From: Acetofilamentum sp.
Lineage (GTDB): Bacteria > Bacteroidota > Bacteroidia > Bacteroidales > JAADGE01
Reading direction: 5' to 3'
Length of the DNA stretch: 47,743 nucleotides
Assembly (NCBI GenBank): GCA_020720665.1
Contig: DYOF01000004.1
Location: 5,820 to 53,562, forward strand
The translations under genes were made by a program, and so were the position numbers. Below the pieces are notes generated by a model, which was given only the letters and a program-made list of their open reading frames with translations, was not told the origin of the DNA and ran no database searches. Below, piece after piece: positions 1 through 47,743 of this stretch. Every line of letters begins with the position of its first letter. Position 1 is the first letter of the stretch.

Positions 1-179
1 TAAAAATAGATGCTTCTGATTACCTTTTAAACAAAAGCAAATTTTATGTGTTCAATGTTCATTTAAAATTTCGGCTATCCGAAAATAAAATTAAGTACAT
101 TACCTTTAAATGTGCATAGTTGCACGAATAATTTTTATTCAAAGAATTCATTTATTCCGGAAAACAACTATGCAATGAA

Positions 180-671
180 TTATTTTTCTGTTTCTGCTTC
201 TTCAATTACAAAACCTATTTCAGATATTTTCGGTAATTGATTTGCTCTCATGCCGTGCATCATAACAAACTGATAGATACCCGGTTCAATAAAACGAATA
301 GTCGATTTGTATATAAATTTATTTGAAATTAAGTTTCCTTTTTTATTTCCGTACCATTTTCCTTTGTCGTCAGCAATATAATACATAAGTGTATCTGAAA
401 AAATATGCCCTTTTGGAGAAATCATTTGTGAAAAAAGCCAAATATTATCTGTTGAGTAATCTTCTGAATTAACAACAATTACAAATAAATTATAGCTTTT
501 TTTTATGTTATTTATTTCAAATGAAAATTTCATCGGATCATTTATTTCCCAAATCGCAGATGGAATTTCATATGTAAACGATTGGTTTAAAGAACTTTTA
601 CATGACGATACAACCAATAATAAAACGCTTGAAATAAAAAGATAAATGACCGAAATTTTAAGTTTTCTCAT
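180..671 (-). CDS. gldH: GldH-family lipoprotein
   Basis: Predicted outer-membrane or periplasm-facing lipoprotein of the GldH family, known from Bacteroidota gliding motility and also found in non-gliding relatives. The 163-residue protein starts MRKLKISV. It has a hydrophobic signal segment and a lipobox ending VSSC (Cys24). The body shows family-like blocks: YNLFV near the middle, a DTLMYYIADDKGKWYG stretch, and a C-terminal EIGFVIEE. A longer in-frame start at 749 exists but would overlap the upstream gene by 92 nt and put 26 charged residues before the signal peptide. I therefore chose the ATG at 671, which overlaps the ricT stop by 14 nt and suggests translational coupling. The order holB-ricT-gldH is common in this phylum. 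Whether this organism glides cannot be judged from here. Confidence 0.85.
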   Translation of the reverse strand: MRKLKISVIYLFISSVLLLVVSSCKSSLNQSFTYEIPSAIWEINDPMKFSFEINNIKKSYNLFVIVVNSEDYSTDNIWLFSQMISPKGHIFSDTLMYYIADDKGKWYGNKKGNLISNKFIYKSTIRFIEPGIYQFVMMHGMRANQLPKISEIGFVIEEAETEK

Positions 672-1812
672 CTTCTTTTGAATTTTTCTTATTAAAATTC
701 GATTTGTTTTTAGAATGTTTTTTTCTTTTCTTACTCTTTGTTCTGTCAAAACGTGTAATACTTTCTTGTCCTACGACATCGTCATAATCAAATTTAATTG
801 TCGGCTCTGACTCATCGGTTTTTAACTTGTCGACTTTTTTCCCTTTTTTATTGATTTCCAAAATTTCAATAACACGACTTACGGGAATTGCCGTAACATT
901 TACTAAAGAATGCTTATTAAAAGAGTACCAAACTAAGCCCTTAAAAACATCAATTTTCATAAAATAAGCCGTTCCGCCCTCTGTTTCTAAAGCTGTTTTT
1001 GGAGGAAAATCTCTAAGTGCTTCTATATAGCTTTCTTTTTCATAATTTAAACAACATTTGAGCTTTCCGCATTGCCCGGCCAATTTTTGGGGGTTCATTG
1101 ACAATTGTTGATCTCTGGCTGTATCTGTTGAAACCGAACTAAAATCGCTCATCCACGAAGCACAACACAATTCTCTCCCGCACGAGCCTATTCCGCCTAT
1201 TCTGCCTGCTTCTTGCCGAGCTCCTATCTGCCTCATTTCAATCCTGATTTTAAATTCATCTGCTAATTTTCTGATTAATTCTCTAAAATCAACCCGTTTA
1301 TCTGCAATATAATAGAAAATAGCTTTTGTGCCGTCACCCTGAAATTCAACATCGCCGATTTTCATATCTAATTTCATTTTTTTTGAAATTTGACGGGTTT
1401 TTAGCATGATTTGGTCTTCTAACTCCGTTGCAGCTTCCCACTTTTCAACATCAATAGGCTTAACTTTCCTATAAATTACGCGAAGTTTTCCGTCATAAGG
1501 TACACCTTTTCGTTTCATTTGATTTAAAACGAGTTCTCCGGTTAATGATATAATTCCTATATCATGCCCGGGTGATGCTTCTACGGCAACCATATCGCCT
1601 TCGGTTAATGATAAATTATTTGCGTTCTTATAAAATGCTTTGCGAGTATTTTTGAAACGCACTTCAACTATATCAGGAGTATTAACTGATTCAGGATAAT
1701 TTCTTAATTCATTAAATACATTTAATTTATTGCAACTATGCGGATTGCAAACCTTACCTCCTTTTAGGATTTCAGAAGCACATCCCCTTAAGGTATAATC
1801 TTCATTTTTCAT
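658..1812 (-). CDS. ricT: PSP1 domain protein, RicT/YaaT-like
   Basis: Cytoplasmic PSP1-domain protein of 384 residues. In Bacillus the homologue YaaT/RicT belongs to an iron-sulfur-binding complex that affects RNase Y-dependent RNA processing; the role in Bacteroidota is less clear. The PSP1 core is followed by two cysteine blocks, CGRELCC near residue 210 and CGKLKCC near residue 250. Three more cysteines sit at the N-terminus (C11, C22, C27), outside the usual core. The C-terminal 40 residues are a lysine-rich tail. It lies between holB and gldH on the same strand, 148 nt after holB. A perfect 8-bp hairpin ends only a few bases before the start codon and may affect translation. Confidence 0.85.
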   Translation of the reverse strand: MKNEDYTLRGCASEILKGGKVCNPHSCNKLNVFNELRNYPESVNTPDIVEVRFKNTRKAFYKNANNLSLTEGDMVAVEASPGHDIGIISLTGELVLNQMKRKGVPYDGKLRVIYRKVKPIDVEKWEAATELEDQIMLKTRQISKKMKLDMKIGDVEFQGDGTKAIFYYIADKRVDFRELIRKLADEFKIRIEMRQIGARQEAGRIGGIGSCGRELCCASWMSDFSSVSTDTARDQQLSMNPQKLAGQCGKLKCCLNYEKESYIEALRDFPPKTALETEGGTAYFMKIDVFKGLVWYSFNKHSLVNVTAIPVSRVIEILEINKKGKKVDKLKTDESEPTIKFDYDDVVGQESITRFDRTKSKKRKKHSKNKSNFNKKNSKEDEKT

Positions 1813-1814
1813 GT

Positions 1815-1837
1815 TTACTGTTCTTCTTAAACAGTAA
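1815..1837 (-). promoter_or_regulatory. hairpin abutting the ricT start codon
   Basis: Inverted repeat TTACTGTT / AACAGTAA with a 7-nt loop, ending two bases before the ricT ATG. In the transcript it would occupy the ribosome-binding region. An overlapping weaker pair (GTAAG / CTTAC, about 1833-1854) shares bases with it, so the two cannot form together. No T-tract follows, so it is not a simple terminator. A role in translation control is inference. Confidence 0.4.
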
Positions 1838-1960
1838 GGCTCTAATTGCTCTTACGAACAGAAAAATTTAATCTATAATAATTTAATTTTCAAATTTTTT
1901 CCTTTAATCCAATAAATTATATTTTTCTTTTTTCTTTTAGTTGCTCGTAACAATTAAACC

Positions 1961-3115
1961 TTACATATTGGGTTTAACTTTTAACAATCGGGCTAATTTC
2001 AAAGCCAAATCTAAAAATATCAGTTTACCGTTCCCGTTTCTTTCAATATGATTATATGCTTCGGTAAACTCGTCATAAATTGTATAAATATTATTACTAT
2101 GGATATATTTATAAAATTTTTCGGAAAATTTCTTTTCTTCTGCGGTCAAAAATACGATTTTATTTTGATTTTGCGGATTTATATTTAAAATAAAATTTTC
2201 TCTTAAAATTTGAAGTGCATACTCTAAAAAACTTTTTTGACCCTCTCTTCCGGCAACAGAAATTTCATCTGTCCAATTTATTAAGGAATCTACTTTTAAT
2301 GCAAATGCATTTCTCATTAAATCAACAAACCATAAAAAATTTTCTGATGATTGTTCTTGTTCTGTGTTTCGAAGTAAAAAAATTGCTTTTGATAAATTCC
2401 CCTCAGAAATTCTTATAATTTCATTAATTTTGTCGTCCGAAAACTGACGACTTTCTGCTTTTAAAACCGCTCTTACAGACGCTTCATCAATTTTAGGTAT
2501 TTTTATAAGCTGAACTCTTGAAAGTATGGTTTTAATAATACTCTCCGTATTTTCAGAAACCAAAATAAAAAGAGTTTTAGGCGGTGGTTCTTCAATCAAT
2601 TTAAGCAATTTGTTGGCTGTTGAATCATTCATTTTTTCGGGTAACCAAATAATCAAACTTTTAAACTCTGCTTCAAATGGCTTATAATTAAGCTTTTTAA
2701 TAATTTCTTCACTTTCTTGTGAAAAAATTCCGGCTTGCCGATTTTCAACATCAATTCGATTCAGCCATTCATTATATCCGTGATATGCCGAACTCAAAAT
2801 AAACTCCCTCCAATTGTGAAGAAAATCATCGCTTACCGGTTTATTATTCTTTTTTGTATTAACAACCGGAAATGCAAAATGTAAATCGGGATGAATTAAT
2901 TTTTGAAATTTTATGCAAGACGAACATGTTCCGCAGGAATCTGTTTCAGACCTGTTTCGGCATGATAAATATTGAACGTAAGCTATTGCTAAAGCCAATT
3001 TACCGTTACCTTCCGGACCGGTAAATAACCATGCATGACTCATTCGATTCTGTTTAATCGTATAAATCAAATTTTCTTTTATTTGCTTATGTCCGGCTAT
3101 ATCTCTGAAAAACAT
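1961..3115 (-). CDS. holB: DNA polymerase III delta-prime subunit
   Basis: AAA+ clamp-loader subunit of the replicative polymerase, 384 residues. A P-loop-like GPEGNGK lies at residues 33-39, lacking the classical GKT/S ending as is usual for delta-prime. A zinc-binding cysteine set (C52, C61, C64, C67) follows. The SRVQ sequence near residue 200 matches the family's SRC position, and a conserved KLIEEPPP block lies just before it. It is first in the holB-ricT-gldH run and diverges from the methyltransferase gene. A TACTTTTG box lies upstream on the minus strand (3136-3143). Length and motifs fit the Bacteroidota form well. Confidence 0.93.
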   Translation of the reverse strand: MFFRDIAGHKQIKENLIYTIKQNRMSHAWLFTGPEGNGKLALAIAYVQYLSCRNRSETDSCGTCSSCIKFQKLIHPDLHFAFPVVNTKKNNKPVSDDFLHNWREFILSSAYHGYNEWLNRIDVENRQAGIFSQESEEIIKKLNYKPFEAEFKSLIIWLPEKMNDSTANKLLKLIEEPPPKTLFILVSENTESIIKTILSRVQLIKIPKIDEASVRAVLKAESRQFSDDKINEIIRISEGNLSKAIFLLRNTEQEQSSENFLWFVDLMRNAFALKVDSLINWTDEISVAGREGQKSFLEYALQILRENFILNINPQNQNKIVFLTAEEKKFSEKFYKYIHSNNIYTIYDEFTEAYNHIERNGNGKLIFLDLALKLARLLKVKPNM

Positions 3116-3179
3116 TTAACTTTGTTTTTAAGTTTCAAAAGTAAACTTTTTTTTCGCTTATAAAAATTCAGATTAATTA

Positions 3180-3809
3180 ATGCAAACAATTGAAGATTAT
3201 ATAATACAACATACTCAAAAAGAAGACCCTATTTTATATGAATTGAATCGAGAAACTAATTTAAAAACGGTTCAACCCAGAATGATAAGCGGGCATTATC
3301 AAGGAATTTTGCTTGAACAAATCAGTAAAATGATTCGCCCTGAACGCATATTGGAAATTGGAACTTTTACGGGCTATTCAGCCATTTGTTTAGCAAAAGG
3401 CTTAAAACAAAACGGCACCATTCATAGCATAGAAATAAATGATGAACTCGAAAATATAATTTTAAAATATTTTAAAAAAGCCCGAATTGAGAATAGGGTT
3501 AAATTACATTTTGGAAATGCGTTAAAAATTATTCCTGAACTAAAAGAAAAATTTGACTTAGTTTATATAGATGCAGAAAAAACAGAATACCTTAATTATT
3601 ATATTACCGTTTTTGAGAAAATAAGGAACGGCGGATTTATTTTAGTTGACAATACACTTTGGAACGGGAAAGTTGTAATGCCTAATCAATTAAATGACAA
3701 AGCGACACAAAGCATCATTGAATTTAATTCATACGTTAAAAACGACAGTAAAACCGAAAGTATTATATTAAATGTCAGAGACGGTTTAACACTGATACGA
3801 AAAAAATAG
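3180..3809 (+). CDS. SAM-dependent O-methyltransferase, class I
   Basis: Class I O-methyltransferase of the cation-dependent (caffeoyl-CoA/catechol) type, 209 residues and probably cytoplasmic. SAM motif I reads LEIGTFTGYSA (residues 58-68). Likely metal or catalytic positions are D131 in DLVYIDAEK and D157/N158 in LVDNTLWNGKV. It is diverged from holB across a 64-nt gap that holds a TAACTTTG box (3117-3124) on this strand. Proteins of this family are common in Bacteroidota next to holB or gliding genes. The methyl acceptor cannot be predicted from sequence. Confidence 0.88.
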   Translation: MQTIEDYIIQHTQKEDPILYELNRETNLKTVQPRMISGHYQGILLEQISKMIRPERILEIGTFTGYSAICLAKGLKQNGTIHSIEINDELENIILKYFKKARIENRVKLHFGNALKIIPELKEKFDLVYIDAEKTEYLNYYITVFEKIRNGGFILVDNTLWNGKVVMPNQLNDKATQSIIEFNSYVKNDSKTESIILNVRDGLTLIRKK

Positions 3810-3862
3810 TATTAAATCTGAATATAAAATGATTAGGTTTATAAATTTAAGTAAAAAAATAC

Positions 3863-3870
3863 TATTTTTG
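3863..3870 (+). promoter_or_regulatory. -7 box of signalling operon promoter
   Basis: TATTTTTG matches the Bacteroidota -7 consensus TAnnTTTG, 38 nt before the start of the sensor gene. No clean TTTG -33 box is seen at the expected spacing, so the call is tentative. Confidence 0.35.
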
Positions 3871-3907
3871 ATGACTTTTATTAATTATTAAGCAATATCT
3901 GTTTATT

Positions 3908-5992
3908 ATGGGTTTGAAGAAAACTTCTGTTTATATCAATCTATTACTTTTACTGTTTAGTATCGGGATTGTAGCAATTATTCAATTTACCGTTGCCATT
4001 ATTAATAACGATAAAATTAATAACTTAAATAATTTTTCTGCTTTGATAATATCAAACGAAAATTTATCAGAACAACTGAATCCCGTCATCTTAGCAGAAA
4101 ACAATGAAAGTTCTGCTTTTATAAATAAAGTTAAAAAAACAGCTGATTTAATTGACCTTAACTTTTCAACTTTAATTAACGGAGGGCAGTTTAATTTGTC
4201 TTCAATAAAATTGAACATCCATTCTCCCGAAAAAAACCACCTTACATTAATAAACAAAAGTTTTACAACTTGGGTAAACTACAATAAAACACTTAAACAA
4301 TACCTAAATTTCAACCACGACCAAACGGATTTATTAAGCAAGCAATTTTCTGAATTAAAATTCAATACTGAAGCTGTTAAATCGTTTGAATTTTCTGAAA
4401 TTGAGCACTATAAAAAACTTTCACTAATTATAAACATAATTTCAATTCTCTTATTTTTTCTTATCATAACTCTTATTTTTTTACAGTATAGTAAAATAGT
4501 TAAAAGTTTGAAGAGTATTGAAAAGATTATTGATGAAATGACAAATTATAACACAATTAATTCCGACTCAAAATTACCTGACGAATTTAATGATGTTTAT
4601 GAAAAAATTAATAATCTGAATACAAAAACAAACGATATAACCCATTTTATATCTCAACTTGTAAATGAAGATTACAATGTTAAATTTAATAATTACAATG
4701 AAAACGATTTAATTCAATCTCCATTAGTAAAATTAAGAGATAAACTTAAAGAAAATATTGAAATAAATGAGAAAAGACTGGAAGAAGAAAAGTTAAGACA
4801 GTGGTTTGCCGACGGACACGCAAAATTCAATGATATTCTCAGAGATTCCTCTTCTTCAATTAACTTACTGGCAGAAACTTCACTTAAAAACATCGTTAAG
4901 TTTTTTAATGCAGCACAAGGCGGGTTTTTTATTTTAAAAGAAGACGGGAAACAACCATATTTAGAACTCACATCTGCATTTGCATATGACAGAGTTAAAG
5001 CCTTGAACAAAAGAATTAATCTCGGAGAAAGTTTAGTCGGTATGTCTGCATTAGAAAAAAACACCATTTGGTTAAACAATATTCCGGATGATTATATGGA
5101 AATAGAGTCCGGTTTGGGTGAAGCTCCTCCTTCAAATTTGTTGATTGTACCTTTAAAAACCGAAGATTATTTATTGGGGGTAATTGAAATTGCATCGTTT
5201 AATGAATTTAACAAAAATGAAATTGACTTCCTTGAAAGTATTGCAAGAAATATTGCAACAACCTTAGAAACAACAAAAATTACTGATAAAACTTCTGTTC
5301 TCTTAGAAGAATCACAAAAAAAATCAATAGAATTAGCAGAACGCGACAGTGAAATGTCAGAAAAAATACAACAATTAAGAGATGCACAAATTGAAACAAA
5401 AAGAAGCGAATTTGAAATGACCGGATTAATTTCTGCAGTTGATAAGTTATTATATAAGATTGAAATTTCAGTGAGAGGAAAAATTATTTCTGCAAATCAA
5501 CTCTTTATTAACGACATAAAAACAAGAACCGAAGAGTTAAAAAATATGAGCCTAAGCGATTTTATTTCATCTGAACAAAAATCAATCATTGAAAAAATAC
5601 TCAACGACCCGAAAAACAAAAAATCTACACAACATCAAATAACATTTATTTCAAAAAATAACGAAGAAATCAAAGTTAACGCACTCTTTTCACCTGTTCA
5701 TAATGAACAAGAACTTCTCTCAAAAATTATTGTTTTAGCTGATAATGTATCTAAAATTGAAGAATTAACACATAAAAATACAAATCTCATAAAAGAAACC
5801 GAAGAAAAACAAAAACAAATTGAAGAATTTAACTTAATTATTCAAACTAATTTAAACGACTACAAAAATCAATTTAAAGAAGCCGAATCAAAAATAAAAA
5901 AATACAAAGACAAAGAAGAACTTATTAAAGAACAATTTGAATCAGAGTCAGACCAAAAATATACAAGGTGGTTAAACAGTTTTAAATCATAA
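3908..5992 (+). CDS. membrane GAF/PAS sensor without an enzyme domain
   Basis: Sensor protein of 694 residues. Membrane segments lie near residues 10-32 and 168-195 and enclose an extracytoplasmic region of about 135 residues. A HAMP-like and coiled-coil linker follows, then a GAF domain (about 310-455) with the family-like pattern of GESLVGM and NNIPDDYMEI, a coiled coil, a PAS-like segment (about 500-617) and a C-terminal coiled coil rich in Lys and Glu. I see no kinase, phosphatase, cyclase or DNA-binding domain. It heads an operon with the PP2C phosphatase (25-nt gap), SiaB and SiaC genes. It probably feeds a signal to the phosphatase by contact; that is inference. Confidence 0.8.
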   Translation: MGLKKTSVYINLLLLLFSIGIVAIIQFTVAIINNDKINNLNNFSALIISNENLSEQLNPVILAENNESSAFINKVKKTADLIDLNFSTLINGGQFNLSSIKLNIHSPEKNHLTLINKSFTTWVNYNKTLKQYLNFNHDQTDLLSKQFSELKFNTEAVKSFEFSEIEHYKKLSLIINIISILLFFLIITLIFLQYSKIVKSLKSIEKIIDEMTNYNTINSDSKLPDEFNDVYEKINNLNTKTNDITHFISQLVNEDYNVKFNNYNENDLIQSPLVKLRDKLKENIEINEKRLEEEKLRQWFADGHAKFNDILRDSSSSINLLAETSLKNIVKFFNAAQGGFFILKEDGKQPYLELTSAFAYDRVKALNKRINLGESLVGMSALEKNTIWLNNIPDDYMEIESGLGEAPPSNLLIVPLKTEDYLLGVIEIASFNEFNKNEIDFLESIARNIATTLETTKITDKTSVLLEESQKKSIELAERDSEMSEKIQQLRDAQIETKRSEFEMTGLISAVDKLLYKIEISVRGKIISANQLFINDIKTRTEELKNMSLSDFISSEQKSIIEKILNDPKNKKSTQHQITFISKNNEEIKVNALFSPVHNEQELLSKIIVLADNVSKIEELTHKNTNLIKETEEKQKQIEEFNLIIQTNLNDYKNQFKEAESKIKKYKDKEELIKEQFESESDQKYTRWLNSFKS

Positions 5993-6017
5993 CCTTGTTT
6001 AAAAAAAATAATTCAGT

Positions 6018-8618
6018 ATGGAGGTAAACACTTCCCGAAATAACAAAAAAAATAATAGTTTTTCGTATCTAAAGTACGGAGGGCTTATCGGTTTGTTATT
6101 TCCTGTAACAGCTTGGATTTATTATTTCTTTATACAATCACATAAAATAAATATTCTTGAAATAAAAGCATTGCACGTAAATAATCATTTAATTTTTATC
6201 ATATATTTAATTCCTGTAATCTCAATCCTCTATTCAATTTTAACTTCAAAAATTTATTTGAAAAAAAACAAACAACTTATTGATGAAATAAAAACCCAAA
6301 ACAACTTAATTCAACAATTTTTAGATTTTGCAAACTTATTCCGTGAAGAAAAAATTAAATCAATAGAAAATTACTCAATAGAACAATCCGCTGTAAGCAA
6401 AGAACTTTCTACAATTAAAACTTTTTTTATCAAACAACTCAAATCAGAAACCGGATTATCACTAATAGCTTTAAGAAAAGAAAAAATTGCCGAAATATTA
6501 CGAAAACATTCTGAAATTAAACCATTAGTATCCGATTTATTAAACAATATAATTGAACAAACAAACTCTATACAAGGTGCTTTTTATATATTTGATGACG
6601 ATGAACAAAAATTTATTAACATATATACCTATGCATACGGAAGAGAAAAATTTAAAGAACAAAAATTCAAACCGGGCGAAGGTTTAATTGGTCAAGCCGC
6701 CTATGAAAAACATTATATTCTACGAAAAAATATTCCCGATGATTACATAACAATTAATTCCGGATTAATCGGCGAAAAAAAACCGGAAGCATTATTTATT
6801 TTACCCCTCATCGGAAATGAGAATGTTCAGGGAATTATTGAAATTGCAAGTTTAAGCCATACATTCAACGAAGAAACAATTTCGTTTTTAACCGAACTAA
6901 CCGAAATTATCGGACAAACATTATTTAACTTCAAAGCAGGTTCAACAACAAGAAAGTTACTCGAAGAATCAAGAAGTTTAACCGAAAAACTCCAAAAAAA
7001 TGAAAATGAATTAAGAAAAAATGCCGCTCAAATGGAGCGAACTCAAATAGAACTTGAAAAATCAAATATTGAATTAGCAGCAAAAATTTCTGAAGTAGAA
7101 ACCGGTCAAAAAAGGCTACACGCCTTATTAGAAAACGCATCCGAAGTGATTACAATTTATAACAGTGAAGGAATTGTTCAATATGTAAGCCCTTCCGTTA
7201 AAAACATCTTAGGATTTATACCCGATGAAATGATAGGAACAAACCGTTTTGAAAGAGGTGATAAAATCTTACAAGAAGCTTTTGACGAACTCATTTTAAA
7301 CCCCAAAATTGAAAAAATATTCGAATATCAATATACGAATAAAAATAAACAACGAGTTTGGTTAGAAACACGTGCAAGAAACTTAACCGACAATACGGCA
7401 ATCAACGGTATTATTTTTAACACCCGTGATATTACAGTTAAAAAAGAAGCCGAAACAGCAAAACGATTAAGCAGTGAAATGCAAGCCTTGTCTGAAAACA
7501 GTCTCGATATGATTGTCAGAGTCGACCAAGCAGGTAATTTTTTCTATGCAAACCCGATGACAAAAACATTTATCGGCAAAACTTCTGAAGAGCTGATTCA
7601 TAATAATATAAACACTGTTGATTTAAACACCTACGTTGTTAATTTTTTAAAAGAAATAATAGTAAAAACAAATTCAGCAAAAGAAGAAATTCAAACCGAA
7701 ACAGAATTTACAATAAATGATAACAAACGAATTGTTCAATTCAACTCCATTCCCGAATTTGACCAAAACGGATTAATTGCTACATTTTTGTTTGTTGTTC
7801 ATGACATTACAGAGCGTAAAGAAATCGAAATTGAAATCGAAAATAAAAATAAAAATATCACCGAAAGTATAAATTATGCCCAACGTATTCAATCTGCAAT
7901 CATTCCTGATTTTAAAATTATAAAACGCTATTTACCTAAGTCGTTTATTTTTTATGAACCCAGAGATATTGTAAGTGGTGATTTACCATGGTTTTTTATA
8001 AAAAATGATGAAATTTACATAGCTGCAATTGATTGCACCGGACACGGCGTTCCGGGCACCTTATTATCTTTTATCGGTTATTTTTCATTGAACAATATTG
8101 TCGGAAAAGCCGAAAAACAAACAACCGGAGAAATACTTGACGAATTACATTATCAAGTAAGAAAAACATTAAAACAAGACTCTCCCGACTCAAAGGCAAG
8201 AGATGGCATGGATATTGCCCTTATAAAAATTAATTTAACAGAACAAATTTTAGAGTTTTCCGGTGCCCATCGACCCCTTTTCCATTTAAGAGGAAATGAT
8301 TTAAACAGATTAAGGGGAGACCGAAAAGCAGTAGGAGGAAAACCGATGGGAAGAAAAGAAGATGAAATAAATTTTGAAACATTTAAAATAGAACTCGATA
8401 AAACAGATAAAATTTTTATTTTTACAGACGGATTTCCTGACCAAATAGGAGGCGAAGACGGCAGAAAATATCAAGCCGGAAGAATCCAAGAAGAAATCAT
8501 TGAAAAAAATAATTTTTCAATGAACGAATATTATAATTACTTTGTAAATCAATTCAAAGATTGGAAAAAAGGATATAAGCAAATTGATGACATACTTTTT
8601 ATAGGAATAGAAATTTAA
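6018..8618 (+). CDS. membrane GAF-PAS-PAS-PP2C (SpoIIE/SiaA-like) phosphatase
   Basis: Serine/threonine phosphatase of the SpoIIE/PP2C class, 866 residues. Order: two membrane segments (about 19-41 and 56-77), a GAF domain (160-305) similar to that of the upstream gene, a coiled coil, two PAS domains (about 365-480 and 490-605) and a PP2C domain to the end. Metal-site motifs are visible: SGD (in SGDLPWFF, where many relatives read SGDFYWF), DCTGHGVPG and DGFPDQIGGEDG. Known systems pair such phosphatases with a SiaB kinase and a SiaC-type protein, and exactly those follow at 8628 and 9214. The likely substrate is therefore phosphorylated SiaC-like protein. The GAF and PAS domains presumably set activity. 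Confidence 0.9.
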   Translation: MEVNTSRNNKKNNSFSYLKYGGLIGLLFPVTAWIYYFFIQSHKINILEIKALHVNNHLIFIIYLIPVISILYSILTSKIYLKKNKQLIDEIKTQNNLIQQFLDFANLFREEKIKSIENYSIEQSAVSKELSTIKTFFIKQLKSETGLSLIALRKEKIAEILRKHSEIKPLVSDLLNNIIEQTNSIQGAFYIFDDDEQKFINIYTYAYGREKFKEQKFKPGEGLIGQAAYEKHYILRKNIPDDYITINSGLIGEKKPEALFILPLIGNENVQGIIEIASLSHTFNEETISFLTELTEIIGQTLFNFKAGSTTRKLLEESRSLTEKLQKNENELRKNAAQMERTQIELEKSNIELAAKISEVETGQKRLHALLENASEVITIYNSEGIVQYVSPSVKNILGFIPDEMIGTNRFERGDKILQEAFDELILNPKIEKIFEYQYTNKNKQRVWLETRARNLTDNTAINGIIFNTRDITVKKEAETAKRLSSEMQALSENSLDMIVRVDQAGNFFYANPMTKTFIGKTSEELIHNNINTVDLNTYVVNFLKEIIVKTNSAKEEIQTETEFTINDNKRIVQFNSIPEFDQNGLIATFLFVVHDITERKEIEIEIENKNKNITESINYAQRIQSAIIPDFKIIKRYLPKSFIFYEPRDIVSGDLPWFFIKNDEIYIAAIDCTGHGVPGTLLSFIGYFSLNNIVGKAEKQTTGEILDELHYQVRKTLKQDSPDSKARDGMDIALIKINLTEQILEFSGAHRPLFHLRGNDLNRLRGDRKAVGGKPMGRKEDEINFETFKIELDKTDKIFIFTDGFPDQIGGEDGRKYQAGRIQEEIIEKNNFSMNEYYNYFVNQFKDWKKGYKQIDDILFIGIEI

Positions 8619-8627
8619 ACAAATAAT

Positions 8628-9206
8628 ATGACCGAAGCACAAAATAATAATAAAAGTTTCAGATTTGTTTATGATTTTTTCATGAAAATGAAAGAAAATA
8701 ATATTAGTTTTGCATATGAAGGCGAAATTTCACATGAAATTACAAAAGCATTCAGCTCATTAGCCGAAAGCCACATTGCAATTAACAACGAAACGACAGT
8801 CCTCCAAAAAAAAGTTTTTCATGTTATGGTTGAAACATTACAAAACATCAGCAAACATTCCGGTGAAAAATTCAACTTAAATTCAGCCATTGACGGGCAA
8901 GGTATATTTCTTATAAGTAAAAGTGACACAGAATACACCATAACAACCGGAAATGCAATAAGCGTTGAAGAATTACCCCAACTGAAATCAGAACTGGATA
9001 ATATAAACACCAGTAATAAAAGTTCGTTAAAAGAACTTTATAAAGAAAAAATCAAACGCGGCAGACTATCAAATAAAGGAGGTGCCGGCTTAGGTTTCAT
9101 TGACATTGCCAGAAAAACCGAAGAACAATTAATCTATTCTTTTTTGGACATTAACGAAAAAAAAACATACTTTGTATTAACATCAACAATTTCAAGAATA
9201 AAATAA
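8628..9206 (+). CDS. siaB: SiaB-family protein kinase (GHKL ATPase fold)
   Basis: Probable serine/threonine kinase of the SiaB family (DUF6272), 192 residues, cytoplasmic. The GHKL N-box is visible as ETLQNISKHS (Asn73), and the glycine-rich ATP lid as NKGGAGLGFIDIAR (about 149-162). In Pseudomonas aeruginosa SiaB phosphorylates SiaC and the PP2C enzyme SiaA removes the phosphate. Here the phosphatase lies 9 nt upstream and the SiaC-like gene 7 nt downstream, so the same switch is expected. The symbol is given by family and context. Confidence 0.85.
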   Translation: MTEAQNNNKSFRFVYDFFMKMKENNISFAYEGEISHEITKAFSSLAESHIAINNETTVLQKKVFHVMVETLQNISKHSGEKFNLNSAIDGQGIFLISKSDTEYTITTGNAISVEELPQLKSELDNINTSNKSSLKELYKEKIKRGRLSNKGGAGLGFIDIARKTEEQLIYSFLDINEKKTYFVLTSTISRIK

Positions 9207-9213
9207 TAATAAT

Positions 9214-9603
9214 ATGCGAGTAATAAAAATTGAAGGTACAGATGACACTCCTCAGGTTACATTAGATGCAAATCCTGAAAATCCATTTATGGAAATATCC
9301 GGAAGGTCGCTCCCGGAAGACGTTGTGGCTTTTTATGAACCCATCCTCGAATGGTTGGACGAATATGCAGAAAATCCGTTAAAGAAAACCGTATTAAATA
9401 TTCGATTAGAATATTTTAATACCGCATCTTCAAAACTACTTCTTGATATTCTGCTAAAATTAGAAGATATGAGTCAATCAGGAAAAGACGTTCTGATTAG
9501 ATGGCATTATCCTGATGACGATGAAGATATGGAAGAAGCCGGAGAAGAATATGAAGACATTGTTGAAGTTCCGTTTGAACGAGTCAGCTATTCCGTAGAT
9601 TAA
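9214..9603 (+). CDS. siaC: SiaC-family (DUF1987) partner-switch protein
   Basis: Small acidic protein of 129 residues of the SiaC/DUF1987 family, comparable in role to an anti-sigma-factor antagonist. The family's phosphoacceptor region is visible as EYFNTASSKLL (residues 66-76), with Thr70, Ser72 and Ser73 as candidates. The C-terminal part is strongly acidic. It directly follows the SiaB-like kinase. In Pseudomonas, unphosphorylated SiaC activates the diguanylate cyclase SiaD. No GGDEF gene is present in this window, so the effector here must be something else; the ABC transporter 75 nt downstream is a candidate by position only. Confidence 0.85.
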   Translation: MRVIKIEGTDDTPQVTLDANPENPFMEISGRSLPEDVVAFYEPILEWLDEYAENPLKKTVLNIRLEYFNTASSKLLLDILLKLEDMSQSGKDVLIRWHYPDDDEDMEEAGEEYEDIVEVPFERVSYSVD

Positions 9604-9678
9604 ATTTCTTAATACATTATTTCGGGATTTTATAAGTTCTCCGATATTCTTTTTACCAAATCTATAATTCATTAAACA

Positions 9679-12600
9679 ATGAGTGAAGAAATACTTAAAG
9701 CCCTAATGCAACTTTTTGCAATTATTGCAAAACAAGACGAAGGCGTTGTTGACCAAGAAGAAAAATTTGTTAAAACTTTTCTGGAGTCGCAATTAAGCAA
9801 ATCACAAGTAAATGAATACATGGATTTGTTTATCAAGAATTCCGAAAATGAAGACCAGAAAAGAATTCGAGAACTTAAAAACAAAAGTGCTGCCTCCGGC
9901 CAAGTTAAAATGGTCGATTCGGTCAGAGTTATGGGAATTTGCAGAAAAATTAATAAAACGCTGAACCATAAACAAAAAGTAATTGCACTCGCTCGTTTAT
10001 TTGAATTGGTTAACACCGAAAAAAAACTTACCGAGCAACGTATGGAAATTATTTCGGTGGTTGCCGATGCATTTAATATTACAAGCGATGAATATAATCA
10101 AATTGAACAATTTGTCATTAAAGATGATTACAGAGAATTAAATTCAGAAAATATTCTCATTATTAATGACAAAGAAAAATCAGAAAATCATTCGCAATTC
10201 ATACCTTCCGAAAGTTTACACGGAAGCGTCATTATTTTACATATTAAAAGTGCAGATTTATTTTTCCTTAAATATACAGGGCAACAAGATGTTTTTTTAA
10301 ACAGCACATCCGTTTACAACAACAGAATATACTTATTTGCCACAGGAAGCGTTATAAAACTGCCAAAAGGAAAACCCATACATTACAGCGATATCGTTGC
10401 AACATTCATGAAAGATTTAGAAATATCTAAACTTTCATTTGTAGTAAAAAATCTCCAATACACATTCAAAACCGGAGACATCGGTATAAATAACATAAGT
10501 TTTTCAGTTGAACACGGAAAACTTGTAGGAATAATGGGAGCCAGCGGTTCAGGAAAAACCACATTAGTCAACACCCTCTCCGGAATTACTCGTCCGTCAC
10601 AAGGCAGTGTAACCATCAACGGAATAAATCTTCATAAAAATAACGGTGAACTTGAAGGCGTTATAGGCTACATTCCGCAAGACGATTTATTAATAGAAGA
10701 ACTTACCGTTTTTCAAAATTTATATTATAACGCAAAATTATGCTTCAAAGATAAAAACGAAGACGATTTAGTTTCCTTAGTTCATAAAACATTAAAAGAC
10801 TTAGGATTATTTGAGAAAAAAGATTTGAAAGTCGGTGATCCTATGAATAAAACTATCAGCGGAGGTCAACGAAAACGCTTGAACATCGCTTTGGAACTCA
10901 TCAGAGAACCTTCAATTTTATTTGTTGACGAACCCACTTCCGGTCTTTCATCACGCGACTCGGAAAATGTTATGGAGTTATTAAGTGAACTGACTCAAAA
11001 AGGAAAACTGATTTTTGTAGTTATTCACCAACCCTCATCCGATATATATAAAATGTTCGACCGTATGTTAATTCTCGATCAAGGCGGACATTTGGTATAT
11101 TACGGGAACCCGATTGAAGCTGTTGTTCATTTCAAAGTAATTGATAATCAAATTAATGCCGATGTCGGAGAATGCAGCATTTGCGGTAACGTTACACCCG
11201 AATTAATTTTTGATATTATTGAAGCCGAGGTTGTTGACGAGTTCGGACAATACACAGAAAAACGAAAAATATTACCGGCAGAATGGAAAAAACACTACTT
11301 AGAAAAAGTTCCTACAGAAACGATTGAAGAAATTTCCGATGAGCCGCCTGCAACATTGAATATACCCGGGTGGTTTAAACAATTTAAAATTTTCCTTACT
11401 CGTGATTTGCTGTCAAAAATCAGTAATACACAATACATCGTTTTAAACTTATTAGAATCGCCCTTACTGGGATTTATTTTGGCATTTTTAATTCGATACA
11501 TTGCCGACCCCAATTCCAAAACGTATATATTTTTTGACAACGAAAATATTCCGCCCTATATCTTCATGAGTATTGTTGTTGCTTTATTTTTAGGATTAAC
11601 AGTAAGTGCCGAAGAAATTTTCAGAGACCGTAAAATATTAAAGCGAGAAAAATTTCTTCACCTGAGCCGTTCGTCATACCTAAGCGCCAAAATTTCAATA
11701 CTAATTGTTATATCAGCCATACAATCAATTTTATTTGTTGTAATTGGTAATACAATTTTAGGAATACAAGGAATGTATTTTGAATATTGGTTGGTATTAT
11801 TTTCGACATTTGTATTTGCAAACTTTATGGGTTTAAATATATCTTCGGCATTTAATTCCGCTGTTACCATCTATATTTTAATTCCGCTTTTGTTAATTCC
11901 GCAAATGTCATTAGGAGGCGCCATGTTTAGTTTCGATAAATTAAACAGAGCTATCGGCAGCGTTGATAAAGTTCCGTTAATTGCCGATGCCATGGCATCC
12001 CGCTGGGCATACGAAGCATTAATGGTACAACAATTTACAGAAAACAAATTTGAAAATCAATATTACCCTTATAATCAAGTAAAAAGTACGGCAAATTATA
12101 AACAAGATAAATATATTCCCAGGCTATCAGAAAGCATCGAGTCGTTTGAAATTTTACAAGACGAAATAAATGATAATGTCGGAAATAAAGACTCCATCAT
12201 AGAAATCCAGAAAATGGAGCTGGCATTATTAAAAAATGAACTGGCAATAGAGAATAAAGAAATAATTAAAACAATTGACCTATTAAAAAAATATAAAGCA
12301 GGAAAAGATATTAAGAAAATAAAATTTGATGCTACATTTGACGATTTTGATGCATTAAAAGCCGGAAATAATGAAATAAAAGAAAAACTAATCATACCTC
12401 AAAATTTAATCGATAAATTAAATATAAAAGACTATGATATTGAAGAACACGGAGGAAAATTAATGGAATTCCTGGAAGTATGGAAACAATTTTATTTAGC
12501 ATTATATTCAAGTGCAAATGAATTAAAAGAAGAACTCATAGCCTATCAAGATCAAAAAAATCCGAAATATTTTGTCAAATTCCGCGATAAATTTCATAAT

Positions 12601-12918
12601 GAACATTTAGATGATATTGTACGAAATATTTATGAAAAAAATAAAATTCTTCGATATAAAGATAAGTTAATCAGGCAAGAAGAACCTATTTATTTAGAAC
12701 CTGACGATTCAAATTTTATCGGTATAAGAGCACATTTTTATGCACCGAACAAATATTTTATGGGGAAGTTTTATAGTACATTTTGGTTCAATACCATTAT
12801 AATTTGGATAATGTCAATTTTATTATATATCCCTTTATATTACGACCATTTAAGAAAAATTATAAATTTTTTCGGCAATATTCATTTTAAGAAAAAAACT
12901 AAGAAATCAACAACATAA
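9679..12918 (+). CDS. TerB-like / ABCG-type ABC transporter fusion
   Basis: Large one-chain ABC transporter half, 1079 residues. Residues 1-145 are an acidic helical domain like TerB. Residues 150-255 form a beta-rich region perhaps like FHA. The ATPase domain (about 262-490) carries Walker A GASGSGKTT (near 286), signature SGGQRKR (near 394) and Walker B LFVDEPTSG. The ABC-2 membrane domain (about 560-780) holds several hydrophobic segments. A hydrophilic, partly coiled-coil stretch follows (800-1020), then one last membrane helix (about 1030-1055). The ATPase-then-membrane order is that of ABCG proteins. The substrate is unknown. It lies 75 nt after the SiaC-like gene with no clear terminator between, so co-transcription is likely. 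Confidence 0.85.
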   Translation: MSEEILKALMQLFAIIAKQDEGVVDQEEKFVKTFLESQLSKSQVNEYMDLFIKNSENEDQKRIRELKNKSAASGQVKMVDSVRVMGICRKINKTLNHKQKVIALARLFELVNTEKKLTEQRMEIISVVADAFNITSDEYNQIEQFVIKDDYRELNSENILIINDKEKSENHSQFIPSESLHGSVIILHIKSADLFFLKYTGQQDVFLNSTSVYNNRIYLFATGSVIKLPKGKPIHYSDIVATFMKDLEISKLSFVVKNLQYTFKTGDIGINNISFSVEHGKLVGIMGASGSGKTTLVNTLSGITRPSQGSVTINGINLHKNNGELEGVIGYIPQDDLLIEELTVFQNLYYNAKLCFKDKNEDDLVSLVHKTLKDLGLFEKKDLKVGDPMNKTISGGQRKRLNIALELIREPSILFVDEPTSGLSSRDSENVMELLSELTQKGKLIFVVIHQPSSDIYKMFDRMLILDQGGHLVYYGNPIEAVVHFKVIDNQINADVGECSICGNVTPELIFDIIEAEVVDEFGQYTEKRKILPAEWKKHYLEKVPTETIEEISDEPPATLNIPGWFKQFKIFLTRDLLSKISNTQYIVLNLLESPLLGFILAFLIRYIADPNSKTYIFFDNENIPPYIFMSIVVALFLGLTVSAEEIFRDRKILKREKFLHLSRSSYLSAKISILIVISAIQSILFVVIGNTILGIQGMYFEYWLVLFSTFVFANFMGLNISSAFNSAVTIYILIPLLLIPQMSLGGAMFSFDKLNRAIGSVDKVPLIADAMASRWAYEALMVQQFTENKFENQYYPYNQVKSTANYKQDKYIPRLSESIESFEILQDEINDNVGNKDSIIEIQKMELALLKNELAIENKEIIKTIDLLKKYKAGKDIKKIKFDATFDDFDALKAGNNEIKEKLIIPQNLIDKLNIKDYDIEEHGGKLMEFLEVWKQFYLALYSSANELKEELIAYQDQKNPKYFVKFRDKFHNEHLDDIVRNIYEKNKILRYKDKLIRQEEPIYLEPDDSNFIGIRAHFYAPNKYFMGKFYSTFWFNTIIIWIMSILLYIPLYYDHLRKIINFFGNIHFKKKTKKSTT

Positions 12919-12964
12919 AAGAAGAATTAAAATATAAAAATTAAAAAATAACAGCTTATATTTT

Positions 12965-12993
12965 TTTGATATTTAATTTTTTTAATACCTTTG
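12965..12993 (+). promoter_or_regulatory. Bacteroidota-type promoter
   Basis: TTTG (12965-12968), a 17-nt spacer and TACCTTTG (12986-12993) match the -33/-7 consensus. Transcription would start near 12999, downstream of the first possible ATG at 12995, so the next gene must start at a later ATG. Confidence 0.6.
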
Positions 12994-13021
12994 AATGTCA
13001 AATAGCATGAAAAGAAATATT

Positions 13022-13915
13022 ATGACTAAAAAAATATTATTTTTACTTTCAATTATTACATTTTTTGTTTCGTGCGGAGATAAAAAAGGTGATGATACAA
13101 TTGTAGGCCCGTCTGACGATGAGGTTACAAGAGTTGAAATTGACCCTGAAAAAATAAACGGATTAATTGAAAGTTTCCCGTCCCCCATTGAAATGGCAGC
13201 TACAATTGAAGATTTGCAAGTACCGTATTCAATAAAATATTTAGTACCGACTGAAACAGCAGCAGACTTTGATTCAAATTTTGAAAAAGCCTTAGGTTTA
13301 GGGATGTTAAGTGCCGATTTAGGATATTTGAATGTATATGAAAGGAAGAATGCTATTGTAGAATATTTAACATCTATTAAACGATTAGCAGACGCTTTGG
13401 ACGTTGACCAATTTTTTGAATTTCAAACACTTAAACGATTGGCAACAAACAGTACTAATTTAGACTCATTAATGTTTTTATCTGTTTCAAGTTATCATGA
13501 TATGGATGAACATTTAAGAAAAACAAGACGAAGTGACTTAAGTGCTTTGATGATTACAGGCGTTTGGTTAGAAGGACAATATTTAGCCGGTAAAGTAAAT
13601 CAATTTAAAAGTGATAAACGAACAGAAGAAATAATTGTCGGACAAAAAGATATTTTAAAAGAATTAATCGGAGTTCTTGATTATTTTAAAGATAAGCCAA
13701 GATTTTCTGAAATGAATAAAGAATTTCACAGTTTATTGACATTATACGATAATATAAAAATAACCGTTATTGAAGGAGAAGATAAAGTTTTAGAAGAAGA
13801 CGGCATTCAAATAATAATACCGGGTGAACATACAGAAATAGAATATACCACAGAAGATTTAAATACAATATCAAATAAAATAATCCAAATTCGTAACAAT
13901 TTAATCTCATTATAA
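13022..13915 (+). CDS. exported lipoprotein of unknown function
   Basis: Not recognised. The chosen start (ATG at 13022, MTKKILFLLSI) gives 297 residues with a signal peptide and a lipobox FFVSC followed by GDKK. Earlier ATGs at 12995 and 13007 lie at or before the predicted transcription start and would add residues ahead of the signal peptide. The mature part is acidic and mostly helical, with no motif I can name. The stop overlaps the next start (TAATG), so the two genes are translationally coupled. They lie right after the Sia-type switch and the TerB-ABC transporter, so a link to that system is possible but unproven. Confidence 0.75.
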   Translation: MTKKILFLLSIITFFVSCGDKKGDDTIVGPSDDEVTRVEIDPEKINGLIESFPSPIEMAATIEDLQVPYSIKYLVPTETAADFDSNFEKALGLGMLSADLGYLNVYERKNAIVEYLTSIKRLADALDVDQFFEFQTLKRLATNSTNLDSLMFLSVSSYHDMDEHLRKTRRSDLSALMITGVWLEGQYLAGKVNQFKSDKRTEEIIVGQKDILKELIGVLDYFKDKPRFSEMNKEFHSLLTLYDNIKITVIEGEDKVLEEDGIQIIIPGEHTEIEYTTEDLNTISNKIIQIRNNLISL

Positions 13916-14376
13916 TGAAAAAAATAGCAATTCTAATAGCAATAACAACTTTTTTCATTTTTGCACCTAAAGAAGAAGTAAAAGCTCAATGTAAACAACA
14001 AAAAGTTTATGAATGTGCAAGACAAGGCGGTAATGCTATATATTTGCGTGATTTTAACACGAAACTAAAATCCGTTAAATCATCAGCTGACTTAAACGGA
14101 ACAAAATGGCCCGTGGTTTTAAACAGAGGTACAAGATATCGTTTTATTTTATGTACACCGGCAGGATCAGGAAACGATGTTAAATTAACTTTATTTGACA
14201 GTAAAAGTCCTGAAACAAGTCCTTATAATTCAACTGAAAAAAGCGGTAGTGATATGTTTGATTTTGTATGTAACCGCTCAGGAGTTTACTATGTATCAAT
14301 CCGCTTAAAAGATGATGTTAAGAACCAAAAAACCTGTGCAGTCGGAATTTTATCTTTCGTAGGAAAAAATCAATAA
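13915..14376 (+). CDS. small secreted cysteine-containing protein
   Basis: Not recognised. The 153-residue protein has an N-terminal signal peptide (MKKIAILIAITTFFIF, probable cleavage after VKAQ). The mature part is beta-rich and has five cysteines: one just after cleavage, then YEC, ILC, FVC and KTC. The stretch from RYRFILCTPAG to GVYYVSIRLKD resembles a beta-sandwich such as pre-peptidase C-terminal domains, but this is a weak impression. It overlaps the preceding lipoprotein gene by one base and is followed by a strong bidirectional terminator. A periplasmic partner of the upstream lipoprotein is plausible from coupling alone. Confidence 0.7.
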   Translation: MKKIAILIAITTFFIFAPKEEVKAQCKQQKVYECARQGGNAIYLRDFNTKLKSVKSSADLNGTKWPVVLNRGTRYRFILCTPAGSGNDVKLTLFDSKSPETSPYNSTEKSGSDMFDFVCNRSGVYYVSIRLKDDVKNQKTCAVGILSFVGKNQ

Positions 14377-14410
14377 TTATAAAATTCAATAGATTTATTA
14401 AGATTATTAT

Positions 14411-14448
14411 AAAAAATGAGGCTGCTAAAATTAACAGCCTCATTTTTT
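14411..14448. terminator. bidirectional intrinsic terminator
   Basis: Perfect 14-bp stem AAAAAATGAGGCTG / CAGCCTCATTTTTT with a 10-nt loop. The A-tract on one side and T-tract on the other allow use on both strands. It lies between the convergent ends of the secreted protein gene and the phosphorylase gene. Confidence 0.9.
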
Positions 14449-14468
14449 ATACTAATCCTAAATCAATT

Positions 14469-17003
14469 TTATAGCCATTTAACAACTGAACAATCTTGTC
14501 GGTGTGCTAAATTTTTATTCTTAGGATAAATTCTGAATGCATAATTCAAACTTCCGGGTTTTACCGGACTAAAATTTACTGAATAATAGGCAATTGAATT
14601 TTCCTTTTTTTGTAATTCAGCCTCAACTACGTTATTTATTTTAAGTTCACCGCTTGCGACTGACTCACTGAGAATAAATTCAACTCCGACATCATCGGCG
14701 TTCAAGCCGTTAATGTTTATAACAATTTTACCTTCATAATTCTGTCCGGCAACTAACATATTGTTATGAATCGCAGAAGTGTCAATAGAAACTAATTCAA
14801 TTTTATGCCAATCTTTTTTAATTATTTCTTTCCAACCGGCTATTTCTTTTGCTTTTTTATAATTATCCGACTTAATTTGCTTATACCGCGATGAAATTTT
14901 ACCGTAAAATCTTGAATTATAATCATCAATCATACGTTTTGTAGTAAACTCAGGGGCAATTTCTGCAACACTTTTTTTAATATGATTTATCCAGTCTTCC
15001 GGTAAACCTTTTTCGTTGTTTTTGTAATATAAAGGAATGATTTGCTCTTCTAATATTTTATATATTTGCTCTGAGTCATACTCATTTTGAAGACTTTGGT
15101 TTAAATATGTTTTATCTTTGGCAAGTGCCCATCCGGCACCTTCTTTGTACCCTTCAACCCACCATCCGTCAAGAACACTAAAATTCAACACTCCGTTTAC
15201 TAATGCTTTCATACCGCTGGTACCGGAAGCTTCCAAGGGGCGTATCGGTGTATTAAGCCAAACATCTACTCCTCTGACTAATTCCTTGGCTAAGGACATA
15301 TCGTAATTTTCTAAAAATAATATCTTTCCTAAGAATTCCGGACGTTTTGAAATCTCAACGATTTCTTTTATAATTGATTGCCCGCCTCCGTCATTCGGAT
15401 GTGCTTTTCCTGCGAAAATAAATTGGACGGGATAATCAGGATTGTTAACAATCTTGTTTAAACGCTCAATATCTTTAAACAATAAATTCCCGCGTTTATA
15501 AGTAGCAAAACGGCGTGCAAAACCGATTGTCAGAGCTTTATAGTTTAAAGTATTTTTAATTTTAAGAATTTCTTTGGGATTTTCATTTCTGCTTATACTG
15601 AAAGAGTCCATTAGTTCATTGATATATTCGACTAATCGTTTTTTATTTTCAGTTCGGACTGCCCAAATTTCTTCTGATGATGTATTATATGCTTTTGAAA
15701 AATCGGGTTTACCATCAGTATCTGCCAATAATTTTTGCCAGTTATCTGAAGCCCAAGTCGGATAATGTATTCCGTTAGTTACATATCCAATGTGTAATTC
15801 TTCAGGAAAATAATCTTTCCAAAAATTATTAAAAATTATATTCCTTGAAACCTCACCATGTAACAAACTTACACCGTTAATCTCTAATGAGGTATTAGCT
15901 GCCAAAAAACTCATCGAAAATTTTTGATTTTCCGCTTCGATATTCTCTTTACCTAAATTCATAAATTGCACCCAACTTATCCCCATTTTTTTGGGATAAT
16001 CACCCATGTATCTCATTAATAAGTCTTCTTCAAAAGCATCGTGGCCTGCCGGAACGGGTGTATGTGTGGTAAATAGTGTTGAACTTCTGACTACTTCAAT
16101 GGCTTCATTAAATAACAATCCGTTTTCTTTTACTAAACGAATTAATCGTTCAATACCGGCAAAAGCGGCATGCCCTTCATTCAAATGATACACATCTTTT
16201 TGTATGTTCATTTTTTTTATTGCCTTTACACCGCCGACACCCAAAATGAGTTCTTGTTTTAAGCGAGTTTCGTTATCTCCGCCGTATAATCGTCTTGTAA
16301 TTCCTCTGTCATCCTCTGTATTGTCATTTCTGTCTGTATCAAGTAAAAACAATTTAATTCTGCCTACAATTATTTCCCAAATTTGGAAATACACTTTCCT
16401 CCCCTCCATTTCAACAAAACAGGTTATTGCTTCTTCTTTTTCGTCCCTGACCAATTCAGCCGGTGTATCCATAAACCTTTGAGTTTCATATACTTCGTCT
16501 TGATCTCCTTGCATTGAAATCATTTGTTTAAAATAGCCTTCTCTGTAAAACAAGCCCAAACCAATCATATTATAGCCGGAATCGCCGGCTTGTTTTAAAT
16601 AATCGCCGGCTAAAATTCCTAATCCGCCGGAATATATTTTCAGAATATTTGTTAAACCGTATTCCATACTAAAATATGCAATTGTAGGAAGTGTTGCATC
16701 ATAGGGTTGTTCGATATATTTTTTAAAACATTCTAAAACACGGTCGTACATGCTTATGAAAACGCTGTCATTTTCTAAAGCGGCAAATCGTTTATAACTG
16801 ACAGATTTAAGCAAATTAACGGGGTCAATACAATCTGACAAAACATCCTCTTCGGTGATATATTTAAAAAGTTTGATGGCTTCATGATTCCAAGACCACC
16901 AGATATTCTTGGATAATCGGTCTAACTCTTTTATTCTTCCTGAATAATGCGGTTGTATGCTTATTGTTTTCCAATTTGGTCGGTTAGTTTCTGTTAGTAT
17001 CAC
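14469..17003 (-). CDS. glgP: alpha-glucan (glycogen) phosphorylase
   Basis: Glycosyltransferase family 35 phosphorylase that releases glucose-1-phosphate from alpha-1,4-glucans, 844 residues, cytoplasmic. The N-terminus carries the DUF3417 segment typical of the short bacterial/archaeal form (LSKNIWWSWNHEA). The pyridoxal-phosphate lysine motif ASGTSGMKA lies near residue 600. The last 100 residues look like an added beta domain. The start is GTG (17001-17003); no nearby in-frame ATG exists, the N-terminal alignment fits, and a good promoter ends 34 nt upstream. It is transcribed separately from the HIT gene, with a terminator between. Confidence 0.93.
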   Translation of the reverse strand: MILTETNRPNWKTISIQPHYSGRIKELDRLSKNIWWSWNHEAIKLFKYITEEDVLSDCIDPVNLLKSVSYKRFAALENDSVFISMYDRVLECFKKYIEQPYDATLPTIAYFSMEYGLTNILKIYSGGLGILAGDYLKQAGDSGYNMIGLGLFYREGYFKQMISMQGDQDEVYETQRFMDTPAELVRDEKEEAITCFVEMEGRKVYFQIWEIIVGRIKLFLLDTDRNDNTEDDRGITRRLYGGDNETRLKQELILGVGGVKAIKKMNIQKDVYHLNEGHAAFAGIERLIRLVKENGLLFNEAIEVVRSSTLFTTHTPVPAGHDAFEEDLLMRYMGDYPKKMGISWVQFMNLGKENIEAENQKFSMSFLAANTSLEINGVSLLHGEVSRNIIFNNFWKDYFPEELHIGYVTNGIHYPTWASDNWQKLLADTDGKPDFSKAYNTSSEEIWAVRTENKKRLVEYINELMDSFSISRNENPKEILKIKNTLNYKALTIGFARRFATYKRGNLLFKDIERLNKIVNNPDYPVQFIFAGKAHPNDGGGQSIIKEIVEISKRPEFLGKILFLENYDMSLAKELVRGVDVWLNTPIRPLEASGTSGMKALVNGVLNFSVLDGWWVEGYKEGAGWALAKDKTYLNQSLQNEYDSEQIYKILEEQIIPLYYKNNEKGLPEDWINHIKKSVAEIAPEFTTKRMIDDYNSRFYGKISSRYKQIKSDNYKKAKEIAGWKEIIKKDWHKIELVSIDTSAIHNNMLVAGQNYEGKIVININGLNADDVGVEFILSESVASGELKINNVVEAELQKKENSIAYYSVNFSPVKPGSLNYAFRIYPKNKNLAHRQDCSVVKWL

Positions 17004-17036
17004 AATTATTATTTTTAAGTTTAATTAAAATTTCAA

Positions 17037-17066
17037 CAAAAATATTTTATAATTTTTGTTATCAAA
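17037..17066 (-). promoter_or_regulatory. glgP promoter
   Basis: On the minus strand, TTTG, an 18-nt spacer and TATTTTTG match the Bacteroidota consensus. It would give a leader of about 28 nt, which supports the GTG start of the phosphorylase gene. Confidence 0.6.
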
Positions 17067-17067
17067 A

Positions 17068-17098
17068 AAAAGCACCCGTTTAAAAAGTGCAAACGTTT
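17068..17098 (-). terminator. terminator after the greA-HIT operon
   Basis: On the minus strand, CGTTT-GCACTTTTT-AAACG (or alternatively GCAC...GTGC) is followed by a run of eight T. The stem is short, so strength is uncertain. It overlaps the start of the glgP promoter. Confidence 0.5.
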
Positions 17099-17112
17099 TA
17101 GTTCTATTTATT

Positions 17113-17514
17113 TTATTTATAAATGATATGTTTCTTTATTTGTTCTGCAATATTTATGAACTCTTCATTTGAAAGGTTTAACTTTGGTCTTTTTATATTC
17201 ATTTCATCTTCATCCTTAAATGGTATTAAGTGAATGTGTGCATGCGGAACTTCGGTTCCTATTACTAAAATTCCTACTCTTTTACATTTAATTGTTTGTT
17301 CTATGGCTTTTGCAACGTTTTTGGCAAAAATATTTAACCGTGCTAATTGCTCGTCATCTATATCAAAAATATAGTCAATTTCTTTCTTAGGTATAACTAA
17401 AGTGTGTCCTTTAACCAGAGGATTAATATCTAAGAATGCAAAAAATTCATCATTTTCGGCAATTTTATATGAAGGAATTTCGCCTCTGATTATTTTTGAG
17501 AAAATACTTGCCAT
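17113..17514 (-). CDS. HIT-family nucleotide hydrolase
   Basis: Histidine-triad protein of 133 residues, probably a cytoplasmic hydrolase of purine nucleoside phosphoramidates or dinucleotides. The catalytic triad is seen as HAHIHLIP (His91, His93, His95). The N-terminal IFSKIIRGEIPSYKIAE block is typical of the Hint branch. It starts 9 nt after greA ends, forming a two-gene operon, an arrangement frequent in Bacteroidota. The natural substrate is unknown. Confidence 0.93.
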   Translation of the reverse strand: MASIFSKIIRGEIPSYKIAENDEFFAFLDINPLVKGHTLVIPKKEIDYIFDIDDEQLARLNIFAKNVAKAIEQTIKCKRVGILVIGTEVPHAHIHLIPFKDEDEMNIKRPKLNLSNEEFINIAEQIKKHIIYK

Positions 17515-17523
17515 ATAACTGTT

Positions 17524-17997
17524 TTAAAAAGAAATATCTATAATCTCCAATATCAAATTTCCTGCAGGAACCTGAATTTCTACTTTATCACCCTTCTTTT
17601 TTCCTATTAATCCTTTAGCAATAGGTGTATCAACAGACATTTTCTTTTCTTTTAAATCTGCTTCTCTTTCTGAAACAAGTGTATATTCCATAACAACACC
17701 GGTTTTTATGTTCCTTATTTTTACTTTATTCATTAATTGTACTGTGCCTGTATTAATTTTTGATTCATCAACAACTCGCACTGTACTGAGTGTTGCCTGA
17801 AGTTGAGCAATTTTCATTTCTAATAATCCTTGCGCTTCTTTTGCCGCATCATATTCTGCATTTTCAGATAAATCTCCTTTGTCTCTTGCTTCAGCAATTT
17901 GTTTAGAAATTTTAGGACGTTCTATTGAAACTAATTGTTCAATTTCTTCTTTTAGTTTTTTTAAGCCTTCTTCTGTTAAATACGTAACTTTTGACAT
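17524..17997 (-). CDS. greA: transcription elongation factor GreA
   Basis: Transcript cleavage factor that rescues backtracked RNA polymerase, 157 residues, the standard length. The N-terminal coiled coil (about 1-75) carries the acidic tip GDLSENAEYDAA (residues 41-52). The C-terminal FKBP-like domain includes the SPIAKGLIGKKKGD-type block near residue 125 (here TPIAKGLIGKKKGD). It is upstream of and co-transcribed with the HIT gene. Confidence 0.96.
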   Translation of the reverse strand: MSKVTYLTEEGLKKLKEEIEQLVSIERPKISKQIAEARDKGDLSENAEYDAAKEAQGLLEMKIAQLQATLSTVRVVDESKINTGTVQLMNKVKIRNIKTGVVMEYTLVSEREADLKEKKMSVDTPIAKGLIGKKKGDKVEIQVPAGNLILEIIDISF

Positions 17998-18022
17998 TGC
18001 TTCCGATTTTTTAAAATATTAT

Positions 18023-18062
18023 AAAAAAGAAAGAATTCTGCCAAGAACAACAGAACTCTTTC
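18023..18062 (-). terminator. terminator upstream of greA
   Basis: On the minus strand, GAAAGAGTTCTG / CAGAATTCTTTC form a 12-nt stem with one mismatch and a 10-nt loop, running into TTTTTTAT. It would end transcripts from the two genes at 18140-19577. Confidence 0.7.
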
Positions 18063-18139
18063 ATATGCAAATTTACATTTTTTTATTATTACATGCAAGA
18101 GTTTGAATTATATTATAGAAAAATAAACTATGAAGGTGT

Positions 18140-18457
18140 TTATAAATCTTTACGTTTTAATAGCTCTGAGTGAATTATACTGTCCAAATTAATTACCGAT
18201 TTTTTAGTTTCTGATAGTTGTTTCGCTTGATTTATTTCTTTTTGGTTTGAAGCAGTTTCAATTGTATTGTCTTCGGTTTTGGCAAAATCAACATTCTTTT
18301 TTGTGATGTTTGCAGTCATTTTATCTAAATCATAAAGTTTATAGGTTGATTGTTTAGGTTTTATGGATTTTTTCAACTTGTGTTTGTTTTTATTATAGGA
18401 AATGAATAAACTTATAATTATGATTAAAAAAATGATAATCCAAATTGAAATTTTCAT
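18140..18457 (-). CDS. small single-pass membrane protein, unknown
   Basis: Not recognised. The 105-residue protein has one N-terminal membrane helix (about residues 3-21, nearly all Ile, Leu and Phe), then a lysine-rich stretch and a polar tail probably in the cytoplasm. The ATG lies one base after the stop of the preceding gene, so the two are coupled. No enzymatic motif is present. The composition is compatible with its neighbours, so there is no sign of transfer. Confidence 0.6.
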   Translation of the reverse strand: MKISIWIIIFLIIIISLFISYNKNKHKLKKSIKPKQSTYKLYDLDKMTANITKKNVDFAKTEDNTIETASNQKEINQAKQLSETKKSVINLDSIIHSELLKRKDL

Positions 18458-18458
18458 A

Positions 18459-19577
18459 TTAAAAGTATCTTTTAGGGTATTCGTCTGAATCGTGTTTATT
18501 ATTGTTTTTCTTAGATTTTTTCTTAAAAATTTTTGACATAAGTTCTTTATCTCGACTCTTATTTTGTTTTTCTTTTTCTTTCATCTTTTTTTGAATTTTT
18601 TTATTTTGTAGCTCAAAATTTCTTTTCTTTCTTAAAATTAATAATTCATCGGTAAATTTTTCTTGTTTTTTTAATGCATGTTGAAATGTCAAAAGTTCTG
18701 AACCTTTTAGTTTCATTCCTTTTCCTTTATTAAGAATTATTGTTTCATCATCAGTTAGTTCATATTTTCTTTTTAATTTTTCTTCTTTGCGGTCATAAAG
18801 AATAACAACTTTATTCTTGCGTATTGTTTCTCTTTTTGCATCTCTCTTAAATTGCTTATTTACAGAAATATACCTTTCTTTATCAGAAATAGAATCTTTC
18901 GGAGCCGTATTTGATTTATCAAAACGTTCATACAACATAGTTTTTTGATATCTGGAATTTTTTCTCTCTATCAGTTTTTTTCTGTGTCTGAACGGTTTTG
19001 TTCTGGCTCGTTTGTAAATTTGTTTTTCAAAAAAAGTTCGGTCTCTTTTTAAAGCAATTTTAACTTCATTTTTTGTAAAAGCATATTTTTTTTTGTACTG
19101 TTCACGATCATATTCATCCCAAGCACTCAGCAAAGAATCTTGTTCTTCCGAATTCATTTTATTCCATTTCCATGGTAAAATTCGTTTTGGCTTTTTTACT
19201 GTATTTCCGCCGGAAGTATCATTTTTATTTATGTTAATAATTGTGTCTGTTTCGTTTAATTCTGTTGTGTTGTATATGCTGTCTGCAATAACTGTATCTT
19301 TTTTATTATTTTTTCTGAAAAGTGTAAAGCGTTTTTTAGAATTATTATTTTTTTTATCATCTCCTAAATTACTTGTTGTGTTATCAACTTCGGATTCAGT
19401 TTTTTTGTGCTTAAAAATTTTAAATAATTTGAATTCTTTTTTTTTCGGTTGGTTAATAATGGTGTCCGGCTCTAATTTCAAGCTGTCAGCGTTTGTTTCC
19501 TGAGAAAAAGCTCCGTTGGGATAAAAATATAATATACCGCAAAAAATAATATTTCTTAAAATTTTGTTAAATTGCAT
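18459..19577 (-). CDS. exported lysine/arginine-rich protein, unknown
   Basis: Not recognised. From the ATG at 19577 the protein has 372 residues, a signal peptide (MQFNKILRNIIFCGILYFY, probable cut after FSQ) and a very basic mature region with long runs of Lys, Arg and Glu that should form helices or coiled coil. A weak LPWKWNKM motif lies before the densest charged part. A longer frame reaches 19625, but its start would lie upstream of the promoter-like box at 19601-19608, so I prefer 19577. It is coupled to the small membrane protein downstream. A scaffold or cell-wall-binding role is possible; nothing specific supports one. Confidence 0.65.
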   Translation of the reverse strand: MQFNKILRNIIFCGILYFYPNGAFSQETNADSLKLEPDTIINQPKKKEFKLFKIFKHKKTESEVDNTTSNLGDDKKNNNSKKRFTLFRKNNKKDTVIADSIYNTTELNETDTIININKNDTSGGNTVKKPKRILPWKWNKMNSEEQDSLLSAWDEYDREQYKKKYAFTKNEVKIALKRDRTFFEKQIYKRARTKPFRHRKKLIERKNSRYQKTMLYERFDKSNTAPKDSISDKERYISVNKQFKRDAKRETIRKNKVVILYDRKEEKLKRKYELTDDETIILNKGKGMKLKGSELLTFQHALKKQEKFTDELLILRKKRNFELQNKKIQKKMKEKEKQNKSRDKELMSKIFKKKSKKNNNKHDSDEYPKRYF

Positions 19578-19600
19578 TATATTTGAACCGTTTAAACCAA

Positions 19601-19608
19601 CAAATTTA
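19601..19608 (-). promoter_or_regulatory. -7 box, minus strand
   Basis: TAAATTTG on the minus strand with a TTTG 22 nt upstream, placing the transcription start near 19594. It supports the 19577 start of the basic exported protein. A TATATTTG box on the plus strand (19578-19585) would serve the divergent lipoprotein gene, so the two promoters would overlap. Confidence 0.45.
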
Positions 19609-19640
19609 ATGATAATATAAAGCAAATTAACAAATTAATA

Positions 19641-20093
19641 ATGAATAAATATATAAAATTTAAAAAAGCCTTAATTCTTACGTCTATATTAATTATAAGT
19701 TTTTATATTAATTCTTGCGATAAACACCAAAGCCCGATACCAAATGTTCATGTTGATTTTTATATTGACCTGAATGACCCTCTATATAACAATTTAGCTT
19801 TTATACCCGGCAGTTATGAATACGTTACGGGCGGTGTTAACGGAATTTTAGTATATCATACCCTTGATAATACGTTTACTGCATATGAAAGAACATGCCC
19901 GCATGATCCGGAATGCGGAAAGGTATATGTTGACAAAACCGGCTTTTATGCCGTTGATTCGGCTTGTTGCAAATCTGAATTTTCGCTTTTATCAAACGGA
20001 ATACCCGTAAACGACAGTCCTTCGCAATTTCCTTTAAAAATGTACAATTGTCAACATGATATCGGAAATAACATTCTACATATAACTAATTAA
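19641..20093 (+). CDS. Rieske-like lipoprotein with altered cluster ligands
   Basis: Lipoprotein of 150 residues with lipobox INSC (Cys26). The mature part looks like a Rieske fold: YERTCPHDPECGK contains the first ligand pair CxH (Cys86, His88). The second half reads DSACCKSEFSLLSNG (106-120), where a Rieske protein would have CxxH. The His is missing and the Cys position is shifted or replaced. The protein may bind a cluster differently, or may have lost it and kept the fold. It is divergent from the basic exported protein and ends 34 nt before the convergent ABC permease gene. Confidence 0.7.
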   Translation: MNKYIKFKKALILTSILIISFYINSCDKHQSPIPNVHVDFYIDLNDPLYNNLAFIPGSYEYVTGGVNGILVYHTLDNTFTAYERTCPHDPECGKVYVDKTGFYAVDSACCKSEFSLLSNGIPVNDSPSQFPLKMYNCQHDIGNNILHITN

Positions 20094-20126
20094 ACAAGGA
20101 TGCTGATTTTTTTTATCGAGCAATTT

Positions 20127-21437
20127 TTATCTGTACCTCAACCACTTCCACAATTCTTTATAGGAAACTTTTTTCCCGTACATTAAAATGCCGGTTCTGT
20201 ATATCTTTGCTGCCAACCAAACGGATGCAATAAAACTTAAAATTAAAATACTTCCTGATAAAACTAACTCCCATATTTCATATCGTTCTAAAGCAACTCT
20301 TATCGGCATAACAATCGGAGATGTCAGCGGAATTATCGAAAACCAAAAAGCCATTGCTCCGTCCGGATTTCTGATAATCCCTTGTGATGCTACAAATGCC
20401 AAAATGAGCGGTATAGTTACAGGCAACATAAATTGCTGTGTATCAGTTTCGTTATCTACTGCCGAACCGATTGCGGCAAATAAAGATGCATATAACAGAT
20501 AGCCTCCGATGAAAAATATTAAAAATGAAATTATTGTTGTCGTCCAATTAAAATTAACAAAACCTAAAATTGTATCTGCTGCAAAACTATTGCCTAAAAT
20601 TTGTTCGGCTTGTTCAGAAGAAATATTTTGAAATTGACCGGCATCAATATTTTGGGGCATGATATCTGCTCCGAATGAAAAATATACAAAGCCTACAATA
20701 AATAGGGTTAAAATTCCCCACAACAAAAATTGAGTGAGGGCAACCATTGCAATACCTATTATTTTACCGGCCATTAACTGAAACGGTTTTACCGATGATA
20801 TTAAAACCTCAACAACTCTGTTTACTTTTTCTTCAATAACACCTCGCATTACTTGTACGCCGTATAAAAAAATAAACATATATATAATAATTGCAGCTGC
20901 AAAACCTATCATTAATGGTACTTCGGCCGATGATTTTTCAATACCGGCTTCAGAAATTGTATAGGTTTCAAGGTATATCTCAGTTTTTGCGGAATCTATT
21001 TGATTTTTACTAATTCCGAGACGTTTAAAGTTTTCGGCTTCTATAAAGCCTTCAATTCTTCCGCTTACTTGTTCTTTAACACTGATATCGGGTGTTTTTT
21101 CAGAAAATAACACATACTCATCGGGGTTTTTATCATAAATAGTCAACAGTGCATAATTTCCGGATTTTAAAAAGCTGTCTTCTCTTTTTTCACGGTCTGT
21201 CTCCTCTGTAAAATTAAATTTTAAATTTTCTGAATCGGTAAACGCACTCCTATATGTACCCGTTTCATCATAAACTGAAATGACCTTTTGAGCATCATCT
21301 TCCATCATCGCAAACCAAACAGGTGCTATAAACAATGCGGCCATCAATACCGGACCTACAATTGTCATAATTATAAACGATTTCTTTTTTACTCTGGTTA
21401 AATATTCTCGTTTAAGAATCAGTAATATATTATTCAT
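20127..21437 (-). CDS. ABC-2 family permease (NatB-like)
   Basis: Membrane subunit of an ABC exporter, 436 residues. A first membrane helix near residues 21-43 is followed by a large extracytoplasmic domain (about 45-175). Five or so further helices then run to the C-terminus, the pattern of the NatB/YhaP group of ABC-2 permeases. It lies 33 nt after its partner ATPase gene. Known relatives export sodium or small molecules; the substrate here is unknown. Confidence 0.9.
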   Translation of the reverse strand: MNNILLILKREYLTRVKKKSFIIMTIVGPVLMAALFIAPVWFAMMEDDAQKVISVYDETGTYRSAFTDSENLKFNFTEETDREKREDSFLKSGNYALLTIYDKNPDEYVLFSEKTPDISVKEQVSGRIEGFIEAENFKRLGISKNQIDSAKTEIYLETYTISEAGIEKSSAEVPLMIGFAAAIIIYMFIFLYGVQVMRGVIEEKVNRVVEVLISSVKPFQLMAGKIIGIAMVALTQFLLWGILTLFIVGFVYFSFGADIMPQNIDAGQFQNISSEQAEQILGNSFAADTILGFVNFNWTTTIISFLIFFIGGYLLYASLFAAIGSAVDNETDTQQFMLPVTIPLILAFVASQGIIRNPDGAMAFWFSIIPLTSPIVMPIRVALERYEIWELVLSGSILILSFIASVWLAAKIYRTGILMYGKKVSYKELWKWLRYR

Positions 21438-21470
21438 TTTTTATGAATTTTTAAAATTAATAAACACTGT

Positions 21471-22385
21471 TTAATTTCCGTTTACGGCTTTAATAAAAAT
21501 ATCATGCATATTCGGAATAACTTCATTAAATGATATTATTTTCCCAAAATTCAACATTTTTGAAAGCAAATCATTCGGACTCAATTCATTTTGAATTTTT
21601 ACTTTTACTTGAACGGTTTGATTTTTTTGAATATGCTCAATCAGTTTGTAATCAGCAGTTAAACTTGCTGAAAATTGATTAAAATTCCCGTCAAATACAA
21701 TTTCAAAAATATTTGATTTAAATTGTTTTTTAATTTCGGAAACTTTACCGTCAAGAATTTTTTTTGATTTATTTATCAATGCGATATTATCGCAAACTTC
21801 TTCAACGGATGCCATATTGTGAGTAGAAAAAATGATTGTAGCTCCGTTTTCTTTGAGTTCAATAATCTCTTTTTTCAATAAATCAGAATTAATAGGGTCA
21901 AAACCGCTGAACGGTTCGTCAAAAATCAATAAATCAGGCTCATGCACAATTGTAATAATAAATTGAACCTTTTGTTGCATCCCTTTTGAAAGTTCTTCTA
22001 CTTTTTTATCCCACCATCCGTTAATATCAAATTTTTCAAATAAATTTTTCAATCTGATTTTTGCAGCTCCTTTTGTCATTCCTTTTAATTGAGCAAAATA
22101 CAGAGCTTGTTCACCTACTTTCATTTTTTTATATAAACCCCTCTCCTCAGGCAAATAACCGATATTTTTGATATGCTCGGGTTTTAATTTTTCGTTGAAC
22201 AGAAATACTTCGCCTTCGTCCGGTGCAGTAATTTGATTTATAATTCGTATCAAAGTTGTTTTCCCTGCACCGTTCGGTCCTAAAAGTCCGAAAATAGTTC
22301 CTTCGTCAACATTAATACTTACATCTGTTAAAGCTCTGTGATTTTCAAATTGCTTTACAACTTTATTTGTTTTTAAAATTTCCAT
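21471..22385 (-). CDS. ABC transporter ATPase (NatA-like)
   Basis: ATPase subunit of 304 residues. It has Walker A GPNGAGKT (36-43), signature LSKGMQQK, Walker B LLIFDEPFSGFDP and the H-loop FSTHNM. The C-terminal region of about 90 residues is the accessory domain common in drug/sodium exporter ATPases. I chose the ATG at 22385 (MEILKTNKVVKQF), which matches family starts; a longer frame to 22433 adds a non-homologous MFHFLCTYIC stretch. It forms an operon with the permease downstream. Confidence 0.93.
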   Translation of the reverse strand: MEILKTNKVVKQFENHRALTDVSINVDEGTIFGLLGPNGAGKTTLIRIINQITAPDEGEVFLFNEKLKPEHIKNIGYLPEERGLYKKMKVGEQALYFAQLKGMTKGAAKIRLKNLFEKFDINGWWDKKVEELSKGMQQKVQFIITIVHEPDLLIFDEPFSGFDPINSDLLKKEIIELKENGATIIFSTHNMASVEEVCDNIALINKSKKILDGKVSEIKKQFKSNIFEIVFDGNFNQFSASLTADYKLIEHIQKNQTVQVKVKIQNELSPNDLLSKMLNFGKIISFNEVIPNMHDIFIKAVNGN

Positions 22386-22589
22386 AATATTAATTAATTC
22401 GATACAAATATAAGTACATAAAAAATGAAACATAAAAAAAAAGATAAAATACCGTTAATATGTGTTGAATTACGAATATAACAGTCTGAATTCATAAATC
22501 AAAAATGATAATGAAAACGTGAATTAAAAAATGTGTTGTAAAGAAATATATAAAATTAAATTCACATACAATATTTTTAATATTTATTC

Positions 22590-22597
22590 TAATTTTG
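22590..22597 (+). promoter_or_regulatory. -7 box of nifJ promoter
   Basis: TAATTTTG matches TAnnTTTG, 50 nt before the start codon. No clear -33 TTTG is seen. The 22386-22646 gap otherwise shows nothing but AT-rich sequence. Confidence 0.4.
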
Positions 22598-22646
22598 TAA
22601 ATTGTTTACAATTTTTTGAAATCTTATAAAATTAAATACAATAATT

Positions 22647-25600
22647 ATGTCTAAGAAAAAATTTATTACCTGTGAAGGTAATTATGCAGCTGCTCATGTT
22701 TCATACCTATTCAGTGAAGTTGCTGCTATTTACCCGATTACACCGTCATCAGACATGGCAGAATATGTTGACACGTGGTCTGCAAACGGCAAAAAAAACT
22801 TATTCGGTGAAACCGTATTAGTTTCAGAAATGCAATCAGAAGGCGGAGCATCAGGTGCTGTACACGGCTCACTACAAGCCGGTTCATTAACCTCAACATA
22901 CACTGCATCGCAAGGATTATTATTAATGATACCGAACATGTATAAAATAGCCGGTGAATTATTACCCGCTGTTTTTCATGTCAGTGCTCGAAGTGTTGCC
23001 GCCCATGCTTTATCAATTTTTGGCGACCATAGTGATGTAATGGCTGTTCGCCAAACCGGATTTGCAATTTTAGCAACTTCAAGTACTCAACAAATTATGG
23101 ATATAGCTCCTATTGCACATTTGGCGGCTATTAAAACCAGAATTCCTTTCTTACATATGTTTGACGGATTCAGAACATCGCACGAAATTTCAAAAGTTGA
23201 ATTACCTGATGAAGATGCTTTAAAAAAATTAATTGATATGAAAGCTCTTCAATCATTCAGAGACCGAGCTTTGAGTTCAACAAATCCCGTTACAAGAGGA
23301 ACCGCTCAAAATCCTGATATTTTCTTCCAAGCAAAAGAAGCTGCCGCTCACTTTTATGTGCCGGTTGCAGATGTTGTTGCCGATTACATGAAAGAAATTT
23401 CAAAAATAACCGGACGAGATTATGCACCTTTTACCTATTTCGGAGATAAAAATGCTGAAAATATCATAATTGCAATGGGTTCTGTTACCGAAACCTTGCA
23501 GGAAACAATTGAATATTTGAATGCGAAAGGTAAAAAAACAGGAATGTTGGTTGTTCATTTATACAGACCGTTTTCTGCAAAATACTTTATGCAAGCACTT
23601 CCGAAAACAGTTAAACGAATTACAGTTCTTGACAGAACAAAAGAACCGGGAGCAAACGGCAACCCGTTGTATCTTGATATTAGGGATTTATTCTACGGAA
23701 CAGAAAATGCCCCTATGATTTTGGGCGGAAGATACGGTTTAAGTTCTAAAGATACTACTCCTGCAATGATGGTATCTGTGTATGAAAATATGGAAAGAAC
23801 CGAGCCTAAAAATCAATTTACCGTAGGTATTATTGATGATGTAAGTTTTTCAAATTTACCCATACTTCCTGAAATAAGTACTGTTCCCGAAGGAACTTTT
23901 GAGGGAAAATTTTATGGCTTAGGAGCTGACGGTACAGTAGGAGCAAATAAAAACTCAATTAAAATTATAGGAGATAATACCGACAAATACTGTCAAGCCT
24001 ATTTTTCTTATGATTCTAAAAAATCGGGAGGAATTACGACTTCTCATTTAAGATTCGGTGATAAAATTATTCGATCAACCTATTTGGTAAAACAACCTGA
24101 TTTTGTTGCTTGTTCTAACCCTGCCTACTTGTATAAATATGATATGCTTGAAGGCATAAAAGAAGGCGGCTCATTTTTGTTAAACAGCACTTGGGATGCT
24201 GAAGAAACCAAAAATCGTTTACCCGACGGATATAAAAAAGTAATGGCTGAAAAAAACATCCGTTTTTATATCATCAATGCTACAAAAATAGGTATTGAAA
24301 TAGGTTTGGGTACAAGAACCAATACAATTATGCAATCCGCATTTTTCAAAATTGCTAATATCATTCCTTATGAATTAGCTGTTTCTGAAATGAAAAAATT
24401 CATTAATAAATCATACGGAACAAAAGGCGAAAAAATAGTAAACATGAACTATGCCGCTGTTGATCAAGGTGGTGATGCAATTGAAAAAATTGAAGTTCCT
24501 GCAGACTGGAAAAAGCTTTCGGCAGAAGTTGATTTAGTAATTAAACGTGAAAAAGGAACACCTGATTTCATAACTCAAATTATGGATCCGGTTAATGCCT
24601 TAAAAGGTGATAATGTGCCTGTCAGTGCATTTATCGGAAGAGAAGACGGAACTTTACCAAACGGTACGGCAGCCTACGAAAAAAGAGGCGTTGCAACTCA
24701 TGTACCGGAATGGTTATCACAAAATTGTATTCAATGCAACCAGTGTGCCTATGTTTGTCCTCATGCTTGTATTCGACCGTTCTTGGCAAACGAAGAAGAA
24801 GTTAAAGGAGCTCCCGAAGGCACATCATTTATTAAAGGTGTCGGTCCGACAAAAGAATACAATTTCAGAATTCAGGTCAGCACCCTTGATTGTACAGGTT
24901 GTGGTTCGTGTGCGGATGTATGCCCGTCTAAAGAAAAATCATTAATTATGGTTGATTTAGATGATAAGATGAAACCCGAAATTGAACGATGGAATTATCT
25001 ACACAACACAGTAGGATATAAAGATACGGTTGTTGAAAAAGATAAAACCATTAAAAATACTCAATTTGCACAAGCTTTATTTGAATTTTCAGGAGCTTGC
25101 GCCGGTTGTGGTGAAACACCTTATATAAAACTCGTTACACAATTATACGGAGAATCGATGACCATTGCCAATGCAACAGGATGTTCTTCAATATACGGAG
25201 GTTCGGCACCTTCTACTCCTTATACCACAAATAAAGAAGGTATGGGACCGGCTTGGGCGAACTCTTTGTTTGAAGATAATGCCGAATACGGCTACGGTAT
25301 TGCAATAGCAAACCGAAAACAACGCGATATTATTGAAAATAAAATGCGTGCAGCCATAGAAAAAGGTGTTTCTGCTGAAACAAAAGAAGCATTTGAAGCA
25401 TGGATTTCCGTCAGAGAAAATTCCGGAGAAGCTAAAAATGCAGCTTATAAAGTTGTAAATGCTTTACATAATGAAAAATGTGATTGTGTAAAAGATATAT
25501 TAAATATGAAAAAATATCTGAATACTCAATCTGTTTGGATTTTAGGAGGAGACGGTTGGGCTTATGATATCGGATACGGCGGATTAGACCACGTGTTAGC

Positions 25601-26183
25601 TTCCGGTGAAAATGTTAATGTTTTAGTTTTAGATACCGAAGTGTATTCAAATACCGGAGGGCAGTCTTCAAAAGCATCACCTACTGCGTCGGTTGCAAAA
25701 TTTGCCGCATCGGGTAAAAAAATCAGCAAAAAAGACTTGGGTGCCATTTCTATGACCTACGGATACATTTATGTTGCTCAAATTTCAATGGGTGCAAGTA
25801 ATGCTCAAACTTTAAAAGCAATTAAAGAAGCCGAAGCCTATCCCGGACCTTCGTTAATTATTGCATATTCTCCTTGTATTGCACACGGTTTAAAACGCGG
25901 CATGAATAAAGTTCAGGAAGAAGAACAAATGGCAGTAGAAGCCGGTTATTGGACACTGTATCGTTTCAATCCGCAATTAATGAAAGAAGGCAAAAATCCG
26001 TTTGTTTTAGATTCGAAACCGCCGAAATTTGAGTTATTCAAAGATTTCTTAATGGGAGAAGTAAGATTTAATTCTTTATACAAATCATTCCCCAACGAAG
26101 CCGACGAATTATTTGAAACTGCACAAAAAAATGCCGAGTGGCGTTACAATTATTATAAACGTTTAGCTGAAATGGAATATTAA
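22647..26183 (+). CDS. nifJ: pyruvate:ferredoxin (flavodoxin) oxidoreductase
   Basis: Single-chain PFOR of 1178 residues that converts pyruvate and CoA to acetyl-CoA and CO2 with reduction of ferredoxin or flavodoxin; cytoplasmic. The pyrimidine-binding N-terminal domain begins YAAAHVSYLFSEVAAIYPI. Two 4Fe-4S motifs are visible (CIQCNQCAYVCPHAC near 693 and CTGCGSCADVCP near 748). The thiamine-diphosphate domain has GACAGCGE near 816 and GGDGWAYDIG near 967. All expected cysteines are present. The length is normal for the homodimeric enzyme. It stands alone with its own promoter and terminator and points to fermentative or anaerobic carbon flow. Confidence 0.97.
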   Translation: MSKKKFITCEGNYAAAHVSYLFSEVAAIYPITPSSDMAEYVDTWSANGKKNLFGETVLVSEMQSEGGASGAVHGSLQAGSLTSTYTASQGLLLMIPNMYKIAGELLPAVFHVSARSVAAHALSIFGDHSDVMAVRQTGFAILATSSTQQIMDIAPIAHLAAIKTRIPFLHMFDGFRTSHEISKVELPDEDALKKLIDMKALQSFRDRALSSTNPVTRGTAQNPDIFFQAKEAAAHFYVPVADVVADYMKEISKITGRDYAPFTYFGDKNAENIIIAMGSVTETLQETIEYLNAKGKKTGMLVVHLYRPFSAKYFMQALPKTVKRITVLDRTKEPGANGNPLYLDIRDLFYGTENAPMILGGRYGLSSKDTTPAMMVSVYENMERTEPKNQFTVGIIDDVSFSNLPILPEISTVPEGTFEGKFYGLGADGTVGANKNSIKIIGDNTDKYCQAYFSYDSKKSGGITTSHLRFGDKIIRSTYLVKQPDFVACSNPAYLYKYDMLEGIKEGGSFLLNSTWDAEETKNRLPDGYKKVMAEKNIRFYIINATKIGIEIGLGTRTNTIMQSAFFKIANIIPYELAVSEMKKFINKSYGTKGEKIVNMNYAAVDQGGDAIEKIEVPADWKKLSAEVDLVIKREKGTPDFITQIMDPVNALKGDNVPVSAFIGREDGTLPNGTAAYEKRGVATHVPEWLSQNCIQCNQCAYVCPHACIRPFLANEEEVKGAPEGTSFIKGVGPTKEYNFRIQVSTLDCTGCGSCADVCPSKEKSLIMVDLDDKMKPEIERWNYLHNTVGYKDTVVEKDKTIKNTQFAQALFEFSGACAGCGETPYIKLVTQLYGESMTIANATGCSSIYGGSAPSTPYTTNKEGMGPAWANSLFEDNAEYGYGIAIANRKQRDIIENKMRAAIEKGVSAETKEAFEAWISVRENSGEAKNAAYKVVNALHNEKCDCVKDILNMKKYLNTQSVWILGGDGWAYDIGYGGLDHVLASGENVNVLVLDTEVYSNTGGQSSKASPTASVAKFAASGKKISKKDLGAISMTYGYIYVAQISMGASNAQTLKAIKEAEAYPGPSLIIAYSPCIAHGLKRGMNKVQEEEQMAVEAGYWTLYRFNPQLMKEGKNPFVLDSKPPKFELFKDFLMGEVRFNSLYKSFPNEADELFETAQKNAEWRYNYYKRLAEMEY

Positions 26184-26205
26184 TTTCTTTTTAAATTTAA
26201 TAATC

Positions 26206-26238
26206 AAAAAGCGTATCTTAATCGGGTACGCTTTTTTT
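26206..26238 (+). terminator. nifJ terminator
   Basis: Stem AAAAAGCGTA / TACGCTTTTT with an 11-nt loop and continuing T-run, 22 nt after the nifJ stop. A TATTTTTG box (26242-26249) directly after it may start the next gene. Confidence 0.85.
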
Positions 26239-26265
26239 ATTTATTTTTGAAAAAACATTACATCT

Positions 26266-26898
26266 ATGAAACAATTTATTTTTCTGTTTACACTCATATG
26301 TATAAGCTCTTATTCCTTCGGTCAATTTAATTTAGGAATAAAAACAGGCTTCAATTTGTCAAAAGCGGTTTATTTGAATGATTATAACGAAGAACTGATA
26401 CAAGCGATACGAAAATTAAAACCCGGTTTTTCCGGCGGAATATTTTTCAGACAAACCATGAATAAAGTTCTCTCTGTTGAAGCCGATATTTTATACAGCC
26501 AAAAAGGATTAAAAACAAAACAAATTCCTTATAATATATCGGTAAATACTATGAATTATATTGAAATTCCGGTTACCGGACAATATCAAATCACTGCTGA
26601 TAACTATCGGTCGCTTAATATTTCTGTGGGAGGTTTCGTCGCTTTTTGGACAGACGGGAAATATAAAAGAACTGATTTGGAAACCTCAGAAACAGAAATC
26701 ACTAAACTTAACTTTTATAGTACCGAATATTCATACAGTCGTATTGATGCAGGAATAATTTTTGAACTCATATTACGACATAAAAAGTCCGATTTATTTG
26801 TAAAATATACACGCAGCATGACCGGAAGCGCCCAAGATAATACTGATGCATTAAGTAATTACGTTTTTTCAATAGGAATTAATTATAAAATTTTGTAA
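26266..26898 (+). CDS. outer-membrane beta-barrel protein (PorT-like)
   Basis: Small outer-membrane barrel of 210 residues. Signal peptide MKQFIFLFTLICISSYSFGQ, then the FNLGIKTGFNLSK opening typical of the OMP_b-brl_2/PorT-like family. Alternating hydrophobic strands follow, and the C-terminus ends FSIGINYKIL. Such proteins are very common in Bacteroidota and mostly uncharacterised. It is the first of three related barrel genes in a row (26266, 27142, 28091); each has its own upstream region, so they are unlikely to be a single operon. Confidence 0.85.
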   Translation: MKQFIFLFTLICISSYSFGQFNLGIKTGFNLSKAVYLNDYNEELIQAIRKLKPGFSGGIFFRQTMNKVLSVEADILYSQKGLKTKQIPYNISVNTMNYIEIPVTGQYQITADNYRSLNISVGGFVAFWTDGKYKRTDLETSETEITKLNFYSTEYSYSRIDAGIIFELILRHKKSDLFVKYTRSMTGSAQDNTDALSNYVFSIGINYKIL

Positions 26899-26947
26899 TA
26901 AATTTGTAAATTTTTCGTATATTTAATAATTATTTATATAAATTTAA

Positions 26948-27141
26948 ATGAAACACCCATAAGAACCCTGAAAGGCTCAGCGAAGCTAAAGAATTTTTAC
27001 ACAAAGGAACATGACTATAAGAATACATTAATTAGGTTTAGTTCAAAAATGGTGTTCCTATCTGCGGAGAATAACAAGCATAATAAATAATGAGTTGGAC
27101 TCAATTTTCAGATTATTAATTAATTATAAATTTTTAGACAG
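26948..27141 (+). repeat. ATGAAA-bounded leader element, copy 1 (diverged)
   Basis: 194-nt copy of a dispersed leader element. It begins ATGAAACACCC and ends AATTTTTAGACAG directly before the ATGAAA start of the barrel gene. Shared blocks with the other copies are the opening, TTTTTACAC, GGAACATGACTA, GGTGTTCCTAT, AACAAGC and the end. From the C after CCTAT to the end it aligns without gaps, 80 nt for 80 nt, with the copies at 46 kb. It carries about 25 extra nt near the 5' end, which stop the small ORF after MKHP. Promoter-like boxes (TAAATTTG at 26899-26906, TATATTTA at 26918-26925) lie just upstream. Confidence 0.85.
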
Positions 27142-27828
27142 ATGAAAAAAATACTTATTTTATCAACAGGATTACTATTTGCATTACAAATTAATGCTCA
27201 AAAGTTTGGTGCAAAAATCGGCTTTAATATGTCCGGAGTTAATTCAAGTACTACCCTCCAAGATTTTCAAACCGCTGCTTTAGAAAACGGACTGCAAGGC
27301 GGTTTTGTATTTGAATTTATGCCGACTAAAATCGGTATAAGAGCAGAAGCATTATATACTCAAAAAGGGTATTCTGTAAATGCTGCAACTGAATTGACCG
27401 ACGGAACTGACATTACAACCGATTTCTCCTTAAATATGGATTATATTGAAGTACCTCTTTTACTTAAATTTAAAATGGGACCGGCATATATTGCGGCAGG
27501 ACCGTATTTCGGTTATGCAATTTCAGGTAAAGAAATTGTATCAATAACATTAGACGGTGAAAAATTGGCAGAAGAACTTTATTCAGATTATGAGAAAGTT
27601 CCCTCCAATGACGTATTTAAATCCGGAGAATTTAATGAAGATAACATTCAATACAAACGAACAGATTACGGGATTAATGCAAGGTTAGGAGTAAAGTTTT
27701 TTAAGTTCTTTGCCGAAGCCGAATACGGTGTCGGGTTAAACAATATTAAAGATTATGAAACAATGCCGGCAGATGAATTTACAAAAAATTATACCATCAG
27801 TTTTTCTCTCGGAATGTTTTTTAATTAA
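27142..27828 (+). CDS. outer-membrane beta-barrel protein
   Basis: Barrel protein of 228 residues. Signal peptide MKKILILSTGLLFALQINAQ, then KFGAKIGFNMSGVNS, the same opening pattern as its neighbours at 26266 and 28091. Strand-rich body, with the C-terminus ending SFSLGMFFN (terminal aromatic region usual for barrels). Unlike its two neighbours it has a leader element fused directly to its start codon. The start codon is fixed by the signal peptide. Confidence 0.87.
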   Translation: MKKILILSTGLLFALQINAQKFGAKIGFNMSGVNSSTTLQDFQTAALENGLQGGFVFEFMPTKIGIRAEALYTQKGYSVNAATELTDGTDITTDFSLNMDYIEVPLLLKFKMGPAYIAAGPYFGYAISGKEIVSITLDGEKLAEELYSDYEKVPSNDVFKSGEFNEDNIQYKRTDYGINARLGVKFFKFFAEAEYGVGLNNIKDYETMPADEFTKNYTISFSLGMFFN

Positions 27829-27833
27829 GGGGA

Positions 27834-27948
27834 GGTCTAAAAATTACTTTTTCTTCGTTGGACTTCGATTTTTAAAATCCTCATTTACAACAGTAAACTC
27901 CGGTTTTAAAAACCTTGTCCGCCTCGAAAAATTTAATTTTTAGAAGCC
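27834..27948. repeat. palindromic intergenic repeat, about 115 bp
   Basis: The left arm (TCTAAAAATTA...TTTTTC...GGAC...TTTTT) and right arm match each other as an imperfect inverted repeat of about 40 nt. The middle forms an inner hairpin (TTTAC AACA GTAAA). It lies directly after the barrel gene and before a separate terminator. It resembles the dispersed palindromes found between genes in many bacteria. Its length and TCTAAAA arm ends recall the palindrome inside the gene at 36080-37090, though the sequences differ. Confidence 0.65.
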
Positions 27949-27977
27949 CGCTTAAACAATTTAAATTAATCCCGATA

Positions 27978-28008
27978 AAGAGAGACAAAGTCCGTCTCTC
28001 TTTTTTTT
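27978..28008 (+). terminator. intrinsic terminator
   Basis: Stem AAGAGAGAC / GTCTCTCTT with a 7-nt loop and an eight-T run. It ends the transcript of the barrel gene at 27142, after the palindromic repeat. Confidence 0.85.
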
Positions 28009-28029
28009 TATTTATTACGTATTAAACAA

Positions 28030-28060
28030 TTTGCATATTTAAAAATTTAATCTATCTTTG
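28030..28060 (+). promoter_or_regulatory. consensus promoter of barrel gene
   Basis: TTTG (28030-28033), a 19-nt spacer and TATCTTTG (28053-28060): an almost ideal Bacteroidota promoter, with a start near 28066 and a 25-nt leader. It shows what an ordinary leader in this genome looks like, in contrast to the 170-nt leader elements. Confidence 0.75.
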
Positions 28061-28090
28061 AATTATGTTTAATTAAATATAATTGATATT

Positions 28091-28858
28091 ATGAAAAAAT
28101 TATTTGTATTTGCAATTGCAACTTTGTTTGCATTTAGTATGAGTGCTCAAAAATTTGGTGTAAAAGCCGGATATAACATGTCGGGTTATTTAATTAATTT
28201 CTGGTCGCCCGAAGGAGCTAAAATGGGTATGGGATTTAATGCCGGTTTAGTCGGTGAAATGCCTGTTAATGATATGATGACTTTAAGGGTTGATTTAGGT
28301 TTAAATCAAGTAGGTTCTGATTATGATTCAAGAACCGAAACCGATGCAAATTGGCCTTATAGAGCATATTATGAGTATGATTACAATTCAACGGTGAATT
28401 ATTTGAATATCGGAGTATCACCTAAATTTGCTTTCGGTCCGGCTTATGCATTTGTAGGTCCTTATTTCAACTATGCAATTTCTGCTCCGATAAAAACCAC
28501 AATTACTCCTGTTACCGGTGATGTTCAAACATGGACGGTTAATAATTATGACGGTGTTGACGAAACATTTGATTACACACAACCTTTTTCAGACGATAAC
28601 AATCCGGGCGGAGACGGTGACCTTTACACCAAAATGGATTTTGGGTTTAATTTAGGTTTAGGTGCTGATTTTTCCGGCTTTTTTGTTGAAGCAAATGTCG
28701 GTTTAGGCTTTATGAACTTTATAAACCCTGAAAGTACGAATTACATTGCACCGCACTACGCAACAAAAGACGATAAGACTGTTGCAATTACGGGCGATGC
28801 TTCGCAAAAAAATCTTTTCTTCGGATTATCAGTTGGTTACATGTTAGGTAACGATTAA
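28091..28858 (+). CDS. outer-membrane beta-barrel protein
   Basis: Barrel protein of 255 residues. Signal peptide MKKLFVFAIATLFAFSMSAQ, then KFGVKAGYNMSGY, clearly related to the opening of the protein at 27142. Middle blocks such as FGPAYAFVGPYFNYAIS also match that neighbour (GPAYIAAGPYFGYAIS), so the two are paralogues. An acidic insert (DDNNPGGDGD) near residue 180 probably forms a surface loop. Function unknown. It has its own consensus promoter and terminator. Confidence 0.87.
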   Translation: MKKLFVFAIATLFAFSMSAQKFGVKAGYNMSGYLINFWSPEGAKMGMGFNAGLVGEMPVNDMMTLRVDLGLNQVGSDYDSRTETDANWPYRAYYEYDYNSTVNYLNIGVSPKFAFGPAYAFVGPYFNYAISAPIKTTITPVTGDVQTWTVNNYDGVDETFDYTQPFSDDNNPGGDGDLYTKMDFGFNLGLGADFSGFFVEANVGLGFMNFINPESTNYIAPHYATKDDKTVAITGDASQKNLFFGLSVGYMLGND

Positions 28859-28877
28859 TAATTTGATTAATTTAAAT

Positions 28878-28909
28878 AAAAAAACCTTCTGCTGTTTGAA
28901 GGTTTTTTT
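28878..28909. terminator. bidirectional terminator
   Basis: Stem AAAAAAACCTTC / GAAGGTTTTTTT with an 8-nt loop, between the convergent barrel and Nudix genes; it can work in both directions. Confidence 0.88.
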
Positions 28910-28912
28910 ATT

Positions 28913-29542
28913 TTATAGTTTAAGGGATTTTATAATTGTTATAAATTCAGATAAAATCATAGCTGTTGCACCCCAAATTCGAATATCGTTTAACACAAAA
29001 AACGGTGCCGTAATCATTTGATTTCTTACAATTATTTCTTTTAGTATGATGTCGGCACTTAAAACTTCTTGTAAACTTATGTTGTAAACACTGTCAACTT
29101 CTGCCGAATTAATAATATATTCAGGTTTAAAATTAATTTTACCTACAATCGGTTGTACAGCAAACTGACTTACAGGAATATACATTTGCGACAATGTGCC
29201 TAATATTTTTACATTATCTTTTATAATTCCTATTTCTTCTTCGGCTTCTCTCAATGCGGTTTCAATTAAAGAAGAATCGCCGGGTTCAAATTTCCCGCCG
29301 GGAAATGCTATTTGTCCTGAATGTATGCTTCCGTTTTCAATGCGTTTAATAAATGTAATAAACGGCTTGCCCTTATACGGATTTAACACTATTAATACGG
29401 CACTTTTTTTAAGTTTACTTAATTCAGTTTCAGAAGGTAACAGTAATCGTTCTTTCGGAATCATTTTTTTATGAGCTTCAATGCCCGGCAGCTTCATTTT
29501 TAATTGTGCCGATAAATTTTCCGTTAAAACATTAAAATCCAT
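28913..29542 (-). CDS. Nudix hydrolase, CoA pyrophosphatase type
   Basis: Nudix enzyme of 209 residues, likely hydrolysing CoA or related nucleotide diphosphates. The Nudix box reads GGKFEPGDSSLIETALREAE followed by EEIGI, the form with an extra upstream PGG seen in CoA pyrophosphatases (IAFPGGKFEPGD). It is the last gene of a minus-strand run; the permease gene stops 2 nt upstream, so they are coupled. A second, different Nudix gene lies on the other side of the permease. Substrate assignment is by family only. Confidence 0.88.
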   Translation of the reverse strand: MDFNVLTENLSAQLKMKLPGIEAHKKMIPKERLLLPSETELSKLKKSAVLIVLNPYKGKPFITFIKRIENGSIHSGQIAFPGGKFEPGDSSLIETALREAEEEIGIIKDNVKILGTLSQMYIPVSQFAVQPIVGKINFKPEYIINSAEVDSVYNISLQEVLSADIILKEIIVRNQMITAPFFVLNDIRIWGATAMILSEFITIIKSLKL

Positions 29543-29544
29543 TA

Positions 29545-30786
29545 TTATTTAAAATTAATGGTTTTTACAGGGTTTATTTTTGCCGCCAAAATTGCCGGAA
29601 GTATTAAAAACAAAGCACTTATAATAAATACACCGGCATTTAATAAAACAATATTCAAAACATTAAATTCTACCGGAACACTATCAACGTAATATAGTTT
29701 CGAATCTAAAGGTATAAGTTTATAAAACTTTTGAATCATCAGAATAATAAGCCCAAATAAATTGCCGTAAAACATACCTTTTAATATTAAAATTGAGCCG
29801 TTATAAATAAATATTCGAATAACTGAATAATTATTTGCGCCTAATGCTTTTAAAATTCCGATCATATTTGTGCGTTCTAAAATAATAGTCAGCATTGCAG
29901 CAATCATGCTTAACACGGCAACAAATATCATTAATAAAAGAATGACCTGAACATTCATATCAGAGAGTTTTAGCCATTGAACAAAAAACGAGTTATCTTT
30001 CATGAAATTACTGACCTGCAACATTGAACCGTCTTCAGCAATAATACCCGAAACAATTCCTTCAACCAATTGTGTCATGTTATTCAAATCATCAAAATTA
30101 TCAATAAAAACTTCAAAGCCGCTGACTTGATTTTCATCCCAATCGTTAATTTTTTGAATGTGTCTGATATCACAAAATACACCGGCTTTATCATATTCTT
30201 CCATACCCGTATCGTAAATTCCGGAAATAATAAAATCGCGAGCTTTTGGCGGATTTTGAATGAAATAAATAAATACTTTATCGCCGGTTTTATAATTTAG
30301 TATATCGGCAGTTTTTTGGGAAATTAAAAGGTCTTTGGTTTTAGATTCAGACAATACGTCAGGTATTTTTCCTTCAGTCAAATGTGTTTTTAAAAATGAC
30401 CAATCGTAATCTTTTCCTGCACCTTTCAGAACAACACCGTGAACTTCGGTTTCAGCTTTTACAATTCCCAACTTCGTTGCAAATCTTTGAATATGAGAAA
30501 TTCCGCTTTCTTTTTCTAAACTCGGATAAAATACCTGATTTGCGGAAACCGGTTCGGATTCAAATGTGTTGTTAATATCTCTGTTTTTAATTGTTATATG
30601 TGATTGAAAACCGATTAATTTCTTATAAATTTCATGTTTGAACCCGCCGACAACCGAAACCGTAATAATCATTACAGCCATACCGAGTGCAACGACACTA
30701 ACCGCAATTTTTAAAACCGATTCAGATAATTTTTTTTTCTTATTATTGAATGTTATTCGTTTGGCTATGTATGCAGAGAAATTCAA
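29545..30786 (-). CDS. LolC/LolE-like ABC permease (FtsX family)
   Basis: Inner-membrane permease of 413 residues. One helix near the N-terminus (about 25-47) is followed by a large periplasmic domain (about 50-265) and three helices in the last 150 residues, the MacB/FtsX layout of LolC/E. Known relatives release lipoproteins from the inner membrane with a LolD ATPase, which is not encoded nearby. The start is TTG at 30784-30786: no ATG precedes residue 36, and NFSAYIAKRITF aligns with family N-termini such as MN-hydrophobic-IA(K/R)R. It lies 11 nt after the Nudix stop. Confidence 0.87.
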   Translation of the reverse strand: MNFSAYIAKRITFNNKKKKLSESVLKIAVSVVALGMAVMIITVSVVGGFKHEIYKKLIGFQSHITIKNRDINNTFESEPVSANQVFYPSLEKESGISHIQRFATKLGIVKAETEVHGVVLKGAGKDYDWSFLKTHLTEGKIPDVLSESKTKDLLISQKTADILNYKTGDKVFIYFIQNPPKARDFIISGIYDTGMEEYDKAGVFCDIRHIQKINDWDENQVSGFEVFIDNFDDLNNMTQLVEGIVSGIIAEDGSMLQVSNFMKDNSFFVQWLKLSDMNVQVILLLMIFVAVLSMIAAMLTIILERTNMIGILKALGANNYSVIRIFIYNGSILILKGMFYGNLFGLIILMIQKFYKLIPLDSKLYYVDSVPVEFNVLNIVLLNAGVFIISALFLILPAILAAKINPVKTINFK

Positions 30787-30797
30787 ATTCTTTAATT

Positions 30798-31418
30798 TTA
30801 GATAAAAAAATATGTTTTTAAGCTGTCATAAGTAAGTTCTTGATATTCTGAAAGTATTTGATTATTACACCATTCAGCTTTGCTTATACCTTCATTTGTT
30901 TGAGGTTTCAAAACTTCATTACCGTTATATTTCATTAAATACCAAAATGTTTTTTTTAGAACACGCTGTTCTTCAATCAAATAAATATGGTAAGACGGGT
31001 TAAGTTCTTCAACAATTTTAACTTCAGATATTCCGCACTCTTCAATAACTTCTCTTATTGCAGCTTGCTCCGGCAATTCTCCCTGTTCTATTTTTCCTTT
31101 AGGAAGATCCGGTTTTCCAAAACGATGAATTATTAATACATTATTATTCCGGTTTATAACTTTTCCGCCGGCTGCTTCAATGAATTTAAAATGTGATTTA
31201 AAGTCATACCATAATTTATTAAAATCAGGATGCTCAAAACTAATTTCTTCAATCCCGTCTTTATCAAAAAACATATCTAAAATAGTTTTCATCCTGTCGT
31301 TGCACTTATGTAAAAACGGTTCGTCAATTTCAAGTGCATCAACTTTCATTTCAAATTCCGGAGTCTTCTCCCAAAGAATTATCCTTCGATTATTAAAATA
31401 AATTACAGATGATTTCAT
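30798..31418 (-). CDS. Nudix hydrolase with N-terminal extension
   Basis: Nudix protein of 206 residues. The Nudix box GKIEQGELPEQAAIREVIEE followed by CGI begins near residue 105. About 70 residues before the domain are conserved-looking but unrecognised. The substrate is unknown. It sits 3 nt after the tex stop and 11 nt before the permease, so tex, this gene, the permease and the second Nudix gene probably form one operon. Confidence 0.87.
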   Translation of the reverse strand: MKSSVIYFNNRRIILWEKTPEFEMKVDALEIDEPFLHKCNDRMKTILDMFFDKDGIEEISFEHPDFNKLWYDFKSHFKFIEAAGGKVINRNNNVLIIHRFGKPDLPKGKIEQGELPEQAAIREVIEECGISEVKIVEELNPSYHIYLIEEQRVLKKTFWYLMKYNGNEVLKPQTNEGISKAEWCNNQILSEYQELTYDSLKTYFFI

Positions 31419-31421
31419 AGT

Positions 31422-33554
31422 TTACTCTGCTTCTTTCATACTTAAGCCGATACGTTTTCTGATTGAATCAATACTAATAACTTTTACTTTAACTTGCTGA
31501 TGGAGTTTAACAACATCCGACGGGTTACTGACATACGCATTTTTTAAATGAGAAATATGAACTAATCCGTCTTGTTTTACACCCACATCAACAAAAACTC
31601 CGAAATTTGTAATATTTGTAATGATGCCGGGTAAAATCATTCCTATTTTCAAATCATCAACTGTAAAAACTTCATTTGAAAATTCAAAAACTTTTGCTTG
31701 CTCACGCGGATCTCTTCCGGGTTTTTCAAGCTCTTTCATAATGTCGGTAAGTGTCGGTAAACCGACTGAATCATTGACATATTTTTTGAGTTCAATTTTT
31801 TGCCGAAGCTCTGCTGATTGAATTAAATCATTTACTTCAACAGAAAGATCTTTAGCCATTTTTTGAACGATAGGATAAGCTTCCGGGTGAACCGCTGTAT
31901 TATCCAAAGGGTTTTCTGCATTTCGAATTCGTAAAAACCCTGCTGCTTGCTCAAATGCTTTATCGCCCAGGCGTTTAACTTTTTTTAATTGGGCTCTTGA
32001 TTTAAACGCTCCGTTTTCAGTTCTGTAATCAACAATGTTTTGAGCAAGTTGCTCACCCAGCCCGGAAACGTAGGTTAATAAATATTTTCCGGCAGTATTC
32101 AAATCCACTCCTACGGCATTAACACAACTTTCTACTACACGGTCTAAGGAATTTTGCAACTCTTTTTGATCGACATCATGTTGGTATTGCCCTACTCCGA
32201 TTGATTTGGGGTCAATTTTAACTAATTCGGATAAGGGGTCGGCTAATCTTCTCCCGATAGAAACAGCTCCTCTTACGGTTACATCATAATTCGGAAATTC
32301 TTCACGAGCAATTTTGGAAGCCGAGTAAACGGATGCCCCGTCTTCACTTACGACAAAAACTTTTAAATCTCTGTCAAAGCGAACTTTTTGTCTGACAAAG
32401 TCTTCGGTTTCTCTGCTTGCAGTTCCGTTTCCTATTGCAATGGCATCAATTTTATAAGCATTTACTAAAGATGCTAATTTTTTACCTGATTGAACGGTTT
32501 CTTTTTGAGGCGGATGCGGATAAATTGTTTCATTATGCAATAAATTACCGTGTTCATCGATACAAACAATTTTACATCCGGTTCTGTATGCAGGGTCAAT
32601 TGCTAAAATTCTTTTTTCACCGAGGGGCGCTGCTAATAATAATTGTCGTAAATTATCGGCAAACACATTTATTGCCTCAATATCAGCTTTTTCTTTTGCT
32701 GCTTTTGTAAATTCATTTTCTATCGAAGGTAATAAAAGTCTTTTATATGCCTCTTCAATAGCCATTTCAACCTGATCGACAGATTCGGTTTCGCCCCTTA
32801 GAAAAATACCGGCTAATTTTTCAAGCACCTTATCTTCATCCGGATGAATTTTTACTCTTAAAAATCCTTCATTTACACCTCTGAAAACAGCCAATAATCG
32901 ATGTGAAGGAATTTTATTTAAAGGTTCTTCAAATTCAAAATAATCTTTATACTTACCGGCCTGTTCTTTTTTAGCTTTTATAACAGATGCTTGCACTACT
33001 GCAGAATATTTGAATTCACGGCGTACAGCATCTCTTGCTTTTTGGCTTTCATTTATTTCTTCGGCAATAATATCTCTTGCTCCCTGCAAAGCATCTTCAA
33101 TTGTTTCAAGCTCATCGGTCAAATATTTTAGAGCTTCTGATTCAATATCATTAAGATTTTGAAGAAATATAATTTTTGCTAATGGTTCTAAACCTTTTTC
33201 TTTTGCAATACCGGCTTTTGTTTTTTTCTTTTGTTTATACGGCAGGTATAAATCTTCAAGTACGGTAATATCATAAGTCGCTTCAATTTTCTTTTTAAGA
33301 TCATCAGATAATTTACCTTGCTGTTCAATTGAGTTTAAAATACTTTCTCTCCTTTTTTCAAGTTCATCTAATTTTGAAGCACTGTTTTTTATATCGGCAA
33401 TTTGAACTTCGTCCAATGTACCGGTCATTTCTTTACGATATCTGCTGATAAAAGGTATTGTTGCTCCTTCAGATAAAAGGATTAAAGTATTTTCGACCTG
33501 ACGTTGTGTCAAATTTAATTCGACTGAAATTATCTTAATATGTTCACTCTTCAT
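31422..33554 (-). CDS. tex: Tex-family RNA-binding protein (S1 domain)
   Basis: Tex-type protein of 710 residues, related to eukaryotic Spt6 and implicated in transcription or RNA surveillance. Order: helical N-terminal region (about 1-300), YqgF-like RNase H fold (near 315-450, beginning KRILAIDPAYRTGCK), helix-hairpin-helix region (about 490-560; VNLNTA-type motif seen as VDLNTAGKYLLTYVSGLG) and a C-terminal S1 domain (about 635-706; LKIGMILPGIITNITNFGVF). Length and order are standard. It heads a four-gene minus-strand operon. Confidence 0.95.
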   Translation of the reverse strand: MKSEHIKIISVELNLTQRQVENTLILLSEGATIPFISRYRKEMTGTLDEVQIADIKNSASKLDELEKRRESILNSIEQQGKLSDDLKKKIEATYDITVLEDLYLPYKQKKKTKAGIAKEKGLEPLAKIIFLQNLNDIESEALKYLTDELETIEDALQGARDIIAEEINESQKARDAVRREFKYSAVVQASVIKAKKEQAGKYKDYFEFEEPLNKIPSHRLLAVFRGVNEGFLRVKIHPDEDKVLEKLAGIFLRGETESVDQVEMAIEEAYKRLLLPSIENEFTKAAKEKADIEAINVFADNLRQLLLAAPLGEKRILAIDPAYRTGCKIVCIDEHGNLLHNETIYPHPPQKETVQSGKKLASLVNAYKIDAIAIGNGTASRETEDFVRQKVRFDRDLKVFVVSEDGASVYSASKIAREEFPNYDVTVRGAVSIGRRLADPLSELVKIDPKSIGVGQYQHDVDQKELQNSLDRVVESCVNAVGVDLNTAGKYLLTYVSGLGEQLAQNIVDYRTENGAFKSRAQLKKVKRLGDKAFEQAAGFLRIRNAENPLDNTAVHPEAYPIVQKMAKDLSVEVNDLIQSAELRQKIELKKYVNDSVGLPTLTDIMKELEKPGRDPREQAKVFEFSNEVFTVDDLKIGMILPGIITNITNFGVFVDVGVKQDGLVHISHLKNAYVSNPSDVVKLHQQVKVKVISIDSIRKRIGLSMKEAE

Positions 33555-33586
33555 TGTTGTTCATTTAATCAAGGCAAAATTATAAA

Positions 33587-33618
33587 AAAACCCGAGACAA
33601 TATGAGGACTCGGGTTTT
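33587..33618 (-). terminator. intrinsic terminator
   Basis: Perfect stem AAAACCCGAG / CTCGGGTTTT with a 12-nt loop, after the outer-membrane protein gene that ends at 33640 and before tex. Confidence 0.85.
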
Positions 33619-33639
33619 AATAATATTATTTTTATCGAT

Positions 33640-34506
33640 TTAGAAGTGAATCATCATATAAATATTTCCGCCTAAATTATCAGTACCCAAGTCAAATCCT
33701 TCTGATCCGGCAATAGGATGAGTATGAGTGTCTCTTGCATGGGTTGTAAAATCCCAAAATTCATTAGTTACAGAACCTTCTCCTACTGAATTATACATGA
33801 AACCCCAACCGAATTCACCGCCGAAAGAAATATTCGGGAATACAAAATATTCTACACCTACAAACCCGCGTAAACCGGCTCCGAAACCGCCTGCATATTT
33901 TGCTTCGGTTGTTCTGGCTGATGTTGTTGTTGAAATTCCGTTTTCAAAATCAATTGTTGTTGTCGGTATAGAATCGGTTGTACTCATTGCATTACCGTAT
34001 GTATATACAATATTTGTATTACCGCCGAACATTAAATTAACTTCTGCTCCGTAGAATGCTTGCAATCGTCCTTTGCCTCTTCTTAATTCATAACCTATAC
34101 CTAAATTAACTTCTCCGCCTGAAACAACTCTGGTGTCTGTTATCAATGCTTCGGGATCAGTACTGCCGTCGTCTGCAACAAAATTATTTAAAGTTTCGGA
34201 ATTCATATTGATATCAAAACGAGCTCTTACAGCAGCATTATCAGCTAAGAAATATTTTCCGTATATGCTGCTTCCGCTGACAAAATTAAAAGCCATAGGA
34301 TCATTAAATGTATAACCGTTATTGATTTTCATTAAATTACCGGCTAAATTAAATAACGGACCGGCATCTATACCGACAGCAAAATCACCGGCTTGCGGCA
34401 AAATTGATACTCCATGTTTGTTTACAGCATTATTTGTTGTTTCCTCTTGAGAGAACAAATTTGTAGTAAAAAATACAACTGTTAAAATTGTTAATAATTT
34501 TTTCAT
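33640..34506 (-). CDS. outer-membrane beta-barrel protein, unknown
   Basis: Predicted barrel of 288 residues. Signal peptide MKKLLTILTVVFFTTNLFSQ, glycine- and aromatic-rich strands (FGAGLRGFVGVEYFVFP, FGGEFGWGFMYN) and a terminal Phe (IYMMIHF). A histidine-containing loop (HARDTHTHP) near residue 260 could bind metal, but this is only noted. It does not share the KFG-K-GFNMSG opening of the three barrels at 26-28 kb. A copy of the leader element abuts its start codon. Confidence 0.82.
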   Translation of the reverse strand: MKKLLTILTVVFFTTNLFSQEETTNNAVNKHGVSILPQAGDFAVGIDAGPLFNLAGNLMKINNGYTFNDPMAFNFVSGSSIYGKYFLADNAAVRARFDINMNSETLNNFVADDGSTDPEALITDTRVVSGGEVNLGIGYELRRGKGRLQAFYGAEVNLMFGGNTNIVYTYGNAMSTTDSIPTTTIDFENGISTTTSARTTEAKYAGGFGAGLRGFVGVEYFVFPNISFGGEFGWGFMYNSVGEGSVTNEFWDFTTHARDTHTHPIAGSEGFDLGTDNLGGNIYMMIHF

Positions 34507-34674
34507 GTGTCTAAAAATTTGTAAGTAAATTATTTGTAAATTGGATGATTATCCTTATGCAATATGTTTTTTCCCTGCTCACAAGAACATCTAAAAACTC
34601 TGTGTATGTTAGGCAAATTGATTTGTTTTGTCATATTTATTGATGTAAAAAATCGTTTTACCCGGGTGTTTCAT
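34507..34674 (-). repeat. ATGAAA-bounded leader element, copy 2
   Basis: 168-nt copy on the minus strand, from ATGAAACACCCGGGTAAAAC to TTTTTAGACAC, directly joined to the ATGAAA start of the outer-membrane protein gene. It carries a 21-codon ORF (34609-34674) beginning MKHPGKTIFYINKYD. The 5' 31 nt match the copies at 46 kb exactly; the middle differs. TAAATTCG (34702-34709) upstream on the same strand is a likely -7 box, about 28 nt before the element's ATG, a normal leader length for this genome. Confidence 0.88.
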
Positions 34675-34744
34675 TACATTAAATTTAAAAAAATTAGCAT
34701 ACGAATTTACTGATTATTTTTTAAAAACAGCACTTTGTCGAATA

Positions 34745-34774
34745 AAAAACGAGCAAAATTAAATGCTCGTTTTT
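34745..34774 (-). terminator. intrinsic terminator
   Basis: Perfect stem AAAAACGAGCA / TGCTCGTTTTT with an 8-nt loop, 23 nt after the stop of the lipoprotein gene at 34797-35915; a T-run follows on the minus strand. Confidence 0.88.
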
Positions 34775-34796
34775 AGAAATTTATAAGAATTATTAA

Positions 34797-35915
34797 TTAC
34801 AAAGAAGCGTCATCATCTTTAAATTGTATGCTTAAGTTTGAAATCTCAACCGGATTATAGGGAGAAAGTGTTTCCATTGATGATTGAATTTCATCATAAG
34901 AAGATCCGGGTGAAGTTCCTGCTTGTAGGAATTCTCCGTTTGCAAAATATCCGGGAGCTAAAGTATGAGCTAAATAAACATCAATATCTGTTTGTGAATA
35001 TCCGAGTGCGGTGAGTTCTGTTTCAAAAACATTGTGTATCGAATGCGTTTCCAACAAAACTGTTCTGCTTGTTTCATCAAGATAACTCGGCGGAAGCCCC
35101 ACTTCTGCAATTCCAATGTTTGCAACATCATTACCGGCTGCAACAAATGCCCAGTTAAAACCTTCTTTTGTGTCGTCAAAAAAGTATGCTTTAGGGTGAT
35201 TTGAATTTCCGTAAACATCAACGACATTACCTTTTTTCCCTGCAAACATTTTTAAAGTTTCCATAGCAAATCTGTTATAGGCTTGAATTGAATCGGGAAG
35301 TTTTAAACCGGAAATATAAACAATCATTTGAGCCTCATAGTCTGTTTCTGCTTCACTGTAATCAACTCTGTACATGGTGTTTTCGTCTGTCCATTGCTCG
35401 CTTTGCGACCACTCATTAACGGTTGTTCTGTCAATATTATACGGATTTAATATTGCAATACCTTTTACGGGGCTGTTATTCCAAAATACTTGTAATGCAG
35501 TGCCTCCGTCTTCATCCTTCATTGTGAGCTGATATTCCCAAATTTGACCTTCAAAACTTGAATTCTCAATAATAACAACTGATTTAGTTCTTCCGTCTTC
35601 ATCACTTTCAAAAGAGAAACTCATTGCTTGGTCTAAATCGTATCTTCTTATTGCTCTCATAATGCCTTGAACAATATCGGCAGCACCTTCCCCCACAGCT
35701 ATAAAGGTTGTTAAATGTCCGTAAATATCATTTCCGTCAAGAACATCGTCTTTACTCGCTTTATCGGAGGCATTGCTTAATGAATTGGGTATATCGACCT
35801 TAAAATTATCAGGTACAATATCTGCATTAATTAAATTTGCATTTTTATCACAACTTGTAAACAAAAGTGAAATTGCAAAAATTACTGTAAGAATTAAACT
35901 AATCTTTTTCATCAT
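34797..35915 (-). CDS. lipoprotein of unknown function, probably in the ECF regulon
   Basis: Not recognised. The 372-residue protein begins MMKKISLILT; the signal peptide ends with lipobox FTSC followed by DKN. The mature protein is acidic, with no membrane segments or known catalytic motif. It contains a region rich in Trp, Tyr and Asp (EWSQSEQWTDENTMYRVDYS). It lies downstream of the TonB-receptor operon. Its leader holds a sequence that matches the one before fecR, so it is likely switched on by the same ECF sigma factor. A surface-exposed partner of the receptor system is a reasonable inference. Confidence 0.75.
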   Translation of the reverse strand: MMKKISLILTVIFAISLLFTSCDKNANLINADIVPDNFKVDIPNSLSNASDKASKDDVLDGNDIYGHLTTFIAVGEGAADIVQGIMRAIRRYDLDQAMSFSFESDEDGRTKSVVIIENSSFEGQIWEYQLTMKDEDGGTALQVFWNNSPVKGIAILNPYNIDRTTVNEWSQSEQWTDENTMYRVDYSEAETDYEAQMIVYISGLKLPDSIQAYNRFAMETLKMFAGKKGNVVDVYGNSNHPKAYFFDDTKEGFNWAFVAAGNDVANIGIAEVGLPPSYLDETSRTVLLETHSIHNVFETELTALGYSQTDIDVYLAHTLAPGYFANGEFLQAGTSPGSSYDEIQSSMETLSPYNPVEISNLSIQFKDDDASL

Positions 35916-35975
35916 TTTTAAATTTAAGTTAATATTATTTTAGAAATACTTTTAAAGTTTCGTATTTAATACTAT

Positions 35976-36002
35976 TACACAAATATGAAGTTTTACCCTG
36001 AA
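35976..36002 (-). promoter_or_regulatory. predicted ECF sigma promoter, copy 1
   Basis: On the minus strand TTCAGGGTAAAAC, then nine other bases, then GTGTA. The same 13-nt block, spacing and 5-nt block occur before fecR (40807-40833). It lies about 60 nt before the lipoprotein start codon. The match suggests recognition by the sigma factor encoded at 40849-41403. Confidence 0.6.
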
Positions 36003-36079
36003 AAAAATTTGAAAAAATTACGGTGTTTTTATAATTCGATGATATGGTGTTGATGTTGAAGATGATACACTTTAATGTA

Positions 36080-37090
36080 TTATTGAATTATAGCTGTATA
36101 TGAAATTACGGAAGATGCCCCGAAAAAACCTAATGCTCCCTTGCTTAAATTAGTATAACTATTGGCTTCTTCAATATCAAAGTTTCCTCCGTTCCATTGT
36201 GTTTCAATTAAAAGTGAACGAATAAATGCTTCGTGCTCCTTTGACAATGAATATTTTTTTTGAGTCATTGAAGTTCCTGACGGAAATAGTATAAGTTCAT
36301 TATCGGGATGAAAAATTTGATTCACATCAATAGTCGTTAAATTATAATAAAACATATGAGCCTTTGTTTCATTTGCGGGTAAATTTTCATAACCGGCAAC
36401 ATCAGACCAATTTAAAATTACTTCAATCATTGAGGCTTCATCCGGGTTAAATGCAACATCGGGAGCAGCTATATAATATAAACTTGTATCAGAAACTTGC
36501 TTATAGGGCAAAGCTTGAGTTATTGAAACCGGCAGCAATTTCGCTTCGGCAAAATAAATATTGTTATTATATTGAATATTTAGTGTGTATGTTTTGTTAA
36601 TAACTGCCGTAAACTTGTTTTCTGACAAGTAGTTTCCCGGGATTGTATCTTCTATAAAGTTAAATGTATTATCCCCGTCAAAAATTGTAATACCGGCATT
36701 TGATACATATTCCGGTTCTCCGTTTAATTCTTTAAACGATAAGGATAAATTAATTTTTTGGTTTATAAACTCATTTGTTATGATACCGTCAACAATTAAA
36801 AATTGTTCGTTTGCCAAATCTAAATTCCAATTAGTTCTTTTTTCGCACGAACTTAAAACAGAAAATAGGCTTATAAAAAAAACCGGAACTGCAATAAAGA
36901 GCCTACTTCTAAAAGTCGAAATAGCGCTTTTAGTCGCTTTGTAAGTATTATAATCGGCTGAAAATAAGGGTTGAAAATTATGGGAATTTTGCAAACAACT
37001 CGCAGAGCGACTTTTCAGAGCGGACTTAAGATTGCATGTTTGTTTTTGTGTTTTTGCAATTCTTTTCGGGACAGGTATAATGCGCTTCAT
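36080..37090 (-). CDS. DUF4249 lipoprotein with abnormal N-terminus
   Basis: DUF4249-type lipoprotein, the usual partner of TonB receptors in this kind of locus; 336 residues. The lipobox LSSC (Cys82) comes after a hydrophobic stretch at 65-80, so about 64 basic and polar residues precede the signal peptide. No in-frame ATG, GTG or TTG lies closer. The only clear start is the ATG that directly follows the receptor gene's stop (TAG-ATG). The extra coding sequence overlaps an imperfect palindrome (36908-37019), suggesting an in-frame insertion of a repeat between start codon and signal peptide. Whether export still works is unknown. Confidence 0.8.
   Translation of the reverse strand: MKRIIPVPKRIAKTQKQTCNLKSALKSRSASCLQNSHNFQPLFSADYNTYKATKSAISTFRSRLFIAVPVFFISLFSVLSSCEKRTNWNLDLANEQFLIVDGIITNEFINQKINLSLSFKELNGEPEYVSNAGITIFDGDNTFNFIEDTIPGNYLSENKFTAVINKTYTLNIQYNNNIYFAEAKLLPVSITQALPYKQVSDTSLYYIAAPDVAFNPDEASMIEVILNWSDVAGYENLPANETKAHMFYYNLTTIDVNQIFHPDNELILFPSGTSMTQKKYSLSKEHEAFIRSLLIETQWNGGNFDIEEANSYTNLSKGALGFFGASSVISYTAIIQ
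36908..37019. repeat. palindromic repeat inside the DUF4249 gene
   Basis: Arms TCTAAAAGTCGAAATAGCG and CGCAGAGCGACTTTTCAGA are imperfect inverted copies (shared AAAAGTCG and GCG). A further hairpin CTAAAAG...CTTTTAG lies next to one arm. The element is open in the frame of the gene and encodes its odd N-terminal segment (about residues 24-61). Confidence 0.55.
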
Positions 37091-39724
37091 CTATCTGAAT
37101 TTGAATGAATAAGAAATTGACGGCAGAAATCCGAGTAAATATTTTGATGTCGGTATAAATTCTTTTTCTGAAATCATATTGGTCGGAACATAAAATTTTC
37201 CGTAGGGAGATTCAATTTTGTTAAAATTAACCGAAATGAAATTATTTCTTCCGTAACAATTAAAAACGGAAAATGTTAATTCGTGTTTATATTTTGATGT
37301 TTCCTTTCGGTTTAATTTTAGGGTAGCAGAAACATCAAGCCTATGATAAGCAGGAAGTTTGTCGTTGTTTTTCTCTCCGTAAATCGGAACATTATAGCCT
37401 TTGTAATAATAAAAACCTGTGGGAGAACTAAACCGCATTCCTGATGAAAAAATCCAGTTCAAACTTAAAGTCCATTTTTTATCTGTTTTGTATGATAAAT
37501 TAATATTAATATTATGTGGTTTATCATGCCTTGACGGAAATTTTCTTCCGTCATTAATTTCTTTAATTTCGGCAAAAGTTCTTGAATACGTATAAGCAGA
37601 GTAGAAATTAAAATTTCCTTTGGTTTTTTGTAAGGCAAATTCTAAACCGAAAGAATATCCTGTTCCAACCCTAAGTTCTCCTTCAATATAAGGATTTAAT
37701 AACATATTTGCATGTTCATCATAATCAATTAAGTTCATAATTGTTTTATAATATATTTCTGATGTAAATTCAATTTCTGTAAATTGTTTGCTTATTCCTG
37801 CAACCAATTGATTTGATTTTTCGGGCTTGATATTCAATCCGGCAGGCATCCAAACATCCATTGTTGTAAACGGACTGATTGAATTGGACAATAATTGCAG
37901 ATTTTGAATATGTTTGTCGTAACTGATTTTTGCAATAAAAGAATTTGAGAACGCATATACGAAGCTGATTTGTAATTCGGTATTCAAATATTTGTTAAAT
38001 TCTCCTTGTGGATAATCCGTTGTATCAGACACCTGAAAATTCTCATCAAAAGAAAATACGGTAGTCGGTCCGAAATTCTTCCAATTAAGTAATCTCACTC
38101 CGTAAGACAGGTTAATTTTTTCATTAAAATTTTTATCGTGTCCGAGATATAATACATTCTCTAAAACGTCACTTGAATATACCGAGCGACCGAAAAAATT
38201 GTTATTCAAATTTCCCGGATTAAAGAAATAAGAATTAATATTTAAACCGAAATTTATTTGATTTTTCGGATTCACAAAGTATGTAAAATCGTTTTTTAAA
38301 CTTATATTCCCGATAAAAGAATTCCAATACTTATTATCTTCAAGTGAATAGTACAGAAAGTAATCATATTTACTTGCATGTAAAGTCATGTTTGAAAATA
38401 ATTTATCTGAATATAAATGGTTCCACCTGAGAGACAATGCGTTGTTTTCCCATGATAACCCGGCTGAACCGAAGGTCGGGATATAAATTTTCATAAAGTC
38501 TTTTCCTTTATATACAGAACAAAACAAACGATTCTTATGGTTAAGTTTGCTTTTGAATTTGAAATGAAAATCGTAAAAATCAATTTCGCTGTTCGACTTT
38601 TTTAATAACCAATTTATGTGTGCATTCCTAACATTAAAAAGTAGGGTTGTTTTTTCTTTAATCGGTCCGTCAACGGTATAGTTTCCCGTGAAGGGGCTTA
38701 TTTTACCCGAGAAACCCCATTTTTCGGAGTTCCCGTCTTTTGTGTTTATGACAATAACAGATGATAATCGACCGCCGTATTTAACGGGGAAAGTATTTTT
38801 ATAAACATTCATATCATTAACGGCATCAGGGGCAATAGCCGAAAAAAAACCGAACAAATGCGAAGGATTATATATCGGAGCATCATCAATCATTATAAGA
38901 TTTTCATCCTTAGCTCCTCCTCTGACATAAAATAACACTGACCCGTCTCCGTAAGAAGTTATACCGGGTATTGATTGAATACTTTTAACCACATCAGCTT
39001 CCCCGGCAAGTCCGATATTTGCAGTTATCATTTGGTTGGTAAGTTGATTTTTTTTTAGAGAATTTTTTTCAAATACGCTTCTGTTATTATGTTCTGTTAC
39101 AATAACAATTTCAATTTCCGAAACACTAATTTCAAGATTTGTTGAAATGTTTTTATCCGCGTTTAAATTTATTTCAATAATTGTGTCATTGAAACCGATG
39201 TGCGAATAGTTTAAAAAATATTTTCCTGACGGAAGTGTTAAGGAATAAAATCCGTATTCATTTGTTATTGTTCCCAAATATGTGTTATTAATTGTAATTC
39301 CGGCACCGATTATGACTTCTCCGTCAGTTTCATTTTTCACATATCCGCTTATTGTATATGTTTTGGTCTTATCATTTTCAATGATTTCTTCGTTTTCGGG
39401 GACAACAATTTTCTTTTTTAAAACAATTTGTTTTTCAACAGCAATATATTCAATATTCAAATCTGAAAATAGAATTTTGAAAATTTCTTTAACAGATTTT
39501 TTCCTCGCCACTATGCTTAATTTTTGTTTTGTGTTGATTGATTGCGTATTATATGAAAACTTTACATCTGTTTTTTGTTGAATTTCATTTAAAATAAATT
39601 CTAAAGTTTTTTGTTTTGCAACAATTGATATTTGTTTTTCTAAATCAATATTTTGTGAAAAAACAGAAATTATGTTACCGAAAAAAAATGCAATAATGAG
39701 TATATGTTTTTTTATATTGCCCAT
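37091..39724 (-). CDS. STN-domain TonB-dependent receptor
   Basis: Outer-membrane active transporter with signalling domain, 877 residues. Order: signal peptide (to about 23, VFSQ), STN secretin/TonB N-terminal domain (about 28-105), carboxypeptidase-regulatory-like beta domain (about 122-205, ISGYVKNETDGEVIIGAGI), plug (about 220-335, with YVRGGAKDENLIMIDDAPIYNPSHLFG) and a barrel ending SISYSFKFR. The STN domain signals to the FecR protein, whose gene lies upstream (72-nt gap). The DUF4249 gene follows directly. The ligand is unknown; with no SusD-like gene present, iron complexes or peptides are as likely as glycans. Confidence 0.93.
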   Translation of the reverse strand: MGNIKKHILIIAFFFGNIISVFSQNIDLEKQISIVAKQKTLEFILNEIQQKTDVKFSYNTQSINTKQKLSIVARKKSVKEIFKILFSDLNIEYIAVEKQIVLKKKIVVPENEEIIENDKTKTYTISGYVKNETDGEVIIGAGITINNTYLGTITNEYGFYSLTLPSGKYFLNYSHIGFNDTIIEINLNADKNISTNLEISVSEIEIVIVTEHNNRSVFEKNSLKKNQLTNQMITANIGLAGEADVVKSIQSIPGITSYGDGSVLFYVRGGAKDENLIMIDDAPIYNPSHLFGFFSAIAPDAVNDMNVYKNTFPVKYGGRLSSVIVINTKDGNSEKWGFSGKISPFTGNYTVDGPIKEKTTLLFNVRNAHINWLLKKSNSEIDFYDFHFKFKSKLNHKNRLFCSVYKGKDFMKIYIPTFGSAGLSWENNALSLRWNHLYSDKLFSNMTLHASKYDYFLYYSLEDNKYWNSFIGNISLKNDFTYFVNPKNQINFGLNINSYFFNPGNLNNNFFGRSVYSSDVLENVLYLGHDKNFNEKINLSYGVRLLNWKNFGPTTVFSFDENFQVSDTTDYPQGEFNKYLNTELQISFVYAFSNSFIAKISYDKHIQNLQLLSNSISPFTTMDVWMPAGLNIKPEKSNQLVAGISKQFTEIEFTSEIYYKTIMNLIDYDEHANMLLNPYIEGELRVGTGYSFGLEFALQKTKGNFNFYSAYTYSRTFAEIKEINDGRKFPSRHDKPHNININLSYKTDKKWTLSLNWIFSSGMRFSSPTGFYYYKGYNVPIYGEKNNDKLPAYHRLDVSATLKLNRKETSKYKHELTFSVFNCYGRNNFISVNFNKIESPYGKFYVPTNMISEKEFIPTSKYLLGFLPSISYSFKFR

Positions 39725-39796
39725 TTATTAAGTCAATAAGTGTTGTTATAATAACCCGTTAAAAGTTATAAATCGTTGAAATTAACCCTCCCCTTT

Positions 39797-40786
39797 TTAA
39801 TTACAAGAGTTTCCGTCAACATAAACCGTGTTTTTATTTTTAACGAACGAAATATTATCAAAGGTTGCCTGCAATACATTCAAGATACCGTCAATGTCTT
39901 GATTTTCAAAAAGGACAGAAATTTTGCAATTTTTTAACTGCGGATTTTTCAGCTCGAACTTAATGTTATAAACCTCTTCCAACAGGGCAAAAATATCTTC
40001 CAGAGATTGGTTATTGAAATTGAATATTTTTGTTTTCCAAGAGATGTAATTCTCATTATTTGTTTCAATCTTTCTTATTTTATTTTCCTTTATATCAAAA
40101 ACAACTTCTTCTCCTGCGGTTAATATTACTTTATCGCTCTTATCTTTATTTTGATATACGGAAACTGTTCCGTTAAAAACAACAACTTGTCTTTTGTTAT
40201 ATACAGAATTAATATAAAACTCAGTTCCCAGAACTTCAACATAAAAACTTTCTGCCTCAACAACAAACGGTTTTGTTTTATCCTTTTCAACTTTAAAATA
40301 TGCTTCTCCCGCGAGTGCAAGTCGTCGTTCTTCTTTATTAAATTTATTTGAGATGCTTATTTTTGAGTTTTTATTAATGCTGATTTCAGAACCGTCTGAA
40401 AGCTTTGTTTCAATAATTTCATTTTGAGCGTATAAAACTTCTTGTTTTTGATAAAATAAATAGAGTGCCGTAAAACCGATTAATAATATTACAGAAGCAA
40501 TTGCAGCAAAACGATATACGGAAAATTTTGTTTTTGCATTTAAAACGATGTCATCAAAATCGGTTTCGTTTTTAAATATTTCCCATTCGGCATTAATATC
40601 TATAGTTTCAATTTCAGGAACTTTTGGATAAGCAGAAATATCCCATATTTTTTGATAGTCATTAAAGATAATTCTGTTTTCTTTTCTTTCTTTAATCCAA
40701 TCAAACAATTGTATCTTTTCGGTTTTTGATATATCTCCCGACAGATACTTGAAAATTAATATAATATGTTCGTTATTATCCGGCAT
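39797..40786 (-). CDS. FecR-family anti-sigma factor
   Basis: Inner-membrane regulator of 329 residues. The cytoplasmic N-terminus (1-90) would hold the sigma factor. One membrane helix lies at about 91-112. The periplasmic FecR domain follows (about 120-220, EIIETKLSDGSEISINKNSK), then the DUF4974 C-terminal domain (about 250-325). It relays the receptor's STN signal to the ECF sigma factor encoded just upstream. A predicted ECF promoter in the 62-nt gap would give autoregulation of fecR and the genes after it. Confidence 0.93.
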   Translation of the reverse strand: MPDNNEHIILIFKYLSGDISKTEKIQLFDWIKERKENRIIFNDYQKIWDISAYPKVPEIETIDINAEWEIFKNETDFDDIVLNAKTKFSVYRFAAIASVILLIGFTALYLFYQKQEVLYAQNEIIETKLSDGSEISINKNSKISISNKFNKEERRLALAGEAYFKVEKDKTKPFVVEAESFYVEVLGTEFYINSVYNKRQVVVFNGTVSVYQNKDKSDKVILTAGEEVVFDIKENKIRKIETNNENYISWKTKIFNFNNQSLEDIFALLEEVYNIKFELKNPQLKNCKISVLFENQDIDGILNVLQATFDNISFVKNKNTVYVDGNSCN

Positions 40787-40806
40787 TATATTTTCTGTTA
40801 CTCTTA

Positions 40807-40833
40807 TACACTTGGTTGTGGTTTTACCCTGAA
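40807..40833 (-). promoter_or_regulatory. predicted ECF sigma promoter, copy 2
   Basis: On the minus strand TTCAGGGTAAAAC-N9-GTGTA, between the sigma gene and fecR. It has the same blocks and spacing as the site at 35976-36002, although the rest of the two leaders differs. Confidence 0.65.
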
Positions 40834-40848
40834 TTGATTTGCTTGTTT

Positions 40849-41401
40849 TTATAGATTATTTATGCAAAATAATATCAGTGTTAAGTATTCTTTCAAATTT
40901 TCTCTTAGCTCTTTTAATGCTGTTGACATGTGGGTTTCTACCGTTTTTATTGAAATATTTAACATATCGGCAATTTCTTTATATTTCAAACCTTCGTTTC
41001 TGCTCATCAAAAAAACTTCTTTCGCTTTAGGACTTATTTTATTTAATGTTGCATCAATTTTTTTTTGAATTTCGTCTGTTTCATTAAAATAATTATGTTC
41101 CCATTGTTTATCGTATTCATTCACTAAAATAAAATCTTCGCGTGTTAATTTTTTATTATCTCTGATGTAATTTAAGCTTCTGTTATTCACCGAAGTAAAG
41201 AGGTAAGATTTAACAGAACCTGTCATATTAATATCACTACGCTTTTCCCACAATTTCATAAACACATCATGCACAATACTTTTTGCCTCATCAATATCGT
41301 TAACAAATTTGTAGGCAAATGCTGTTAAGGGTTTGAAATGCTCTTTGAAAAGTTTCTCAAAATCCTGTTTGTTAAGGGATGATATTTTTTTTTCTGTATT
41401 C
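40849..41401 (-). CDS. ECF sigma factor, TTG start
   Basis: RNA polymerase sigma-70 family ECF factor of 184 residues. Region 2 begins FEKLFKEHFKPLTAFAYKFV and region 4 includes LSPKAKEVFLMSRNEGLKYK and an HTH ending KTVETHMSTAL. The start codon is TTG at 41401-41403 (given here by its first complementary base), directly after the stop of the upstream dehydrogenase gene. An in-frame stop precedes it and the next Met is inside region 2, so TTG is the only sensible start. It should recognise the GGGTAAAAC...GTGTA promoters and be held inactive by the adjacent FecR. Confidence 0.9.
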
Positions 41402-41403
41402 AA

Positions 41404-42618
41404 TTATTTACCTTCTGCGTAATCTTTTAAATATTTAAAATATTTACCGAGTTTTCCGTTTTTTGTAATTGTTGCGCGTTCAATAATACCGCGTTCATCA
41501 TTACCGAATAAGGCGGGAAAAATTTTTTCTGACAAACCGTTTCCGAAATCTACCGATGCATCACGAGGAACTTCTCCCGGAAGATTATCAACAGCCATAA
41601 CGGTAATATTTTCTTTATCAAATGCGTCTCCTTCTTTTTCAGAATACGGATTGTAACCATAAAACGGATGAGCAATTTCAGAAGCACGAAGTGTTGACGG
41701 TATCGGTCCGGCTATATCGCAACTGACATCAGCAATTACAGAAATTTTAAAATCAGCCTCTTTCATATCATCAGTTGTCATAAACTTAGGTGATTTTTCG
41801 TCCCAAAAATGACATGCAATGTAAACATCGGCAACTTTGGTATAAGGTTTAAAAGTTGAAATGTACAAATCCGGATGATTAAAAAAATGATGTAAATCAA
41901 AATTGTCTCCGTCTTTACGTTTCACATAAGAATCGGGATTTAACTGAGTGAATACGGGATAATTGTAAGTATTTTCTAAAAAATCTTCGGGTAAAATCTG
42001 TTTAATTCCTGCTGTTTTTAATATTTCTAATGCACCGTTTGCAACACGCCCGCCACCTGTTATAACAAACTTAACAGGAGGTACTTTAATTTTTCTTAAT
42101 TCTTGTTTCATTTCATTGATATCGCGGCATTCAATTGCGCGTTTCAATTGAAATGTACCGGTTCTGTTGCCTAATGCAATTAAACCGTTATAGGCACCGA
42201 CTAAACCTGCCCAATTACCGAAAGCAACAAGTCGCGTACCTTTTTCGTCAGTAAAATATTCATGATCTAACAGCGTAATATTATTTTCTAAAAGTGCCTT
42301 TAACAATGGGCGATTATGAATTTGCTCTTTTGCTGTATGTGAAAAAAACATATAAGTTTTATTCGGAATCAGCAGTGGAATGTGAACTTCTTTAACACCG
42401 GCAAGAATATCACACTCGCTTAAATCATCGACTACATTTAGTCCTAAATCTTTATATTCCTCATCTTTATAAGCTCTTATTTTACTTGATTGAATATAAA
42501 GTTCTATATTCTGAAAGCGTTTTAACAATTCTGCTGCCTGTTTCGGAGCCAGAGCAGTGCGTTTATCCGGCGGTGTTTTGGTTTCTCTTAATATTCCTAA
42601 TTTATAAATCTTTTTCAT
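41404..42618 (-). CDS. saccharopine/alanine-dehydrogenase-like oxidoreductase
   Basis: NAD(P)-dependent oxidoreductase of 404 residues, of the alanine dehydrogenase / transhydrogenase-alpha / saccharopine dehydrogenase (lysine-forming) superfamily. The N-terminal substrate-side domain begins LGILRETKTPPDKRTALAPKQA. The Rossmann motif reads ITGGGRVANGA near residue 190, and a conserved DVSCDIAGPIPST block lies near 300. The substrate is not certain: lysine-type saccharopine dehydrogenase is my best guess from the overall pattern. Its stop codon abuts the TTG of the sigma gene, so the sigma factor is probably made from this gene's transcript. Confidence 0.8.
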   Translation of the reverse strand: MKKIYKLGILRETKTPPDKRTALAPKQAAELLKRFQNIELYIQSSKIRAYKDEEYKDLGLNVVDDLSECDILAGVKEVHIPLLIPNKTYMFFSHTAKEQIHNRPLLKALLENNITLLDHEYFTDEKGTRLVAFGNWAGLVGAYNGLIALGNRTGTFQLKRAIECRDINEMKQELRKIKVPPVKFVITGGGRVANGALEILKTAGIKQILPEDFLENTYNYPVFTQLNPDSYVKRKDGDNFDLHHFFNHPDLYISTFKPYTKVADVYIACHFWDEKSPKFMTTDDMKEADFKISVIADVSCDIAGPIPSTLRASEIAHPFYGYNPYSEKEGDAFDKENITVMAVDNLPGEVPRDASVDFGNGLSEKIFPALFGNDERGIIERATITKNGKLGKYFKYLKDYAEGK

Positions 42619-42745
42619 AAAAAATTATTGTAAATTTTAACTCAAATTTCAGGCGGAAAAATATGAATTTTTATACAGTTTTCAAAATTTGTTATAAATT
42701 TGCATACTTTTTAACATAATTTATTACATAAACATATTTTAATAA

Positions 42746-42773
42746 TTGCATGTTTTTTGTGATTTGTAATTTG
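42746..42773 (+). promoter_or_regulatory. possible tmRNA promoter
   Basis: TTG, 18 nt, then TAATTTG, one base short of the TAnnTTTG consensus, ending 22 nt before the tmRNA 5' end. Another TAAATTTG lies near 42693 but is far upstream. Confidence 0.3.
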
Positions 42774-42795
42774 GAAAAACAGTTCTTTAACATTT

Positions 42796-43193
42796 GGGGT
42801 CGTTCTTGGTTTTGACAGCATGATACCGGATTTGTAAGCATGTCGAGCAATGTTGATAAACTCGTAAAACTTTTCGGCAGACCTATAAACGGCAATAATA
42901 ATAATTATGCTCTCGCAGCGTAACCGAAGTTTAGTAAGTTAATGCTTTATTCTGTACCATGTACAGAACGAGATGTCTCACATAAAGGATTGCCTGATTC
43001 CTTTATGAATTGAGGCACCGATAACATCAGGATAGTTAATTCGGAGCTTTGACGGTTTAATGAAATTTAAGAAGATAAGCATAAATTTTGGGTGCTTTTT
43101 CCCGAGTTTATGATGAAAACTAATAAAAAGATACACATGTAGAAAGCACTTTTGTTACTTGTTTGGACGCGGGTTCGACTCCCGCCGACTCCA
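42796..43193 (+). ncRNA. ssrA: transfer-messenger RNA (tmRNA)
   Basis: tmRNA that rescues stalled ribosomes together with SmpB. The tRNA-like ends pair: GGGGTCG at the 5' end with CGACTCC before the terminal A, with a T-arm GCGGGTTCGACTCCCGC. The tag reading frame runs from GGC at 42891 to the stop TAA at 42921-42923 and encodes GNNNNYALAA, with the NYALAA ending typical of the phylum. Length is 398 nt. The CCA tail is not encoded beyond the first A (ACG follows) and must be added. A terminator-like hairpin follows. Confidence 0.96.
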
Positions 43194-43203
43194 CGTAAAA
43201 TTT

Positions 43204-43236
43204 AGGGTTGAAATTATTCGTTTCAACCCTATTTAA
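43204..43236 (+). terminator. tmRNA terminator
   Basis: Perfect 10-bp stem AGGGTTGAAA / TTTCAACCCT with a 7-nt loop, starting 10 nt after the tmRNA; the following sequence is AT-rich rather than a pure T-run. Confidence 0.75.
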
Positions 43237-43274
43237 TTTGTACGCTAAGCATTCTTTTTGTAAGGTGTAATACA

Positions 43275-44831
43275 TTACCAATCAATTGGTTTATAATCTT
43301 TCAAAAATTTTCCCCACATATGTTTGCCGCTGTTTATTCCGTCGAATAAGGGGTCTAAAACACGAGCTGCACCGTCAACAATATCTAAAGGCGGTTGAAA
43401 ATCATGTGCTTGTTGTTTGAAACTTGATAATTGAATCGGGTCTTCATCTGTAACCCAACCGGTATCAACGGCATTCATATATATCCCGTCTTTGGCAAAA
43501 TCACTTGCAGACGTATGCGTCATCATATTCAAAGCTGCCTTAGCCATATTTGTGTGCGGATGTCTGTCTGCTTTTTTAAACCGATAAAACTTTCCTTCCA
43601 TCGCACTGACATTTACAATATGCTTCTTTCCCGTATTCTCCCTACGCATTATATTAACAAGTCGATTTATCAGAACAAAGGGCGCTATTGAATTTACCAA
43701 TTGCACTTCTAACATTTCCGGTGTTGGAATTTCACCTAATTTTAAACGCCAAGAATTAACCGTTCGCAAATCAATTTGTTGAAGGTCGGCATCTAATTTT
43801 CCTTCCGGAAAAACTTCTTCTGAGCTTAAGGAATTATCAAAACTGTAAGGAATTTGAGATAATTTTGCAGAAGCCCTGATACCTATACCGGGTATTCTCC
43901 CGTGCCAACTAACCGGTAAAGCCTTTTCAGCTGTTGTGACTTGAAATTCAAGAGCATTTAATTCATTCTTACAAAACTCGAAATTTTTTAATAATTGTTG
44001 AGCTTTTTCAGGTAATTCATCAATGTTTTTTGTTTCAGTTTCAAGCATATGTGCATAAAATCCGGCAGGGCGCCTGACGGTTTGAGCGGCATTATTAATG
44101 ATAACGTCTAATTTATTGTATTGATTTTCAATAAAATGCGTAAACAGTTCAACGCTCGGTATGTGCCGAAGGTCTAATCCGTATATATGAAGTCTGTTGC
44201 ACCATTTAGGGTAATCGTTTTCTTTTGCAAAACGAATAGCCGAATCATGCGGGAAACGAGTTGTTGCAATAACTTGTGCTCCGGCTCTTAACATCATTAG
44301 TGTTGCCTGATATCCTATTTTTAAACGAGAGCCGGTTATTAATACAGTTTGTCCGGTTAAATCGGCGGATTGAAATCGTTTTTGATAATTATAATCGGCA
44401 CATTCAGGACACATTGCATCATAGAAAAAATGTACTTTTGTATATTCTGCTTTACAAACATAACAATTTCGAGGTGTCGTTAATTCATTTTTTGATAATT
44501 GTTCAGGTGCTTCCGGGAGTACTAATTGCATAGGTGCTGTAAAAATTTTTTCATTTCTTGCCTGCCTGATACCGGTATTAGCCCTTGCTTCCTTATCTAT
44601 TTCTCTGATTTTTTGTTTTAAAATCTTTTTAGCTTCTTTTTGCCTTCTGATTTGCTCATTTTTATCGGGTCTTGAAAGCCGGCCGGCAACACGCATTAAG
44701 TTCTCTCTTGTTTCTCTCGGCAGAAGAACAATATCTTCTGTATTTTGCGCTAAATAATTTAGGATTTCTATACTTTTTTCAATTTCTTCTTGTTTGAATT
44801 TTTTTGCTGAATTATACTTCTTTCCCTTCAT
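43275..44831 (-). CDS. SDR-fold protein with zinc-ribbon insert and no catalytic Tyr
   Basis: Protein of 518 residues, twice the usual length of a short-chain dehydrogenase. Residues 1-115 are a charged helical region. A CxxC...CxxC zinc-ribbon-like motif ([18 protein letters not shown]) follows near 122-144. The SDR domain then begins with TGSRLKIG and has NNAAQ and a serine in VSAMEGK. The usual YxxxK appears as TNMAK in HTNMAKAAL, so the catalytic Tyr is replaced by Thr. An insert of about 100 residues lies between NNAAQ and VSAMEGK. I know of no assigned function for such proteins. It is divergent from the DUF4294 gene and alone on its strand. Confidence 0.8.
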
Positions 44832-44923
44832 ATTAAATTTTTTTTGCGTTGCAAAATTAAAGAAAGCGTTTCAATTATCCTGAATTATATTAATTTTACA
44901 TCATAATTTGCGTTAATAAATTT

Positions 44924-45544
44924 ATGAAACAAGGTATTTTTATATTATTAATTTTATTGAGTTTTCAGTTGTTTTCTCAAAAGAAAATAAATGCTATAGA
45001 AATGCTTGAAAAAGTTAAAAAAGAAGGGGGTGCCATTGTTGAACAGACTATTGATGATAACGGTGATACTTTACTTACAATGCGTTTAAAACCTATAATT
45101 ATTTATCCCAAAAGAACTTTTAAAAACAAACGCCATCAAAAAATGTATAACCGAATGGTAAACAACATTAAAAAAGTTTACCCCTACTCTGTAATTATAA
45201 AAAATATTTTTATCGAAACGGAATTTGTACTCCGAAATATGGATAATACTAAACAACGAAAACAATATATTAATGCCAAAGAAAAGGAATTAAAAAAAGA
45301 ATTTGAAGACGATATTCAAAATTTGACCTTTACGCAAGGCAGAATATTAATTAAATTAGTTGACAGAGAAACAAAACATACAAGTTACGAATTAGTTAAA
45401 CACTTTAAAGGGAATATCTCAGCATTTTTTTGGCAAGGAATTGCTAAAATTTTCCAAACCGATTTGAAGTATGAATACGACCCTGACGGAACCGATAAAT
45501 GGATTGAAGAAATTGTTGCAAAAATTGAAAACGGTCAATTGTAG
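44924..45544 (+). CDS. DUF4294 exported protein
   Basis: Protein of 206 residues of the Bacteroidota family DUF4294; function unknown. Signal peptide MKQGIFILLILLSFQLFS with probable cleavage near SQ. The mature part is basic and mainly helical, with a conserved-looking RMVNNIKKVYPYSVIIKN block and a tryptophan motif (FFWQGIAKIF). It is convergent with the TlpA gene, 12 nt apart, with no clear terminator between. Confidence 0.8.
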   Translation: MKQGIFILLILLSFQLFSQKKINAIEMLEKVKKEGGAIVEQTIDDNGDTLLTMRLKPIIIYPKRTFKNKRHQKMYNRMVNNIKKVYPYSVIIKNIFIETEFVLRNMDNTKQRKQYINAKEKELKKEFEDDIQNLTFTQGRILIKLVDRETKHTSYELVKHFKGNISAFFWQGIAKIFQTDLKYEYDPDGTDKWIEEIVAKIENGQL

Positions 45545-45556
45545 TTCTTCGGCACT

Positions 45557-46174
45557 CTATTTCAAAAGTTCGTTAATTATTGACTCCATATATTCTCCTC
45601 CCCAATTATTCGCACCGGTTTCATGCACAATAATTTTTTTATCTTTTGAAATTAAGAAGGTTACCGGAATACTTTGAGAAGCAAAAACACTCGGAGCTTG
45701 ATAATTAGTCGTATAAACAGGAAATGTGTAGCCTTTCTTTTTTATAAATGCTTTTGCTTTTTCCGTATTTCTGTCGTTGGAGATGAGCAAAAAAACAACA
45801 TTCGGGTTTGTTTTGAATTTATCATACAATTTTTGAATACTCGGCATTTCGCCTACACAAGGAGGGCACCATGTTGCCCATTGATTTATGAAAATAACTT
45901 TCCCTTCAAATTCATTTAAGTTTACTGATTTCCCTGATAAGTCATTCAATTCCCAGTTAAAATCACTACTGTCAAGTATAATTTGCTCACCTGAGGTTTT
46001 TAATGAAGGCTCAATTATCATAGATTTGATTCGATTCACAAAACCGCCCACAGCCACTCTGCTGTCGGGAATAAATAAAGCAATAATTAAAGCAATAAAT
46101 ATAACATCAGAAATCTTGCCTAAACGTGTTTTTTTCTTCCAATACGCACTAAACTTTTCTTTTAAACTTTTCAT
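45557..46174 (-). CDS. TlpA-like membrane-anchored thioredoxin
   Basis: Periplasmic thiol-disulfide oxidoreductase of 205 residues. A membrane anchor lies at about residues 20-40 (ISDVIFIALIIALF), and the thioredoxin domain follows. The active site is WCPPC in NQWATWCPPCVGEMPSIQ, and the conserved cis-Pro loop is SIPVTFLI. It probably reduces disulfides for cytochrome maturation or general envelope repair. The start ATGAAA directly abuts a tandem pair of leader elements, giving a leader of more than 340 nt before the coding region. That is the most unusual feature of this gene. Confidence 0.92.
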   Translation of the reverse strand: MKSLKEKFSAYWKKKTRLGKISDVIFIALIIALFIPDSRVAVGGFVNRIKSMIIEPSLKTSGEQIILDSSDFNWELNDLSGKSVNLNEFEGKVIFINQWATWCPPCVGEMPSIQKLYDKFKTNPNVVFLLISNDRNTEKAKAFIKKKGYTFPVYTTNYQAPSVFASQSIPVTFLISKDKKIIVHETGANNWGGEYMESIINELLK

Positions 46175-46345
46175 GTGTCTAAATATTTGTAATTAATTAT
46201 AGTTCTGATAATTGAATGCATATACTTATTTATAACGCTTGTTCTTTCCTGCACATAGGAACACCTTTATAAATCTGCAAGTAAATAATATCTTCCGTTA
46301 GTCATGCTCTTGTGTGTAAAAAATCGTTTTACCCGGGTGTTTCAT
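46175..46345 (-). repeat. ATGAAA-bounded leader element, copy 3 (gene-proximal)
   Basis: 171-nt copy on the minus strand, joined to the ATGAAA of the TlpA gene. Predicted pairings: AACACC with GGTGTT, GTAAAA with TTTTAC, and TTCCT-ATGTGC-AGGAA. It contains the ORF MKHPGKTIFYTQEHD (46298-46345). It is identical to copy 4 in the 91 nt nearest the gene and in the 49 nt at the far end. Its core (46266-46296, 31 nt) differs from that copy. Confidence 0.92.
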
Positions 46346-46517
46346 GTGTCTAAATATTTGTAATTAATTATAGTTCTGATAATTGAATGCATATACTTAT
46401 TTATAACGCTTGTTCTTTCCTGCACATAGGAACACCTCACTTTCTACCAAATGTAATTGAGGTATTCTGTTAGTCATGCTCTTGTGTGTAAAAAATCGTT
46501 TTACCCGGGTGTTTCAT
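46346..46517 (-). repeat. ATGAAA-bounded leader element, copy 4 (distal)
   Basis: 172-nt copy in direct tandem with copy 3, period 171-172 nt. The ORF MKHPGKTIFYTQEHD (46470-46517) is the same. The core (46437-46468, 32 nt) has ACCTCA that can pair with TGAGGT, a pairing absent from copy 3. Upstream lie AAAGGA and TAAATTTG (46549-46556), so the element's ATG sits where a normal gene start would be. Confidence 0.92.
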
Positions 46518-46548
46518 TACAATTTTCCTTTATGTTAAATTTCCTTTG

Positions 46549-46556
46549 CAAATTTA
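46549..46556 (-). promoter_or_regulatory. -7 box for the TlpA transcript
   Basis: TAAATTTG on the minus strand, 32-39 nt before the first element ATG (46517). No strong -33 TTTG is seen. Translation of the first small ORF would begin about 25 nt after the transcript start. Confidence 0.5.
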
Positions 46557-46585
46557 AAAAATACTTTTATTTTATTCGTAAATGT

Positions 46586-46615
46586 TTTGTAAGAAATATA
46601 TTATAAGTATTTTTG
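46586..46615 (+). promoter_or_regulatory. promoter of the AraC gene
   Basis: TTTG, 18-nt spacer, TATTTTTG: a good consensus match. It gives a leader of about 100 nt containing a hairpin TAAACCA...TGGTTTA (about 46633-46673). Otherwise the 46518-46720 gap shows nothing but the divergent promoters. Confidence 0.55.
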
Positions 46616-46720
46616 GGATAAATATTTAGATTAAACCAAAAAAAACAGATTTCCCGATACAGATATGGTTTATAGCTTGCGATTCGTCACAAATTTTAAA
46701 ATACATTTAAAATAAACTCC

Positions 46721-47557
46721 ATGTTTGAAATAACAACTTTAAAAACACTTTCCGAAAAACAAAAAACCTCAACAACTTACCTTCATAAACCACACAAATT
46801 AAACAATTATTGTATAATTGTAATTACAAACGGTTTCGGCTACCATTTTATTGATTTTAAACAATACGATTTTGCCAAAGGAACATTTTTATTTATTGCA
46901 AAAGGGCAAGTTCATTCTTTTGATTTTAAACCCGGAAATGACGGTTTCATTATAACGTTTTCTGAAGATTTCTTAACAAACTCATTTAAACATTCATGGA
47001 AATTATCAGAAACATGGTTATTCAATTACCACATCGGAATTCCAAAAATTCAATTAAAATCAATTGAACAAGAAGATTTTTTTGATTTAACCGAAAAACT
47101 TAATAAAGAATATCACACAAAGAATTTATTTGCTCGCGATGTCATCATACAATCTCTTCTTAACTTATTGGTTTTAAGATCTGAAAGGATAAAAAGAGCA
47201 GAATTTTTAAAATATGATAAAACAAATTATACCGATTTGTTTTTCAAGTTTAAACGTTTAACGGAAGAAACTTTTTCAGAAACCAGGAATGCAAATTATT
47301 TTGCAGAAAAATTAAGTATTTCATACAAACACTTGAACAAAATTTGCAAGCTTTCTGTGAACAAAACAGCAAAACAATTTATTGATGATTTTATTTTTAT
47401 GGAATCTAAACGCTGTTTGCTGAGTTCCGGCATGTCGGTTCGCGAAATTTCTGAACACACCGGTTTTGACGAACCTACAAATTTTGTTAAATATTTTAAA
47501 AAACACTCAGGGCAGACACCTGAAAAATTCAGAAAAAAGAATAAACCTACTCAATAA
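46721..47557 (+). CDS. AraC-family transcriptional regulator
   Basis: DNA-binding regulator of 278 residues. The N-terminal part (about 1-110) looks like a cupin-type AraC sensor domain (CIIVITNGFGYHFIDFKQYD). The C-terminal two-HTH domain (about 175-275) has the signature VREISEHTGFDEPTNFVKYF followed by KKHSGQTPEKFRKK. It is divergent from the TlpA gene. The regulated genes and ligand are unknown; regulation of the neighbouring TlpA gene is a possibility because the two promoters face apart in a 200-nt gap. Confidence 0.93.
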   Translation: MFEITTLKTLSEKQKTSTTYLHKPHKLNNYCIIVITNGFGYHFIDFKQYDFAKGTFLFIAKGQVHSFDFKPGNDGFIITFSEDFLTNSFKHSWKLSETWLFNYHIGIPKIQLKSIEQEDFFDLTEKLNKEYHTKNLFARDVIIQSLLNLLVLRSERIKRAEFLKYDKTNYTDLFFKFKRLTEETFSETRNANYFAEKLSISYKHLNKICKLSVNKTAKQFIDDFIFMESKRCLLSSGMSVREISEHTGFDEPTNFVKYFKKHSGQTPEKFRKKNKPTQ

Positions 47558-47743
47558 AAATGCCGAAATCTTAACATTCCGGCATCTTACGTTTGATTAT
47601 GAGAAACTCTTTTATTCTTTAACTCTTTGACTATTATCCTGAGCAAAGGTTTAACTGTAACGGCAAATTTTTGTACTAATTCACCGAATTAAATATTGAA
47701 TTATTTTCCGTCCTTTAGTTTATACGTTAAAAATGTATATTCA

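Follow-up and report, generated by a model that had tools for sequence, protein, structure and literature searches.

Very small, probably mobile elements in Bacteroidota whose two ends are complementary to an internal guide and which often lie at start codons

A family of DNA repeats of about 90-200 bases is present at the starts of many unrelated genes in Acetofilamentum sp. and recurs in other orders of the same bacterial class. These repeats are best explained, with a probability of roughly three in four, as very small non-autonomous mobile elements that are moved as a folded single strand. An internal guide pairs with both ends of the element on the same strand (left, AACACC with GGTGTT; right, CACATG with TATGTG), each end, AAC... 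on the left and CA(C/G/T)ATG on the right, being matched by one of two adjacent guide halves. Since the top strand is complementary to both guide halves, a single folded strand could unite the two ends. In the mechanism that we propose, one strand of the element would fold as single-stranded DNA, with the guide holding both ends together with the ATG of the junction or target. A single-strand recombinase of HUH type or of another kind, acting in trans, would cut 3' of ATGA at both ends, and the cut strand would be circularised and then inserted 3' of a new ATGA, much as IS200/IS605 elements are at their tetranucleotide. A bolder version is put forward tentatively, and could well be wrong: that minimal elements, the smallest of about 90 bp, occur class-wide, that one guide holds both ends and the ATG of the junction by base pairing, so that the strand defines itself and addresses start codons, and that either the enzyme is neither a Y1 transposase nor a reverse transcriptase or the folded strand has a share in the reaction itself.

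In the window, by which we mean the whole stretch of 47,743 nucleotides that was analysed, four copies lie exactly where an earlier note on this DNA had placed them, and all four begin with ATGAAACACC and end with GACA(C/G) immediately 5' of ATGAAA, as was claimed there. Copy c1 (194 bp, 26948-27141, plus strand) has its left ATGA at 26948-26951, guide-1 (GGTGTT) at 27051-27056, guide-2 (TATCTG) at 27059-27064 and its right pairing strand (CAGATG) at 27139-27144, and it abuts the start of a 228-aa protein with an outer-membrane beta-barrel domain (27142-27828, plus strand). Copy c2 (168 bp, 34507-34674, minus strand; left ATGA at 34671-34674) is diverged, with a degenerate guide, and adjoins the ATG of an open reading frame of 288 aa without a Pfam match (33640-34506, minus strand). 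The other two form a tandem on the minus strand, in which c4 (172 bp, 46346-46517) is the upstream member and c3 (171 bp, 46175-46345) abuts the ATGAAA start of the gene for a TlpA-like protein of the redoxin/AhpC-TSA family (205 aa, 45557-46174, minus strand). The parts of c4 are the left ATGA (46514-46517), the 5' pairing strand AACACC (46508-46513), guide-1 GGTGTT (46431-46436), guide-2 TATGTG (46423-46428) and the right pairing strand CACATG (46343-46348); those of c3 are guide-1 (46260-46265), guide-2 (46252-46257) and the right pairing strand CACATG (46172-46177), which takes in the ATG of the gene. The similarity of the four copies is not due to chance, since the covariance model R1 matched them, c1 included, with E-values of 6.8e-34, 1.1e-32, 2.5e-22 and 7.3e-18; its training set of 45 sequences includes three of the four, the copy at 26948 being left out. 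In the region of P2, a small hairpin in the left part of the element, copy c1 is longer by about 25 bp (GAACCCTGAAAGGCTCAGCGAAGCTAAAG or close variants), an addition common to four other copies of the same genome (L080, L107, L113 and L117). The window also holds a tmRNA gene at 42796-43196 (Rfam RF00023, 168 bits).

A genome-wide search and a search of relatives, as the earlier note had advised, yielded further copies rather than none. In the own genome (G000, Acetofilamentum sp., 2.6 Mb in 237 contigs; other G-numbers are sampled genomes and L-numbers are loci), BLAST with one copy gave at least 51 matches, 40 of the 181 candidates having been scored, and R1, built from 45 copies and applied at a cut-off of E <= 0.01 with 150 candidates scored per genome, gave 129. 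Ten of the 14 genomes of the genus had R1 matches (81 in G003, 57 in G004, 17 in G008, 16 in G005, 9 in G013, 4 in G009, 3 each in G001 and G002, and 1 in G012), and G006, G007, G010 and G011 had none. These matches were inspected in part, and weak ones may include chance matches, since one of the three in G002 (L075) proved on inspection to contain no element. Six short copies from G002, G009 and G012 were used to build a second model, which had matches in 17 of 247 genomes of the order, or 14 of 244 outside the genus; among 395 genomes sampled across the phylum it identified five carriers that belong to other orders of the class. Compact copies measure 93-99 bp with the right-hand ATGAA counted in. 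Among 80 loci searched in named records, the sole match was a single copy in a metagenome-assembled genome of Bacteroidales (L138, JAOZQB010000036.1). A long-class copy in G076, from another family (L329), is 93.7% identical to a copy of the own genome and has flanks that match none of the loci compared; it reflects either horizontal transfer or misbinning. In the complete genome G232, the left-end pattern with at most one mismatch had 27 matches, and reversed controls had 0 and 1; a right end followed within 300 bp, with no gene between, in 20 of the 27, and the remaining 7 had no convincing right end in the 1.5 kb available. Three loci of this genome (L362, L377 and L379) look like decayed copies. 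An 18-mer of the left end hit four viral contigs, in all of which the rest of the element was absent, and one compact element searched against phages and plasmids gave no match.

The pairing of the ends with the guide emerges from several treatments of the copies. When 45 copies were folded together with RNAalifold, the right helix, formed by the internal motif and the right end including the AUG, was found unprompted, with double changes at one pair in 17 sequences; 8 of the 45 break or lack it. The consensus contained long-range guide pairing only, with no local hairpins and none near the right end. Once the pairing of the left end is included, 96.8% of cells pair, compared with 21-50% when the pairing is slid. 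In the short class, both helices were predicted exactly in five of six single-sequence folds, and double changes occur in 11 cells of 5 pairs, a number reached in 0 of 500 shuffles; the folding energies of these six had z-scores of -2.37 to 0.28 relative to shuffles, five lying within two standard deviations. An anchor-based test, in which the guide was located by fixed neighbouring bases and the commonest pair of each of 23 genomes was used, parsed 142 of 157 copies; the other 15 did not fit the guide pattern, and some of those parsed pair poorly. Left pairing was found at 103 of 115 positions (shuffled mean 85.9) and right pairing at 66 of 69 (shuffled mean 52.3), values reached in 0 of 20,000 shuffles in either case. 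The left ends and their guides are of the types AACACCC/GGGTGTT, AACATCC/GGATGTT, AACCTCC/GGAGGTT, AACTCCC/GGGAGTT, AATGTCC/GGACATT, AATGCCC/GGGCATT, AACCCAC/GTGGGTT and AACGCCC/GGGCGTT, and the right ends and guides are CACATG/CATGTG, CAGATG/CATCTG, CATATG/CATATG, CTGATG/CATCAG and CGTATG/CATACG. Because eight left and five right types occur across families, each with its matching guide, pairing by chance appears unlikely, with the reservation that the genomes are related and so are not independent. Such compensatory pairing makes the mechanism directly testable, as a change in the guide should change the ends that can be used.

Unlike G+C-rich hairpins are found between guide-1 and guide-2 in G232 (L354-L356, L361, L366, L374 and others), G458 (L426 and L430), G008 (L390 and L391) and G013 (L398). 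Their sequences vary by lineage (CCCGAT...ATCGGGACAGG; CTGTCTGCCGACAGGCAGG) and their place of insertion is constant. The proposed fold has a junction at this place and would leave room for a third hairpin there. These hairpins may mark a hotspot for nested insertion or form the third stem of the fold. Some G232 copies (L360, L362, L365, L371 and L379) contain, in their left part, another nested G+C-rich repeat, a longer one (TTCGCCTTCGCGTAGCTTC...-like).

A guide that matches both ends would also be found in an IS110/IS1111-type element with a bridge or seek RNA, and such an element would accord with the failure to see terminal inverted repeats here and with a right end that, by inspection, resembles an outward promoter, which would read into a tandem neighbour. 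Bridge-RNA donor guides, however, pair with opposite strands of the two donor halves, and the two guide halves described here are both complementary to the same strand; this identification is very improbable.

At the junctions, a total of 154 distinct copies or pieces were read in the loci fetched. Copies begin with ATGAAACACC, or a decayed form of it, after unrelated flanks, and mostly end with TTTAGACA(C/G) before ATGA. Once duplicate loci had been removed, 69 right ends of the own genome were followed by ATGA with enough sequence to assess; 11 ran into another copy, 9 were too near a contig end, 2 lay beside Ns and 4 were without ATG (L035, L083, L110 and L111). An open reading frame of at least 60 aa was opened by 66 of the 69, and one of the three short cases (L104) is a tandem copy missed by the filter. 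The nearest in-frame stop upstream of these starts is a median of 6 codons away, as for true starts, and is more than 40 codons away in three cases (L013, L101 and L116). Among relatives in the genus, 33 of 38 right ends, and a further 7 of 7 (L390, L391 and L395-L399), open a frame of at least 60 aa. One site, occupied in two species (L049 and L064), lies inside a gene, four codons before the end of its reading frame. The earlier note had proposed ATGAAA as the junction, which describes the four window copies and fails as a rule for the family: the own-genome junctions read ATGAAA in 56 cases, ATGAAC and ATGAAT in 5 each, and ATGAAG, ATGACT and ATGATT in 1 each, a gene downstream of the element in a relative starts with ATGACC, and what all have in common is ATGA, usually extended to ATGAA. 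Where copies stand in tandem, a single ATGA serves each junction, which bears out the suggestion that the tandem arose by a second insertion into a regenerated target.

The association with starts is strong in most genomes and weak in the complete genome G232. In the order, with the genus and G232 set aside, 18 of 21 non-tandem copies open a frame of at least 60 aa, as do 9 of 12 in other orders of the class. Of the 18 complete non-tandem copies in G232, 10 directly adjoin the start codon of a frame of 96 aa or more and 8 lie at ATGAA sites elsewhere, and because only these 10 are at starts, the location at start codons is a strong tendency and not a rule. In most of the genomes studied, the ATGA of the junction serves as the start codon of a gene, which leaves the coding sequence intact. 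The element can sit even at the starts of basic genes, dnaN, ndk and lpxB in G558, because it lands on a start codon and leaves one behind. By crude calls of open reading frames, ATGAA occurs in the window at 16 starts, at 15 other non-coding places and at 237 coding places, so that tolerance alone would predict about half of the copies at starts; selection would tolerate the element there because its right end retains an ATG for the gene. The excess over this expected half in the genus of the window suggests targeting or benefit as well. The enrichment is best read as insertion at ATGA with strong retention at start codons, and there is possibly a real targeting of start codons in this genus. 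An additional target consensus was rejected: the upstream flanks of 71 insertion sites resemble those of 31 element-free start codons of the window save for some C at -3 and -1, which may be remnants of older copies.

Orthologous genes that are free of the element provide evidence for mobility. Family models named the host genes rdgB, a pepD-type dipeptidase, an OmpH/Skp-like protein, purN and gcvT, and other host genes were named by eye. The pepD gene of the own genome is preceded by two tandem copies, 343 bp in all, and the upstream flank aligns far better with that of 7 of 8 relatives than with shuffles (0 of 1000 each); in these seven (G003, G004, G008, G012, G013 and the named records L138 and L139) the flank is joined to a single ATGAA start, and in G010 the element is absent and the flank does not align. 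At gcvT, which has a copy in G000 and in G003, the site is empty, the aligning flank being joined directly to one start codon, in four of five relatives (G001, G008, G012 and G013; 0 of 1000 shuffles each), the fifth (G005) having neither the element nor an aligning flank. At rdgB the element is absent from all eight relatives, one of which (G011) has a convincing flank alignment (0 of 1000 shuffles) and starts with ATGGAA; the other seven start with ATGAA. Three of three relatives start purN with ATGAC and lack the element, and the own genome reads ATGAA-element-ATGAC, so that the common junction is ATGA at most; the flanks of these three align no better than by chance, and an empty site is not demonstrable there. 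At skp, copies are present in G000 and G003, a remnant resembling a right end in G004 and none in four others, whose flanks are too diverged to align. Comparison of fmt, cinA, ald and hypD with relatives gave no clean empty site. The phosphofructokinase gene pfkA was rejected as an empty-site test, the best matches of relatives being mostly 34-44% identical. The gene concerned, in L078 on C171 of the own genome, carries the element and matches Pfam PFK, and two further PFK-like matches are found on C131; it is possibly an acquired gene.

Many copies before unrelated genes, together with empty orthologous sites whose flanks are collinear, bear out the earlier view of a mobile element. Its proposal that the element targets or duplicates the start codon stands in so far as a junction ATGA(A) is left and the gene keeps a start codon, and falls in so far as ATGAAA was specified. 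A single ATGAAA had been expected in orthologues lacking the element, and pepD and gcvT agree with this; rdgB in G011 (ATGGAA) and fmt in G008 (ATGAGT) and G003 (ATGCAC) do not. The alternative raised at the time was a conserved regulatory leader, which might be riboswitch-like or translational and would be inherited with its genes without moving. An AUG within the right helix, a left ATG frame that mostly begins MK-x-P, a right end that is promoter-like by inspection and sites occupied in two species (the gene of L125/L135 in G003 and G004, and skp in G000 and G003) are features that a leader could have. The host genes are nevertheless unrelated, the number of matches ranges from 0 to 129 within one genus, tandem units and non-start copies occur, and the empty sites with collinear flanks contradict inheritance with the gene; as a primary explanation the leader is unsupported and highly unlikely.

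The reading frames within the element bear on another alternative, in which a MIRU-like repeat is kept at starts since its own reading frame hands ribosomes over to the gene at ATGA. Over 82 copies of G000, the frame closed by the TGA of ATGA runs without a stop for a median of 31 codons, and among right halves of equal length 41 of 59 have no stop in this frame, compared with 1 and 0 of 59 in the other two; the median is 41 codons in G008 and 37 in G013 (3 copies each). It falls to 14 in G003 and to 8 in G004, and the short and compact classes mostly give 0-10 codons, with 19-42 in G012, G151 and L138 (one copy each). Substitution rates at the first, second and third codon positions of this frame are 0.115, 0.137 and 0.100. 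Without a third-position excess, with such short medians in G003, G004 and the short and compact classes, and with the guide left unexplained, ribosome hand-over is unlikely to be the reason for the family. A peptide-coding reading was rejected, the right-half frame having no codon-position bias and the left frame (MKHP...) being frameshifted or stopped early in many copies. As to an internal frame that would overlap the downstream start at ATGA, an ATG-started frame of at least 5 codons occurs in 33 of 157 copies. Some copies have, from the left ATG, a frame no longer than 6 aa in which the fourth residue is proline (MKHP in 37, MKPP in 6, MKLP in 2 and MKCP in 2 of 157); it often reads MKHP-stop, which could slow ribosomes. 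In the tandem pairs L009, L014 and L080 the right halves are 0.98-1.00 identical and the left halves are of different subtypes (0.59-0.75); the copies in the pairs L019, L023 and L028 resemble each other over their whole length, and those in L026 and L078 are unlike in the left and the right half. A polarity of copying was rejected as an explanation for the first three pairs, as gene conversion in the more similar right halves explains them equally well.

For movement as a folded single strand, a candidate enzyme was sought in the carriers. In the order sample Y1_Tnp was found in 15 of 17 carriers and in 155 of 230 genomes without the element, a weak association; within the genus, hits that cover more than 100 profile positions are present in 9 of the 10 carriers and in 0 of the 4 genomes that lack the element, of which G011 has one partial hit. 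The pattern in the genus, together with three parallels to IS608 (PMC5934647), namely a fixed tetranucleotide with insertion on its 3' side, a right end to match and end-guide pairing, would suit an ordinary miniature of the IS200/IS605 kind that is moved in trans by IS200-like Y1 transposases of the host. Yet searches of G082, which has 7 copies, and of G142 gave no Y1_Tnp match, the own genome has a single Y1 hit, a domain of REP type joined to the end of dapF, and a scan of 11 Y1 loci of the genus with the model of the long class and with short patterns detected no element and no element ends. With two guides adjacent in the centre and no subterminal hairpin at the right end, an ordinary miniature of this kind is unlikely. 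An autonomous copy at L036, the own Y1_Tnp hit, was rejected, the nearby element being an internally deleted 78-bp copy at the start of dapF. The fusion itself (L036 370-1830, on C114 of the own genome) is an in-frame product of 486 aa with matches to DAP_epimerase and, barely above the cut-off, to Y1_Tnp, and short repeats (GGATTGTACAATCCCTTTG-like) lie on both sides of it.

A reverse transcriptase was also sought, and an RVT_1 search of G000, G003 and G004, the genomes with the most matches in the genus, found none. Rfam, searched with the window at gathering score and with eight element loci at E up to 5, gave no match on an element. These two results and the non-start copies of G232 weigh against an RNA-level element, in which a transcript would fold, be excised or circularised, and return to DNA at the start codons of messengers via reverse transcription; sense orientation at start codons, one guide that holds both ends, and covariation would be natural features of such an element, which we consider decidedly improbable. 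As for insertion of a DNA strand, in G232, where GC skew places the origin near 2.15 Mb and, uncertainly, the terminus near 0/4.8 Mb, the top strand of the element lies on the lagging-strand template in 14 of 18 copies and in 7 of the 8 that are not at starts. About 64% of coding length is co-oriented and the skew reverses at 4.2-4.4 Mb, and this bias, being confounded by gene orientation and the skew reversal, is only suggestive of single-strand insertion.

In the open-licence literature searched, no description of this family was found. In a group I intron one internal guide positions both ends. The present element differs in its length of about 200 nt or less, in having no Rfam match and in having no homing gene or reverse transcriptase alongside. 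REP repeats are hairpins with a 5' GT(A/G)G foot (PMC6006769), and the REP/TnpA-REP (RAYT) system resembles the present one in its high-copy repeats with single-strand folds and in the REP-type Y1 domain of the own genome. Unlike REP repeats, the elements were not seen to have hairpins with a GT(A/G)G foot, and the Y1 domain belongs to a dapF fusion whose neighbouring short repeats are unrelated.

The IS200/IS605 elements use single-stranded circles, according to PMC6006769. In IS608, as PMC5934647 describes it, the cleavage sites pair with internal guides and insertion is 3' of TTAC. As in IS608 and ISDra2, a fixed tetranucleotide is kept at the left flank and an equivalent site at the right end, and an internal guide pairs with the cleavage site there and with both ends here (PMC5934647, PMC6006769); ATGA stands at left and right as the insertion rule of these elements would have it, purN reading ATGA/A...ATGA/C. 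Unlike IS200/IS605 elements, which have subterminal hairpins at both ends and a guide 5' of each foot, the present elements have no right-end hairpin and on the left only the small P2, have their guides adjacent in the centre with 6-7 bp of pairing per end, occur in carriers from which Y1 is absent (G082 and G142) and have shown no autonomous copy. The parallel appears close in logic; the lack of a right-end hairpin and of a Y1 match in G082 and G142 speaks against membership.

By description, the closest known analogue is the mycobacterial interspersed repetitive unit (MIRU). MIRU form tandem arrays, and Supply et al. reportedly studied them in 1997; we know of no established means by which they move. 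According to PMC12548453 they are short repeats, apparently mobile, which insert at start codons, where the overlap is -4 (ATGA), and affect the gene little. Insertion at start codons with an ATGA overlap is shared by the present family (66 of 69 in G000 and 10 of 18 in G232), which differs from MIRU in its phylum, in guide pairing at both ends and in spanning a class; a long open frame into the ATGA is found mainly in the long class (G000, G008 and G013) and is without coding constraint. The family bears on start-site annotation and on the mapping of leaders in Bacteroidota genomes, it may point to an unrecognised way for mobile DNA to move, and it provides a structural model against which start-codon repeats such as MIRU could be re-examined.
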